Source of the DNA: Clostridiaceae bacterium
Lineage (GTDB): Bacteria > Bacillota > Clostridia > DSM-8532
DNA: 64,000 nucleotides
Direction: 5' to 3'
Assembly: GCA_012521705.1 (NCBI GenBank)
Contig: JAAYLX010000042.1
Coordinates: 1-64,000 of the forward strand
Positions 1 through 64,000 of the stretch are shown in pieces. The notes below the pieces were generated by a model. The model did no database searches, was not told where the DNA came from, and was given only the letters and a program-made list of their open reading frames with translations. The stretch's first letter is position 1. Every line of letters begins with the position of its first letter. A program made the translations under genes and the position numbers.

Positions 1-799
1 CCAATATTGGAGTTCCGGTTGGTTCGGGTACCGACGCTTTCTTTACCCAGATAAACCGTGAACGTTTGCCGAAGGATATCATGGATTTTGTTTGCTATTC
101 AAATAACCCGCAGGTTCACGCATTTGACAACGATTCTATCATGTCCACAGTGGAAGGGCAGGTTGCAAACCTTGAAAGCTGTGCCCGTCTTTATCCTGGT
201 CTTCCTGTATGGGTTACTCCTGTTACACTGAAGATGCGCTGGAATCCAGACGCAACGGGTGAAGTGATTATCCGGAGGGGACAAGTTCCACCAGATGTAG
301 ATATACGTCAGATGTCACTTTTTACGGCATCATGGTTTTTGAGGTCACTGGCTGCGTGCATTAGGGGGGGGGCGCAGCCGGGGTAAGCTTTTTTGAGCTT
401 GTCGGAAGTAAAGGAATCATGGAGGAAGAAGCTCCCGGCCGGGATTATTACTTCCCGGCTGTACCTGACATGCTGTATCCGGTATATTTTGCGTTTCTTG
501 CACTGAGTGATTGGGATAAGTTCAATGTAACTGCCCAAATAACAGATGATGCAACTGTATTTGTTATGCAAAACAGCAGCGAAACTCGAATTATACTGGC
601 AAATCCCAAAAACGTGACCGTGAAGCTGAAACTCAGTGATGCTCCTTCCTCGGTGAGAGGAATTTTAATAGATGGAAACACTGCCCCCAAACTGGCCCGG
701 GAAAGATTGCTGTTAAATTTTGATGACTACTTGAAAACCTACAATCTAAATGGAGAGATTCAGTTGGAACCATACTCCATTTTCATTGCGGTAATATAA
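1..799 (+). pseudogene. 3' part of a D-apionate lactonase-like protein, frameshifted at a G9 run
   Basis: Frame open from the window edge (GVPVGSGTDAFFTQINRERLPKDIMDFVCYSNNPQVHAFDN...) ends at 386. Homology-like continuation (AAGVSFFELVGSKGIMEEEAPG...) lies in another frame right after nine Gs at 364-372. Family guess from context with the next two genes. Confidence 0.5.
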
Positions 800-825
800 T
801 TTTGAACAGAAGGGAAGTAATTGCA

Positions 826-1686
826 ATGAAAAAGAAAGTAGTACTGCTTGGTGCAGGTGGGAAAATGGGGTGCCGTGTGACGGCCAACCTGAAAGATGAG
901 CATGATCTTGATATTTCTTATGTTGAAATCAGTGAGGCCGGCAGAGAACGTTTGAAAAATACATTTGGCATAGAAGCTACTGGAAGCTATGAACCCATAA
1001 AAAGCGCAGAAGCCGTCATCTTTGCTGTTCCTGACAAGTTAATCAAGGATATTTCAAAACAAGTTGTGCCTCTTATGAAAAAAGGCGCAACTGTAATAGG
1101 GCTTGATCCTGCGGCCAATTACGGAAAAGTCATGATGATTCGTGATGACCTTAAGTATTTTGTGGTTCATCCATGCCATCCGTCACTGTTTCCTTTTGAG
1201 GACAATCTGAGCCTCGAGGCGCAGAATGACTGGTTTGGTGGTATAGGAGCAGCCAAAATGGATTTGGTTTGCGCGATTCAGCAGGGAACCGATGAAGATT
1301 ATGCGGAATATGAAGCTTTTGCGAGAAAGATGTTCAAGCCTATCGATAAAACATTCCGCGTAACAATCGATCAGATGATTATGCTTGAACCCGCATTGGT
1401 AGAGTCTATTACAGCACCTCTTGTAAAAGGAATCCGTATGGCTGTGGATGCCTGTGTTGAAAAAGGAGTGCCAAGGGATGCAGTTATGTCATTTGTAATG
1501 GGCCACTTGAAAGTTCAGTTCGGTGTCCTGTTTGATTTCGCAGGTTTCCCATTCTCGGACGGTGCCAATCTTGCGCTTAAAAACGCTATGGATGTTATTT
1601 TCAAGCCTAATTGGATTGAGAACATCATGAACCGGAAAGCAATTGATGACAGCGTTTACGATATCACCCACGAGACCAGCAAGTGA
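826..1686 (+). CDS. NAD-binding oxidoreductase, D-apionate oxidoisomerase (ApnO)-like
   Basis: N-terminal GAGGKMG Rossmann motif; phosphogluconate dehydrogenase-like features (HPCHPSLFPFED); RBS-like agaaggga upstream of ATG 826. Confidence 0.6.
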   Translation: MKKKVVLLGAGGKMGCRVTANLKDEHDLDISYVEISEAGRERLKNTFGIEATGSYEPIKSAEAVIFAVPDKLIKDISKQVVPLMKKGATVIGLDPAANYGKVMMIRDDLKYFVVHPCHPSLFPFEDNLSLEAQNDWFGGIGAAKMDLVCAIQQGTDEDYAEYEAFARKMFKPIDKTFRVTIDQMIMLEPALVESITAPLVKGIRMAVDACVEKGVPRDAVMSFVMGHLKVQFGVLFDFAGFPFSDGANLALKNAMDVIFKPNWIENIMNRKAIDDSVYDITHETSK

Positions 1687-1690
1687 TAAT

Positions 1691-2527
1691 ATGATTAAAA
1701 CAAAGATTGGAATAAGTTCATACTCTTACTCCTATGCTGTCGGGTTTCCCGGTTTTTCTCCAACTAAGCCATTGAACGCTTTTGACCTGATTGACAAAGC
1801 TTCTGAATTGCAAGTTCCGGTATTGCAAATTGCTGACAACTGTCCGTTGGATAAACTGTCCGAGTACGAACTTACGAGCCTGAACAAATATTCCCGGCAA
1901 AAGTCCGTTGAAATAGAAGTGGGAACACGCGGCATAGAAACAGAAAACATTTTAAAGTACATTGAAATTGCGAAAAAACTGAATTCCGGACTATTAAGGG
2001 TGGTCATAGATACAGCATGGCATCAGCCGGACTTTGACGAGATAATTGCCTTATTGTCAAAAGTTCTGCCTGTACTTACACAAGAAAATATTGTTCTCGG
2101 AATTGAGAATCATGATCGTTTTAAATCAAGCGTGTTTGCAAGAATTGTTGAAACCCTGAACAGCCCCAATGTGGGAATTGTCCTGGATACTGTCAATTCT
2201 TTCGCATGCGAGGAGAATACTTTGCAGGTATTGGATTCCCTTGCAAGACATACGGTTAATTTCCACGTTAAAGACTTTAAAATTGAGCGTGTGAAAAACA
2301 GTATGGGATTGATTGTGACAGGAACGGTTGCCGGGGAAGGATTCCTCGATATACCGGCAGTGGAGCAGCGCCTGCAAAAAGAAGCACGTGGTGATTACAG
2401 TACAATTCTGGAGCTGTGGATGGCACCAGAAACTAATGTAGAAGATACTCTTCAAAAAGAAGATATCTGGGTAAAAAACAGCATCTCTTATCTGAAGCGG
2501 ATATTAGGTGTGCCCGGATCGAGATAA
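1691..2527 (+). CDS. Xylose isomerase-like TIM barrel protein, 3-oxo-isoapionate decarboxylase (OiaC)-like
   Basis: TIM-barrel epimerase/isomerase motifs (GIENHDRF, VGIVLDTVNSF, HVKDFKI, LELW); adjacent to the ApnO-like gene. Confidence 0.55.
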   Translation: MIKTKIGISSYSYSYAVGFPGFSPTKPLNAFDLIDKASELQVPVLQIADNCPLDKLSEYELTSLNKYSRQKSVEIEVGTRGIETENILKYIEIAKKLNSGLLRVVIDTAWHQPDFDEIIALLSKVLPVLTQENIVLGIENHDRFKSSVFARIVETLNSPNVGIVLDTVNSFACEENTLQVLDSLARHTVNFHVKDFKIERVKNSMGLIVTGTVAGEGFLDIPAVEQRLQKEARGDYSTILELWMAPETNVEDTLQKEDIWVKNSISYLKRILGVPGSR

Positions 2528-2553
2528 TAAAGTATATGAAAGGGAGAGGAAAA

Positions 2554-2709
2554 ATGACCAAAAAAATTATTTCATTGTTACTCGCACTTGTCCTTATGGC
2601 AAGCATAGTTGCAGGATGCGCAAGTTCCGGCAGCAAAGACCCCGCAACAGAGACTCCTTCATCACAGGCACCTTCAGAGTCAGAAATCTTCGATTTAGGT
2701 AACGGGTGA
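2554..2709 (+). pseudogene. Remnant of an ABC substrate-binding lipoprotein (52 codons including stop)
   Basis: MTKKIISLLLALVLMASIVAGCASSGSKDPATETPSSQAPSESEIFDLGNG*: lipobox VAGC and Ser/Pro linker only, directly before an ABC ATPase. Confidence 0.7.
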
Positions 2710-2749
2710 GACTATTTATTTGGCAAACTAATAGAAAGAAGTGCTGCGA

Positions 2750-5200
2750 ATGGAGAAAAATAAAATGACTTCTTTAGATAATAAAAATGCTTTTCTTGAA
2801 TTGTCGGATATCGTTAAAATATACGGCACTACCATTGCCAATAACCATGTCAGTCTGCGGATTAACAAGGGCGATGTTTTAGGACTTGTCGGTGCAAACG
2901 GTGCCGGTAAGAGTACACTTATGCGAATTACATCCGGTGTTACCACACCTGAAGAAGGCACAATGTATTTTGACGGCGAAAAAATTAACTGGAAGCAATT
3001 CTCTCCCACAACAGCGAGTAAAAAAGGTATCCGTGTTGTCTATCAGGAATTGTCACTCTGTGATAATTTAAAAGTTTATGAGAATTTCATGGTGGAACTA
3101 AGGCATTTGTTCAAAGGTTTTGGCTGGAGAAAAAAAGCAGCCGAGTCAGCAAAGGAACAATTGGAGAGAGTATTCCCCAATAATGGTATAGATGTAAATA
3201 AAGAATTAAGCGATCTTTCAATTGCCCAGCAGCAAATGGTGGAGATCGCAAGAGCTTTTTCTGATCCGAATCTGAAATTATTAATACTTGATGAACCTAC
3301 TTCGTCCCTTCCGGTTGAACAAACCAGGCAATTACTGAGCTATATAAAGAAGAAAGCTAAAGAAGGAATTACTTTTATATATATTACTCACAGATTATTT
3401 GAAATCATGGAGATAACCAATAAAATATACGTTCTACGTGATGGTAAAGTGGTTCATAGCTGTGATACCAGTGAAACCAATGAGGATAATCTCATTGAAA
3501 TTATGAGCGCCGGTGCAAATACCGTGCAGGTCAGAAAAACTGAAAAGGCCAGGACAGAAGCCGCAAAAATCAATGAAAATGTATATGTTAACTGCAATGA
3601 AGTTTCAAAAGGCGTACTGAAAAATGTGAATTGCAAAATGTACGGCGGTGAGATCATAGGAATCGCCGGGCTTGAAGGAAACGGACAAAAAGAACTGATA
3701 CAGGCAATTTACGAGTTGCCCTTCAGTCTTCGCAAAAAGATAGATCGTAAAGGTTCAATCGCCTATGTTACAGGTGACAGAAAAGCGGAAGGAATATTCC
3801 CGTTATGGAATATTGCAGATAACATGGTAATTACGTTTTTGATGAGAAAATCATTGTTTGCATATAACTCACCCAAAAATGTGGTTGAAAAATCCTTGAA
3901 GTGGTATGATTACCTGAAAATAAAGGGAGAAAGCCCAAAAGCAAAGATTGTAAGCCTTAGCGGAGGCAATCAGCAGAAAGCGCTGATAGCCCGTGCAATG
4001 ATAGCCGATGCCGATATCATTATTCTGGATGACCCCACCCGTGGCGTTGATGTGGAAACAAAGCGCCAGCTGTACGATTTGTTCAGGGATGCTGCTAAGA
4101 GCGGCAAACTCATAATCTGGTACAGTTCGGATGATTCTGAGCTTGATATCTGTTCAAGAGTATTTGTCATGCGATTCGGGACTATTGTCGAAACTCTTAA
4201 ACACGAGGATATCAGTAAAGACAGCATTATAGAAGCATCATTTAAATCGTCCGACAATAAAAAAGAAAGACTTGACAATACCAAAAGGCAGTTTAATTTA
4301 TCATTGCTTATTCCAATACTTGCAATGATCACAATTTACACGGCCTGTGGCATTATACAAAAGAGCACTTTCACACTTTTTGGCGCAAGGCTTCTTATAA
4401 GCGGGTCGTTGCCCCTTATTCTGGCGGCAATAAGCCAGACTTATATTATTGGATTCAGTCATGTCAACTTAAGTATCGGTAATTTTATGGGCCTTGTAAG
4501 TGTTTTGGCTGCAACTCTTTTGTATGAAAACCCGGCATTGGGTACCATAGCAATTATTGGAGTTTGGCTGGCATACGGACTTATGGGGCTTTTGATCAGA
4601 CGCCTGAATATTCCGGCAGTTATAGTTACCTTAGGTTTTTCATTTGTCTGGTATGGTTCGGCTCTGGTACTTCAGAGTATCCCCGGAGGACAAGCTCCAC
4701 AGCTTTTGATTGATATTTTCAACAAAACGATTTTTGGCTTTCCCAATGTATTGGTTATCCTTGTTCTTGCAACAGTATCAGCGGTAATGGTCTATCGTTC
4801 AAAATACGGTACTGTTTTGAGGGGATTTGGTAACCGTGAACAATCAATGGTACGAAGTGGTTGGAACAAATATGCGGCAGTGTTTAACATTTATATGATT
4901 TCAGGCTTATTCGCAGTACTTGGAGGCTTGTCATTTACTGCCCTGACATTTTCGGCTGATGCAAGCTCAATGGATTCCTATACACTGCTCACCGTGGCTT
5001 CAGTCGTTCTTGGCGGATGAGCATTAAGCGGCGGCAGAGTCAGCCATGTGGGTACTGTATTTGGAGCAATTACCCTGTCGCTTGTGACAATTCTACTTGG
5101 ATTTTTACATGTGAGTTCCGATTACACGGCGGCTGTACAGGGCTTGCTGTTAATTCTGATCCTGGCATTCAGGCTGCTTAAGAAAGGAGCGAAACAATGA
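2750..5200 (+). pseudogene. Sugar ABC transporter, fused RbsA-type ATPase (two NBDs) plus RbsC-type permease, with in-frame TGA at 5018-5020
   Basis: Walker A GANGAGKST, signature LSGGNQQK, LDDPTRGVDVETK, then TM permease. Frame continues after TGA as ALSGGRVSHVGTVFGAITLSLVTILLGFLHV...KKGAKQ* to 5200, overlapping the next ATG. Confidence 0.75.
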
Positions 5201-6147
5201 ACAAGCTTAATACATTTGCAAGGAACAATCGCTGGACATGGGCTGCAATAGGCGCAGCACTGATGTATATTGTAGTTTCGTTGATTTCAGGCAAGCTCTC
5301 ATATTCGAGTTTCACCGCCAATTACACTATTGCAAGCTATCTGACAATTTGTGCACTTGGACAAATGATTGTTATGACAACGGGACGCGGAGCCTTTGAT
5401 CTTTCAATACCTAATATGATTACACTGTCTGCATTCCTTACCATGGGTCTGACCAACGGACAGGACAAAAATTTCTTTCCGGTTTTATTAGTGGTTATTC
5501 TGGTTGGTGCTTTGGTGGGATTAGTCAACAGCATCCTGGTTATCCGCTTTAAGATAACTTCAATGATTGCGACCCTCGCAGTGGGATATATTCTTTCTAC
5601 AGCAACATCAATTTATAACCGTACGTTCAATACCCTTGAGGTGAGCATTATAATGGAAACTCTGACTACGAAAAGAATTATCGGTATTCCTATTGTAAGC
5701 TATATAGTACTTATTATTGTTGTCGCCGTAGCTTTTATGTTCCGTTCTACCACCTATGGACGTGCACTTCTGGCTCTCGGACAGAATAAGAGGGCGGCGG
5801 AACTTGCCGGAATCAAGGTTAACCTTGTAGAAACACTTGCCTATGTGATGGGTGCGGTATTGGCTGCTCTTTGTGGATTTTTCCTTTCCGGACGTGTTGG
5901 TGGGGCTTTCCTTGGTATGGGTGACTCATACCTGATGGATACGGTAGGAAGTGTCGTTATTGGTGGTACACTTGCTTCAGGAGGATATGCAGTGACTTCC
6001 GGAACGCTGTTTGGAGCTTTGTTCCTGAGCTTTGTTGTCACAGCGATGCAGATTGCAAACTTCTCCACAGGTATGCAGAACATCATTAAAGGTGTAATTA
6101 TCATTGCTGTTCTGGCATTTGGTTCTATCAGGGATAATGCGGACTGA
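5197..6147 (+). CDS. Sugar ABC transporter permease (RbsC family)
   Basis: Multi-TM; motif ALGQNKRAAELAGIKV and GGTLASGGYAVTSGTLFGAL; ATGA overlap with upstream gene. Confidence 0.85.
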   Translation: MNKLNTFARNNRWTWAAIGAALMYIVVSLISGKLSYSSFTANYTIASYLTICALGQMIVMTTGRGAFDLSIPNMITLSAFLTMGLTNGQDKNFFPVLLVVILVGALVGLVNSILVIRFKITSMIATLAVGYILSTATSIYNRTFNTLEVSIIMETLTTKRIIGIPIVSYIVLIIVVAVAFMFRSTTYGRALLALGQNKRAAELAGIKVNLVETLAYVMGAVLAALCGFFLSGRVGGAFLGMGDSYLMDTVGSVVIGGTLASGGYAVTSGTLFGALFLSFVVTAMQIANFSTGMQNIIKGVIIIAVLAFGSIRDNAD

Positions 6148-6267
6148 TGCCATATAGGTAAGTTGCACTGTTGATAAGTTACTTTTTCCCTTATAATATA
6201 AGCAAATGGTACTATCTTTGGAATTACTTAAATTTAGAGACATAAACAGATAGGAGTAGTTGGTCTG

Positions 6268-7014
6268 ATGGAACAGAATATGGACAGGTGCAAAAGCAAA
6301 AAAACTTTAAGTGCTGTTGAACAGGTCATAAAAGAAATTAAAAATATGATAATTGAAAACGGGCTCAGGGTTGGGGATAAAATACCCAATGAGTTCGAAT
6401 TAAGCACGATGTTCGGGAAAAGCCGCGGATGCATCCGTGAGGCTGTAAAAATCCTGGATGCATATGGCGTGCTCGAGGTCAGACGCGGGGATGGTACATA
6501 TGTACGGGGATCTGCAAGCGCAGGCTTGTTTGATGCGCAATTTTTCAAGATAATTGCCATGGGGACTAATCTGTCCGACCTGATTCAGTTAAGGCTGATA
6601 CTTGAAACAGGAATTATCCGTGCTGTGATAGATAGGATTTCAGATGAGGAAGTTGAGGAGTTGCGAATCGTCGAGAACAAGCTTCATGAAGCAGTAGCTT
6701 CAAGAGCGCCGCTGGAACAGATCGTGGCTGCAGATTTAAACTTCCATACCATGCTTGTAGAAATTACAGGAAATGAAGTCCTGAAAAACGTATATATAAA
6801 CATGCTCGATATCTTCACTCCATATATTCAGAATTCATATGTTCAACAGAGCGCAAAATCCGACTTTTCTGTTCTGAAACATCATGATCTGATACTTCGT
6901 GCTGTGGAAGAGCGGGACTATGATCTTGCAGTATACGCCATACGCAATTCTTTGAAAGACTGGGAGAACCTGAATCTAATATATGAACCAAAAAAATTAA
7001 ATAATTATCCATGA
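6268..7014 (+). CDS. GntR-family (FadR subfamily) transcriptional regulator
   Basis: N-terminal wHTH (LRVGDKIPNEFELSTMFGKSRGCIREAVKILDAYGVLEVRRGDGTYV) and FCD-type helical C-terminus. Confidence 0.9.
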   Translation: MEQNMDRCKSKKTLSAVEQVIKEIKNMIIENGLRVGDKIPNEFELSTMFGKSRGCIREAVKILDAYGVLEVRRGDGTYVRGSASAGLFDAQFFKIIAMGTNLSDLIQLRLILETGIIRAVIDRISDEEVEELRIVENKLHEAVASRAPLEQIVAADLNFHTMLVEITGNEVLKNVYINMLDIFTPYIQNSYVQQSAKSDFSVLKHHDLILRAVEERDYDLAVYAIRNSLKDWENLNLIYEPKKLNNYP

Positions 7015-7174
7015 TGACATAATATGAAAATATTTAAAGTAAAAGGAAAGAAAAACTTACTGACAGTCGTATTCGTCAGTTAAGCTATTCTTTTTGCGCC
7101 CAAAAACAGCGTTCAGATTTATTCCCTGATCGATCAGATAAAAGAATATAGACTATATCAGTGAGGTAATTAAT

Positions 7175-7861
7175 ATGCTTGAAAAATTAAAACAAGCCGT
7201 ATTGGAAGCAAATCTGGAGCTTCCCAAACGTGGCCTGGTTACCTATACCTGGGGCAATGTCAGTGGTATTGACAGGGAAAGAGGATTGATTGCGATAAAA
7301 CCCAGCGGGGTGCCTTATGATTCGCTGACAATAGATGATATTGTCCTGCTCAACATGGACGGAGAAGTGGTTGAAGGAAACCTGAGACCTTCTTCAGATG
7401 CCCCGACTCATGTGTATTTGTATAAATATTTTTTGAACATAGGTGGTGTGTGCCATACGCATTCCAGATGGGCAACATCCTGGGCACAGGCAGGTATGGG
7501 TATTCCTGTATACGGGACTACACACGCAGATTATTTCTATGGTGAAATACCATGTACCCGTGACTTGACCAAAGAAGAAGTTGAATCCGCTTATGAAGCC
7601 AATACAGGAAAGGTAATAGTTGAAACTTTTGAAAATTTGGATCCCATTGCAATACCGGGAGTTTTGGTTAAAAATCATGCTCCCTTTACCTGGGGAAAGG
7701 ATGCTGCCGAGGCTGTTCATAACTCGGTTGTGCTGGAGGAAGTGGCAATGATGGCATTTCACTGCCGAGAAATAACTCATATGCCCGAACCTGCAAAACA
7801 ATATATTTTGGACAAGCACTATCACAGAAAACACGGATCAGGGGCTTACTACGGTCAATAA
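7175..7861 (+). CDS. araD: Class II aldolase, L-ribulose-5-phosphate 4-epimerase-like
   Basis: [58 protein letters not shown] are AraD signatures. Confidence 0.85.
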
Positions 7862-7946
7862 TAATTTCTGTCAGCCTTGAGGAGACTCTGATCTTAAAAT
7901 GCAAATATCAATTTGACACCCACAAAATAAGAACGGAGGGGTAAAT

Positions 7947-9500
7947 ATGTCTCGAAAGCCGGATGAAATCAAAAATGCAATCATTAACGAACAAACAGTA
8001 ATAGGAATTGAATTGGGATCTACAAGAATTAAAACAGTTATGATTGATAGCGACAACATGCCGATTGCTTCAGGAAACCATGACTGGGAAAACAGCTATG
8101 TCGACAATATATGGACATACAGCCTGGAGGACATATGGTGCGGAATCAGAAAAAGCTACCGGAATATGGCCGACAATATTAAAAAACAGTATGGTGTAAC
8201 GGTAACAAAGGTTAAAGCAATTGGCATAAGCGGAATGATGCATGGATATATGGTATTTGACAAAAATGATATGCTTTTGACTCCTTTCCGCACGTGGCGC
8301 AACAATATTACCGGCCAGGCTTCCGAGGCATTGACAGAACTGTTTGATTATCCAATCCCCCAAAGATGGAGCATTGCACATCTCTACCAGGCAATCCTCA
8401 ATGAGGAGAAACACGTTCAGGACATTGATTTCATGACAACCCTTGCCGGATATATCCACTGGAAGCTCACAGGACGCAAGGTTCTTGGTATCGGAGAGGC
8501 ATCGGGTGTCTTTCCGATAGATTTATCAACAAAAGATTATAGCAGAGAAATGTTAGATAAATTCAACAGTTTAATAAGCAGAAAGAATCTTCCATGGACT
8601 TTGCGCGACATATTACCGGATGTACTGGTTGCGGGGTCAGAAGCAGGAATTCTGACTGATGAAGGAGCAAGGCTTCTTGATGAAACTGGTGAGCTTGAAA
8701 GCGGAATTCCGTTATGTCCGCCCGAAGGGGATGCAGGAACCGGAATGATAGCTACCAACAGCATAGTGCCGCGCACGGGTAATGTATCGGCCGGAACTTC
8801 GGTCTTTGCTATGATAGTCCTTGAAAAAGAGCTGTCCAAAGCTTACCCGGAAATAGATCTGGTAACCACTCCGGAAGGAAATCTTGTGGCTATGGTGCAT
8901 TCCAATAATTGTACTTCGGATTATGACCAGTGGATAAAGATTTTTGGAGAAGCTATAAAAGCGCTTGGAGTAAATGTCAGCAAGGCAGAACTATATGATA
9001 CATTGCTGGGTATGGCTCTTAAAGGTGATGCAGACTGCGGAGGCCTTTTGGGCTACGGTTATATCTCAGGAGAACATATAACCAATTTCGATAAAGGATG
9101 CCCAATGTTTATGCGCCTTCCGGGAAGCAGGTTCAATCTGGCCAATTTCATGAGAACCAATCTGTATACATCCTTGGGCGCTTTGAAAATAGGCCTTGAT
9201 ATTCTCTTCAATAAGGAATCTGTCCAGGTTGAAGAAATGCTTGGACATGGCGGATTCTTTAAAACCAGGGAAGTTGGGCAGAAAATAATGGCGGCCTGCT
9301 TTGGCGTCCCTGTTGCAGTTATGGAGACTGCAGGAGAAGGCGGAGCATGGGGTATAGCCGTACTTGCCTCCTACATGGTGAACCGGGCGAAAGACCAGTC
9401 ATTAAAAGTGTATCTCAATGAAAAAGTTTTTGCTGAAAATATAAAAACTGTTATCAAACCCGACCCGGAAGATGTAAAAGAATTCAATAAGTTTATGTAG
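7947..9500 (+). CDS. FGGY-family carbohydrate kinase
   Basis: [16 protein letters not shown]-terminus, [35 protein letters not shown]-terminal ATP-binding motif. Confidence 0.85.
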
Positions 9501-9564
9501 AGCTACATTAAGGGTCTTGCTGTCGAGAGGATGGCTGTTGAGACTTTTTAATAAATAATTTTTA

Positions 9565-9593
9565 CTGACTGTTTTAATAAATGATTTTATAAT
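9565..9593 (+). promoter_or_regulatory. Candidate sigma-A promoter (CTGACT-N17-TATAAT)
   Basis: -35-like CTGACT 9565-9570, 17-bp spacer, TATAAT 9588-9593. Confidence 0.5.
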
Positions 9594-9596
9594 ACG

Positions 9597-9660
9597 GCTG
9601 CAGTACAATTGTGAGAGTTTTTAATATACTCTTACGGCTAAGTACTGGCAGCTTTTTCTT
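9597..9660 (+). terminator. Intrinsic terminator/attenuator-like hairpin upstream of the TetM-like gene
   Basis: GCTGCAGTAC...GTACTGGCAGC outer stem, GTGAGAGT...ACTCTTAC inner stem, then TTTTTCTT. Confidence 0.6.
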
Positions 9661-9712
9661 TATGCAGTGCTTTTACCTGCACCCTTTCTTAATAGCAATT
9701 TTGAAGGATTAA

Positions 9713-9775
9713 ATGAGGAGTTTTTGTACAGTACTATTGGAATCTTCACGTATTAGTCTATTAACATTACAATAA
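9713..9775 (+). other. Possible 20-aa leader peptide ORF
   Basis: ATG 9713 with GAAGGAT just upstream; MRSFCTVLLESSRISLLTLQ*. Confidence 0.3.
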
Positions 9776-9846
9776 TTAACAATTTGTTAGAAACATGAGT
9801 AGCTGATATTATATTTATATACGACAGCAAAGGATTTTTAGGAACT

Positions 9847-12498
9847 ATGAGAAAACTGGTCATTGGGATACTTGCGCATGTAGATGCGGGAAAAACAACA
9901 CTTTCAGAAAGTTTATTATATTTGAGCGGCAAAATCTGGAAACTTGGAAGAGTGGATAAAAAGGACGCATATCTGGACAACTACCAGCTCGAAAGAGACA
10001 GGGGTATTACTATCTTTTCCAAACAGGCAGTCTTTGAATTGGACGATGCAATAATAACCTTGCTGGATACTCCCGGACATGCGGATTTTTCTTCTGAAAT
10101 GGAGAGAACTCTCCAGGTTCTTGATTATGCCATACTGGTTATAAGTGGCTCTGACGGCATCCAGGGGCATACCAAAACCCTGTGGCGTTTACTTGATATT
10201 TACCGTATTCCGGTTTTCCTGTTTATAAATAAGATGGACCAGGACAGAGCAGACCGGGATGAGTTGATGGAGGACATAAAGAAACAGCTCAATGACGGAT
10301 GCATTGATTTTGGCCTGGAAGGGACAGATGCTTTCTACGACCAAATGGCTGTCTGCGATGAAGCCCTGCTCGAATCATACCTGGAAAAAGGGAATATTGA
10401 AAATTCGCTTATTAAGAAGGCAATCAGAAAACGCAGGATATTCCCCTGCTTCTTCGGTTCTGCTTTAAAATTAGAGGGTGTTGGGGATTTTTTGCAAGGT
10501 ATCGAGAAATATGCCATTACTCCGTCCTATCCAGAGAAATTCGGGGCAAAAGTATTTAAAATAGGCAGGGATGAGCAGGGGAACCGTCTTACCTACATGA
10601 AAATTACCGGCGGGAAACTAAAGGTCAGGGATATTGTAAGTAATGGAATCTGGGAAGAAAAGGTTAACCAGATCAGAATATATTCGGGGGCCAAATTTGA
10701 AGCAGTAAGCGAAGCTGAGGCAGGCACAGTATGCGCAGTGACCGGACTTAGCCGGACAAGGCCGGGAGAAGGTTTGGGGGAGGAAAAATCTTCAGACAAG
10801 ATGGTGCTGGAGCCGGTATTGACATATCAGATTCTGCTGCCCGAAGGCGTTGACCAAAGGGCGATGATTCCAAAACTGCGCCAGCTTGAGGAAGAGAATC
10901 CTGAGCTTAATATAGTCTGGAATGAACAGCTTAAAGAAATACAGGTCCAGGTCATGGGAGAAGTACAGACAGAAATTCTCCAAAGCCTTGTCAAAGAGCG
11001 GTTCGGCGTTGATATAGAATTTGATGAGGGAAGAATAGTATATAAGGAGACCATTGCCGATGTTGTGGAAGGGGTAGGCCACTTTGAACCCCTGAAACAT
11101 TATGCTGAAGTGCATCTGCTTTTGAAACCCGGGGAGAGGGGAAGCGGATTAAAGTTTTCTGAAGACTGCAGCGATGATGTGTTGAGCAGAAGCTGGAAAA
11201 ATCTTATTCTTACACACCTAAAGGAAAAGGTCCATAAAGGAGTTCTGACAGGTTCACCAATTACCGATATGGAAATTGTTTTGGTTTCAGGGAGGGCACA
11301 TAACAAACATACCGAGGGTGGCGATTTCAGGGAGGCTACCTATCGCGCAGTGCGGCAAGGTCTGATGGAAGCAGAATCAATTCTTCTGGAACCATATTAT
11401 GATTTTGAACTGGAAATACCCGAAAAAATGGTCGGGCGCGCCATGACCGACATAGAGAAAATGCACGGAACCTGCAGAATATCAAAGTCCGACGGGGAGA
11501 TGGCAATTCTTACAGGGAGAGCTCCTGTTGTTACCATGAGGAACTATCAGAAAGAAGTCACTGCCTATACAAAGGGCTATGGAAGGTTGTTCTGCAGCCT
11601 TAACGGATATGAACCATGCCATAATGCCGAAGAAGTAATAGAGATGATTGGCTATGACCCTGAAAGGGATGTGGATAATCCGACCGGCTCTGTATTCTGC
11701 GCCAATGGCACAAGCTTTTTGGTAAGCTGGGATAAGGTAAAGGAGCATATGCATGTTGAAAGCTATTTAAAACAAAGGGATGAAGCCCAGGAAGAAGCAG
11801 CGGCGCACATGCCCCAACGTACTGAGGAAAAATGGCTTGAGCCCGAGGAAGTTGACAGAATCTTAAATCAGACTTATTTCGCAAATCAGGGAAAAAAGAC
11901 CATATGGCACAGAAGAAAATCAGCTGCGAAAAGTTTTTATAAACCCGATACCTATGTTGGAAAACCAAAAGAAATCAAAGAAGAATATTTGTTGGTTGAC
12001 GGATATAATATCATCTTCGCATGGCCTGAGCTTAAAGAGCTTGCCAGGGACAATATGGACAGTGCAAGGGAGAGGCTTCTTGACACTTTAATCAAATATC
12101 AGGGAGTCAAAAAATGCAGGATTATTGTAGTGTTTGACGCCTACCGTGTTCAGAGGCATATTGAAGAGGTTATAAATTATGATACCATTTGCGTGGTTTA
12201 TACCAGGGAGGCCCAAACTGCCGACCAGTATATTGAGAAATTCGCCCACGACAACTACAAAAAATATGATATAACCGTCGCGACGTCTGATAATCTGGAG
12301 CAGATAATCATAAGGGGTCTGGGGCATAGTGTGGTTTCGGCAGACCAGCTAAGAGTAGAAGTTGAAAATGTCAACAGAAGGATTATGGATGCCTGGCAGG
12401 AAAAGAAAGTTCCGGAGCGCAACTATCTGGGGGACAAATTGTCCGATGATACAAGAAAGCAGATTGACAGAATTTTTAAAGATGGCAACGATAAATAG
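9847..12498 (+). CDS. TetM/EF-G-type ribosomal protection GTPase with C-terminal YacP/Rae1-like NYN nuclease domain
   Basis: GTPase motifs AHVDAGKTT, DTPGHADF, NKMDQDR; C-terminal LLVDGYNIIFAWPELKELARDNMDSARERLLDTLIKYQGVKKCRIIVVFDAY...YTREAQTADQYIEKFA...VATSDNLEQ from about 11980. Confidence 0.88.
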   Translation: MRKLVIGILAHVDAGKTTLSESLLYLSGKIWKLGRVDKKDAYLDNYQLERDRGITIFSKQAVFELDDAIITLLDTPGHADFSSEMERTLQVLDYAILVISGSDGIQGHTKTLWRLLDIYRIPVFLFINKMDQDRADRDELMEDIKKQLNDGCIDFGLEGTDAFYDQMAVCDEALLESYLEKGNIENSLIKKAIRKRRIFPCFFGSALKLEGVGDFLQGIEKYAITPSYPEKFGAKVFKIGRDEQGNRLTYMKITGGKLKVRDIVSNGIWEEKVNQIRIYSGAKFEAVSEAEAGTVCAVTGLSRTRPGEGLGEEKSSDKMVLEPVLTYQILLPEGVDQRAMIPKLRQLEEENPELNIVWNEQLKEIQVQVMGEVQTEILQSLVKERFGVDIEFDEGRIVYKETIADVVEGVGHFEPLKHYAEVHLLLKPGERGSGLKFSEDCSDDVLSRSWKNLILTHLKEKVHKGVLTGSPITDMEIVLVSGRAHNKHTEGGDFREATYRAVRQGLMEAESILLEPYYDFELEIPEKMVGRAMTDIEKMHGTCRISKSDGEMAILTGRAPVVTMRNYQKEVTAYTKGYGRLFCSLNGYEPCHNAEEVIEMIGYDPERDVDNPTGSVFCANGTSFLVSWDKVKEHMHVESYLKQRDEAQEEAAAHMPQRTEEKWLEPEEVDRILNQTYFANQGKKTIWHRRKSAAKSFYKPDTYVGKPKEIKEEYLLVDGYNIIFAWPELKELARDNMDSARERLLDTLIKYQGVKKCRIIVVFDAYRVQRHIEEVINYDTICVVYTREAQTADQYIEKFAHDNYKKYDITVATSDNLEQIIIRGLGHSVVSADQLRVEVENVNRRIMDAWQEKKVPERNYLGDKLSDDTRKQIDRIFKDGNDK

Positions 12499-12535
12499 GG
12501 CATTAAGAGGACATATTCTAATAATAATTTCATGC

Positions 12536-12564
12536 TTGTTATAATTACAAATTGGAATTATAAT
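12536..12564 (+). promoter_or_regulatory. Candidate promoter plus overlapping inverted repeat (PerR-box-like half-sites)
   Basis: TTGTTA-N17-TATAAT; perfect 8-bp inverted repeat TTATAATT-N9-AATTATAA at 12539-12563. Confidence 0.45.
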
Positions 12565-12641
12565 GAATAATAAAGAAAGGCTGCTTATATTCTTTAAGAG
12601 TGTGTGACTCTAAATAAAAAAATATAAGGGAGAGGGTGTCA

Positions 12642-13031
12642 ATGAAAGAAAAGAAATTCTTCATCTGCAAGCACTGCGGCAATATGATTGGTATGATCAA
12701 GCATTCCGGAGTAACTCCTGTATGTTGCGGCGAAGCGATGACTGAGCTTGTTCCCAACACTGTCGATGCTTCAACAGAAAAACATGTTCCTGTTATTACT
12801 GTTAAAGGAAACCTGGTAGAAGTCAGGGTAGGCTCAGTACCACACCCAATGATTCCGGAGCACTATATTGAGTGGGTTTACATCCTGACAGAGAAAGGCG
12901 GACAGCGCAAGGCACTCAAACCAAATGATGAACCGGTTGCAACATTTGCACTCACTGATGATGACAAGCTCTTATGTGCGTATGAATACTGCAACCTCCA
13001 TGGATTATGGAAAGCTGACTACACAGGATGA
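12642..13031 (+). CDS. Desulfoferrodoxin / superoxide reductase
   Basis: N-terminal CKHCGN...CCGE desulforedoxin site; VPVITV, VPHPMIPEHYIEWVYI, CAYEYCNLHGLWK SOR site. Confidence 0.95.
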   Translation: MKEKKFFICKHCGNMIGMIKHSGVTPVCCGEAMTELVPNTVDASTEKHVPVITVKGNLVEVRVGSVPHPMIPEHYIEWVYILTEKGGQRKALKPNDEPVATFALTDDDKLLCAYEYCNLHGLWKADYTG

Positions 13032-13110
13032 TACATAAATAACAGGCATAAATAAGAAGGATACTGATAATAAGATAAAAATACAGAAAAACTTCAGTAA
13101 GTAATTAACT

Positions 13111-13143
13111 GCCCGGGAAAAATATTGTTCCCGGGCTTTCTTT
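13111..13143 (+). terminator. Intrinsic terminator after desulfoferrodoxin
   Basis: GCCCGGGA...TCCCGGGC stem then TTTCTTTC. Confidence 0.8.
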
Positions 13144-13220
13144 CATACTGGGATGATTAACTTATCCAATATTATCACGGATACGAATTCATTTACTAAT
13201 CAGATAAACCTTTCAGTATT

Positions 13221-13766
13221 TTATGGTCTGGTTCTGTGTACCGTACCGTGAGGGTGTTCGGGTGGAGCGTAAATGGAATACAGTTTTAGCGGCTTTGTGC
13301 CGTTGTTGATAACATTATGCCATTTTCCTGCCGGAATAATTATTATATAATCATCTGAAACTCTGCGCTGGAAGTTCAGGTTGTCCTTGGTATCTCCCAT
13401 TACCGCAAGGCCCTGGCCTTCTTCTATGCGGATGAATTGGTCCACATCAGGGTGCATTTCAAGGCCGATATCTTCTCCAACATTGATACTCATTAAAGTG
13501 AGCTGAAAGTACTTGCCGGTCCACAGAGCCGTGCGATAATAACTGTTTTGTTTGGTGGCGTCTTCGATATTGATTACTAAAGGAGCCGGCCCATAATCCT
13601 TTAACTGTATATACCGATTTGGCTCCATTGGCCGGGTTGGCATTTGATTTGGCCAGTTGAAAGAATAATTGTAATTCATATATGGATTATATGGGCCATA
13701 GTTATATGGGTCATACATTGGCGGCCAGTTGCCCTGAGAATAATTGAAGGCATTATAATCGTACAT
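13221..13766 (-). CDS. Cupin-domain protein with Tyr/Asn/Pro-rich N-terminus
   Basis: Cupin motifs GLEMHPDVDQFIRIEEGQGLAVMGD and IIPAGKWHNVINNGTKPLKLYSIYAPPEHPHGTVH; low-complexity YNAFNYSQGNWPPMYDPYNYGPYNPYMNYNYSFNWPNQ N-terminus. Confidence 0.85.
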   Translation of the reverse strand: MYDYNAFNYSQGNWPPMYDPYNYGPYNPYMNYNYSFNWPNQMPTRPMEPNRYIQLKDYGPAPLVINIEDATKQNSYYRTALWTGKYFQLTLMSINVGEDIGLEMHPDVDQFIRIEEGQGLAVMGDTKDNLNFQRRVSDDYIIIIPAGKWHNVINNGTKPLKLYSIYAPPEHPHGTVHRTRP

Positions 13767-13948
13767 ATCCTGTCATCCTTTGGAGTTATTGCATATAACA
13801 TCATATGTAATTTTATAAGGACAGGTTCCCTGTTAGTCTGTAAAAGGAAGGTATATTGATTCATGTCAGGCTGTTCGGGTAAACTATATAAAAGTGTGTT
13901 TTCTAAGAAATGATAAAAGAAAACACTCTTATTGTTAAGGTAAGCAAA

Positions 13949-13983
13949 AAATGCGATGTAGACTGCTACGTCGCGTTTGTATT
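13949..13983 (+). promoter_or_regulatory. Stem-loop in the lpd leader, attenuator-like
   Basis: AAATGCGATGTAG (13949-13961) pairs with CTACGTCGCGTTT (13966-13978) with two G-U pairs; U-rich tail TTTGTATTT. Confidence 0.4.
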
Positions 13984-14005
13984 TAAGGAGAGGGAGGAAA
14001 AATAC

Positions 14006-15478
14006 ATGTCAACCGGAACTGCTGTTGAAAGAGATAAGAATATCTTGGCCGAAAGTGAAAGAACGGAAAACCAGAATATTATTGATGCGGAGGTTGCAAT
14101 TATTGGCGGCGGTCCGGGAGGATATGTGGCCGCAATTAGATGTGCACAGCACGGGCTTAAGACTGTTTTGATCGAGTATGACAGATTGGGCGGGACATGC
14201 CTGAACAGAGGATGTATTCCTACAAAAACATTGGTCTCTGTGACAAATTTTATCTCAAATCTGAAAAATGCTGAAAAATACGGTGTCTCCATACCTTCCT
14301 GGGAGTATTCTCTGGAAAAGATAAGGAATAAAAAGAACGAAATTGTAGATTCCCTGGTACAGGGAATCGAATTTCTTATGAAAAAACATAAAATTGAGGT
14401 AATAAAGGGCAAGGCGGTTATTGAGAAAGAAGGCATTCTTGCTGTGGAAGGTACCGAACGGAAAGTAAGATTTGGAAAGCTTATTATTGCAACCGGGTCC
14501 AAAGCGCAGAAGCCCCCGATTCCCGGGGCGGATTTACCAGATATTCTTACAAGCGATGAATTATTGGAACTTACAGATATTCCCGAATCTCTTACTATCA
14601 TAGGAGGAGGAGTCATTGGCATGGAATTTGCATTCATCTATTCGGCTTTTGGCTGCAAAGTCCATGTAGTGGAATTCCTGCCCCAGATTCTCAATATGCT
14701 TGATACAGACGCTGCCTCTGCCATTAAAAGAGCAGCCAGACAAAAGGGTATCGAGATATATGAAGCCTCCAGGGCTCTGAGTATTGAGTCGGCGCCTGAC
14801 GGCAAAAAAGTAGTGAATATTGAGAGAAAAGGTAAAACAGAATCCATCACAACTGAGAAAGTCGCAATAGCTGCGGGGCGGAAAGCGAATCTTGATTCAA
14901 TTGATCTTGATAAATTGGGTGTCCAATTGAACGATAGGAAAAACGGTATTAAGGTAAACCAAAACATGCAGACATCCAACCCTTCTGTCTATGCCATAGG
15001 GGATGTTACAAACCTGTCCATGCTGGCTCATGCGGCATCAAGGCAAGGAATTATTGCTGCAGACCATATCGCAGGTATTGAAAACAAGGAATGCTTTGAC
15101 CCTCACCTGATTCCAAGTGCCATATTCACAAGTCCCGAGATTGGCCATATAGGTTATACGGTCAAAGAGGCAAAGGAAGAGAACAGGGAAGTAATTACCG
15201 GAAAGTTCCCCCTTGGCGCAAACAGTAAAGCCGTGGCCATGCAGGAGGCAGACGGATTTGTAAAAATTGTGGCCGACAAGGAGACAAGAAAAATTATTGG
15301 GGCAACTGTTGTTGGTGCGGAAGCGACAGAACTTTTAAGTCTTGTGACAAATCTTGTTACCGCACAAGTCAGCCTGGATGAGGCTGATAAAGTAATTTAT
15401 GCGCACCCGACGGTTTCCGAGGCAATTTCTGAGGCCATCCTTGACGCAGATGGCAAAGCAATTCATTTCGGAAAGTGA
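14006..15478 (+). CDS. lpdA: Dihydrolipoamide dehydrogenase-type FAD oxidoreductase
   Basis: AIIGGGPGGYVAAIRCAQ, GGTCLNRGCIPTKTL redox-active disulfide, YAIGDVT, HPTVSEAISEA C-terminus; RBS ggagagggagg before ATG 14006. Confidence 0.92.
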   Translation: MSTGTAVERDKNILAESERTENQNIIDAEVAIIGGGPGGYVAAIRCAQHGLKTVLIEYDRLGGTCLNRGCIPTKTLVSVTNFISNLKNAEKYGVSIPSWEYSLEKIRNKKNEIVDSLVQGIEFLMKKHKIEVIKGKAVIEKEGILAVEGTERKVRFGKLIIATGSKAQKPPIPGADLPDILTSDELLELTDIPESLTIIGGGVIGMEFAFIYSAFGCKVHVVEFLPQILNMLDTDAASAIKRAARQKGIEIYEASRALSIESAPDGKKVVNIERKGKTESITTEKVAIAAGRKANLDSIDLDKLGVQLNDRKNGIKVNQNMQTSNPSVYAIGDVTNLSMLAHAASRQGIIAADHIAGIENKECFDPHLIPSAIFTSPEIGHIGYTVKEAKEENREVITGKFPLGANSKAVAMQEADGFVKIVADKETRKIIGATVVGAEATELLSLVTNLVTAQVSLDEADKVIYAHPTVSEAISEAILDADGKAIHFGK

Positions 15479-15560
15479 TACGTCTGCCATACTGTTCTGT
15501 CTATGACTCGTTCGATCCTGGAAAGCTATGTGAAGTGCAAATCAGGATAACTGTGTTGTA

Positions 15561-15760
15561 CAAGTGACATAGTCTTTTCGCGTCCTCGGCTCAGAAAGTT
15601 GCTAAGGCTCAATGCTTGCTCTCTTGGGGTACGCGGGCGAACTTGCCATCCGGGCAAGCGCCGCTTAATCGACGTCCTGTCGATTACCCCCAATCGAGCT
15701 TCGCATTTCGCCAGCAACTTTAAACTTCGCCTGCAAATTGCTTAAAGACTTTGCCACTTG
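15561..15760 (+). repeat. Dispersed foldable element, copy 1 (imperfect 17-bp terminal inverted repeats)
   Basis: Left CAAGTGACATAGTCTTT and right AAAGACTTTGCCACTTG; shares GGGGTACGCGGGCGAACTTGCCATCCGGGCAAGCGCCGCT and other blocks with copy 2. Confidence 0.85.
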
Positions 15761-16042
15761 CGCATGAACATTAGTTATCCAACTTTTCACCGCTGAATAT
15801 GCTTCGTGTCAGACGGCCTCAATCGGGCTGCAGTTCTGCATTTAAACATGTACATACTCTGCTTGAAACAGGTCAAATTTTACTGATTTTGTTTGAAAAG
15901 TCCGGAATGGCATGCCCTTCTACGAAAATAACAAAAAAATTCTAAAAATTTCGTAATAATTCGACAAAATGCTTGATTGTTTTCAAACTGAGTTTAGCAT
16001 AAACTTTTGATATCAGTTCTTTTTTTTAAGAAAGGTCCGGCT

Positions 16043-16615
16043 ATGCAACTTTTAAAGGAACGAATCCTAAAAGATGGGAAGCTCATAAACAGTCAGATTC
16101 TCAAGGTGGACAGTTTTCTTAACCAGCAGATGGACATTGGTCTCTTTGAGAAAATGGCTGAAGAGTTCTGGCGACTTTTTGGTGATTGCGGGGTAAACAA
16201 GATACTCACCATTGAGGCATCAGGAATTGGGGTTGCTTGTCTGACGGGCCAGAAATTCAAATGCCCTGTTGTCTTTGCAAAGAAAAACAGGTCACTTAAC
16301 AGAAGCGAAAACGTATACACATCAAAAGTACATTCCTTTACACATAATAAAACCTATGACATTACAGTATCAAAAGAATATTTGCATCCTAATGACAGAG
16401 TATTGATTATAGATGATTTCCTTGCCAATGGCGCTGCCCTTGAAGGCCTGGTCAGTCTGGTCAGGGATGCCGGGGCATACCTTGTGGGCGCCGGGATTGT
16501 AATAGAAAAGGCTTTTCAGCCCGGAGGAGAAAAAATCAGAAGTCAGGGGATACGTGTAGAATCACTGGCACGTATTGCCTCAATGAGCATAGAAGACGGT
16601 ATCAAATTTGTTTGA
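16043..16615 (+). CDS. xpt: Xanthine phosphoribosyltransferase
   Basis: MQLLKERILKDGKLINSQILKVDSFLNQQMD, PRPP motif VLIIDDFLANGAA. Confidence 0.92.
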   Translation: MQLLKERILKDGKLINSQILKVDSFLNQQMDIGLFEKMAEEFWRLFGDCGVNKILTIEASGIGVACLTGQKFKCPVVFAKKNRSLNRSENVYTSKVHSFTHNKTYDITVSKEYLHPNDRVLIIDDFLANGAALEGLVSLVRDAGAYLVGAGIVIEKAFQPGGEKIRSQGIRVESLARIASMSIEDGIKFV

Positions 16616-16704
16616 TTGCCGTCTTTTTTGATTGTTTTTTTCGACTGGCGTAATTTAACAGCTATTGCTGTTTAGATTATATTAAAAGGTGGAGGAATAA
16701 AAGA

Positions 16705-17895
16705 ATGAAAAAACTACTTTCTCTTGTACTTGTAATTTCTATGGTTTTTTCCTTTGCGGCTTGCAGTTCAGGCAACACAGAAGCAACTAACTCAACTGAG
16801 CCGTCATCCAGTGCACCCGCTGAAAAAGCCGGAGTACCCAAAGAAGAACTCAAGATCGGTTTCATTCACATTTCCGATCCTTCTGACATGGGTTACACCT
16901 ATAACCATGATCTCGGTACATGGGCTATGGTTGAAGCTTTGGGACTTAGAGAAGATCAGATTATCAACAAGTATAACATCGGCGAAGACGAAGGTTGTGC
17001 AGCAGCCATCGACGAACTTATTGAAGCAGGTTGCCAGATTATTTTTGCAACAAGTTTCGGACATGGTGACTACATGAAAGAAGCAGCCATGGCACATCCC
17101 GAAATTGAGTTCTGCCATGCGACCGGTGATTTGGCTTCAAAAGCAGGTCTTAGCAATTTCCACAACTATTTTACTTCTATTTATGAAGCACGTTACCTTG
17201 CAGGTATCGCAGCAGGTATGAAACTTAAGGAACTTGGCGAGACAAAATTAGGTTATGTTGCAGCTTTCGAATGTGCAGAGGTTGTATCCGGATTTACCGC
17301 CTTCTATCTCGGCGCAAAATCAGTTCTTCCCGAAGCAACCATGGATGTTATCTACACCAATTCATGGCATGATCCTATCAAGGAAGCACAGGTTGCCCAG
17401 ACTCTCATTGACGGCGGATGTAAGGTAATAAGCCAGCACTCAGACTCCACAGCTCCTGCAACCACCGCCGAGGCAAACGGTGTGTTCCAGGTTGGCTACA
17501 ATGCTGATATGATCAGTGCTGCTCCTAAGGCTTCGCTTATCTCTGCAAGAAGCGATTGGAGCAAATACCTCATTTTCGCTGTTCAGTGCGTTATGGAAGG
17601 CAAACCCATACCAACCGACTGGTGTCAGGGATTGTCTGAAGGAGCAGTATACTTAAGCCCGCTCAACACAGACATTGCAGCTCCCGGTACACAGGAAGCT
17701 ATCGATGAAGCCGCTGAAAAGATTAAATCTGGCGAATTGCATGTATTCGCAGGTCCTCTTTCCGGTACAGGTAAGAACTGGGGTACTGAAGGAAGTATTG
17801 AAATAAAAGAAGGGGAATGGTTTGAAGAATCAAAAGAACAATCAGCCCCCTACTGGTACTATATTATTGACGGAGTTAACGTTTTAAGTTATTAA
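16705..17895 (+). CDS. BMP-family (BmpA/PnrA) nucleoside-type ABC substrate-binding lipoprotein
   Basis: Lipobox FAAC; IGFIHISDPSDMGYTYNHDLG, GYVAAFECAEVVSGFTAFYLGAK, ISQHSDSTAP. Confidence 0.9.
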   Translation: MKKLLSLVLVISMVFSFAACSSGNTEATNSTEPSSSAPAEKAGVPKEELKIGFIHISDPSDMGYTYNHDLGTWAMVEALGLREDQIINKYNIGEDEGCAAAIDELIEAGCQIIFATSFGHGDYMKEAAMAHPEIEFCHATGDLASKAGLSNFHNYFTSIYEARYLAGIAAGMKLKELGETKLGYVAAFECAEVVSGFTAFYLGAKSVLPEATMDVIYTNSWHDPIKEAQVAQTLIDGGCKVISQHSDSTAPATTAEANGVFQVGYNADMISAAPKASLISARSDWSKYLIFAVQCVMEGKPIPTDWCQGLSEGAVYLSPLNTDIAAPGTQEAIDEAAEKIKSGELHVFAGPLSGTGKNWGTEGSIEIKEGEWFEESKEQSAPYWYYIIDGVNVLSY

Positions 17896-17915
17896 TTCCA
17901 TTTTCAAAAACTATG

Positions 17916-17962
17916 AGGATGTACGAAATAATATAACTTTCGTGCATCCTTGTGTTTTTTTC
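17916..17962 (+). terminator. Operon-internal hairpin/terminator between binding protein and ATPase
   Basis: AGGATGTACGAAA...TTTCGTGCATCCT then TGTGTTTTTTTCTTTT. Confidence 0.75.
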
Positions 17963-18057
17963 TTTTCCGAAAAACTTTACTGTTGCTTTATACGAATTAA
18001 AACCGATAAGAATTATGAATCTTATGTATCTAAAGTAGAGGAAAGGGTGGCTCTAAT

Positions 18058-19593
18058 TTGAGCTCTGTAGCTATTCAACTTAGTGGGATTACCAAAACTT
18101 TCGGCGAAGTGGCAGCCAACAAAAATATCAGCCTTGAAGTATATTGGGGCGAAATTCTTTCATTGCTTGGGGAAAATGGAAGCGGAAAGACTACATTAAT
18201 GAACATTCTGTCAGGGATATATTATCCTGACAGCGGTCAGGTATTTGTTGACGGAAAAGAGGCAAATATACGGTGTCCGAAGGATTCCTACGAACTTGGG
18301 ATTGGAATGGTCCATCAGCATTTCAAACTGGTGGACAATATGACGGCCGCCGAAAATATTGTTCTCGGATTAAAAAACAAAGGCAGGATTAACAGAAAAG
18401 AGATTGCTGAAAAAGTCAGGCAGATTGCCGAAAACTACGGGTTTAACATAAATCCCGAGAGAAAAGTATATGACATGTCTGTGTCTGAAAAACAAACCGT
18501 TGAGATAATAAAAGTTCTGTACCGGGGCGCAAAAATTCTGATACTTGATGAACCCACCGCCGTTTTGACTGCCCAGGAAACAGAAAAGCTTTTTGCGATA
18601 TTAAGGAAAATGAGGGATAATGGCAAATCAATCATTATCATTACCCATAAACTTCAGGAAGTACTGTCGGTTTCAGACAGAATAGCGGTTCTCAGAAAGG
18701 GTGAGTACATCGGAAGCGTAAAGACTTCTGAAGCAACAGCCCAAAGCCTTACCGAGATGATGGTGGGACGCAGGATCACCCTCAATATTGACAGGCCTGA
18801 ACCTGAAAATCCCACTCTAAGGCTGCACGTAAAAGATATTACATGTTTCAACGAAGAAGGCGTGAAAATTCTTGACAAAGTCAGTTTTTCCGCATACGGC
18901 GGAGAAATCCTGGGTATTGCAGGTATCTCGGGCTCGGGGCAAAGAGAGCTTTTGGAGAGTATAGCCGGACTTTACCCCACCACCAGGGAAAGCAGCGTCC
19001 TTTATTATCCCGATGAAAGCGGGCAAGAAATTCAGCTCATAGGCAAACGCCCGATGGAAATAAAAAGACTTGGAGTGGCTTTGTCTTTTGTTCCCGAGGA
19101 CAGGCTTGGAATGGGTCTTGTGGGAAGCATGGACATTGCTGAGAATATGATGCTCAGAAGCTATCTGAGAGGAAAATTGGGATTTACCGACCGCAGGCAT
19201 CCAAGAAAGCTTGCCGAGTATGTTATAAGAAAACTTGGAGTGGTGACACCGGGTGTTTCAACTCCGGTAAGCCGGCTTTCGGGCGGAAATGTGCAAAAGG
19301 TGCTTGTGGGGCGGGAAATTGCAGCGACTCCTAAAGTCCTTATGACGGCTTATCCTGTTCGCGGTCTTGATATAAATACTTCCTATACTATTTACGCTCT
19401 GCTCAATGAGCAGAAGAAAAAAGGAACAGCGGTCATCTTTGTCGGGGAGGATCTTGACGTGCTTCTCGAGCTCTGCGACAGGATTGTTGTAATGTGCAAG
19501 GGCAGAGTAAGCGGAATTGTTGATGGCCGTACTGCCACAAAAGAACAGGTAGGACTTCTTATGACAAGTCTGGGAGAGGAGGCAAAAGTATGA
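18058..19593 (+). CDS. Nucleoside/sugar ABC transporter ATPase (two NBDs), TTG start
   Basis: GENGSGKTT, ISGSGQRELLE, LSGGNVQK; directly upstream of two permeases. Confidence 0.9.
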   Translation: MSSVAIQLSGITKTFGEVAANKNISLEVYWGEILSLLGENGSGKTTLMNILSGIYYPDSGQVFVDGKEANIRCPKDSYELGIGMVHQHFKLVDNMTAAENIVLGLKNKGRINRKEIAEKVRQIAENYGFNINPERKVYDMSVSEKQTVEIIKVLYRGAKILILDEPTAVLTAQETEKLFAILRKMRDNGKSIIIITHKLQEVLSVSDRIAVLRKGEYIGSVKTSEATAQSLTEMMVGRRITLNIDRPEPENPTLRLHVKDITCFNEEGVKILDKVSFSAYGGEILGIAGISGSGQRELLESIAGLYPTTRESSVLYYPDESGQEIQLIGKRPMEIKRLGVALSFVPEDRLGMGLVGSMDIAENMMLRSYLRGKLGFTDRRHPRKLAEYVIRKLGVVTPGVSTPVSRLSGGNVQKVLVGREIAATPKVLMTAYPVRGLDINTSYTIYALLNEQKKKGTAVIFVGEDLDVLLELCDRIVVMCKGRVSGIVDGRTATKEQVGLLMTSLGEEAKV

Positions 19594-20699
19594 GTTTGAC
19601 AACTTCAGGAAGAAAAGAACCATTTATCAGGATAGCCAGACGCACCGATATCTCCCGGACAAAAACGTGGATAATACGAATTGTTTCTGTGTTTTTCTCA
19701 TTAGTGTCAGGAGGGCTGTTGATTATGGCTTTGGGTCATAATCCTGTTGCCGTTTACCGGGATATGATTACAGGATCGGTTTCCACAAAAACAGCTCTTA
19801 TTGCAACAGCAAAGATATTCGTTCCTCTTTTGGGGGCTTCCCTATCAATTGCGCCTGCGTTTAAAATGAGGTTCTGGAATATCGGAACTGAAGGACAGAT
19901 ACTTGCCGGCGCCATTGCCGCATCCTATTTTGCTTTATTCCAGTACCAAAACTATCCCAGGCCGGTACTGCTTGTTTTGATGTTTGTCGCCGCAGTTCTG
20001 GCAGGAGGAATATGGGCGCTTATTCCGGCTGTTTTCAAGGCGGTATGGGATACCAATGAGACTTTGTTCACATTGATGCTTAACTATATAATTATCAATA
20101 TTGTAACCTTTTTGAGGACAGGTCCATGGAAAAGCCCGTCAAGCAGCGGTTTTCCCAAGATTGCAATGTTTGATGCTTCCGCGAGGCTTCCCAATATTTT
20201 CGGCGTTCATATAGGCTGGATCATAGTACTTGTTCTTACAGTATTTATGTACATATACATGAGATATACCAGGCATGGTTATCAAATAGCGGTTGTAGGT
20301 GAGAGCGAGCGCACCGCCAGATATGCGGGAATGAATGTGCCCCAGATTATAATGACCACTGTTTTTATGTCAGGGGCTATTGCAGGAATGGTAGGTTTCC
20401 TGATTGTGTCCGGCTCAAGCTACACCCTGACAGACAATACCGCGGGGGGATATGGTTTTACCGCTATTACAGTTGCCTGGCTTGCCAAGCTTAATCCTTT
20501 CGCTATGGTAATAATATCAGTGTTCCTTGCAATTTTAAAGAAGGGGTCAAATACAATTCAAACCAACTTCAAAATACCTGCCTCCGCATCCGAACTACTG
20601 ACAGGTATTATTCTGTTTTTCATGCTGGGGTGCGAATTCTTCATCAATTACCGTCTGATTTTCAGAGGCAGAAAGATACTGGAGGTGCCCCATGACTGA
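19590..20699 (+). CDS. ABC transporter permease (BPD_transp_2 type)
   Basis: Multi-TM; FKMRFWNIGTEGQILAGAIAA, VVGESERTARYAGMNV. Confidence 0.9.
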   Translation: MSLTTSGRKEPFIRIARRTDISRTKTWIIRIVSVFFSLVSGGLLIMALGHNPVAVYRDMITGSVSTKTALIATAKIFVPLLGASLSIAPAFKMRFWNIGTEGQILAGAIAASYFALFQYQNYPRPVLLVLMFVAAVLAGGIWALIPAVFKAVWDTNETLFTLMLNYIIINIVTFLRTGPWKSPSSSGFPKIAMFDASARLPNIFGVHIGWIIVLVLTVFMYIYMRYTRHGYQIAVVGESERTARYAGMNVPQIIMTTVFMSGAIAGMVGFLIVSGSSYTLTDNTAGGYGFTAITVAWLAKLNPFAMVIISVFLAILKKGSNTIQTNFKIPASASELLTGIILFFMLGCEFFINYRLIFRGRKILEVPHD

Positions 20700-21678
20700 T
20701 TTTTTCAACTTTATCATAGCTGCCGTACTTGCAGCATGTCCTCTGTTACTTGGTACCCTGGGTGAGAGCCTTGCAGAAAAGTCCGGAAACCTTAACTTAG
20801 GTGTTGAAGGCATGATGTTTATGGGTGGCATTGCAGGACTCGCTGGGTCATATTATTACGAAAAAGCAGTAGCAGAGCCGGTGGCATGGGTATCTGTAAT
20901 GATTGCCCTTGTTTGCGCTTTTTTATGTGCGTCCTTTGGAGCTCTGATTTATAGTTTTCTTACTATTACCCTGAGAGCAAATCAGAATGTCACAGGACTT
21001 GCCCTTACCATATTCGGAACAGGGTTCGGAAACTTCTTCGGTGAATTCATCGGAAGTACGGCAGGCGGTTATATTGCCGTAAGCCAGGTTACCAAAGCTG
21101 GATTCAACGATCCTTTGTTTCCTGCTCTGGCAAGGATTCCGGTTGTCGGTAAAGTTCTCTTTTCATACAATTTTATGGTGTACCTGAGCATAATACTGGC
21201 GATCTGGATGTGGTATTTCATTAAGTTCACACAAAAAGGCCTCAACCTAATGGCTGTGGGAGAGAGACATGAAGCTGCGGATGCCGCCGGTATTAATATT
21301 ACTTTATATAAATACCTGGCAACTTGCATCGGCGGAGGAATTACAGGCCTGGGAGGTCTTTATATTGTAATGAACTCTTCCAATGGAGTCGGAGGAGTAT
21401 GGGTTCATAATTGCATCGGCGGTTATGGATGGCTTTCAGTCGCACTGGTAATATTCGCAACCTGGCGTCCTTCCCGCGCAATGGTCTGCGCCCTTGCCTT
21501 TGGCGCATTATCGGTTATGAGATTTTACTTCCCGATAAGTTTTATACCCATGGCAATTTACGAAATCTTTCCCTATCTTGCAACTATAATTGTACTTATT
21601 ACCGTCAGTCTTAGAAAAAGACGTGAAAATCAGCCTCCGGCAAGTCTGGGACTGCCATATTTCAGGGAAGACAGATAA
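20692..21678 (+). CDS. ABC transporter permease (BPD_transp_2 type)
   Basis: LGTLGESLAEKSGNLNLGVEGMMFMG; overlaps upstream gene. Confidence 0.9.
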   Translation: MTDFFNFIIAAVLAACPLLLGTLGESLAEKSGNLNLGVEGMMFMGGIAGLAGSYYYEKAVAEPVAWVSVMIALVCAFLCASFGALIYSFLTITLRANQNVTGLALTIFGTGFGNFFGEFIGSTAGGYIAVSQVTKAGFNDPLFPALARIPVVGKVLFSYNFMVYLSIILAIWMWYFIKFTQKGLNLMAVGERHEAADAAGINITLYKYLATCIGGGITGLGGLYIVMNSSNGVGGVWVHNCIGGYGWLSVALVIFATWRPSRAMVCALAFGALSVMRFYFPISFIPMAIYEIFPYLATIIVLITVSLRKRRENQPPASLGLPYFREDR

Positions 21679-21703
21679 CGGAAAAAACAGTATTCCGAAA
21701 AAT

Positions 21704-21737
21704 ACAGGCATGCGATAACGCGCATGCCTGTTTTGTT
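21704..21737 (+). terminator. Intrinsic terminator of the first BMP-ABC operon
   Basis: ACAGGCATGCG-ATAACG-CGCATGCCTGT then TTTGTTG. Confidence 0.75.
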
Positions 21738-21818
21738 GAAGTTTTATTTTATTATTCAATATTTAAAACCTGTTAATATCTCAAAGCTTCTTTAATAAAA
21801 ATTGCCTTGTAATATCTC

Positions 21819-22364
21819 TTAAGCCTTGTGCTTCTTAATAAAGTCAATGAATGAGTCAATTATTGTTTGCAAAAATCCGGCAGTATCCTGATTAGTTAAT
21901 TTGCCGTTTGCGTCAAACAAGGATGATGAATTTCCAATATAGACTTCAGGTTGCAGGAGTACCGGCATGTTCAGGAATGCAAGCACCTGACGCAAATGCT
22001 GATTTGCCCCGAAACCGCCAATGGCACCTATTGACTGGCTGACAAGCAAAGTGGGTTTACCGCTCCATAGATTCTGCCCGTAGGGGCGTGACCCTATATC
22101 AAGCGCATTTTTCAATGCTGCAGGATATGAACGGTTATATTCAGGAGTTACGATCAGGACTGCTTCAAGTCCTTTTATCTTATTGCGGAATGCAGTATAT
22201 TCAGGTGGGTTATTATCATCATATTCCTCATTGTATAAAGGCAAGTTGCCAATGTCGATAAATTCGGCTTCAAATCCGGCAGGTAAAAGTTTAGCCAGAT
22301 TCTCTGCTATTTTTCTTGAGAATGATTCTTTTCTCAGACTTCCAACTATTACACCTATCTTCAT
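21819..22364 (-). CDS. NADPH-dependent FMN reductase family protein
   Basis: MKIGVIVGSLRKESFSRKIAENL, VTPEYNRSYPAALKNALD, SIGAIGGFGANQHLRQVL. Confidence 0.92.
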   Translation of the reverse strand: MKIGVIVGSLRKESFSRKIAENLAKLLPAGFEAEFIDIGNLPLYNEEYDDNNPPEYTAFRNKIKGLEAVLIVTPEYNRSYPAALKNALDIGSRPYGQNLWSGKPTLLVSQSIGAIGGFGANQHLRQVLAFLNMPVLLQPEVYIGNSSSLFDANGKLTNQDTAGFLQTIIDSFIDFIKKHKA

Positions 22365-22633
22365 AATAATACTCTCCTTTCTCCGACCTTATTATTGGTC
22401 CGGTTATTAAATGAATCAGCTTACATCTATTTTAGTTTGATTTAATTGTGGGTTATTATCAAAGTTTCAATTATAAGATTTTTCTGTTAAAAATATTAGT
22501 CGTATTAGAATATTACCCATGTATTATTTCCGATAATCACAGGTCTGTTATTCTGGTATTATTGCCGGAAGACAATAAATTTTTCTGTCGGGCAATAAAT
22601 GGATATTTTATGCGCTTATAGGGAAATTTTTGG

Positions 22634-22661
22634 TTGACGCGTGCTGTATCAAATGTATAAT
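22634..22661 (+). promoter_or_regulatory. Candidate sigma-A promoter of the DUF3798 operon
   Basis: TTGACG 22634-22639, 16-bp spacer, TATAAT 22656-22661. Confidence 0.65.
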
Positions 22662-22713
22662 ATTCCTATGGAGAATTTTACAAGCTCCATAATAATCCAA
22701 GGAGGAATACATA

Positions 22714-23877
22714 ATGAAGAAGTTTTTATGCATCTTGATTGTGCTTACAATGGCTATCGGATTAGCCGGTTGTGGCGGAAAACAGACTGCCGGTGGTAAT
22801 GATGCTCCTTTCGAAGGTAAAATTGCCATTATTACTAATACTGTATCCCAGAACGAAGAAGAATTCCGTTCTGCAGAGGAAATGGTAAAGAAGTACGGCA
22901 GCGATAAAATTGTTCATGAACTTTGGCCGGACAATTTTATGCAGGAACAGGAACAAATGATCAGTGTACTGGGCAAATTAGCTGCAGACCCTGAAATCAA
23001 AGCTCTTATCATCAACCAGGCAGTTCCTGGTACAAACGCTGCAGTAGACAAATTCCTTGAAACAAGGAAAAAAGACGATGTGCTTATTGTTTATGCTGCA
23101 CCACAGGAAAATCCCCCCGATATAGCAGAGCGTTGCGATTTCTCACTTCAGCCAAATGAAATTGAAATGGGAAGAACCATTCCTCAACAGGCAAAAGCAC
23201 AGGGTGCAAAAGTTCTTGTGCACTACTCCTTCCCACGCCATATGTCCATCGTTATGCTGGCAGCAAGGCGTGATCTTATGAGACAGACATGTGAAGAACT
23301 CGGTATTGAGTTTGTTGACGCTACCGCTCCAGACCCGACTGGTGATGCAGGTCTTTCCGGAGCTCAGCAGTTCATACTCGAAGATGTTCCCAAGATGGTA
23401 GATAAGTATGGAAAAGATACGGCCTTCTTCTCAACCAACTGCGCAATGCAGATTCCTTTGGTTAAGGCCACATTCGAAACAGGAGCAATTTATCCTCAAC
23501 CTTGCTGTCCTTCACCTTACCATGGTTATCCGGCAGCACTTGGTGTTGAAGTTCCTGAAGACCTTGTAGGCGGAATGCAGAACGTTATAGATCAGACAAC
23601 TAAAATCATTACCGATGCAGGACTTGGCGGACGCTTCTCAACATGGCCCGTTCCTGCAGCTATGATGAACACAATTGCATCTACAGAATATGCAATTAAG
23701 TGGATCAATGGCGAAACCAACGGTAAAGTTGACCAGAAAGTACTTGAACAGTGTATGGCAGACTATGCAGGTATGCAGGTTTCACTCACACCTTACAGTG
23801 AAGGTGACAAGGTGTTTGACCACAACTATCTCTACCTGATAGACTTCCTTACATACGGAGAACTTCCGAAGAACTAA
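22714..23877 (+). CDS. DUF3798-type binding lipoprotein of an ABC importer
   Basis: Lipobox LAGC; ITNTVSQNEEEFRSAEEMVKKYG, LIINQAVPGTNAAVDKF, HYSFPRHMSIVMLAARRDLM, VDATAPDPTGDAGLSGAQQFILEDVPKMVDKYGKDTAFFSTNCAMQ. Confidence 0.8.
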   Translation: MKKFLCILIVLTMAIGLAGCGGKQTAGGNDAPFEGKIAIITNTVSQNEEEFRSAEEMVKKYGSDKIVHELWPDNFMQEQEQMISVLGKLAADPEIKALIINQAVPGTNAAVDKFLETRKKDDVLIVYAAPQENPPDIAERCDFSLQPNEIEMGRTIPQQAKAQGAKVLVHYSFPRHMSIVMLAARRDLMRQTCEELGIEFVDATAPDPTGDAGLSGAQQFILEDVPKMVDKYGKDTAFFSTNCAMQIPLVKATFETGAIYPQPCCPSPYHGYPAALGVEVPEDLVGGMQNVIDQTTKIITDAGLGGRFSTWPVPAAMMNTIASTEYAIKWINGETNGKVDQKVLEQCMADYAGMQVSLTPYSEGDKVFDHNYLYLIDFLTYGELPKN

Positions 23878-23929
23878 TTACATGATGATTTATTGGATAG
23901 CTTTTGTTACATAATTTAAATTTCAATAA

Positions 23930-23978
23930 GTAAGGATGTATCAAAGCTTAGATAATAAGTTTTCGGATACATCCTTAC
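23930..23978 (+). promoter_or_regulatory. Perfect 13-bp stem-loop between binding protein and ATPase
   Basis: GTAAGGATGTATC (23930-23942) and GATACATCCTTAC (23966-23978); weak U tail. Confidence 0.7.
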
Positions 23979-24017
23979 ATCTATTTGCGCATAGTATCAA
24001 GGGCGGGAGGTATTGTT

Positions 24018-25619
24018 TTGAGTGAAAACCTTCTAAAATTAAAGAACATTTCAAAAGATTACTATGGTAACCAGGTTCTTAATAACATCAATATAGATAT
24101 AAACAAGGGTGAAATACATGCTCTGGTAGGGGAGAACGGCGCAGGCAAATCAACACTTATGAACATACTTTTCGGTATGCCTGTTATTCACTCAACCGGC
24201 GGATATAAAGGAAGTATTGAGATTGAAGGCAAGGAAGTAAATATTGCCACACCTCATGACGCCATGAATCTGGGAATAGGTATGGTACATCAGGAATTCA
24301 TGCTGATTCCTGGGTTTACCATTACAGAAAACATAAAGATAAACAGGGAAATCACAAATCCCAACATAGTCAGCAGAATATTCGGAAAGAGCCTTGAGAC
24401 TCTTGATTTCAAAAAGATGAATGCCGATGCCCGCAAAGCATTGGACAAGCTGGACATGGGAATTGATGAATTCACTTTGGTGGCCGGTTTGCCTGTCGGG
24501 CATATGCAGTTTATAGAGATAGCCCGCGAGATCGACAAAACGGGCATGAAAATTCTTGTGTTCGATGAGCCTACGGCAGTCCTGACCGAAACTGAGACTC
24601 AGAATCTGCTGAAAGCGATCAAAAAGCTCGCAGAAAGCGGAATAGGAATTATTTTTATCAGTCATAGACTTGATGAAGTCATGCAGATATCAGACAGAGT
24701 AACAGTTTTGCGTGACGGCGAACATGTGGCCACAATGAACACAAAGGATACAAATACACATGAAATCGCCCAGCTTATGATTGGACGCAAGATTTCTCTT
24801 GACCGTAAGGAGAAAACAAATCACATAAGCGATGAAACTATATTGAGAATCAGAAACTTTGTTGTAAAAATGCCCGGTGAGGAAGTCAAAGGCCTTGACC
24901 TTGACGTGAAAAAGGGCGAAATAATAGGTATCGGAGGCCTTGCCGGACAGGGCAAACTGGGAATAGCAAATGGTATTATGGGAATATATCCTGCTAAAGG
25001 TGAAGTTGTTTTTGAAGGAAAGCCCCTTGAACTCAACAACCCCAAAAAATCAATAGCATCCGGGCTTGCCTTTGTAAGTGAGGACAGGAAAGGCGTTGGG
25101 CTATTGCTGGACAGTTCAATAGAATTTAATACTGTTTTCACAAGTATGCAGATACATAATGATTTTCTTATAAAAATAGGTCCCATAAAATTCAAAGATT
25201 CTAAAAAAATTCGTGAACACACCAAAAAAATGATTAAAGATCTGGACATTCGCTGCAGGTCACCGCTCCAGAATGCAGGAAGCCTCTCGGGAGGTAACCA
25301 GCAGAAAGTGTGCCTTGCCAGAGCTCTTACACAGAACCCCAAACTGCTTCTGGTAAGTGAGCCGACCCGTGGAATAGACGTGGGTGCCAAAAAGCTGGTA
25401 TTGGATTTGCTGCGTAAATTGAACGAAGAGCAGGGAATGACCATTGTTATGACATCATCCGAGCTTGCCGAGTTAAGAAGCATATGCGACCGGATAGTTA
25501 TAATATGTGACGGTAAGGTGGAAGGAATTCTGCCGCCAGATGCACCTGATGCCGACTTTGGACTTATGATGTCGGGCAGCCGTGCAAATTCTGACCTAAG
25601 GGGTGATTTGAATGGCTGA
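24018..25619 (+). CDS. Sugar-type ABC transporter ATPase (two NBDs)
   Basis: GENGAGKST, LSGGNQQKVCLARAL, SEPTRGIDVGAK; TTG 24018 preceded by gggcgggagg. Confidence 0.9.
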   Translation: MSENLLKLKNISKDYYGNQVLNNINIDINKGEIHALVGENGAGKSTLMNILFGMPVIHSTGGYKGSIEIEGKEVNIATPHDAMNLGIGMVHQEFMLIPGFTITENIKINREITNPNIVSRIFGKSLETLDFKKMNADARKALDKLDMGIDEFTLVAGLPVGHMQFIEIAREIDKTGMKILVFDEPTAVLTETETQNLLKAIKKLAESGIGIIFISHRLDEVMQISDRVTVLRDGEHVATMNTKDTNTHEIAQLMIGRKISLDRKEKTNHISDETILRIRNFVVKMPGEEVKGLDLDVKKGEIIGIGGLAGQGKLGIANGIMGIYPAKGEVVFEGKPLELNNPKKSIASGLAFVSEDRKGVGLLLDSSIEFNTVFTSMQIHNDFLIKIGPIKFKDSKKIREHTKKMIKDLDIRCRSPLQNAGSLSGGNQQKVCLARALTQNPKLLLVSEPTRGIDVGAKKLVLDLLRKLNEEQGMTIVMTSSELAELRSICDRIVIICDGKVEGILPPDAPDADFGLMMSGSRANSDLRGDLNG

Positions 25620-26673
25620 GCTCACTAACGGAAAAATCAGAAATTCAATCCTGAAATCAATCGGATTGCCAACAATTATTATTGCTGTTTTCTATGCGGT
25701 TGTGCTGGTTTCAGCATTTATGCTTGGCCTTCCGATGACAGAACTCATATCTGATACCTTAAGACGATTCGGCATGAATGGTCTTCTGGTTCTTGCCATG
25801 GTACCTTCCATAAAATCCGGAACAGGCCCCAACTTTGCGTTGCCGGTAGGTATTTCCTGCGGCCTTCTCGCAATTGTATGCGGAATAGAATTTGGGTTTG
25901 AAGGCTTCGGACTGATACTCTTTGCATCTGTATTCGCAACAATAGTTGCTACAATAGTCGGATATTTATACGGCAAACTCCTTAATGCTGTGAAGGGAGC
26001 CGAGATGACCATTGCCACATATACGGGATTCTCAATAGTGTCCCTTATGTCACTTGTATGGCTTATGGTTCCTTTCCAGAGCAAAAAAATGGGATGGCTC
26101 ATAGGTTCCGGCCTTCGTGAAACCATCCAGCTTGACTCGGTCGGTGCCGACGGAATAATTAATGAATTCCTGGCGTTTAACATATTTGGAGTTAAAGTCC
26201 CAACAGGTCTCTTGCTTGTATTTTTTGCGTTCTGTATTTTAATCTGGCTGTTTTTCAGAACCAAAACCGGTATAGCCATTTTTGCCGGAGGACAGAACCC
26301 AAAATTTGCCGAGGCATCAGGTATAGATATTGATAAAAACAGAGTCATTGCGAATATTATTTCTACAATATTGGGCGCATTGGGTATAATACTGTACTCC
26401 CAGAGCTATGGTTATACCCAGTTGTATGCGGCTCCTTTAAACATGGCTTTCCCGGCCGTCGCCGCGATACTCATAGGAGGAGCAACCGCATCTAAGGCCA
26501 ATGTTATAAATGTACTTATCGGCGTATTTTTATTCCAGGGGTTGTTCACAACCTCATTGCCGGTTGCAAACCAATTGTTTGCCGGAACTGATCTTTCAGA
26601 AACACTGCGAATGGTTATACAGAACGGCATTATCCTCTATGCACTGACGCAGGTAAAAGGGGGAGATAGATAA
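25612..26673 (+). CDS. ABC transporter permease
   Basis: Multi-TM; FAGGQNPKFAEASGIDIDKNRV; overlaps neighbours. Confidence 0.9.
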   Translation: MAELTNGKIRNSILKSIGLPTIIIAVFYAVVLVSAFMLGLPMTELISDTLRRFGMNGLLVLAMVPSIKSGTGPNFALPVGISCGLLAIVCGIEFGFEGFGLILFASVFATIVATIVGYLYGKLLNAVKGAEMTIATYTGFSIVSLMSLVWLMVPFQSKKMGWLIGSGLRETIQLDSVGADGIINEFLAFNIFGVKVPTGLLLVFFAFCILIWLFFRTKTGIAIFAGGQNPKFAEASGIDIDKNRVIANIISTILGALGIILYSQSYGYTQLYAAPLNMAFPAVAAILIGGATASKANVINVLIGVFLFQGLFTTSLPVANQLFAGTDLSETLRMVIQNGIILYALTQVKGGDR

Positions 26674-27971
26674 TGACAAAAAAGAATCCACTGCTTAAAA
26701 GTCAATATAAAAATCTGCTCACCGATAACATGGTGCCGATAATATTCATACTCTTTACATTAATAGGCTTTCTTGTAGCAAAAGGAGTTCCATTTAGCTT
26801 TTTCCTCTCAGATTTGTCCAGCCGGTTCTACCGGAATGCTTTTCTGGTACTTTCCCTTGTAATACCGGTTATCGCAGGTCTGGGCCTCAATTTCGGTATT
26901 GTAGTCGGAGCAATGAGCGGGCAGATTGCAATTGCCATTGTAAGGTACTTCTTTATAGAGGGTATTGGAGGTATGGCGCTCTGCTTTGCAATTGCCACCC
27001 CCATCGCAACCTTCTTCGGATACCTTACAGGTAAACTGTTCAACAAAACCCGTGGACAGGAAATGATAGCAAGCCTTATAGTAGGCTTCTTTGCAAATGG
27101 TATTTACCAGTTCCTGTTCCTCTTTGTGGTTGGTGTGATTATAAAAGTACCTGCAGACCATCCAATGATAAAAACTGACGGTGTTGGCATAAGAATGTCA
27201 GTTGATATGGGCACCCTGAAATATTCCCTCGAGAATATTCTTGAAATTCCTTTTATGTGGGCAATGCTCATTATTGCGGTAATTTCTGCAGGATTCCTGC
27301 TCTATAAACGCTATGTAAAGAAAGATGCTTCAACCATTGAAAACAAGCTTGGCTTCTATGCGAAGTTAACAGGATCCCTCGCGCTTTTGGTAATAAGCAT
27401 TATATCAATAGCAACCAACAACTCCCTTATGACTGTAAAGAAAGTTCCCGTAGTCACCGTTTTGCTTATTGCTTTGCTTGGCTTATTCAATAATCTTTTA
27501 CTAAAAACAAAACTTGGCCAGGATTTCAGAAGTGTTGGCCAGAGCCAGCATATAGCAAGGTCAAACGGTATAGATGTAGACAGAACAAGAATTATTGCCG
27601 TTATTATTTCCACTGTCCTGGCTGCCTGGGGTCAGCTGATTTACATTCAGAACATGGGTACCCTCAATACATACGGAGCGCATAACGTTATAGGAATGTT
27701 CTCAGTTGCTTCATTACTTGTAGGCGGTGCTTCAGTATCCAAGGCCACCGTTGGCCAGGCTATTGTCGGAACTCTTTTGTTTAACTCCATGTTTATCATG
27801 TCTCCTGAAATAGGTAAGGCAGTTTTCGGACAGGCTATATTGGGCGAGTATTTCAGAACATTCATGGTTTATGGCGTAATCGGCTTGGCTTTGGGCATGT
27901 ATGTATGGAATGCCAACAGAAAGTCCCGCATCACTCTTGATCCTGATGAGGCTGAAAAGCTGGTAGGTTGA
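26673..27971 (+). CDS. ABC transporter permease
   Basis: Multi-TM; FRSVGQSQHIARSNGIDVDRTR, LLVGGASVSKATVGQAIVGTLLF. Confidence 0.9.
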   Translation: MTKKNPLLKSQYKNLLTDNMVPIIFILFTLIGFLVAKGVPFSFFLSDLSSRFYRNAFLVLSLVIPVIAGLGLNFGIVVGAMSGQIAIAIVRYFFIEGIGGMALCFAIATPIATFFGYLTGKLFNKTRGQEMIASLIVGFFANGIYQFLFLFVVGVIIKVPADHPMIKTDGVGIRMSVDMGTLKYSLENILEIPFMWAMLIIAVISAGFLLYKRYVKKDASTIENKLGFYAKLTGSLALLVISIISIATNNSLMTVKKVPVVTVLLIALLGLFNNLLLKTKLGQDFRSVGQSQHIARSNGIDVDRTRIIAVIISTVLAAWGQLIYIQNMGTLNTYGAHNVIGMFSVASLLVGGASVSKATVGQAIVGTLLFNSMFIMSPEIGKAVFGQAILGEYFRTFMVYGVIGLALGMYVWNANRKSRITLDPDEAEKLVG

Positions 27972-27985
27972 TTGGAGGACTTGCA

Positions 27986-29056
27986 ATGAAAAAGCAAAGA
28001 CTGGAAAAGGTAATAGGGAATATGGGAAAGATGGGACTACGGCAGATAATTGTAAGCGACCCCCTGTCCATATTCTACCTTACAGGTATAAGTATTGAGC
28101 CAGGTGAACGTTTATATTCCCTGCTCATAAAGGATGACGGAAGCGCAGTTCTCTTCAACAACAGATTGTTTCCTGCCGATGAGGTGGATGGTCTAAAAAT
28201 TGTCTGGCACGATGACAAAGATGATGCAATTTCGGGGCTTGCGGAATATGTATCGGACGGAAGCCTTGGCATTGACAAGAAGTGGCCGGCAAAATTTCTT
28301 ATCCAGCTTCAGGAGAAACATCCGGGAATAAAACCAGTCCTTGGTTCGGCTGCTGTGGACAATGCAAGGAAAAATAAGGACGCAGAAGAAATTGAGCTTA
28401 TGCGTGCAGCGTCCCGGCTTAATGACACCGTAATGGATGAAGTCATATCCCTTCTGGAAGCCGGTAAAAGCGAACGGAAAATGGCTGGAATGATAAGCGA
28501 ACTTCATGTTGAAAAAGGAGCAGATTCCTCTCCCGGGCAGATTGTCTGCTACGGTGTCGGGGCCAGCGAGCCTCACCATGAACCCGGCAATGCGACTTTG
28601 AAGGAAGGGGACAGTGTCATACTGGACATCTTCGCTCCTGTTAACCATTATTGGTGCGATATGACAAGAACGGTATTCTATAAAACCGTAAGCCCGGAAC
28701 AAAAAAAAGTCTATGAGATTGTCAAAGCTGCCAACCTGGCAGGCATCAATGCTGTTAAGCCGGGAGTCCCTCTGAAGGATATTGATTATGCTGCCCGCAA
28801 GGTAATAGAAGACGCCGGATACGGTCAGTATTTCACCCACAGGCTGGGGCATGGTATAGGTCTTGATGTACATGAGCCGCCCGACTGCAGCGCTGCCAGT
28901 GACGCAATTGCAGAGCCTGGAATGTGCTTTTCCATTGAGCCGGGAATTTATCTTCCGGGAAAATGGGGAGTAAGGATTGAGGATCTGGTGGTTGTCACTG
29001 AAGACGGTATTGAGGTCCTAAATTCCTTTACAAAGGATTTGCAAATTATATACTGA
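27986..29056 (+). CDS. M24-family metallopeptidase (Xaa-Pro aminopeptidase/creatinase fold)
   Basis: EGDSVILDIFAPVNHYWCDMTRTVFY, HRLGHGIGLDVHEPPD, GMCFSIEPGIYLPGKWGVRIEDLVVV. Confidence 0.9.
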   Translation: MKKQRLEKVIGNMGKMGLRQIIVSDPLSIFYLTGISIEPGERLYSLLIKDDGSAVLFNNRLFPADEVDGLKIVWHDDKDDAISGLAEYVSDGSLGIDKKWPAKFLIQLQEKHPGIKPVLGSAAVDNARKNKDAEEIELMRAASRLNDTVMDEVISLLEAGKSERKMAGMISELHVEKGADSSPGQIVCYGVGASEPHHEPGNATLKEGDSVILDIFAPVNHYWCDMTRTVFYKTVSPEQKKVYEIVKAANLAGINAVKPGVPLKDIDYAARKVIEDAGYGQYFTHRLGHGIGLDVHEPPDCSAASDAIAEPGMCFSIEPGIYLPGKWGVRIEDLVVVTEDGIEVLNSFTKDLQIIY

Positions 29057-29060
29057 TTTT

Positions 29061-29100
29061 AAGGCTCCTTAAGGATATCTTGAGGGGCCTTTAATTTTTA
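29061..29100 (+). terminator. Intrinsic terminator after the M24 peptidase
   Basis: AAGGCTCCT...AGGGGCCTT then TAATTTTTA. Confidence 0.7.
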
Positions 29101-29295
29101 ATCAAAATTTTTATTAAGCTTTGATTCACAGCCTTATGGAGTCCAGAAAAACTTTAATATTAGAATTAAAACTGGCATACCTGTCAGGGGCGCATTCAAA
29201 TAAATTGAGATTTTAGTGTATAATAGTCATTGGAAAAACGACAGATTAGCAGTTATACTTATATAAACCGGAAATATTTTGGGGGAGTATTTTTT

Positions 29296-29928
29296 ATGGG
29301 GAAGAGCAAAGGAAATATAATAGTGATTGGCGTTTCGGGAGGTTCCGCTTCCGGAAAGACCACCGTTGCAAATCGTTTGAAAGATGCCTGCAGGGACAGT
29401 GTTGTACTTCTTAGCCAGGATTTTTATTATCTTCCCTTTGATCATCTTACTTTTGAAGAGAGAACAAAGATAAACTATGACCATCCTAATGCATTTGATA
29501 CCGAGCGTTTAATAAATGACATCAGACTTCTTAAAAGTGGAAAGGCTATTGACAGGCCGGTTTATTCATATAAGGCATATACAAGACTACCGGAAACAGT
29601 GAGGGTTAACCCTGCCAAAGTAGTAATACTGGAAGGGCTCATGATTTTTGAAAATCCCACATTGAGGTCTCTTATGGACATCAAAGTATATGTTGACACA
29701 GATACCGACGAGAGGCTTATTAGACGCATCATAAGGGATGTAAATGAACGTGAAAGAACCCTTGAGTCGGTTATTGACCAATACATCAACACGGTCAAAC
29801 CCATGCATGAGCAGTTTGTAGAGCCCTACAAAAAGTATGCGGATATCATTATCCCGAGGGGCGGGCTTAATGATGTGGCTATAGATATGCTTGTTCACCG
29901 CATCAAAGCCATTCTGGCGGAAGAATAG
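29296..29928 (+). CDS. udk: Uridine kinase
   Basis: VIGVSGGSASGKTTVANRL; SQDFYYLPFDHLTFEERTKINYDHPNAFDTERL. Confidence 0.93.
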   Translation: MGKSKGNIIVIGVSGGSASGKTTVANRLKDACRDSVVLLSQDFYYLPFDHLTFEERTKINYDHPNAFDTERLINDIRLLKSGKAIDRPVYSYKAYTRLPETVRVNPAKVVILEGLMIFENPTLRSLMDIKVYVDTDTDERLIRRIIRDVNERERTLESVIDQYINTVKPMHEQFVEPYKKYADIIIPRGGLNDVAIDMLVHRIKAILAEE

Positions 29929-30069
29929 CCACATGCCCGGTAATATTCAGTATTTTATGTATAATTATGAATACAAATCATTAATACCAGGGAGGCGCCA
30001 AAGTGCTTCCCTGTCAATTTGTTGGAAAATCCGGCAGCCAATCAATCAGACAAAAAAGTTAAATATTTA

Positions 30070-30143
30070 TGTATAAATATCAGTTGACAAATAAATAAGA
30101 TTGCTGTAATTTATATTTATACAAATTCTTGTATAAGTATTCA
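30070..30143 (+). promoter_or_regulatory. Promoter with three ArgR-box-like sites
   Basis: TTGACA 30084-30089, 17-bp spacer, TAATTT 30107-30112. TGTATAAATAT 30070-30080, inverted copy ATATTTATACA 30113-30123, TGTATAAGTATTCA 30130-30143. Confidence 0.5.
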
Positions 30144-30169
30144 ATACTATGAATAAGGAGAAGCTCATT

Positions 30170-31063
30170 ATGAAAAGGAATATTGCATTTTTTACAGCGA
30201 TCGTTATTCTTGTTCTCAGCATGCTGACTTTGGCAGGATGCGGTACAAAGGCTAATAACAATTCTGATGATAACAATACTGCTGCACCGGGCAAAAAAGG
30301 TGTAAAAGTTATAGAAATCCCATTAACCCAGGAAGAGTATGCTTTTGGCGTGGACAAAAACCAGCCTGAACTCCTGGAGGAAGTAAACAAGTTCATTGCG
30401 CAGATTAAAGCTGACGGCACCTATGATGCTATACTCAACAAATACTTCGGTGAAGGCGAGCCCGAGGCTGTAACTTCCGCAGCGCTTGACAACAGCAAAG
30501 ATCAGTTGGTTGTTGCTACAAATGCAGGTTTTGAACCCTTCGAATATACAAAGGGAGACAAATATTACGGTATTGATATGGAAATCGCAGCTCTTCTTGC
30601 CAAGCATCTTGGAAAAGAGCTTGTAATAAGCAATATGGATTTTGAAGCTGTATGTCTCTCAGTTGGTCAGGGAAAAGCCGATATTGCGATGGCTGGTCTG
30701 ACAATCAAAGAAGACAGAAAAGAGTATGTAAACTTCTCAGACAAATATCATGATGCAGCTCAGATGATAATAGTAAAAGCTGACGACACTACTTTTGACA
30801 ACTGCAAAACCGCTGAGGATATAGAAGCTATACTTTCCGGTTTCGGTTCTGACGTTAAAATTGGTGTTCAGGCAGGGACCACCGCCCAGTTCTATGTAGA
30901 AGGCGATGAAGACTTGGGCTTCAGCGGGTTCAAAGCTGAATGTGTTGGCTACAAATCAGGTTCACTGGCGGTACAGGATATGATAAACGGAAACATCAAC
31001 TATGTAATCATAGACGAAGCACCTGCACAGTTCATAGCAAAAGCCATTAATGAGCTCAACTGA
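30170..31063 (+). CDS. Amino-acid ABC binding lipoprotein (SBP_bac_3), apparent circular permutation
   Basis: Lipobox LAGC. Normal C-terminal segment (IPLTQEEYAFGVDKNQPELLEEVNKFIAQIKADGTYDAILNKYFG) precedes the N-terminal segment (LVVATNAGFEPFEYTKGDKYYGIDMEIA); protein stops at VIIDEAPAQFIAKAINELN. Confidence 0.9.
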   Translation: MKRNIAFFTAIVILVLSMLTLAGCGTKANNNSDDNNTAAPGKKGVKVIEIPLTQEEYAFGVDKNQPELLEEVNKFIAQIKADGTYDAILNKYFGEGEPEAVTSAALDNSKDQLVVATNAGFEPFEYTKGDKYYGIDMEIAALLAKHLGKELVISNMDFEAVCLSVGQGKADIAMAGLTIKEDRKEYVNFSDKYHDAAQMIIVKADDTTFDNCKTAEDIEAILSGFGSDVKIGVQAGTTAQFYVEGDEDLGFSGFKAECVGYKSGSLAVQDMINGNINYVIIDEAPAQFIAKAINELN

Positions 31064-31087
31064 TTGTTTTGATTGATTGATAATCAC

Positions 31088-31122
31088 TACCCCGCTTTTG
31101 CAATAATAAAGCGGGGTATTTC
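31088..31122 (+). terminator. Operon-internal hairpin/terminator after the binding protein gene
   Basis: TACCCCGCTTT...AAAGCGGGGTA then TTTC. Confidence 0.7.
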
Positions 31123-31289
31123 GATGATAAGAGATTTTTGCAGAGATTCTAATAAATATCTTTGCAATTTGCAAAGATATTCTTAGAATTAATGTAGTAT
31201 TTAATTATTAATCAGGCTGTCATGGGAAATTTCATGGCGGCAGAATTGATTTATTATGATTTGAGAATTTTTTGAGATAAGGGTGTACA

Positions 31290-32000
31290 ATGGGTAATTT
31301 TGATAAGAAGCTTAAAGTATTCTGGGAAATGTTTTATGAACACGGCGGCTATACCAAAGTAGTTACAGGCCTTTACAATACAGTTTACATAGCTGTAATG
31401 GGTCTTGCCATCGGTATCATTATAGGTACAATAATCGCAATTGTTAAAGTTTTTCCTAAATATAAGAGATTGCCCAGAATATTGGACGCAATATGCAGTT
31501 TCTATGTAAATTTGTTCAGGGGCTCACCTGTGGTGGTGCAGCTTCTGGTAGCCTATTATGTCATTCTTCCTTTAATAGGTCTGAATCTGCCCGCTCTCTA
31601 TGTCTGCGTTCTGGTCTTTGGACTTAACAGCGGAGCCTATGTTTCAGAGATTATGAGGGGCGGAATTATGTCGGTTGACATAGGGCAAATGGAAGCAGGC
31701 CGTGCCCTGGGGTTGAGTTATGGAACTACGATGCTTAAAATAGTTGTTCCACAGGCGATAAAGAATATTCTTCCAACTCTTGGCAACGAATTCATTGCCC
31801 TGATTAAGGAAACATCTGTTGTGAGCTTCGTGGGAGCCGCAGATTTGTATGTGGCATTCAACTACATTGGAACCAACAGCTATGAGTTCATGGTTCCTTA
31901 CCTCGCCATGGCATTGATTTATATTACCATGGTAATGATAATAGCCTTCCTCATAAAAATCATGGAAAGGAGCCTAAGAAAAAGTGATAGACGTAATTGA
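31290..32000 (+). CDS. Amino-acid ABC transporter permease (HisM/GlnP type)
   Basis: [73 protein letters not shown]. Confidence 0.93.
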
Positions 32001-32808
32001 TCTGAAGAAGAATTATGGGCAGCTTGAAGTTCTGAAAGGTATTACAACTACTATAAAAGAAGGAGAAAAAGTTGCCATAATAGGCCCTTCCGGAAGTGGG
32101 AAAAGCACATTCCTGCGCTGTCTTAACTGTATGGAGGACCCCTCGAGCGGTTCAATAATCTTCCAGGGTGTTGATATAGCCGACATGAGGGTCAACATAA
32201 ATATCCACCGCAGGCATATGGGGATGGTTTTTCAGCAGTTTAACCTGTTCAACAACAAAACTGTCATCGGGAACATAATGCTGGCTCCTGTTCACATTGC
32301 ACTGCAGGATCTCAGCATGAAAAAGATTAAGAACTTTTTCATCCGGATTGGAAATGTATTTTTGAAAAATAAGAAGCCTCTATATGAGATAAACACCAAT
32401 AAGGCAAAAATAATAGAAGAGGCCAGGGAAAATGCAATGAGGCTGCTTAAGCGGATTGGCCTTGAGGATAAGGCGGATGTTTATCCATCCACCCTTTCAG
32501 GCGGACAAAAACAAAGAATTGCCATTATCCGTGCCCTTGCAATGAACCCTAAAGTAATGCTCTTTGACGAACCTACGTCTGCCCTTGACCCTGAGATGGT
32601 CGGAGAGGTTCTGGACCTTATCAAGCAGTTGGCAGATGAAGGAATGACCATGGTTATAGTAACCCATGAAATGGGATTTGCAAGGGAAGTTGCCACCAGA
32701 GTTCTTTTCATGGACGAAGGCAGGATTGTTGAAGAGAACACTCCTGAAGAAATATTCTTCAGGCCACAAAACCCAAGAACACAGGAATTTTTGTCCAAGG
32801 TTCTGTGA
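31984..32808 (+). CDS. Amino-acid ABC transporter ATPase (GlnQ type)
   Basis: [52 protein letters not shown] start. Confidence 0.93.
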
Positions 32809-32868
32809 TAAAAGTAATTTAAGACGGCTAAGGCCAAAAGGAATAATATATACCCTTCAAATGCGAAC

Positions 32869-32908
32869 AAACAGAAAAGCCCTGTAAAAATACAGGGCTT
32901 TTCTGTTT
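32869..32908 (+). terminator. Intrinsic terminator, perfect 18-bp stem
   Basis: AAACAGAAAAGCCCTGTA-AAAA-TACAGGGCTTTTCTGTTT. Confidence 0.85.
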
Positions 32909-33005
32909 AGCCAGTAAAATCCGGAATAACAGATTGGGCTTGTAGTTTGTCAGGATATCTAATATCATTGGTCTTGTGATAGTCTTAAGCAAAAGAGGTA
33001 GACAA

Positions 33006-34241
33006 ATGTCAGACAGGAAAAAGGTAGTCGTGGTAGGAGGCGGGGCTTCCGGTATAATGGCGGCAATTACTGCAAGAAGAGAGGGCGCTTCGGTCACTAT
33101 ACTGGAAAAGAACCCCCGAATAGGCAAGAAAATATTGGTCACCGGAAATGGAAGATGTAATTTTACTAATATAAACGCGGATTTGAAATGCTATTACGGC
33201 AATAATCCTAAGTTTGCCGAAAGTGCGCTTTCACAGTTCCCGGTCAGCCGGACCATCAAATTTTTTGAGGAATTGGGAATTGCCCATAAAGTTGAGAATT
33301 CAGGCAAAGTATTTCCTATGTCCGATCAGGCCTCAAGTTTTCTTGACGTCTTTCTCTATGAACTGGATGAATTGGGAATAGAGGTTGTCTGCGACGCCAA
33401 TGTAAGAAAAATTGTGCCTGGTAAGGATAATTTCAGATTACAACTGGATAACGGTGAAACATATACCGCCCATCGGGTTATTCTTGCCGCGGGAGGAAAG
33501 GCTATGCCTTCAAGCGGCTCGGACGGTAACGGATTTGAACTTGCCAAAAGCCTGGGTCACAGAATAACCGATGTTTTCCCTGCTCTGGTGCAGATTATGC
33601 TTGATGGAGACTTCTACAAGAGGATAGACGGGGTAAAATTTGTTGGGACGGCTGAAATTATCCATAACAATAAATCCATAATAAAGGACTGTGGGGATAT
33701 ACTGTTTACAAATTACGGGGTTTCAGGCCCTCCCATATTGCAGATAAGCAGAAAAGCAGGGGAGTTTTTGCTAAAGGGTCAGGAAGCCTTCGTCAAAATC
33801 AGCATTATTGACACAATGACCAAAGATGAGGTATTGGAGCTGATTGATAAAAGATTCAGGACGGCGCCTGAAAAATCCGTTGAATTCAGCCTTGTTGGGC
33901 TTATCAACAAAAGGCTTATACCTGTAATACTGACTGAAGCGGGAATAAGGGACTTGAAACTTCCTGTCCGAGACCTTTCCCTAAAAGAAAAGGAAAGTAT
34001 AGCGGAAATATTAACAGACTGGAGAATCAAAATAAGAGGGACCAAGGGATGGACAAGCGCCCAGGTTACTGCCGGAGGAGTGGATACCAGGGATATAAAT
34101 CCTTCAACAATGGAATCAAAGATTGTGAAAGGTTTATATTTTTCCGGTGAAATAATGGATATAGACGGCCAATGCGGTGGATTCAACCTTCAATGGGCCT
34201 GGTCATCGGGCTTCGTGGCAGGAAAAAATGCGGCACTGTAG
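33006..34241 (+). CDS. HI0933/YhiN-type FAD-dependent oxidoreductase
   Basis: VVVGGGASGIMAAITARREGASVTILEKNPRIGKKILVTGNGRCNFTN; GLYFSGEIMDIDGQCGGFNLQWAWSSGFVAG. Confidence 0.92.
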   Translation: MSDRKKVVVVGGGASGIMAAITARREGASVTILEKNPRIGKKILVTGNGRCNFTNINADLKCYYGNNPKFAESALSQFPVSRTIKFFEELGIAHKVENSGKVFPMSDQASSFLDVFLYELDELGIEVVCDANVRKIVPGKDNFRLQLDNGETYTAHRVILAAGGKAMPSSGSDGNGFELAKSLGHRITDVFPALVQIMLDGDFYKRIDGVKFVGTAEIIHNNKSIIKDCGDILFTNYGVSGPPILQISRKAGEFLLKGQEAFVKISIIDTMTKDEVLELIDKRFRTAPEKSVEFSLVGLINKRLIPVILTEAGIRDLKLPVRDLSLKEKESIAEILTDWRIKIRGTKGWTSAQVTAGGVDTRDINPSTMESKIVKGLYFSGEIMDIDGQCGGFNLQWAWSSGFVAGKNAAL

Positions 34242-34257
34242 TGTTTGGAGGTTTTAA

Positions 34258-35880
34258 ATGGTAAGAGTCTCAAATATAAAGATCGGGCTGGAAAGGGCAA
34301 AAAATCCCCGGGACGAACACAATGCCCTTAAGGATGCCATTATTTTCAGACTAAAAATTAAAGAGAGTGAACTTGTTGGTTTCAGGATATTTAAAAAATC
34401 AGTTGACGCCAGAAAGAAAAATGAAATTTTTTATATATACACTTTAGACGTTAATCTTTCCAACGAAAAGAAAGTTCTTGAAAGATTCCGAAATATTAAG
34501 AACAATGAAATATCTCTTACACCGGATATGTCCTATAAATGGGTGAACAGAGGCTCCGAAAGGCTGAAATACAGGCCGGTGATAATCGGTATGGGCCCTG
34601 CCGGGCTTTTTGCAGGTTTGTTCCTGTCAAGGCAAGGTTATAATCCCATCGTTCTTGAAAGAGGAGAGGATGTGGATAACAGGGCTGCAAAGATAAACCG
34701 GTTCTGGAATGAAGGATCGCTGGATCCGGAAAGCAATGTACAGTTCGGTGAGGGTGGAGCAGGAACTTTTTCCGACGGAAAGCTTACCACGCTGATAAAT
34801 GATGCAAGATGCCGGGTTGTGCTTGAAGAGTTTGTAAAGGCGGGAGCGCCGGAAGATATTCTATATAAGGCAAAACCCCATATTGGAACAGACAGGCTCA
34901 GAACAGTTGTCAGGAATATGAGGCAGGAAATAATCGCAAACGGAGGGGAAGTCAGGTTCAATTCCAAAGTTACTGATTTTCTAATAAAGAACGGAAGAAT
35001 TGAGAAAATTATCATAAACGGAAATGAAGAACTTCCCTGCGAGGTTGTACTGCTTGCAACAGGCCACAGCGCCCGGGATACTTACGAGGTGTTGTTTAAC
35101 AGGGGAGTTAACATAAGCGCAAAACCCTTCTCCATCGGGGTAAGGATTGAGCATCCGCAGGAAATCATTGATAAAGCCCAATACGGCAATTATGAGGGCT
35201 TCCCCGGACTGGGGGCCGCAGATTACAAGCTTTCCTACCATTCAAAGAGCGGAAGATCCTGCTATACCTTTTGCATGTGCCCCGGTGGCTTCGTTGTTGC
35301 AGCTGAGTCCGAAGAAAACGGTGTTGTGACAAATGGGATGAGTGAGTATAAAAGGGATGGGGAAAACGCCAATTCAGCAGTGCTTGTTGGCATTTCTCCG
35401 GATGATTTTGAAAGCAGTCACCCACTTGCCGGGATAAATTTTCAGAGAATCTGGGAGCGGAAAGCATTTGAGGCGGGCGGAAGATATTACCGGGCGCCGG
35501 TGCAGCTTATTGGGGATTTTTTGAATGACAGGATAAGTACTGATTTCGGGAAAGTACTTCCAACCTATAAGCCCGGAACCACCTTTGCCATGATAAGGGA
35601 CTGCCTGCCCTTTTATGTGACTGATACAATAAAAGAAGCACTCTTGTATTTTGATTCTAAAATCAGAGGTTTTGCAATGCCCGACGGAATTTTGACGGGA
35701 GTTGAAACAAGAAGTTCCGCCCCCGTAAGAATTAACAGGGACAATAACCATTTGTCCAATATTGAAGGCCTGTATCCAGTTGGTGAAGGGGCAGGTTATG
35801 CCGGGGGAATAATGTCTTCCGCCGTGGATGGGATCAAGACCGCTGAAAAGGTTATGGAAAGGTTTTCTCCCCTTTCTTAG
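34258..35880 (+). CDS. FAD-dependent dehydrogenase (COG2509-like)
   Basis: PVIIGMGPAGLFAGLFLSRQGYNPIVLERG, NVQFGEGGAGTFSDGKLTT, LYPVGEGAGYAGGIMSSAVDGIK. Confidence 0.9.
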   Translation: MVRVSNIKIGLERAKNPRDEHNALKDAIIFRLKIKESELVGFRIFKKSVDARKKNEIFYIYTLDVNLSNEKKVLERFRNIKNNEISLTPDMSYKWVNRGSERLKYRPVIIGMGPAGLFAGLFLSRQGYNPIVLERGEDVDNRAAKINRFWNEGSLDPESNVQFGEGGAGTFSDGKLTTLINDARCRVVLEEFVKAGAPEDILYKAKPHIGTDRLRTVVRNMRQEIIANGGEVRFNSKVTDFLIKNGRIEKIIINGNEELPCEVVLLATGHSARDTYEVLFNRGVNISAKPFSIGVRIEHPQEIIDKAQYGNYEGFPGLGAADYKLSYHSKSGRSCYTFCMCPGGFVVAAESEENGVVTNGMSEYKRDGENANSAVLVGISPDDFESSHPLAGINFQRIWERKAFEAGGRYYRAPVQLIGDFLNDRISTDFGKVLPTYKPGTTFAMIRDCLPFYVTDTIKEALLYFDSKIRGFAMPDGILTGVETRSSAPVRINRDNNHLSNIEGLYPVGEGAGYAGGIMSSAVDGIKTAEKVMERFSPLS

Positions 35881-36014
35881 GAGGGCGTTTGAAAATCTTT
35901 AACGCCCGGGTATATGAGTGCGTCATACCATAAGCTTGTATGATTATAGTTGAAAAATATAGAAATGGTGTTAGAATATACTTATAAAAAATATCTTGAT
36001 GAAGGGGTAGAACT

Positions 36015-37163
36015 ATGAAAAGATTGTTTGCATTTCTTTTGGCTGTAATGCTTGTTTGCACAATGTTCGCCGGATGCGGGAACGCAAAGGGCGGAAAAGG
36101 CGATGGCTATGAAATCGCACTTATTACCGACAAAGGCAATATAGACGACAAGTCATTCAACCAGGGTTCCTGGGAAGGCGTTGTAGCTTTTGCTGAGGAA
36201 AACAAGATTACTCACAAGTACTACAAGCCTGAAGAAGCATCAGATGCCGGTTATCTTGCGGCTATCGACCTCGCCGTTGAGGGTGGAGCTAAAGTTGTTG
36301 TTACACCTGGATTCTTGTTTGAAGTTCCTATTTTCGAAGCTCAGACAAGATATCCTGACGTTAAATTCATTCTTCTTGACGGTGCTCCTCATAACTCAGA
36401 TTATTCAGTATTTGAAACAAAAGAGAATGTTGCCAGCATCATGTATTCTGAGGAAGAATCAGGTTATCTTGCCGGTTATGCCGCTGTTAAAGACGGTATG
36501 ACCAAGCTCGGATTCATGGGCGGTATGGCAGTTCCTGCAGTTCGCGCATTCGGATATGGTTATCTCCAGGGTGCTGAAGATGCTGCTAAGGAGCTTGGCC
36601 TTGCTGATGGTTCCGTATCAGTGATTTATCACTACACCGGAAACTTCGAGGAAAACGACACCAATAAGGCTACTGCTAAAACAATGTACCAGCAGGGTAC
36701 AGAAGTTATCTTTGCCTGCGGTGGTGCTGTAGGTAAGAGCGTTATGGCTGCAGCATCAGAAGCTGGAAAGAAAGTTATCGGTGTTGACGTTGACCAGAGA
36801 TATGATAGTGAAACTGTTATCACATCAGCCACCAAGGGTCTGAAAGCTTCCGTTTATCAGGTTCTTGAAGCAATTTACAAGACCAATAAATGGAGCGACT
36901 ATGCCGGAAAGACCACATATTTCAGTGCTGCAAATAACGGCGTAGGTCTCCCGACAGAAGTTATTGGAGATCCTAACGGCAATGCATTCGACAGATTCGA
37001 CAAGTTCACCAAGGAAGAATATGATGCTATATTTGCAAAATTGGTTGACGGTTCTGTAGATCCTATCCGTGAAATTGATATTGCGGATCCGGATGGAAAT
37101 GCTACTGCAGAAGAACTTGTTAATGGCCTCAAACTTCAGAAGGTTACTGTTACCGTAAGGTAA
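36015..37163 (+). CDS. BMP-family nucleoside-type ABC substrate-binding lipoprotein
   Basis: Lipobox FAGC; ALITDKGNIDDKSFNQGSWEGV, KLGFMGGMAVPAVRAFGYGYLQGAE, YHYTGNFEEN. Confidence 0.93.
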   Translation: MKRLFAFLLAVMLVCTMFAGCGNAKGGKGDGYEIALITDKGNIDDKSFNQGSWEGVVAFAEENKITHKYYKPEEASDAGYLAAIDLAVEGGAKVVVTPGFLFEVPIFEAQTRYPDVKFILLDGAPHNSDYSVFETKENVASIMYSEEESGYLAGYAAVKDGMTKLGFMGGMAVPAVRAFGYGYLQGAEDAAKELGLADGSVSVIYHYTGNFEENDTNKATAKTMYQQGTEVIFACGGAVGKSVMAAASEAGKKVIGVDVDQRYDSETVITSATKGLKASVYQVLEAIYKTNKWSDYAGKTTYFSAANNGVGLPTEVIGDPNGNAFDRFDKFTKEEYDAIFAKLVDGSVDPIREIDIADPDGNATAEELVNGLKLQKVTVTVR

Positions 37164-37187
37164 TCACATTAACATATTGCATTTATC

Positions 37188-37227
37188 ATAAAGGGGAAGA
37201 CTTTTCTGCTTCCCCTTTATGTTTGTT
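37188..37227 (+). terminator. Operon-internal hairpin between binding protein and ATPase
   Basis: Perfect 12-bp stem ATAAAGGGGAAG...CTTCCCCTTTAT then GTTTGTT. Confidence 0.7.
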
Positions 37228-37260
37228 AAAATACAGATTATTGTACAAGAAGAGGTATTT

Positions 37261-38808
37261 ATGGAAGATTATATTATCGAAATGCTAAATATAACAAAAG
37301 AATTTCCGGGCATCGTGGCTAATGATAATATAACTCTGCGGCTCAAACGAGGTGAAATCCACGCTCTGTTAGGGGAGAACGGCGCAGGGAAATCAACCCT
37401 TATGAGTGTGCTTTTTGGGCTTTATCAGGCGGAAAAGGGTGAAATAAGGAAGAACGGCCAAACCGTCAATATTAAGAATCCAAACGATGCCAACGCTTTG
37501 GGTATCGGAATGGTTCACCAGCATTTTAAACTGGTTGAGAATTTTACCGTCCTGGAGAATATCATTTTGGGTGTTGAGCCATGCAAATTTGGCTTTCTCC
37601 AAAAGAAAAAAGCGCGTGAGAAGGTCATGGAGCTCAGCGAACAGTATGGCTTAAAGGTAAATCCTGACGATGTGATTGAAAAAATAACAGTCGGAATGCA
37701 GCAGAGAGTGGAAATTCTCAAGATGCTCTTCCGCGATAATGAAATTTTGATTTTCGACGAACCTACCGCCGTATTGACGCCCCAGGAAATTGACGAGCTG
37801 ATGGACATAATGAGGGGCTTTGCAAAGGAAGGTAAATCCATACTTTTCATAACCCATAAGTTAAATGAGATTATGGCTGTTGCAGACCGCTGCACAGTTT
37901 TGTGGAAAGGAAAATGCATTGGTACTGTAAACATAAAAGATACAACCAAGGAAGAACTGTCAAGAATGATGGTTGGAAGGGACGTCAACTTCAGTGTTGA
38001 CAAAGAAGAAGCCAAACCTGGCGATGTGGTGCTTTCGGTAAGAAATCTCACAGTGCCGTCCAGAACCCATAAAAAGAATGCAGTAAACAATGTCTCCTTT
38101 GACGTTCGTGCAGGGGAAATAGTCTGTATAGCTGGTATTGACGGAAATGGACAAACTGAGCTTGTTTCAGCCATAACCGGTCTTGAGAAGGCAAGCGGAG
38201 GGACTATTACCCTCTGTGGGAAGGATATAACCAAAGCCAATATCAGGACAAGGTCCAAAACCGGTATGAGCCATATTCCTGAAGACAGGCAAAAGCATGG
38301 ACTTATACTTGACTATACTCTGGAACAGAACCTTGTGTTGCAGCGGTATTGGGAACCTGAATTCCAGAACCACGGATTCATAAAGAGGGAACCAATACGT
38401 GCTTATGCTGATAAACTAATCGGTCAGTACGACGTCCGAAGCGGACAGGGGCCTGAAACCATAGTCAGGAGCATGTCAGGCGGAAACCAGCAAAAGGCGA
38501 TTATAGCCCGGGAAATTGACAAAAAGCATGAACTTCTTGTTGCGGTACAGCCGACCAGGGGCCTTGACGTAGGCGCCATTGAATATATTCACAAGCAAAT
38601 TGTGGCTGACCGTGATGCAGGAAAGGGCATACTTTTGGTTTCCCTGGAACTTGATGAGGTTATGAATGTCAGCGACCGGATTCTTGTAATGTATGAAGGT
38701 GAAATAGTCGGTGAGCTGGATCCGGATAAGACTGATGTTCAGGAACTCGGACTTTATATGTCCGGTGCCAAACGCAACCTTGCAAAGGAGAATGAACATG
38801 CACAATAA
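37261..38808 (+). CDS. Nucleoside/sugar ABC transporter ATPase (two NBDs)
   Basis: LGENGAGKSTLMSVLFGLY, IDGNGQTELVSAITGL, MSGGNQQKAIIAREID. Confidence 0.92.
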   Translation: MEDYIIEMLNITKEFPGIVANDNITLRLKRGEIHALLGENGAGKSTLMSVLFGLYQAEKGEIRKNGQTVNIKNPNDANALGIGMVHQHFKLVENFTVLENIILGVEPCKFGFLQKKKAREKVMELSEQYGLKVNPDDVIEKITVGMQQRVEILKMLFRDNEILIFDEPTAVLTPQEIDELMDIMRGFAKEGKSILFITHKLNEIMAVADRCTVLWKGKCIGTVNIKDTTKEELSRMMVGRDVNFSVDKEEAKPGDVVLSVRNLTVPSRTHKKNAVNNVSFDVRAGEIVCIAGIDGNGQTELVSAITGLEKASGGTITLCGKDITKANIRTRSKTGMSHIPEDRQKHGLILDYTLEQNLVLQRYWEPEFQNHGFIKREPIRAYADKLIGQYDVRSGQGPETIVRSMSGGNQQKAIIAREIDKKHELLVAVQPTRGLDVGAIEYIHKQIVADRDAGKGILLVSLELDEVMNVSDRILVMYEGEIVGELDPDKTDVQELGLYMSGAKRNLAKENEHAQ

Positions 38809-40111
38809 CACGACTTATTCCCCAAAAGCATTTGATATAAAAAAGATTACAAGCACCAAGAGTTTTTCAGCATTCACAGCGGCTTTGCTGGCAATATTCC
38901 TTGGAATTGTTTTCGGATTTATTGTTATGTTTGCAGCAAGTCCCGCTAATGCGGCGTCAGGGTTTCTAATGCTTTTGTCCGGCGGGTTCAGACGTCTCGG
39001 AGATGTATTCTATTTCGCAACCCCGATATTGATGACAGGTCTTGCTGTCGGATTTGCCTTTAAAATGGGTCTGTTCAATATAGGTGCTTCCGGTCAGTAT
39101 ACCATGGGTATGTATTTCGCTTTATATGTTGGCTTTATGTGGGACATGCCCGATTCAATACACTGGGTTGCATGCGTTATTGCAGGCATGATTGGCGGTA
39201 TGCTTTGGGGCTTTATTCCCGGAATCTTCAAAGCCTTGCTGAATGTTAACGAAGTTATCACATCAATCATGTTTAATTACATTGGAATGTATCTTGTAGA
39301 TATGCTTATTCAGGGCAACGGGACCATGTACGTGGCAACAAAGACAAGAACCGCATATCTTCCTGCGTCCGCCCAGATACCGTCCCTTGGCATAAAGAAT
39401 TCCAATGTAAATGTATCGATTTATATAGCAATCGTGCTGGCGATAATACTGCAGATTGTTTTAAGGAAAACCATTTTCGGTTATGAGCTTCAGGCAACGG
39501 GTTATAACAGGCATGCAAGTACTTATGCGGGAATGAACGGCAAAAAGAATATCATTGTAACAATGATGATTGCAGGTGCCGCTGCAGGTCTTGGTGGTGC
39601 TTTCGCAATACTGGCTCCGTCCACTATTGCAGGAAGCAGTATGACATATGAACCCATAAACATTATAGCCGCAAATGGTTTTAACGGTATTGCGGTTGCC
39701 CTTTTGGGAAACTCAAGCCCGATAGGTATAATTTTCTCAGCTATTTTCATTTCACATATCCAGCGCGGCGGGACTCTGGCCAGCTTGTATGGATATAAAC
39801 CTGAAATCATTGATATAGTAATTGCAGTTATTATTTATTTCTCTGCGTTCTCAATGCTGATGAATGCTGCTTTGGCAAGATTTATCAAAAAACGCAGAAA
39901 GCATGAATCGGATAACCCGGATGCAAACAGGGAAAGTACCTCTGATGCCGAAGTCAACACAGTAAGTGGTCCTGATTCGGAAGTCAGTACGCCTGATTCA
40001 GATGTTATTACACCTGATTCAGAAGCCACCACTCCAGATTCAGATGTCAGTACTCCTGTTTCAGATGCATCGGGCGACTCTGTTCAGAATGATACAAAGG
40101 AGGGGGAATAA
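38798..40111 (+). CDS. ABC transporter permease with acidic heptad-repeat C-terminal tail
   Basis: Multi-TM; FKMGLFNIGASGQYTMG. Tail PDSEVSTPDSDVITPDSEATTPDSDVSTPVSDASG after the last TM. Confidence 0.9.
   Translation: MHNNTTYSPKAFDIKKITSTKSFSAFTAALLAIFLGIVFGFIVMFAASPANAASGFLMLLSGGFRRLGDVFYFATPILMTGLAVGFAFKMGLFNIGASGQYTMGMYFALYVGFMWDMPDSIHWVACVIAGMIGGMLWGFIPGIFKALLNVNEVITSIMFNYIGMYLVDMLIQGNGTMYVATKTRTAYLPASAQIPSLGIKNSNVNVSIYIAIVLAIILQIVLRKTIFGYELQATGYNRHASTYAGMNGKKNIIVTMMIAGAAAGLGGAFAILAPSTIAGSSMTYEPINIIAANGFNGIAVALLGNSSPIGIIFSAIFISHIQRGGTLASLYGYKPEIIDIVIAVIIYFSAFSMLMNAALARFIKKRRKHESDNPDANRESTSDAEVNTVSGPDSEVSTPDSDVITPDSEATTPDSDVSTPVSDASGDSVQNDTKEGE
39971..40075 (+). repeat. Five 21-bp tandem units encoding P-[DV]-S-[DE]-x-x-x heptads
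   Basis: CCTGATTCGGAAGTCAGTACG / CCTGATTCAGATGTTATTACA / CCTGATTCAGAAGCCACCACT / CCAGATTCAGATGTCAGTACT / CCTGTTTCAGATGCATCGGGC. Confidence 0.9.
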
Positions 40112-40114
40112 GTT

Positions 40115-41080
40115 ATGGAAACCGTATATTATCTGATTCAGAATACCCTCCCGGTAGCCATACCTTTGCTGTTGGTTGCTCTTGGCGGTATGTTCAGTGA
40201 ACGAAGCGGTATAGTCAACATAGCTCTTGAGGGAATTATGCTGTTCGGAGCTTTCTTCGGCTGTCTGTTCGTATATATTGTTCAGGATACCGCATTAAAT
40301 GCCCAGGTGATATTGTTGCTGGCTATGGTTGTGGCAGCGGTAGCAGGTCTTGTTTATTCCTTACTGCTCTCCTTTGCGGCAGTTAATATGAAGGCAGACC
40401 AGACAATTACCGGTACATCCCTCAACTTGCTGATACCTGCTGCGATTCTTTTGATTTCAAAGATGTATTTCATGAGTGACGGTATCACAACCAAAAAATC
40501 ATTTTATCTTCGTGAGATCCCCGGATTGAGCAAGATACCTGTACTGGGTGATTTGTTCTTCAAAAACACCTATATCACCGTTTATATAGGCATTGTGATA
40601 TTTATTATCTCTACAATTGTATTCTACAAGACCAGAATTGGTCTTCGCTTAAGGGCCTGTGGCGAGCATCCTCATGCAGCAGACTCAGTTGGTATTAACG
40701 TTCACCTTATGCGTTATATAGGAGTCAGTATTTCCGGCGTACTTGGAGGAATAGGCGGATTTTTCTATTCCGTAGGAGTTATGGACGGAAACGTAAACGG
40801 ACATACGGGAGTTGCAGGATTTGGATTCCTTGCCCTTGCGGTTATGATTTTCGGCCAATGGGAACCTGTCAGAATTCTTCTGGCATCAACATTCTTTGCA
40901 TTCATGCGTACCATTGCATATTCAGTTGCCCTGATTCCTTTCCTTAACACACTGAATATCAGCAATACTTATTACAAGATGCTTCCATACGCTGTGACAA
41001 CCATTGTTCTTGCATTTACGTCCAAACATTCAAGGGCGCCCAAGGCAGAAGGTATACCTTACGACAAGAGCCAGAGATAG
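40115..41080 (+). CDS. ABC transporter permease
   Basis: LLVALGGMFSERSGIVNIALEGIMLFGAFF; ACGEHPHAADSVGINV. Confidence 0.92.
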   Translation: METVYYLIQNTLPVAIPLLLVALGGMFSERSGIVNIALEGIMLFGAFFGCLFVYIVQDTALNAQVILLLAMVVAAVAGLVYSLLLSFAAVNMKADQTITGTSLNLLIPAAILLISKMYFMSDGITTKKSFYLREIPGLSKIPVLGDLFFKNTYITVYIGIVIFIISTIVFYKTRIGLRLRACGEHPHAADSVGINVHLMRYIGVSISGVLGGIGGFFYSVGVMDGNVNGHTGVAGFGFLALAVMIFGQWEPVRILLASTFFAFMRTIAYSVALIPFLNTLNISNTYYKMLPYAVTTIVLAFTSKHSRAPKAEGIPYDKSQR

Positions 41081-41160
41081 TAAGCTCAGGCGGACGAAAC
41101 CAACGTTTATCCTGAAAAAATTAATAATTGTAAATTTGTAATAAAAAAAGTGATTTTGTG

Positions 41161-41212
41161 AAGTACACCCCAAATGTTAGAAACAATCTAATATCTGGAG
41201 GTGTACTTTTTT
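41161..41212 (+). terminator. Intrinsic terminator of the second BMP-ABC operon
   Basis: AAGTACACC...GGTGTACTT with inner ATGTTAGA/TCTAATAT, then TTTTTT. Confidence 0.75.
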
Positions 41213-41375
41213 ATGCAAAAATTTATACCGGATAATTCTGCATTTTAAATAAGAATCACTGTTTCATCATTTTTGTGCCCATAAATATGAAATGCTTCCC
41301 TGACTTACCGCCATTTATTTTGTATCATCGGGGAAAATAATAATAATATTTTATTATACAAAAGAAAAATAAAAT

Positions 41376-41417
41376 CATATTTGTAATCTTTACAAATATG
41401 AAATTATATCATATAAT
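41376..41417 (+). promoter_or_regulatory. Promoter with overlapping 25-bp palindrome upstream of the 64-aa ORF
   Basis: CATATTTGTAA-TCT-TTACAAATATG perfect 11-bp inverted repeat (41376-41400); TTTACA 41389-41394, 17-bp spacer, TATAAT 41412-41417. Confidence 0.65.
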
Positions 41418-41461
41418 ATAACCATCAACGTGAGAACAATCATGAGTACAGGAGGTATAAT

Positions 41462-41656
41462 ATGACAAGAAACATCAACAACAATGCTTTCAATTGGAGA
41501 AACCTTAATGGGATTCAGCAAACAGGATCCATAAGACTGGATATTACGCGCCAGAATATCAGTACGAATGAGAGCTATTCCTTGACCAATATGAACGGAA
41601 TAACCAGGGACAAAAGTTCTAATTTTGACATTAACAATATGAATGGGATTTCTTAA
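41462..41656 (+). CDS. 64-aa Asn-rich small protein with three [FY]xxxN[LM]NGI repeats
   Basis: RBS aggagg before ATG 41462; MTRNINNNAFNWRNLNGIQQTGSIRLDITRQNISTNESYSLTNMNGITRDKSSNFDINNMNGIS*; own promoter and terminator. Confidence 0.7.
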   Translation: MTRNINNNAFNWRNLNGIQQTGSIRLDITRQNISTNESYSLTNMNGITRDKSSNFDINNMNGIS

Positions 41657-41667
41657 CCCTAAAATTG

Positions 41668-41694
41668 CAGGATACTTTTTATAGTATCCTGTTT
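41668..41694 (+). terminator. Terminator of the small ORF
   Basis: CAGGATACT-TTTTAT-AGTATCCTG then TTTG. Confidence 0.7.
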
Positions 41695-41884
41695 GAATAT
41701 ATAAATATATTCTGCAGTGCCGACCTCCGCTGATTTTTAAATCAAATTTTGGTTTCTGTTTCTGTAATTTGTGGTAAATATGATTTGTATGGTTTTTGAC
41801 AGACTGCGACAGTAAATTGTTTGAAACAGGAGATTCTATTTGCAAATCTGATATGGCCAGCAAAACAGAAGGATATAGCGGGGG

Positions 41885-42917
41885 TTGGCAGGTATGTTGC
41901 AGTTCTCCAACAAAATAAACAAAAATGTCATTCTTGCAACATCATATGTTATTACTGTAATAGTAGCAATGATAGTTTTCCTGACCGGGGGCACCAGCAA
42001 AGAATACCCACATTTTATGTACATTCCTATTTCAATTGTTGCATCAACCAATGGTAAAATCCAGGGAGTCATTCATGGCGCTGTAAGCGGTTTTCTGTTA
42101 GGACCTTTTATGCCGCTCAATGTGACTACCAAGGAGTACCAGCCAATCAACAACTGGGTCTTCCGAATGATAATGTTCATAACAATATCCTTTGTAATTG
42201 GCTTTTTTGCGGATTATAACAAGCAGCAATTTGAAATAACCAATAAAAAAGACAGGGAAATTGTTTCGGCGCAGACCTCCATGATTTTATTCACTCGTGA
42301 AACTTACCGAGTCCCGGGATGACTACACAGGAAAGCATATTGAAAGAGTGGCAGAGTACTGTAAACTGCTTGCTGAAAAACTTGGAGAAACCAAGGAATA
42401 TAAAGGTTATGTAGACCAGGATTTTGTGGATCATATTCATATGGCAGCGCCATTGCATGATATTGGCAAAGTAGGCATTCCGGACAGGATTCTGCTGAAA
42501 CCGGGTAAACTGTCAGAAGAAGAATTCGAAGTTATGAAGAGTCATACGACCATTGGAGCCAATACATTACTGGAAGTAAAGAAAAAATACCCGGAAAACA
42601 TGTTGTTGGATATGGGAATTTCAATAGCACATTATCATCATGAGAAATGGAATGGTTCTGGTTATCCCGAAGGTCTTTCAGGCAGGGATATTCCCCTTGA
42701 GGCAAGGATTATGGCCCTTGCGGATGCCTATGATGCGCTAAGGAGCAAAAGAGTATACAAGGAACCTTTATCCCATGAAAAGACTGTTGACATTATAAAG
42801 AAGGACAGTGGCTCACATTTGGACATTGTGAACATTTTCCTGCAGAACGAAGATGAGTTCAGAAAGATTTATGAGTTTTACCAGGAAGATCACTGTGCTC
42901 TGGAAACTGCCATCTAA
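41885..42917 (+). pseudogene. Membrane-anchored HD-GYP domain protein split by a frameshift
   Basis: TM N-terminal half (41885-42322) and HD-GYP half (42297-42917; HDIGKVGIPDRILLKPGKL, HHEKWNGSGYPEGLSG) are in different frames. Junction near 42285-42300: ...QTSMI | YSLVKLTESRDDYTGKHIERV. Confidence 0.75.
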
Positions 42918-43045
42918 GAAAATTCAAAAAATTCCATTCATTTTTATGGGAAAATCAGGCTAAAATTGCCGGGGGAAGTATAAGATATAACAATGTGACC
43001 GCTAATATTAAAAATAAATAAATAATAGCAAAGGAGATGGGTATT

Positions 43046-43390
43046 ATGGCAGCGTTCGGAAATCCTTTTACTGCAAATGTTGAAAGGAAGATGACAAAGC
43101 AGGAGCTTATACAGGCTATTCGACTGAACATCGCTGGGGAACTTGAAGCTATCTATGTATATGACGCACATATTCAGGCTACTGATGATGAATTCGCAAA
43201 AAAAGTAATTGCAGATATACGTGATGAGGAAAAAGCTCATATAGGAGAGCTTATGACACTTTTAAGGTACCTGGATCCGACAGAAGCAGAAAAATTCGCA
43301 GAAGGTGAAGAAGAAGTAAGAGAAATGATGGAGGAATTAGGTATTAAAGAAAGTAATCCTAATACCACAGTTGGAAGTTTAAAAAAATAA
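43046..43390 (+). CDS. Encapsulin cargo, ferritin-like protein with C-terminal targeting peptide
   Basis: Ferritin-like helices NIAGELEAIYVYDAHIQATDDEFAKKVIADIRDEEKAHIGELMTLLR; C-terminus NTTVGSLKK; adjacent to encapsulin. Confidence 0.9.
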   Translation: MAAFGNPFTANVERKMTKQELIQAIRLNIAGELEAIYVYDAHIQATDDEFAKKVIADIRDEEKAHIGELMTLLRYLDPTEAEKFAEGEEEVREMMEELGIKESNPNTTVGSLKK

Positions 43391-43407
43391 GAATGTGAGG
43401 TGACAAT

Positions 43408-44220
43408 ATGGATTTCCTTGCAAGGGATACTGTATCGTTCAGTGAAGAATTCTGGGAAAGAATTGACAAGACCGTGGTTAGCACTGTTAAGAACCATCTG
43501 ATAGGACGCAGGGTTCTTCCATTGTTTGGACCATTGGGACCCGGAGCTACAAGTATAAATATTGACACCGTCTCGGTAACTGAGGAAGACAAAGACGGTT
43601 TTGTAAAGACCAACGGAAGACGTTTTGTGGAAATCCCACAGATTTACGAGGACTTCTCCATTTTATGGAGGGATATCGAACACAGTGATGCAACAGGCAT
43701 ACCTCTGGACCTTTCAAAAGTGATGCTGGCGGCACAAGCCCTGGCACAGAAGGAAGACAGGCTAATATTCTTCGGCAGCGAATTTTTGGGCCACGAAGGT
43801 ATTTTTACTACACCCGGAGTGCCCACCCTTCCGAGGAAGGATTGGTTGGTCGGAGATAATGCATATACAGATATTGCGGCAGGACTTGCCATGTTCAGGA
43901 GCAAAGGCATTATAGGAAGCTGCAACCTTGTATTAAGTCCTGACTTATATGTTCAGCTTCATCGTATTATACCCGGTCTGGGCATGACTGAAGCCGAGAG
44001 AATCAGTAAACTGCTCAACGGAAATGTATTTGAATCCTACGTATTGGGCACCAATAAAGCGGTACTCCTTTGTGCAGAGCCTCAATACATGGATCTGGTA
44101 GTTGGCAAAGATATTGAAACAGGGTATCTGGAGTCTAAGGATTTCAATCATGTATTCCGGATACTTGAAACAGTGGCGCTGAGAATTAAGATGAAAGATG
44201 CCATTGTTATCTTTGAGTAA
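43408..44220 (+). CDS. Family 1 encapsulin shell protein
   Basis: MDFLARDTVSFSEEFWERIDKTVVSTVKNHLIGRRVLPLFGPLGPG...; C-terminal ETVALRIKMKDAIVIFE. Confidence 0.95.
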   Translation: MDFLARDTVSFSEEFWERIDKTVVSTVKNHLIGRRVLPLFGPLGPGATSINIDTVSVTEEDKDGFVKTNGRRFVEIPQIYEDFSILWRDIEHSDATGIPLDLSKVMLAAQALAQKEDRLIFFGSEFLGHEGIFTTPGVPTLPRKDWLVGDNAYTDIAAGLAMFRSKGIIGSCNLVLSPDLYVQLHRIIPGLGMTEAERISKLLNGNVFESYVLGTNKAVLLCAEPQYMDLVVGKDIETGYLESKDFNHVFRILETVALRIKMKDAIVIFE

Positions 44221-44280
44221 AGATTTAATTGAAGCTGAGCTCCAATGTTTCAGGTTGGACAACCGCCAGAATAAATCAAT

Positions 44281-44322
44281 GTATAAAAGAAACTGTCTTT
44301 ATACGGCAGTTTCTTTTTATAC
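44281..44322 (+). terminator. Intrinsic terminator of the encapsulin operon
   Basis: GTATAAAAGAAACTG...CAGTTTCTTTTTATAC. Confidence 0.75.
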
Positions 44323-44555
44323 ATGCTGTTAATAACAAATTAGTACTGAGTGAAAGAGTGCCAGATTTAGGGAAACAGGCGGTTGAACGGGAAATATTAA
44401 GCTTTTGAAGGCAGAAATGGGTACTTTAGGATTATCAATGTTTGAAGAATTGATTTTTATCCGTATAATTAATCTTAGTGTATTTTAATGAGTTTTTTTG
44501 AAAATCTAATGTTTTGGTTTTATGATTGTATTTAACAATACAAAGGTGGTTCTTA

Positions 44556-45446
44556 ATGAAGAAACTTGCAATCGTATTCAATCCCTGTGCAGGATTGAGG
44601 CGGGCAAACAAATACATTCCTCAAATAATTAAGATGTACGAGACTAAAGGCTTTGAAACCTCTCTTTTCGAAACAAAAAAAAGAGGGGATGGAGTGAATA
44701 TTGTAAAAGAACAAGCTGAAAAAGCCGATATCATAGTTTGTATAGGCGGAGACGGTACGTTGAATGAGGTAATCACCGGGATGATTGATTCCGGCATGAA
44801 CAAGCCCATAGGATATATTCCTTCAGGAAGCACCAATGATTTCGCAAACAGCCTGAAACTTTCAAGAGATATCATGACAGCCGCCAAAGACATTATGGAA
44901 GGCAAACCTTGCGAATTTGATATTGGGAGGTTTAATACAAAATATTTTAATTATATCGCCTCATGCGGTGCTTTTACCAGGGCTTCCTATTCCACTCCAC
45001 AGCCCAAGAAGAATGCCATAGGTCATCTGGCATACATTCTGGAAGGAATGAAGGAAATTCCGAACATTCATCCGGTGCACCTTTGTGTTGAAACAAACGG
45101 TAAAAATTATGAAGGCGACTATATTTTTGCGGCCGTATGCAATTCCACATCTGTGGGAGGTATACTTTCACTGAACGAGAATATTGTTGATATGAGTGAC
45201 GGAAAGTTTGAACTCATGCTTATAAAAATGCCGCTCAATATAGCCCAGTTGGGTCAGATTGTACTGGCGCTGAAAAACCAGGACTATGATTGTGAAATGA
45301 TAGATTTTTGCTCTTCGGACAGATTCAGAATACAGTCCTCATCAGAGCTTGACTGGACTTTGGACGGAGAACACGGAAAAGGAAATAAAACAATTGAAAT
45401 AGAGACTTTGCATAATGCAGTGAGTTTAATTGTAAATGAGAGGTAA
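44556..45446 (+). CDS. Diacylglycerol kinase-family lipid kinase
   Basis: VFNPCAGLRRANKYIPQI, CIGGDGTLNEVITGMI, GYIPSGSTNDFANSL. Confidence 0.93.
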   Translation: MKKLAIVFNPCAGLRRANKYIPQIIKMYETKGFETSLFETKKRGDGVNIVKEQAEKADIIVCIGGDGTLNEVITGMIDSGMNKPIGYIPSGSTNDFANSLKLSRDIMTAAKDIMEGKPCEFDIGRFNTKYFNYIASCGAFTRASYSTPQPKKNAIGHLAYILEGMKEIPNIHPVHLCVETNGKNYEGDYIFAAVCNSTSVGGILSLNENIVDMSDGKFELMLIKMPLNIAQLGQIVLALKNQDYDCEMIDFCSSDRFRIQSSSELDWTLDGEHGKGNKTIEIETLHNAVSLIVNER

Positions 45447-45452
45447 CAGTTG

Positions 45453-46067
45453 ATGAACATGAAGCATAAGCATTTGTTGCTTTTGGCTTACATACCATTG
45501 TATTTGGCAGCGTTTTTCCTGATTGAAAAGTATATAACCACCGATTATTGGGTTTCGTACATACCACTTGATGATGTAATCCCGTTCCTTGAAGGTTTTG
45601 TCATTCTTTATTGTCTTTGGTACCCTTTTATGATTTGTACCGGGCTGTATTTGCTCATTAAAGATATTCCCGCCTTCGAAAGATATATGTGGTTTATAAT
45701 TATTGGCTTTACCACCTGCATAGCGATATGCGCTATTTTCCCGAACGGTCAGAATCTTCGCCCGGCCGAATTTGAAAGGATCAACTTTTTTACAGGGATG
45801 GTTGAGGCCATATATCGTGTTGACACAAATACCAATGTGCTTCCGAGCATGCATGTGGTGGGCTCGCTTGCGGCAGCCTTCGCCATATTTGACTGCGATG
45901 CCCTTAAGAATAAGCTTATCCGGATTTCAACAGTAATACTTACCGCTCTTATTTGCATATCCACAGTGCTCATTAAGCAGCACTCAATTCTGGATATCTT
46001 TGCAGGAATAGCTGTAAGCATACCAATTTATTTTATTGTTTACAGAAAGAAAGTCTTTGCAAAGTAG
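45453..46067 (+). CDS. PAP2-family membrane phosphatase
   Basis: Multi-TM; LPSMHVVGSLAAAFAIF and KQHSILDIFAGIAVS. Confidence 0.88.
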   Translation: MNMKHKHLLLLAYIPLYLAAFFLIEKYITTDYWVSYIPLDDVIPFLEGFVILYCLWYPFMICTGLYLLIKDIPAFERYMWFIIIGFTTCIAICAIFPNGQNLRPAEFERINFFTGMVEAIYRVDTNTNVLPSMHVVGSLAAAFAIFDCDALKNKLIRISTVILTALICISTVLIKQHSILDIFAGIAVSIPIYFIVYRKKVFAK

Positions 46068-46180
46068 ATTTCTGTGAAGAAGATTATTAGCTGCATTTCA
46101 ATAAATGCTTCGCTAATAATGTGACTTTGTTACAGAACCACGCCCGTGGTACTGATATACTTCTGACAGGAAATTTTCTT

Positions 46181-46211
46181 AGGTTGCATTATTCCTGCAA
46201 CCTTGTCTTTT
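46181..46211 (+). terminator. Terminator-like hairpin upstream of the ferredoxin gene
   Basis: AGGTTGCA-TTATTCC-TGCAACCT then TGTCTTTT. Confidence 0.55.
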
Positions 46212-46259
46212 AATACCCACTATCTTTTTTGAATATTTTGCATCAGGAGTGTTGGAAGA

Positions 46260-46463
46260 ATGGCGAAAAGAATTGCGAGTATATCCGGGCATGAATGTGT
46301 TGCTTGCGGGTGTTGTGTTAAAGTATGCCCCAGGAATGCAATAACAATCAGAAAAGGGATTCATGCTGTTGTTGACAGCAGCAAATGTACAGGGTGCGGC
46401 AGTTGTGTCAGGGAATGTCCCGCTTCTGTAATAGCTCTTTCCGAATCGGGGGTGGGGTTATGA
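46260..46463 (+). CDS. 2x[4Fe-4S] ferredoxin
   Basis: CVACGCCVKVCP and CTGCGSCVRECP. Confidence 0.95.
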   Translation: MAKRIASISGHECVACGCCVKVCPRNAITIRKGIHAVVDSSKCTGCGSCVRECPASVIALSESGVGL

Positions 46464-47038
46464 AGAACAAGTGGTATGACTATTTGTGGATAGCATCTGC
46501 ATTATATTTGTCCCTGGGTTTCTTCAATATTTTGTTTGCCTGGCTGGGGCTTATATGTTTTGCAACACCACTCTTAATATCGGTAATAACCGGCAGCAAA
46601 GCCTACTGCAATAAATATTGCGGCAGGGGACAGCTGTTCGATTTATTAGGGAAAAAGCTTAAACTTTCAAGAAACAAATCCATTCCTCAATGGATAAGAT
46701 CCAAATGGTTCAGGTACGGTTTTCTCACATTCTTTATGTTAATGTTCATGCTAATGATCTTTAATAGCGTACTTGTTTTTAAAGACGTGAAATCTTTATC
46801 CCAGGCAGTGACCCTGCTGTGGACCTTCAGAATTCCATGGCATTGGGCACACAAAATAACCGAAGTCCCTGCATGGGTTTCCCAGTTTGCATTTGGTTTT
46901 TACAGTGTAATGCTGACGTCCACGATTTTGGGGATTATTACAATGCTTTTATATAAACCTCGTTCATGGTGCGTTTACTGCCCGATGGGAACCATGACCC
47001 AACTGATTTGCAAAGTTAGGGCAGGGGCAGAAAAATAG
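46460..47038 (+). CDS. Membrane Fe-S protein (NapH/CcoG-like 4Fe-4S binding)
   Basis: Several TM; CNKYCGRGQLF and CVYCPMGTMTQLIC motifs; ATGA overlap with ferredoxin. Confidence 0.8.
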   Translation: MKNKWYDYLWIASALYLSLGFFNILFAWLGLICFATPLLISVITGSKAYCNKYCGRGQLFDLLGKKLKLSRNKSIPQWIRSKWFRYGFLTFFMLMFMLMIFNSVLVFKDVKSLSQAVTLLWTFRIPWHWAHKITEVPAWVSQFAFGFYSVMLTSTILGIITMLLYKPRSWCVYCPMGTMTQLICKVRAGAEK

Positions 47039-47087
47039 AACAAATACGCGTGGTGTTTAATATAAGAAACCAGCAATTACCGGCATT

Positions 47088-47125
47088 AATGAGCCTTAAT
47101 ACTTATGAAGGCTCATTATTTTTTT
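47088..47125 (+). terminator. Intrinsic terminator
   Basis: AATGAGCCTT...AAGGCTCATT then ATTTTTTTT. Confidence 0.85.
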
Positions 47126-47285
47126 TGTCCAATCCCAATATGTACACTCCAAAAGCAGCGGTTAAAACGATTTTAGACGACGGCACGCTATCCATTGTGT
47201 AAATTTACCAAAAAATTATATACACTATAGGCTATATTGGATATGGCAAGATTTTAATCCGTATGTTAAGATTAATTCGTAATTG

Positions 47286-47299
47286 TAAAAACGTTTTTA
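47286..47299. promoter_or_regulatory. LacI-family operator upstream of lacI gene
   Basis: Perfect palindrome TAAAAACGTTTTTA. Confidence 0.75.
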
Positions 47300-47331
47300 G
47301 GGGTAAATGATAATATAGAGCAAGGTGTTAT

Positions 47332-48360
47332 ATGAATAAAGTTTCTATCAGAGATGTCGCAAGACATGCAGGAGTATCCATTTCTACAGTGTCGAGGGTT
47401 TTGAGGAAATATAATAATGTACCTGAGGAAACCCGTGAGAAAGTGTTAAGGGCAGTTGAGGAACTGAACTATATTCCAAATTTTATTGCCCAGAGCATGA
47501 CCCAGGGAAAAACCAGAAATATTGGAGTTGTTTTCTCGACATCAGCAGAAAATGCTTTTACAGATCCATTCTATGCGGAAGTCTTAAGAGGTATTGGAAG
47601 AAAAACTCAGGAACATGGTTACTACATACAATTGCTGGCCTTTGACGACCCTGTCAAGGAAAAGGAAGAGTGTCTGAATTTACTGCAATGCGGAAGAGTA
47701 GACGGGCTGATCCTCCTTCGTTCAAGAATGTATGATTCTCTGATTTATGATCTGAACAAGAAAAAACATAAATTTGTCCTCATCGGTCAGGTTTCTGATG
47801 AAATGCCTGTCGAGGGAGTTGTATACAGTGTCGACACCGATAATAAGAAGGGCAGCTATGATATTGTAAGTTATCTGATAAACAAAGGCCATAAAAGAAT
47901 TGCTTATATTGCAGGTAATATGGAATATGTGGTTGACAATGAGAGATATAAGGGCTATCGTCTGGCGCATCTTGATGTAGGATTGGAATGCGATCCTGAG
48001 CTTGTTATTGAAGCCCCTGCAGATACCTATGAATTAAAGGATGTAATTAAAGAAAAATTAAGAAAAATAGAAGGTATAACAGCAATTTTCGCAAGAGATG
48101 ACTTAAAGGCGGTAGCGGCCATGTTTGCTGTTTCAGAACTCGGACTTAAAGTACCCGAAGATGTGATGGTGGTAGGCTATAATAATTACCTCATTTCCAC
48201 TGTAATAGAACCAAAACTCACAACAGTCAACGTCCCGGTTTACGATCTTGGAGTGCATGCTGCGCAGCTTATGGTCGATGTTATCGAAGGACGCAAGATT
48301 TCTGAAAACAGAATTGTACTTCCTATTGAAATTATTGAGAGAAAATCAACCGGAGGATAA
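47332..48360 (+). CDS. LacI-family transcriptional regulator
   Basis: MNKVSIRDVARHAGVSISTVSRVLRKYNNVPEETREKVLRAVEELNYIPN. Confidence 0.96.
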   Translation: MNKVSIRDVARHAGVSISTVSRVLRKYNNVPEETREKVLRAVEELNYIPNFIAQSMTQGKTRNIGVVFSTSAENAFTDPFYAEVLRGIGRKTQEHGYYIQLLAFDDPVKEKEECLNLLQCGRVDGLILLRSRMYDSLIYDLNKKKHKFVLIGQVSDEMPVEGVVYSVDTDNKKGSYDIVSYLINKGHKRIAYIAGNMEYVVDNERYKGYRLAHLDVGLECDPELVIEAPADTYELKDVIKEKLRKIEGITAIFARDDLKAVAAMFAVSELGLKVPEDVMVVGYNNYLISTVIEPKLTTVNVPVYDLGVHAAQLMVDVIEGRKISENRIVLPIEIIERKSTGG

Positions 48361-48417
48361 ATATCCGGCAGAAATAAGTTATTTCAGGATAACTTCCGGT
48401 ATTTTTTTAATGGCTTC

Positions 48418-48435
48418 TATAAAAACGTTTTTATA
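48418..48435. promoter_or_regulatory. LacI-family operator upstream of the sugar ABC operon
   Basis: Perfect palindrome TATAAAAACGTTTTTATA, same core as 47286-47299. Confidence 0.8.
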
Positions 48436-48633
48436 AGAAAGCAATCATCAGACAAGAGATTTTTAAGGAGGAAGCATCAAGGCGACAGCTTAGACAAAAA
48501 GGAAAGCCTGACAGTAAAGGACTACCTTTTCAACGCATCATGGTTCATGCAGAACACGCAGATTCAGGAGAAATTCTGAATTTGCAAAACTGTGGTAGAT
48601 AATTCTATTCATAATAATGAAGGAGTGAAAAAA

Positions 48634-49971
48634 ATGAAAAGGATTCTACTTTCAATGGCAGCTGTTGTTACAGCTATTGCGCTCTTGGTTTCCGGTTGTA
48701 CAAAAGCACCTGTCAGCACTGAACCATCCCAGGGCACCAATAAAGAAACCGCTGCGGCAGACAAATCAACCAATGGACCGGTGGAAGTTACATACGCAAC
48801 TTTCCGTGTAGGGGCACATGTTCAGGCTCCCGGGGAGAAGATTATGCTTGAAGAGTTTAACAGACTTTACGGCGACAAAATCAAACTTGTTATCGAAGAA
48901 CTTCCAAGCGATGATGTATATGTAAACAAGATGAAAGCGCTTGCAGCTTCCAACAGCCTGCCAGACGTATTTGATGGCAAAAATGGCGTACGGGAGCTTG
49001 CAATAGCCAACGGCACTGCCCGGAATCTGCTTCCGTATCTTGAAGAAGACCCGGAATGGAAAAAATATGTCGGGGACATGGCTATTAAAGCTAATACCAA
49101 TGAAGATGGAAACCTTTATTCCATATCATACTCCCAGAGAATTATAGGCTACTATTACAATAAAAGCATGTTTGAAAAAGCCGGAATCAAGCCGGCTGAA
49201 ACCTGGGAAGAGTTTATGTCAAATTGTGAGGCGTTGAAAAAAGCAGGTTTTACACCCTTTGCCAATGCAACGGGCGAGAATGCCTGGACAGTAAACCTTC
49301 TTTTAGGAGCCATGATAGGTACAGCCAATGAAGCCGGCAACAAGCTCATGAATGAAAAGCCTGTTACCAACTTTAATACTCCCGAAGTTATTAATGCTCT
49401 TGAAAACATCAAAAAAATTCTTACGGACTATTCCAATACAGATGCTTTAGGAGCGGTTTACGCAAATGCGGCTAATGTTTTCTGTCAGGAACAGGCCGCA
49501 ATGATAGCCAACGGTCCCTGGATGGTTGGTGATTTCACTAACCCCGAAAAATCGGTCGAAGGACTTGACCAGAGACTTGGAGTGGCACTTTATCCCAACA
49601 AGGGCATCTACTCGGAATATGACCCCGGATTTGTACTGTGCGCAAAGGATGACAATCTTGAAGAAGCACTTACATTCCTGAAGTTCCGTACAGGCCCATT
49701 CTCACAAAAAACCTTCCTTGAGACAGCAGGCAGTCTGCCGTTGACCAACAATATCGAATTAAGCGAAGAATTCAAAGCTAAAAAGCCTCTTGTTGTCCAA
49801 CACCTTGAACTGGCTTCTCAGGCTGAATACAAATTCAAGACCCTTGACGTCATAGCGGATTCGAGCGTGATTGACTCCTTCGCAAAACTTTATCCCGAAT
49901 TGGTCTTTGGAGAAATCGATGCTCAAACCTTTGCGCAGAAACTTACAGACGCTGTTTACAGACAGAAGTAA
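48634..49971 (+). CDS. Sugar ABC substrate-binding lipoprotein (SBP_bac_1 type)
   Basis: Lipobox VSGC; YNKSMFEKAGIKPAETWEEFMSNCEALKKAGFTPFA; aaggag before ATG 48634. Confidence 0.92.
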   Translation: MKRILLSMAAVVTAIALLVSGCTKAPVSTEPSQGTNKETAAADKSTNGPVEVTYATFRVGAHVQAPGEKIMLEEFNRLYGDKIKLVIEELPSDDVYVNKMKALAASNSLPDVFDGKNGVRELAIANGTARNLLPYLEEDPEWKKYVGDMAIKANTNEDGNLYSISYSQRIIGYYYNKSMFEKAGIKPAETWEEFMSNCEALKKAGFTPFANATGENAWTVNLLLGAMIGTANEAGNKLMNEKPVTNFNTPEVINALENIKKILTDYSNTDALGAVYANAANVFCQEQAAMIANGPWMVGDFTNPEKSVEGLDQRLGVALYPNKGIYSEYDPGFVLCAKDDNLEEALTFLKFRTGPFSQKTFLETAGSLPLTNNIELSEEFKAKKPLVVQHLELASQAEYKFKTLDVIADSSVIDSFAKLYPELVFGEIDAQTFAQKLTDAVYRQK

Positions 49972-49979
49972 TTACTGAC

Positions 49980-50059
49980 GGGACTGTCTCAGATGTTTAA
50001 ATCATCCCCTGCTACGATCCATGCAAAGTCCGTATAATATAAAAATTTGAGACAGTCCC
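49980..50059 (+). promoter_or_regulatory. 12-bp inverted repeat enclosing the binding protein-permease spacer
   Basis: GGGACTGTCTCA (49980-49991) and TGAGACAGTCCC (50048-50059), perfect complements. Confidence 0.65.
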
Positions 50060-50144
50060 TCCATCAGGTAATAACATGGAATGATATTCTGCATAAAGTA
50101 TGGAATTCCCGGCGCAAAGAAGGTTAGTAAAGAAGGTATTCTGT

Positions 50145-51023
50145 ATGAAAGTTAAAAAAAGATGGATCATTATTTTTCTTACGCCTGCAGTATTGCTATT
50201 TGCTTTTGTTTATCTCACTTCTTTGTACATATTGGTAACAACTTCTTTTACAGATTTGACTGCCGGAGGCGGAGGAAATTTTGTTGGACTTAAAAATTAT
50301 ATTGAGCTTTTTAAGCCTGCCAGTGAATTCTGGAGCGTATTGAAAAACAATGTCATCTGGGTGCTGCTTCAATCAACTGTTCATGTTTATCTTGGAGTTA
50401 TAGTAGCTTTGATTCTTGCAAGAAACAAGTGGTATACAAGTCTTGTGAGAACCATATACATGCTTCCCAACATAATCTCAAATGCAGCCCTTGGAATGCT
50501 GTTCATTTTTATTCTCAATCCCAAATTCGGATTGATAAACAATACATGGCGCCTGATAAGCGGAAACGATGCTTATATGCAGAACTGGTTCATGGACCCA
50601 AAAACAGCTTTCGGTTCTGTGACTATGACCTGGCTTCCCTACGCAGGAATAACTGCCATTCTTGTGATGGCTGAAATGACTTCCATACCTGATTCAATAT
50701 ATGAAGCCGCAATAATCGACGGTGCATCTCAACTGCAGATAAACATGTTCATCGTGTTGCCGCTGATGCGGAATATTATTGGCACTACGACAATTCTGGC
50801 AGCGTCCAATATGCTTCAGAAACTTGATATTATACTTCTTACAACCAGCGGCGGACCGGGTACAAGAACGACAAACATGCCCATGAGCATATACCGTACA
50901 GCATTAATTGACAATAATTACAGCCTGGCAAATGCCCAGGGGGTTTTCCTGATTCTGTTCGGATTGGTTGCAGTTTTGCTGATACGCAAAATTTATCGCA
51001 TGAATGAAAATATCTTAGGGTGA
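50145..51023 (+). CDS. Sugar ABC transporter permease (MalF type)
   Basis: EAAIIDGASQLQINMFIVLPLMRN EAA motif; 6-TM pattern. Confidence 0.92.
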   Translation: MKVKKRWIIIFLTPAVLLFAFVYLTSLYILVTTSFTDLTAGGGGNFVGLKNYIELFKPASEFWSVLKNNVIWVLLQSTVHVYLGVIVALILARNKWYTSLVRTIYMLPNIISNAALGMLFIFILNPKFGLINNTWRLISGNDAYMQNWFMDPKTAFGSVTMTWLPYAGITAILVMAEMTSIPDSIYEAAIIDGASQLQINMFIVLPLMRNIIGTTTILAASNMLQKLDIILLTTSGGPGTRTTNMPMSIYRTALIDNNYSLANAQGVFLILFGLVAVLLIRKIYRMNENILG

Positions 51024-51028
51024 GTGGT

Positions 51029-51859
51029 ATGCAAATAAATAAAATAATGGCCAAGACCATTTCAGCAATATTTCTGTTATTAATCGTCTGTGTCTCAATT
51101 GTCCCGTTTTTATGGGTGTTCGCATCATCTTTCAAGAGCAATGCGGATATTATGTCGGCTGCAATGGGTTTTCCCAATGGATTAAAGTTTATAAACTATA
51201 AAAATGCCTTTAAATTGGCGCCAATAGACAAGTTTTACATTAACAGCATTATTGTGACGTTCTTTGGAATATTGCTGAATGTAACCTTTGCAAGTGCCGC
51301 AGCATATGTGCTTTCAAGGTTTTCCTTCAAAGGGGCCAGGTTCTTAACGGTCATGCTTTCAATGGGGCTTTTTATTCCCGGAGCGGCATTGCTGCAGCCT
51401 TTGTTCCAGATAATAAGCAAAGCAAACCTGAGCAACAGCCACGCCGGGCTGGTTATTGTATATTCGGCATTAGGTCTTGCCACTACGCTCTATGTCATGA
51501 TCAGCTATTTTAAAACTATACCGAAAGAGCTTGAGGAATCTGCCTACATTGAGGGTTCAGGTTTTGTGAATACTTTTTTCCGCATAATATTGCCGCTCAC
51601 CAGGCCGGCGCTCAGTACCGCCGCCGTGATACAGTTTCTGTTGTGCTGGAATGAATTTCAGTTTGCTTTGATTCTTACAAGCGACAATAATGTAAGAACC
51701 CTTCCAATTGCTCTGTATTATTTTAAGAGCTCATTTGCCAGTGATTATGGAGCCATGTTTGCTGCAACCATATTGGTTATATGTCCCAGTATAATTGTAT
51801 TCATACTTCTTCAAAAACAGGTTGTAAGAGGACTGGTGGCAGGTTCTGTCAAAGGCTGA
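51029..51859 (+). CDS. Sugar ABC transporter permease (MalG type)
   Basis: EESAYIEGSGFVNTFFRIILPLTRPALSTAAV; C-terminal LLQKQVVRGLVAGSVKG. Confidence 0.93.
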   Translation: MQINKIMAKTISAIFLLLIVCVSIVPFLWVFASSFKSNADIMSAAMGFPNGLKFINYKNAFKLAPIDKFYINSIIVTFFGILLNVTFASAAAYVLSRFSFKGARFLTVMLSMGLFIPGAALLQPLFQIISKANLSNSHAGLVIVYSALGLATTLYVMISYFKTIPKELEESAYIEGSGFVNTFFRIILPLTRPALSTAAVIQFLLCWNEFQFALILTSDNNVRTLPIALYYFKSSFASDYGAMFAATILVICPSIIVFILLQKQVVRGLVAGSVKG

Positions 51860-51906
51860 TTTTTTGATTGTTTTCTTCTAATATCTTTATATTTGTGGGG
51901 TTTGAT

Positions 51907-53592
51907 ATGAACAGCTCAATTAAGAAAACAATAAGAGAAAAACTTTTATTTATATACGGCAATAATTCAAACTTCGATATAGACGATACCATGAACAAGA
52001 TTGAAGCGATTATTCACAAATACAGGGATATTAATGTCCCGTCAGGCTTTGTTGATGAAAAAGATGCAATATTAATAACTTACAGCGACAATCTTATAAG
52101 GGAAAATGAATATCCCCTTGCCACACTAAAAAAATTCATGAAAAACTACGTAGGGGACAGAATTACATCAATTCATCTTTTGGCAATGTTTCCCTATTCT
52201 TCGGATGACGGATTTTCAGTAATTGATTACCGAAGCATTGATCCGAAATTGGGAAACTGGGAAGATATTCGGAAGTTGTCCCGGGATTATAAATTGATGT
52301 ATGATGCGGTTATAAATCATGTTTCAAAAGAGTGTCAATGGTTTCAGGAATATCTTAAAGGGAACAGAAAATACGAGGGTTATTTTCTTGATTGCGACCC
52401 GGGTAAAGATTACTCTGAAGTTGTTCGACCACGCACTACGCCTCTCCTTACCAGATTTAGCACAATAAATGGTGAAAAACATATATGGACGACATTCAGC
52501 GATGACCAGATAGATCTGAACTTCGGTGAGCCTGAAGTGCTCCTTGAGATAATAGATTTACTTCTCTTCTATGCGCAGAATGGGGCCAAATATATCAGAT
52601 TGGATGCAGTAGGTTTTCTTTGGAAGGAACTGGGCACATCATGCATCCATCATCCCAAAACCCATGAAATTGTAAAACTCATTCGCCTTGTGTTAAACAG
52701 TGTTGCAGGAGATGTAATAATAATTACCGAGACCAATGTTCCGCATGAGGAGAATATAAGCTATTTCGGCAATAATGACGAAGCCCACATGGTATACCAA
52801 TTCCCCCTTGCACCGCTGGTACTTTATTCTTTCATTACTGAGAGCGCAGTCAAGCTGAGTGATTGGGCATCTACAATTGACGCATCCTGTGGTGAAACTA
52901 CATATCTCAATTTTCTTGCTTCCCATGACGGGATAGGTTTGCGCCCTGTGGAGGGAATTCTCACTGAAGAAGAAAGGAAAATGATGATCGATACTGTTTT
53001 GGCAAGGGGAGGAAGAATCTCATATAAACTTAACCCTGACAATAGCCGAACACCTTACGAGATGAATATCAATTACCAGGATGCCTTGTCACCTTTAAGT
53101 GACAGTGAAACCAACAGACTTATGAGATTCATGGGAGCTGAGACCATACTGATGTCACTGGTGGGTGTTCCTGGAATATATATCCATAGTTTACTGGGTT
53201 CCCGCAACTATTACAAAGGCGTTGAGGAAAGCGGAATTAACCGCAGGATAAACCGGGAACAGTTAAATTATGAAACTCTTATTAATGAACTTGATTCTAA
53301 TACGCATAGGGCGAGGGTTCTTAATGAGCATCTGAGAAGACTTGAAATCCGAAGAAATTGCACTGCTTTTTCACCGAAAGCCCGGCAGAAAATACTGAGG
53401 TTTGATGACAGGGTATTTGCTGTGCTGAGAAACAATGAAACGACAGGAGAAAGAGTGCTGGCGCTCATAAATGTTTCCTCCGATACCGTCAGAATAAACA
53501 CTAATTATTCGGGTATTGATCTTCTGACAGGAATTGAGGTTTCAGGAAATGTCGAAATCAAGCCATTTGACTGTATGTGGATCAAGTGTTGA
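51907..53592 (+). CDS. GH13_18-type sugar phosphorylase (sucrose/glucosylglycerate phosphorylase-like)
   Basis: FSDDQIDLNFGEPEVL, AKYIRLDAVGFLWKELGT, IITETNVPHEENISYFGNNDEAHMVYQFPLAPL, LASHDGIGLRP. Confidence 0.85.
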   Translation: MNSSIKKTIREKLLFIYGNNSNFDIDDTMNKIEAIIHKYRDINVPSGFVDEKDAILITYSDNLIRENEYPLATLKKFMKNYVGDRITSIHLLAMFPYSSDDGFSVIDYRSIDPKLGNWEDIRKLSRDYKLMYDAVINHVSKECQWFQEYLKGNRKYEGYFLDCDPGKDYSEVVRPRTTPLLTRFSTINGEKHIWTTFSDDQIDLNFGEPEVLLEIIDLLLFYAQNGAKYIRLDAVGFLWKELGTSCIHHPKTHEIVKLIRLVLNSVAGDVIIITETNVPHEENISYFGNNDEAHMVYQFPLAPLVLYSFITESAVKLSDWASTIDASCGETTYLNFLASHDGIGLRPVEGILTEEERKMMIDTVLARGGRISYKLNPDNSRTPYEMNINYQDALSPLSDSETNRLMRFMGAETILMSLVGVPGIYIHSLLGSRNYYKGVEESGINRRINREQLNYETLINELDSNTHRARVLNEHLRRLEIRRNCTAFSPKARQKILRFDDRVFAVLRNNETTGERVLALINVSSDTVRINTNYSGIDLLTGIEVSGNVEIKPFDCMWIKC

Positions 53593-53611
53593 AAGTCAGG
53601 GAAACTGTACT

Positions 53612-53818
53612 GAACAAGTGGCACAGTCTTTCTCACGTCCTCGGCCCAGAAAAGCTGTAAGGCTCAATACTTGCTCTCTTGGGGTACGCGGGCGAACTTG
53701 CCATCCGGGCAAGCGCCGCTCACTCGACTTCCTGTCGATCGACCCCAATCGAGCTGCGTATTTCGCCGAAAGCTTTGATCTTCGCCTGCGGATATTTTAA
53801 AGACTGTGCCACTTGTTC
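53612..53818 (+). repeat. Dispersed foldable element, copy 2 (perfect 20-bp terminal inverted repeats)
   Basis: GAACAAGTGGCACAGTCTTT (53612-53631) and AAAGACTGTGCCACTTGTTC (53799-53818) are perfect reverse complements; interior shared with 15561-15760. Confidence 0.92.
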
Positions 53819-53962
53819 TAATCGATGTCCTGTCGACCGCCTTAATCGTGTTTATAATTTACCAACATCTCTTAACCTTCGCTGTTGATTTCTCAATAGG
53901 CAGAGCCGTTTTTGCTAAACAGCTTCCTGAACTTAGGACGTGAAAAAGGCAGATCCTCTCAA

Positions 53963-55234
53963 TCAGAGCTTTGTAATTATAAAATTATCATCTAAAAGCG
54001 CCCAGTTCTGCGGGAACGGATAGCCCAGCGCCCAATAACTGATTCCCCTTAAGTCATATTCCTTTACCAAATCGAATTTTGCCTGCGCACTTCGGGCATC
54101 CTCAAACCAGACTTCATGGCCCCGGCCCTGCTCATCAACATATCTGAAAAAGGGGGATTGACTTACCGGGTCAAACTGGATTACCGCGCCATATCTGATT
54201 GCTCTTCTAACAGCCTCCTGATTGCTGAAAGTCTCTGCTTCCTGCCCGCGCATGTGGGGAACAAGCCAATCCCTGGCATATATCTGGAACCCTAATAAAA
54301 TTTTATTTTTAGGGATAAGAGTAACCGCATAATCGAGGACCCGCCTCATTTCATTAATTGGTGATATGGCCTGGGGCGGACCTCCCCGCCAGCCCCATTC
54401 ATAGGTCATGAGAACAACAAAGTCTGCGATCCTTCCATGTGCTTCATAATCATGAGCCTCATACAGAAGGCCTGCCTGCTCGGTGCTTATTTTTGGAGCC
54501 AGTGCGGTGGATACAAAATAACCCTCTCTGTGCAGGCGGCTTACCGCTGTCTCAAGAAAGTTATTGTAGGCTACACGGTCAGCAGGAAGCACATTTTCAA
54601 AGTCTATGTTCAACCCCCGGTAGCCCTTTTGCCGCATAATCCGGACAATATTATTAAGCAGGCTCTCAATTATCTGCGGGCTGTTTAAAACAACGCTCGC
54701 AAGATTCTCACCTCTAGCTGTGGACGTGAAATTAGTTATAGACATCATAGGAACAGCACCGACAGATATGGCTGCCTGTATTGCAGGTACATCCTCAATT
54801 GGCTGAAGGTTTCCGTCCTCCCTGATAAGATAGGCGAAAGGACTCAAGTATGTCAAATACCTGCCTGCATCCCTAACAATTGGTGCTGCCTGCTGACCCA
54901 ACATATAAATATATGCGTTTACCTCTATAACAGGTCTGACTTTTTGCGGGATTCTCAACACATCACCCGGATAGATATAAGCCCCGCTGTCAATGGAATT
55001 TGCAGCAGCAAGTTCGTCTGCTGAAATTGCGTACATTTGTGCAATGCTCCATAGTGATTCGCCCGGCCGTACTATATGGAACAGAACAACACTCGGAATA
55101 ACGAGAGCCAGTCCCGGAACAATCTGGCTGGGACTGGGCAGTTCATTTACCTGCATTATGGATGAGACAGTCACACCGTATGAGCTGGCAATACCAAACA
55201 GGCTTTCACCAGGACTTACAACATGAATGAACAT
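53963..55234 (-). CDS. Two-LysM GH18-type spore cortex/cell-wall hydrolase (YaaH/SleL-like)
   Basis: LysM MFIHVVSPGESLFGIASSYGVTVSSIMQVNEL and LFHIVRPGESLWSIAQMYAISADELAAANSI; GH18 GYRGLNIDFENVLPADR, VLMTYEWGWRGGPPQAISP. Confidence 0.93.
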   Translation of the reverse strand: MFIHVVSPGESLFGIASSYGVTVSSIMQVNELPSPSQIVPGLALVIPSVVLFHIVRPGESLWSIAQMYAISADELAAANSIDSGAYIYPGDVLRIPQKVRPVIEVNAYIYMLGQQAAPIVRDAGRYLTYLSPFAYLIREDGNLQPIEDVPAIQAAISVGAVPMMSITNFTSTARGENLASVVLNSPQIIESLLNNIVRIMRQKGYRGLNIDFENVLPADRVAYNNFLETAVSRLHREGYFVSTALAPKISTEQAGLLYEAHDYEAHGRIADFVVLMTYEWGWRGGPPQAISPINEMRRVLDYAVTLIPKNKILLGFQIYARDWLVPHMRGQEAETFSNQEAVRRAIRYGAVIQFDPVSQSPFFRYVDEQGRGHEVWFEDARSAQAKFDLVKEYDLRGISYWALGYPFPQNWALLDDNFIITKL

Positions 55235-55427
55235 TGCTATTCCTCCTTATTTTACTAATTAATATATGTGGGTTGCCTGAAAATGAAAGTTGGCCGGTTA
55301 AAAAATAAAGCTGTTGATTCCTTCACAATGTTTTCATATAATGTATATTAATGAATTGCAGAACAGTAAGCATGGCTTTTTATCAATACTCTGGTTTGTA
55401 GTATAGAAGTATGGGAGGAAGAGAAAA

Positions 55428-57086
55428 ATGCCTATCACTGATTTTTTAACTCGCAATGCCCTTTTGTATGGCGATGAAACCTGTCTTACAGAAATCAATT
55501 TAACCCTTCAGGAAGAACACAATGTCATTTGGCGCGAATATGAACTGATTGAAAACAATCCGGCCGGAGAATACAGGCTGAGTATGACATGGCGTGTTTT
55601 CAACGAAAAGGCAAACAGGTTTGCGAATCTTCTCATTAAAAGAGGTATCAAAAAAGGGGATAAAGTAGCTATTCTTCTTATGAACTGCCTGGAATGGCTG
55701 CCAATTTATTTCGGAATTCTGAAAACAGGAGCTATAGCGGTTCCTTTAAACTTCCGCTATACCGCTGAAGAAATAAAATACTGCCTGGAGCTGTCAGAAT
55801 CCAGGGCATTGATATTCGGACCAGAATTTATTGGACGTATGGAAGCGATTTATGACCAGATACCTCAAATCAGGCCATTGTTCTTTGCCGGGGAAAACAG
55901 ACCTTCATTTGCCGAAAGCTATGACAGGCTTACTGCAAATTGCTCCAGTGAAGAGCCAAGGGTAGAGTTTACAGATCAGGATGATGCTGCAATATATTTT
56001 TCATCAGGTACAACAGGCTTCCCTAAAGCGATTCTGCATACACACGCAAGTCTCATGTCTGCATGTATAACAGAAGCCATGCACCATGGACAGACCAGGA
56101 AGGATAATTTCCTTTGCATTCCGCCCCTTTATCATACAGGCGCTAAAATGCACTGGTTCGGAAGCCTGTATTCAGGCAGCAAAGCAGTTTTGTTGCGCGG
56201 AATCAAGCCGGAATGGATATTAAGAACCATATCGGAAGAGAAAATCACCATTGTATGGCTCTTGGTTCCATGGGCCCAGGATATTCTGGATGCCATTGAC
56301 AACGGAGAAGTCAATCTTGAAGACTATGACCTTTCCCAGTGGAGACTTATGCATATTGGAGCGCAACCTGTTCCGCCAAGCCTTATTAAACGCTGGAAAA
56401 AGATCTTTCCTCATCATCAGTATGATACCAACTACGGTTTGAGTGAATCCATCGGCCCTGGTTGTGTACATCTGGGTATTGAGAACATACATAAAGTAGG
56501 CGCCATAGGTATTCCCGGACATAACTGGCAGGTTAAAATAGTGGACGAAAACGGGGAGCCGGTTGCCCAGGGAGAAGTTGGTGAGCTGGCGGTCAAAGGC
56601 CCCGGTGTCATGAAATGCTATTATAATGATCCCGAAGCTACAGCAGCGGTTCTGAAGGATGGCTGGCTGTTTACCGGAGACATGGGCACGATGGATGAGG
56701 ACGGATTTATCTACCTGGTTGACAGGAAGAAGGATGTAATCATAAGCGGAGGAGAGAATGTATACCCTGTCCAGGTTGAAGATTTCTTAAGAAGTCATGA
56801 TGCCATAAAAGATGCTGCAGTAATAGGTTTGCCCGATAAACGCCTTGGTGAGATTGTTGCAGCTATTATCGAGCTCAAGGATGGCGCAACATGTACAGAG
56901 GAAGACATCATAAGTTTCTGCTCGGAACTGCCACGTTATAAACGGCCAAAGAAAATAATATTTGATGATGTGCCCAGAAACCCGACAGGCAAAATAGAAA
57001 AACCAAAACTGAGAGAAAAATATGGCGCTGCCTGCCTGGTTGCCGCACAGAACGAATTAACAGAATGTGCTGTGACAGCAACTTGA
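55428..57086 (+). CDS. AMP-binding acyl-CoA synthetase/ligase
   Basis: AAIYFSSGTTGFPKAILHTH, DTNYGLSESIGPG, LFTGDMGTMDEDGFIYLVDRKKDVIISGGENVYPVQVE, PRNPTGKIEKPKLRE. Confidence 0.93.
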   Translation: MPITDFLTRNALLYGDETCLTEINLTLQEEHNVIWREYELIENNPAGEYRLSMTWRVFNEKANRFANLLIKRGIKKGDKVAILLMNCLEWLPIYFGILKTGAIAVPLNFRYTAEEIKYCLELSESRALIFGPEFIGRMEAIYDQIPQIRPLFFAGENRPSFAESYDRLTANCSSEEPRVEFTDQDDAAIYFSSGTTGFPKAILHTHASLMSACITEAMHHGQTRKDNFLCIPPLYHTGAKMHWFGSLYSGSKAVLLRGIKPEWILRTISEEKITIVWLLVPWAQDILDAIDNGEVNLEDYDLSQWRLMHIGAQPVPPSLIKRWKKIFPHHQYDTNYGLSESIGPGCVHLGIENIHKVGAIGIPGHNWQVKIVDENGEPVAQGEVGELAVKGPGVMKCYYNDPEATAAVLKDGWLFTGDMGTMDEDGFIYLVDRKKDVIISGGENVYPVQVEDFLRSHDAIKDAAVIGLPDKRLGEIVAAIIELKDGATCTEEDIISFCSELPRYKRPKKIIFDDVPRNPTGKIEKPKLREKYGAACLVAAQNELTECAVTAT

Positions 57087-57117
57087 CAATGTAGTTGCAA
57101 TGCGTGATAATTTTTTT

Positions 57118-57150
57118 AAGCCCTAAGATGATACCTTAGGGCTTTATTTA
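57118..57150 (+). terminator. Intrinsic terminator after acyl-CoA synthetase
   Basis: AAGCCCTAAG-ATGATAC-CTTAGGGCTT then TATTTA. Confidence 0.7.
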
Positions 57151-57183
57151 TGATTGTTTTGACGGGAGCCGGGCTTAGAAAAT

Positions 57184-57861
57184 ATGAAAATACTGTTTGT
57201 GGAAGATGATAGAATAATTGCATCGGGACTTTGTTATTACCTTGAGCAGGAAGGATATGATGTGACCCACTGCCTTAATGCCGAGTCTGCCAGAAATGCC
57301 ATCAGTCAGGATGAATTTGACCTCGCATTGCTTGATTTGTCGCTGCCCGATGGAAGCGGATATGAAATATGCACGCTTATCAAGGAGAAAAAAGATATCC
57401 CTGTTATTTTTCTTACAGCCATAGATGACGAGGTAAATGTGGTCATGGGCCTTGATATGGGAGCTGATGACTATATTACAAAGCCTTTCAGGGTAAGGGA
57501 ATTATTATCCCGTATAAAAACTGTAATGAGAAGATACGGCAAGACAGACCCATCAAAAAGCATTAGCGAGTTCTGTGGCCTTAAAATAGATCCGGCAAGG
57601 GCAAAGGTGTATAAAAACGGAGAGGAGATAATTCTGACTTCGCTGGAATATCGTCTCCTTTTGATATTTGCAAATAACCCGGGAAAGGTTTTAAGCCGGA
57701 ATCAGATTCTGGAAAACCTATGGGATTTTGCCGGTGATTTTGTCAACGATAATACTCTGACGGTCTATATTAAGCGATTAAGAGAAAAAATTGAGGATGA
57801 CCCCCAATCACCCCGGATTATCAAAACCATAAGGGGAATAGGGTATATGGGAGGAAGCTGA
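57184..57861 (+). CDS. OmpR-family response regulator
   Basis: Receiver (LFVEDD, LLDLSLPDGSG, MGADDYITKPF) and winged-helix C-terminus (LTVYIKRLREKIEDDPQSPRIIKTIRGIGYM). Confidence 0.96.
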   Translation: MKILFVEDDRIIASGLCYYLEQEGYDVTHCLNAESARNAISQDEFDLALLDLSLPDGSGYEICTLIKEKKDIPVIFLTAIDDEVNVVMGLDMGADDYITKPFRVRELLSRIKTVMRRYGKTDPSKSISEFCGLKIDPARAKVYKNGEEIILTSLEYRLLLIFANNPGKVLSRNQILENLWDFAGDFVNDNTLTVYIKRLREKIEDDPQSPRIIKTIRGIGYMGGS

Positions 57862-57865
57862 TACC

Positions 57866-58867
57866 TTGTTTCGAAACCGGGAAATAAGAATCTATATTTT
57901 TTCTTTATTATTAGTGATTCTTGTTGGCGCTATTGCCTGCTTTATGATAAAACCTGCAGCCGGCACTATTTTTTTGTCGGCTTCATTGTTGATAGCAGTC
58001 ATATCAATTGTTTTTACCCGTTGGAGATACATCCAGATAGAGAAATTATCAAATTACCTCAACAGAATTGCGGACGGTGATTATTCAATTGATCTTAGGG
58101 ATAACCGGGAAGGAGAACTAAGTATTCTGAAAAATGAAATCTATAAAGTCACTGTAACTTTAAGAGAGCAGGCAGCACTTCTTAAACAGGACAAAATCTT
58201 TCTGGCAAATGCCATATCGGATATATCCCATCAGCTTAAAACACCCATTACATCAATGGTTGTAATGACAGACCTCATTTCAGACGAGAACCTGCCCGAA
58301 GAAAAAAGAAGGGAGTTTGTAAGAAACATTCAGTCTCAGCTTGAAAGGCTTCAGTGGCTGGTATCATCACTTCTCAAACTGTCAAAAATTGATGCGGGGA
58401 CCATTGAATTTAAGAAAGATCCTGTTAAGGTAAGAAAACTTATAGATAAGTCCCTTGAACACCTGTTGATACCAATGGAGCTAAAAGAGCAGAGCCTTGA
58501 AATAAATGGCGATGAGAATGTTGAATTCATTGGAGATTTCAACTGGTCATGTGAAGCAGTTTCAAACATCATAAAGAACTGTATAGAACACACTCCCCAG
58601 GGGGGAAGAATAGGTATTGAGTACTGCGAAACCTCACTTTACACCATTATCAGAATCTATGATAACGGTGAAGGGATTCACAGGGATGATCTTCCTTATA
58701 TTTTCAACCGGTTCTATAAAGGGAAGAATTCCTCCAAGGAGAGCATCGGAATTGGTCTTGCCATGTCCAAGAGCATTATAGAAAGCCAGGGCGGGACTAT
58801 TGAAGCGGAAAGCCACAAGGGGAAAGGAACCCAGTTTATTCTGAAATTCCATAAAGGTGTTGTGTGA
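57866..58867 (+). CDS. Sensor histidine kinase with two TM helices and a short extracellular loop
   Basis: DISHQLKTPITSMVVM H-box, NIIKNCIEHTP, GEGIHRDDLPYIFNRFYKGKNSSKESIGIGLAMSKSI; TTG start. Confidence 0.94.
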   Translation: MFRNREIRIYIFSLLLVILVGAIACFMIKPAAGTIFLSASLLIAVISIVFTRWRYIQIEKLSNYLNRIADGDYSIDLRDNREGELSILKNEIYKVTVTLREQAALLKQDKIFLANAISDISHQLKTPITSMVVMTDLISDENLPEEKRREFVRNIQSQLERLQWLVSSLLKLSKIDAGTIEFKKDPVKVRKLIDKSLEHLLIPMELKEQSLEINGDENVEFIGDFNWSCEAVSNIIKNCIEHTPQGGRIGIEYCETSLYTIIRIYDNGEGIHRDDLPYIFNRFYKGKNSSKESIGIGLAMSKSIIESQGGTIEAESHKGKGTQFILKFHKGVV

Positions 58868-58891
58868 CAAAATTGTCACTTTAATTGTCAC
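58864..58891. promoter_or_regulatory. Candidate BceR-like operator: TGACA-N4-TGTCA plus a third half-site
   Basis: GTGACAA-AA-TTGTCAC palindrome 58864-58879, extra TTGTCAC at 58885-58891, upstream of the ABC ATPase. Confidence 0.55.
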
Positions 58892-59020
58892 CGAATAGTT
58901 ATTTGTGTCAGGTAAACTATCCTCATAAAAGACTGTTCCATCTGAAAAAGCTCAAATGATAAAGATATGCACTTTTTCGATGGAGCAAATAAGAACCACG
59001 CTAAAAAGGAGAATTCGCTT

Positions 59021-59704
59021 ATGGAGATATTGAGGGTAGAATCTCTTTCCAAGATTTACGGAAAAGGTGAAACAGCCGTTAAGGCTCTGGACAATGTATC
59101 TTTCTCAGTACAGAAGGGTGAATTTATTGCGGTTATAGGCCCTTCGGGATCAGGAAAATCTACTTTACTTCACATTTTGGGCGGGGTGGACAAGCCCACA
59201 GAAGGAAAAGTATATATAGACAATACCGATGTATATTCTCTGGACGAGACAAAGCTTGCAATTTTCAGGCGGAGGCAGATAGGACTTATCTACCAGTTCT
59301 ATAATCTAATACCGGTCCTGAATGTGGAAGAGAATATTACACTTCCGCTGTTGCTGGACGGGCGCAAGCCGGATAAAATCCATTATGATGAAATAGTGAA
59401 CAAGTTGGGATTGTCCGACAGGCTGGATTACCTTCCTAACCAGCTTTCCGGAGGACAGCAGCAAAGAGTGTCCATTGGCCGAGCGCTCATTACCAATCCT
59501 GCGTTGATGCTTGCCGATGAGCCCACCGGAAACCTTGACAGCAAAAACAGCAGTGAAATAGTTGCTCTTCTTAAAATGTTCAATAAGACACTTAACCAGA
59601 CCCTTATAGTCATAACCCACGATGAAAGAATCGCACTTCAGGCTGACCGAATCCTTACCATAGAAGACGGGCGGATTACAAAGGATGAGGTGATCCGCAA
59701 ATGA
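59021..59704 (+). CDS. ABC transporter ATPase (MacB/BceA type)
   Basis: [59 protein letters not shown]. Confidence 0.95.
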
Positions 59705-62310
59705 ATATAATAAATAAACTTACTGTCCGGCAGCTTTTGTTAAACAGGAAAAGGACCCTTGTGACAATAATTGGTGTCATTATTTCGGTGGCCATGGTTA
59801 CAGCGGTTGCATCCCTTGTTGTTTCCTCCTTGGATTTGTTTAAGAGACAATCAATTGCAACCGACGGTGAATGGCATGTCGTATATAAAAATGTTAATAA
59901 AGAGCAAGTAGAGGATATTTCCAAACACGAAAACACCAAAAACCTTATTCTCAGCAGAGATACGGGATATGCATACCTTGAGGGAAGTCGGAATAAAAAC
60001 AAACCTTACATTTATATAAAAGAATACAACAGCGAAGGGTTTATTAAATTCCCGGTAGTCCTGAAGGAGGGGCGATTCCCCCAAAACCCTGATGAAATTG
60101 TAATATCTGAAGCGATTCTAACAAACGCCAAGGTGGATTACAAAGTAGGGGATACTCTAAGCCTTGATATTGGCATCAGGCGTTCTTTAATTGATACTGA
60201 TATGCAGATGGAACTGAATCAGTACAGTTCATTGGTGCGCGATTCGGAAGGAATCAAGGAAACCCTTGAAACAGTGCAAACCCGACAGTATAAAATAGTG
60301 GGTATTATTGAACGCCCTGTCTGGGAGCCGACCTGGTCACCGGGATATACCGCATTGTCATATATTGACCTTGAATTCATGACTCCGGATTCAGGAATTA
60401 ATGCATCTGTGGTGCTCAAAAAAATAAACGGCAAGTTATTTGATGAAGCTGAGAAATTAGCTGAATCCATAGGAGTGGAAAGAGTCGAGTTCAATTATGA
60501 CCTGTTAAGATATTCCGGTGTAATCAGGGATGAAGAGATCCAGGGGACTTTATATAAACTCTCGGCTATAATTATAGGCATTATAATGATTGGGTCGATT
60601 TCACTGATTTACAATGCCTTTGCCATCTCTGTTTCTGAACGGTCCCGTCATCTGGGAATGATGTCCAGTGTAGGAGCAACCAAAAAGCAGAAGAGAAACT
60701 CAGTTTTATTTGAGGGTTTTGCAATAGGTCTTGTCAGCATTCCGTTAGGGATTCTGTCAGGTTTTGCGGGAATAGGAATCACGTTTTTCTTTATCAACCC
60801 TGTGCTTAAGAGCGCCATGGGAATATCTGAAGGGATGAGGCTTGTAATAATGCCTTCTTCGATAATTGTTGCGGTAGTGGTTTCTGTTATTACAATTCTG
60901 GTTTCAACATATATCCCTGCAAGAAGAGCGTCCAATATCTCAGCCATAGATGCCATAAGGCAAACCTCTGATATTAAGATTACAAAAAGACAGGTGAGGA
61001 CGAGCAAGCTGACAAGGATAATCTTTGGAATTGAGGGGGAACTTGGCCTCAAAAATCTTAAAAGGAACAGGACCAAATACAGGGCGACTGTTTTCTCACT
61101 GATTATCAGTATGGTATTATTTTTAACCGTGTCATATTTTACATCATCCCTGGAAAAGGCCTTTGTCATGACCCGGGATGGAATAAACTTTGATATACAG
61201 ATTTCAGTAAACACCGATGGAGCTGAAAAAGAAGAAATAGTTGACCACATTCTAACAATGGACAATATAAGTGAATCTGTCCGGGTTGATTCAATATATC
61301 TGTTTGCATGGGTTGATGAAGATTCTGTTGCTGATTTCCTCAAAAATGATATAGCAGGATTCAAGGATGGAAAGTACCAGTATATGATCAATGTAAACGC
61401 GCTTGATGACAAAAATCTTGAAAAATATGCCCAGGTTGCAGGTATAGATTATGCCACTCTTAAAGATGCTGACAGTTTGAATGCCATAGTTATTGACACT
61501 ACACAATTCAGGGATTATGGGACAAAGAAGTTTGTGGAAACCAAATCAATTAAGACCAGGCCGGGAGAGAAATTGACCCTTGTATACAAAAATGGTGAAA
61601 CTGAGGAAGAGATAGCCCTTAAAGAGATAGAAATAGCAGCTCTCACAGATAAACTTCCTATGGGGGTCACGTCCCAGGGAGCAAGTTCGGTTATTAATAT
61701 TATTGTCTCAAGGGAAACCCTGGACAAAATTGTGAAAGGTCATGAAATGGCCAAACAGAATCTTGAAACCAGGATTTACGTAAACAGTGACACCCCCATG
61801 AAGTTCCAGGAAGACGTTGAATCATACGAGGAAATTATAGGTGAAGAAAAGTTGCATGCTTTCAATGTCTATTCATACAGGCAGCAGGAACAGCAAATGC
61901 TTCTGCTGATGAAGGTTTTTGTATACGGATTTATCACCCTTATCTCAGCGATATGCACCGCCAACATATTCAATACCATATCCACAAGCATTGCTCTTCG
62001 CAAAAGGGAGTTCGCCATGCTGAAATCTGTGGGAATGACGCCAAAGAGTTTCAACAGGATGATAAACTATGAAAGCATGTTTTACGGTATAAAGGCACTG
62101 CTTTACGGACTTCCCGCAAGCTTCGGGGTCATGTACCTTATATATCGCGCCATGGATGACAGTTTCAGCTTTTCCATGGTAATACCCTGGGTTGATGTAT
62201 TAATAATGGTAGTTGCGGTGTTTGCGATTGTGGGCATGTCAATGATCTATTCTGGAGCAAAGGTGAGAAGAGAAAATATCATAGATGTGCTGAAGCAGGA
62301 GATTATCTGA
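59701..62310 (+). CDS. FtsX-family ABC transporter permease with two large extracytoplasmic regions
   Basis: N-terminal TM, FtsX-like SERSRHLGMMSSVGATKKQKRN and IALRKREFAMLKSVGMTPKSFNRMINYE; overlaps the ATPase gene. Confidence 0.92.
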   Translation: MNIINKLTVRQLLLNRKRTLVTIIGVIISVAMVTAVASLVVSSLDLFKRQSIATDGEWHVVYKNVNKEQVEDISKHENTKNLILSRDTGYAYLEGSRNKNKPYIYIKEYNSEGFIKFPVVLKEGRFPQNPDEIVISEAILTNAKVDYKVGDTLSLDIGIRRSLIDTDMQMELNQYSSLVRDSEGIKETLETVQTRQYKIVGIIERPVWEPTWSPGYTALSYIDLEFMTPDSGINASVVLKKINGKLFDEAEKLAESIGVERVEFNYDLLRYSGVIRDEEIQGTLYKLSAIIIGIIMIGSISLIYNAFAISVSERSRHLGMMSSVGATKKQKRNSVLFEGFAIGLVSIPLGILSGFAGIGITFFFINPVLKSAMGISEGMRLVIMPSSIIVAVVVSVITILVSTYIPARRASNISAIDAIRQTSDIKITKRQVRTSKLTRIIFGIEGELGLKNLKRNRTKYRATVFSLIISMVLFLTVSYFTSSLEKAFVMTRDGINFDIQISVNTDGAEKEEIVDHILTMDNISESVRVDSIYLFAWVDEDSVADFLKNDIAGFKDGKYQYMINVNALDDKNLEKYAQVAGIDYATLKDADSLNAIVIDTTQFRDYGTKKFVETKSIKTRPGEKLTLVYKNGETEEEIALKEIEIAALTDKLPMGVTSQGASSVINIIVSRETLDKIVKGHEMAKQNLETRIYVNSDTPMKFQEDVESYEEIIGEEKLHAFNVYSYRQQEQQMLLLMKVFVYGFITLISAICTANIFNTISTSIALRKREFAMLKSVGMTPKSFNRMINYESMFYGIKALLYGLPASFGVMYLIYRAMDDSFSFSMVIPWVDVLIMVVAVFAIVGMSMIYSGAKVRRENIIDVLKQEII

Positions 62311-62331
62311 GTTACTGTAGTTTGCAGCTTA

Positions 62332-62370
62332 GTTGAAAAAAAGAACAGGCTAACCTGTTCTTTTTTCAAC
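62332..62370. terminator. Bidirectional intrinsic terminator
   Basis: GTTGAAAAAAAGAACAGG-CTAA-CCTGTTCTTTTTTCAAC between convergent genes. Confidence 0.85.
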
Positions 62371-63165
62371 CTATATAGATGCTTTTTCCAATAGATTTTC
62401 TACAGCATTTGTGGCCTCTTTGGAAGCTTCCACTTGTATCATTGAATAATCCTTCAGTTTATCAAGTTGCCCGGATATTTTGGATACTTCCTCCGAAAGC
62501 AAAGACAGAATCTTGTTTATTTCTTTGGCGTTAGCTTCACTGCTGTTCGCTAAGTTCTGAACTTCTCTTGCAACAACCGAAAAGCCTCTGCCCTGTTCCC
62601 CTGCGCGGGAAGCTTCTATATTGGCGTTTAATCCTAAGATTTTAATCTGCATGGCGATTCTGTTTACATATTGGAGTATTTTATCGCTTTCCATTATGTG
62701 CTGGCTTGATTTGTCAGCGATTTCCAATAGTTTGTTGCTTATTTCGTGAACATTATCGATACTGTTGTTAATTCTCTCAAGATGTCCCTGGACTGTAGCA
62801 GAAGCTTCTTTTATAGCGGCAATCTGGTAATTAAGTTTATCCAGCGTCTGGTTGTTTTGCTCAACCAATGTCATGAACAGCTTTGCTCCTTTGGAACTCA
62901 TTAATTCGCATTTATCCTTATACATTTGTGCCAGTTCCTCTGAAACAGCGGTTACTCCAGTAGCTTCTATGATCAAATCAGGTTGTACTTTTTCTATCGC
63001 GGCCAATGAGTCGCCGTACCTGATGCCAAGTTCTTTTGCCAGAGCTATACCCGGTGCATTGAAATTTCTGTCAATTACAATAGCTACATTAACATCTGAT
63101 ATGCTGGAAAGAAGTTTAATGATTTTGGTACCACCTGTTCCGGCACCGACTATCGCAATATTCAA
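62371..63165 (-). CDS. Soluble MCP-signalling-domain protein with N-terminal Rossmann domain
   Basis: MNIAIVGAGTGGTKIIKLLSSISDVNVAIVIDRNFNAPGIALAKELGI...PDLIIEATG; MCP hairpin tip NRIAMQIKILGLNANIEASRAGEQGRGFSVVAREVQNLANSSEANAKEI; no TM segment. Confidence 0.92.
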   Translation of the reverse strand: MNIAIVGAGTGGTKIIKLLSSISDVNVAIVIDRNFNAPGIALAKELGIRYGDSLAAIEKVQPDLIIEATGVTAVSEELAQMYKDKCELMSSKGAKLFMTLVEQNNQTLDKLNYQIAAIKEASATVQGHLERINNSIDNVHEISNKLLEIADKSSQHIMESDKILQYVNRIAMQIKILGLNANIEASRAGEQGRGFSVVAREVQNLANSSEANAKEINKILSLLSEEVSKISGQLDKLKDYSMIQVEASKEATNAVENLLEKASI

Positions 63166-63383
63166 CTAAATTCCCCCTTCTTTTTATATAGTACATTTAT
63201 TTTAGCACAAAGAAAAGGAAAAAAATATTAATTCAGTATTAAAAATTGTAAGAAATTTATGAAATTTGATGAAAATAAATCAAATAGACAAATCAGAATT
63301 TTTGTAAAAAATAAAAACCACACGCCTTTTTGTTCGTCTGATAATATGAAAGACTTAATTTTAATTTTTTGGAGGTATGAAGA

Positions 63384-64000
63384 ATGAACAAGAGAAAACT
63401 GTTTATCGCAATTATCGCAACTTTGGTTCTGTGCCTGACGGCATCAGTTTTTGCAAATACAGCCATTAAGCTGTATCTGAATGGTGAAGAAATTAAGACA
63501 GATGTTGAACCCGTGCTGGTCAATAATAGAGTTTTAGTGCCAATAAGAGTAATTTCCGAGGCGTTGGGAATGAATGTTACCTGGGATAATAATTCCGTGT
63601 ATATCGAATCAAAGGATGATGGTGATGTGAACGAGGCAAAGGACAATGGCGACAAGATGAGAATTGAGCTTCTTGAACAGGCTTTGGCTCCGAAAGATGC
63701 AAGTTCCGCTGCCGAAAAATATGCTGAAGGCGTAAAAACCAGAAATGGCGCCCTGCAATTTGCCGTCATGTCTTCGGCGCTGAGAGAGGAGAAATATTCC
63801 TTTTTTGCAGAACTGAACTGGGTTACAGGAACATCAAGCCCGTGGATAGAAAGTTTTACAATTAATGAAGTAGCCAAAACTGATGACAGTTTCAGATTTA
63901 AAATTGAATACACCTATACCGACTCAACCGGTTCAAAGTTCACTGAGAAGGAATTTATCACAGTTAAGAACTTCGAGGGAGTATGGTTGGTTTCATCCAT
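63384..64000 (+). CDS. Copper amine oxidase N-terminal-like (stalk) domain protein, partial at window end
   Basis: RBS ggagg; signal peptide MNKRKLFIAIIATLVLCLTASVFA; IKLYLNGEEIKTDVEPVLVNNRVLVPIRVISEALGMNVTWDNNSVYIE. Confidence 0.85.
   Translation, partial: MNKRKLFIAIIATLVLCLTASVFANTAIKLYLNGEEIKTDVEPVLVNNRVLVPIRVISEALGMNVTWDNNSVYIESKDDGDVNEAKDNGDKMRIELLEQALAPKDASSAAEKYAEGVKTRNGALQFAVMSSALREEKYSFFAELNWVTGTSSPWIESFTINEVAKTDDSFRFKIEYTYTDSTGSKFTEKEFITVKNFEGVWLVSS

Follow-up and report, generated by a model that had tools for sequence, protein, structure and literature searches.

TwoAYGGAY (RF01731, clan CL00106), catalogued among candidate RNA motifs (PMC2864571), carries two apical GGA-loop hairpins on a long stem, and Bacillaceae-1 (RF01690) is an Rfam model spanning only a tip of twin hairpins with GUCCUG/AUCCUG loops. 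A 2014 motif analysis predicted CsrA binding by TwoAYGGAY and by reverse-complement Bacillaceae-1 (PMC4333381). Few papers name TwoAYGGAY and, in incomplete literature coverage, none was found that treats it as mobile. Among mobile repeats, bacterial MITEs are short, non-coding sequences with terminal inverted repeats and a stable fold (PMC10969869). IS1272 (IS1182 family) targets stem-loops, inserts downstream of genes and shows tandem duplication of its left end; it encodes its own transposase and replaces the target stem-loop without duplication, while whole-stem-loop duplication is one pathway in its published model (PMC5678879). The BOX and SPRITE repeats of Streptococcus pneumoniae are modular structured repeats enriched between convergent genes, BOX having paired terminal repeats and SPRITE lying near 3' ends (PMC3049150).

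The feature studied here occurs twice in a 64,000-nt stretch of clostridial DNA (the window, Table 1). It is a single long imperfect palindrome closing on a conserved twin-hairpin apex, and we consider it probably a MITE-like, non-autonomous hairpin repeat that targets terminators and has a tip homologous to TwoAYGGAY/Bacillaceae-1. A sequence-only reading of the window had described copy 2 as a 207-nt element with perfect 20-bp terminal inverted repeats, had placed three inner helices within it and had pointed to copy 1, 38 kb away in the same orientation. The sequence check bears out all of this, with the inner helices at the positions given. The homology that this reading saw running past the right end of copy 2 resolves into a decayed second 3' half of the element followed by an inverted left end. 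The RNA fold of copy 2 is far stabler than its shuffles (-99.8 kcal/mol versus -58.6 +/- 4.0, z = -10.4).

Table 1. Positions of the two element copies, their parts and their gene neighbours in the window
Feature	Position	Strand	Remarks
Element copy 1	15558-15763	+	206 bp; imperfect arms
Apical hairpin 1, copy 1	15642-15658	+	
Apical hairpin 2, copy 1	15669-15683	+	TCGAC-GTCCT-GTCGA
Pyridine nucleotide-disulphide oxidoreductase gene	13910-15478	+	stop codon 79 bp before start of copy 1
Element copy 2	53612-53818	+	207 bp
Left arm, copy 2	53612-53631	+	perfect 20-bp inverted repeat versus 53799-53818
Right arm, copy 2	53799-53818	+	pairs with 53612-53631
Apex-bearing stem, 5' strand, copy 2	53673-53685	+	
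Apex-bearing stem, 3' strand, copy 2	53742-53754	+	
Apical hairpin 1, copy 2	53697-53713	+	CTTGCC-ATCCG-GGCAAG; minus-strand loop CGGAT
Apical hairpin 2, copy 2	53724-53738	+	TCGAC-TTCCT-GTCGA; minus-strand loop AGGAA
Decayed additional 3' half of element	~53821-53910	+	about 75% identity
Additional left end, inverted (first ~40 bases)	~53919-53957	-	
Alpha-amylase-domain gene	51868-53592	+	stop codon 19 bp before start of copy 2
LysM and glycosyl hydrolase 18 gene, convergent	53963-55234	-	to right of copy 2

In the own genome (2.25 Mb in 59 contigs, Clostridia), BLASTN, a search that the sequence-only reading had proposed, returned 31 matches, about 20 of them near-full and the rest fragments, and a covariance model returned 23; 18 full copies share pairwise identities of 79-95%. 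With the full covariance model, divergent full-length relatives were found in 5 of 13 congeners tested and in 2 genomes from a second genus of the own family (G004, G005, G007, G011, G012, G028 and G031). Arms and ends vary among these species, with pairing preserved through compensatory changes. Placement was assessed for 62 copies from eight genomes of the own family. All resolved copies are intergenic and nearly always lie shortly downstream of a gene. Of the 47 copies for which both neighbours could be resolved, 22 lie between convergent genes, 24 between co-directional genes and 1 between divergent genes, counts that are approximate since the gene calls come from a simple codon score; convergent placement is enriched relative to the gene pairs of the window, 3 of 48 of which are convergent (Fisher p = 6e-6). 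Public genome contigs yielded one matching locus, in a Clostridiaceae MAG, on the same contig as G012. Plasmid and phage collections held no match to own-genome or G314 copies, and viral contigs gave no match to the core pattern; four viral-contig matches to a 17-base end pattern were judged to be chance. The genomes searched are mostly draft assemblies, in which copies at contig ends may be lost.

Several observations argue that the element moves. In a tree of the copies, sequences cluster by genome (9 label changes versus 32.5 in shuffled trees), which fits within-species amplification or concerted evolution. At a gene that we take, by eye, to be ychF-like, the gap to the upstream neighbour contains the element in the own genome and is empty in G004, whereas on the downstream side it is G004 that has the element and the own genome that has the empty gap. 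The sequence-only reading had suggested looking for empty sites and target duplications; flanks within the own family gave no clean or convincing target duplication. Left-end units occur in tandem in own copies and resemble the IRL duplication of IS1272 (PMC5678879). A GGGGCTGTCTCAAAA...TTTTGAGACAGCCCC outer hairpin surrounds the core in G007, G005 and G011, and repeats of a different type, GCGGCAATCTC...GAGATTGCCGC, surround the elements in G028 and G031 (L072-L113). At L130 (G005:C210) the inner element seems inverted relative to its outer GGGGCTGTCTC arm. At L119 (G007:C31:1-2366) an internally deleted copy and its GGGGCTGTCTC outer hairpin are directly followed by an apparent group II intron 3' end, presumptively assigned by eye and without a model. 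Class C introns have a known preference for terminators, which the L119 arrangement fits.

A scan of the contig ends of the own genome found no transposase with matching ends. An ISL3-type transposase/IS at one contig end (L196, G000:C14:1-2000) was rejected as donor, its ends differing from those of the element. The intergenic location, hairpin form and clustered modules of the repeats would also suit a REP/BIME-type element mobilised by a RAYT (Y1/HUH) transposase. This origin is disfavoured and very improbable, given that Y1_Tnp (PF01797) had no match in the own genome or G012 in a search that did match in sister genomes, that the repeat is ~206 bp long, and that relatives have target duplications.

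These duplications, along with exact element ends, were found in remote relatives detected with an apex model. Of 399 genomes sampled from across the phylum, 16 matched this model at E<=0.01, a patchy presence in which several matches were judged to be chance. G541 has five ~263-bp copies, each with the same terminator-like hairpin on both flanks (5/5), and exact direct repeats span 12-19 nt between a copy's own flanks versus 4-8 nt between mismatched flanks. G556 shows 4-bp duplications (ACTA, ATAT, ATAA, TTTT) at 4 of 5 ~272-bp copies, and its copy L162 lies inside a terminator-like stem-loop. The target duplications in both genomes show that these relatives have moved and target terminators, and their position at intrinsic terminators lies beyond what the sequence-only reading could see. 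Outside the own family, full ~340-bp copies number about 14 in G314. At least 24 matches, most of them to the apex, were recorded in each of G406 and G407, six in each of G541 and G556 and three in G676; G225, G409, G185, G424 and G460 have single or few copies. The twin loops in G185 are visible by eye and were not confirmed by the stem scan. Weak R3 matches in G748, G529, G432, G450, G466 and G791 folded without the architecture and were not counted. In G676 a T-box leader (L176, 1693-1931) lies near an element copy.

The proximity of copies to stop codons and their location between convergent genes could instead reflect a bidirectional terminator or mRNA 3'-end stabiliser, retained for its function at gene ends. 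In keeping with this, the GGGGCTGTCTCAAAA...TTTTGAGACAGCCCC arms also occur solo behind genes, as terminator-like hairpins, in G007, G001 and other congeners. However, termination requires neither multi-branch internal loops nor conserved GGA/TCC loops, own copies have no consistent T-run in their arms, and in G541 the terminator-like hairpin pre-exists and is duplicated, so that we regard retention for this function as unlikely. The preferred reading, a mobile repeat, shares with bacterial MITEs the terminal inverted repeats, the absence of coding capacity, the stable fold, the many short, dispersed copies and, in relatives, the target duplications (PMC10969869). It resembles IS1272 in its stem-loop targets, its insertion downstream of genes and its left-end tandem units, and differs in that IS1272 encodes a transposase and leaves no duplication (PMC5678879). 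With BOX it shares paired terminal repeats, with SPRITE the placement near 3' ends and with both a modular, structured make-up and enrichment between convergent genes; BOX is built of boxA/B/C modules and not of a twin GGA/TCC apex, and the likeness is drawn without a claim of shared sequence (PMC3049150). Against the preferred reading, and unlike in a classical MITE, the end sequences vary among lineages (CAGAGTGTCGACAAA in G541, TGATGTCACTGCAAAAA in G556, GTGCAAGTGGCACAG in the own genome), whereas the apex is conserved.

The conservation of structure is seen in compensatory change. Among the 18 own copies, 18 of the 67 pairs have changed at both positions and are still paired (covariation score of 0.161 versus 0.094 +/- 0.006 for shuffled and <=0.052 for slid alignments); among 29 copies from seven genomes 26 of 48 pairs are compensated (0.419 versus 0.171 +/- 0.009 shuffled and <=0.099 slid); and for the apex alone, in 19 sequences that include a second bacterial family, 12 of 17 are (0.590 versus 0.197 +/- 0.022 shuffled and <=0.120 slid), scores to be taken as evidence and not as probabilities because the structures were drawn from the same alignments and the copies are related. 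The part conserved across families is the apex, two hairpins with xTCCx loops (GGA on the opposite strand) whose stems are rewritten among lineages while the loop TCC is retained. At least one plus-strand xTCCx hairpin is present in 84 of 88 copies. In G007 a CGCTATGCGAAAGTTTTCGCATTGTCCGAGGCA-like sequence stands in place of the apical hairpins in L105, L106 and L107, which form a separate clade in the tree. In L082 and L142 (G004) and L116 and L121 (G007) apical hairpin 1 is interrupted or marks the point of truncation, as if its loop were a hot spot of breakage or insertion. A mobile element and a structured RNA had been offered by the sequence-only reading as alternatives, an interpretation that is partly supported: dispersal, clustering by genome, the occupied and empty locus and the target duplications in remote relatives support mobility, and covariation shows strong conservation of structure.

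A match to a known Rfam family, which would have counted against novelty in the sequence-only reading, exists only at a distance. Neither window copy reaches any gathering score. In a permissive search of 4227 families, the best hit of copy 1 was TwoAYGGAY (RF01731) on the minus strand, at 23.9 bits and E 0.1, followed by Bacillaceae-1 (RF01690) on the plus strand at 19.2 bits; copy 2 matched neither at E<=10. RF01731 scores 24.5 bits on L004, below its gathering threshold of 43 bits, which is passed on the minus strand by copies from G541 (51.8-60.7 bits) and G314 (45-51.9 bits). The family-wide model R2 connects G314 with the own family (E 7e-9), and G314 in turn passes RF01731, so that a series of significant links supports homology of the apex. 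The window element is accordingly filed as a remote homologue of TwoAYGGAY and not as a member: the apical arrangement is alike, but the full element is longer and window copies score at most 23.9 bits. Bacillaceae-1, likewise a twin-hairpin motif, hits this apex on the other strand, although its model covers the tip alone and all matches here (17-24 bits) fall below its threshold of 35. The homology of the apex to both families is a further point that the sequence-only reading had not reached.

On the minus strand GGA lies in hairpin loops, as in CsrA-sequestering sRNAs, which raises a different explanation, that the copies are regulatory genes and not mobile DNA, their transcribed minus strand acting as a decoy whose two GGA loops would capture a CsrA dimer. 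Nearly every copy has GGA in an apical loop of this strand, the own genome encodes CsrA, the minus strand is the stabler fold in 44 of 50 copies, and binding has been predicted for TwoAYGGAY and reverse-complement Bacillaceae-1 (PMC4333381). Co-directional copies more often have the GGA strand as sense (26 versus 10, p = 0.011), a count that comes from heuristic gene calls and non-independent copies. However, mismatches of the G.U and A.C kinds occur in nearly equal numbers (55 versus 43 cells), so that no transcribed strand stands out, and CsrA does not follow the element across the own genus, being present in 4 of 6 genomes that carry it and in 5 of 7 that lack it. At least 20 dispersed copies, target duplications and occupied and empty loci point to mobility. 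We therefore hold a decoy family to be a doubtful account, if a slightly better one than the terminator or stabiliser.

For the mobile repeat, a transposase supplied in trans may recognise stem-loops and insert the element at terminators in an IS1272-like manner. Read-through transcripts would then fold into a giant hairpin, the minus-strand form displaying two GGA loops, which would likely be what a CsrA-type RNA-binding protein or the mobility enzyme recognises. Capture of CsrA by these loops is plausible, though CsrA binding is inferred with less strength than mobilisation in trans, and the two roles are compatible.

A broader proposal, which we put forward tentatively, is that a single superfamily of mobile hairpins that seek out terminators spans the Bacillota, and that TwoAYGGAY and Bacillaceae-1 each depict its tip, read from opposite strands. 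The maintained core of this superfamily would be the twin-loop, protein-binding apex and not the transposon ends, and its movement may carry CsrA-type binding sites, already formed, to gene 3' ends. Two long-unexplained Rfam motifs can be re-read as likely parts of a mobile element, which would provide a concrete route for the spread of structured RNA-binding sites among genes. Insertion of the repeat seems to duplicate an entire intrinsic terminator, an alternative pathway that the published IS1272 model allows, and the proposed CsrA link in Clostridia becomes directly testable.
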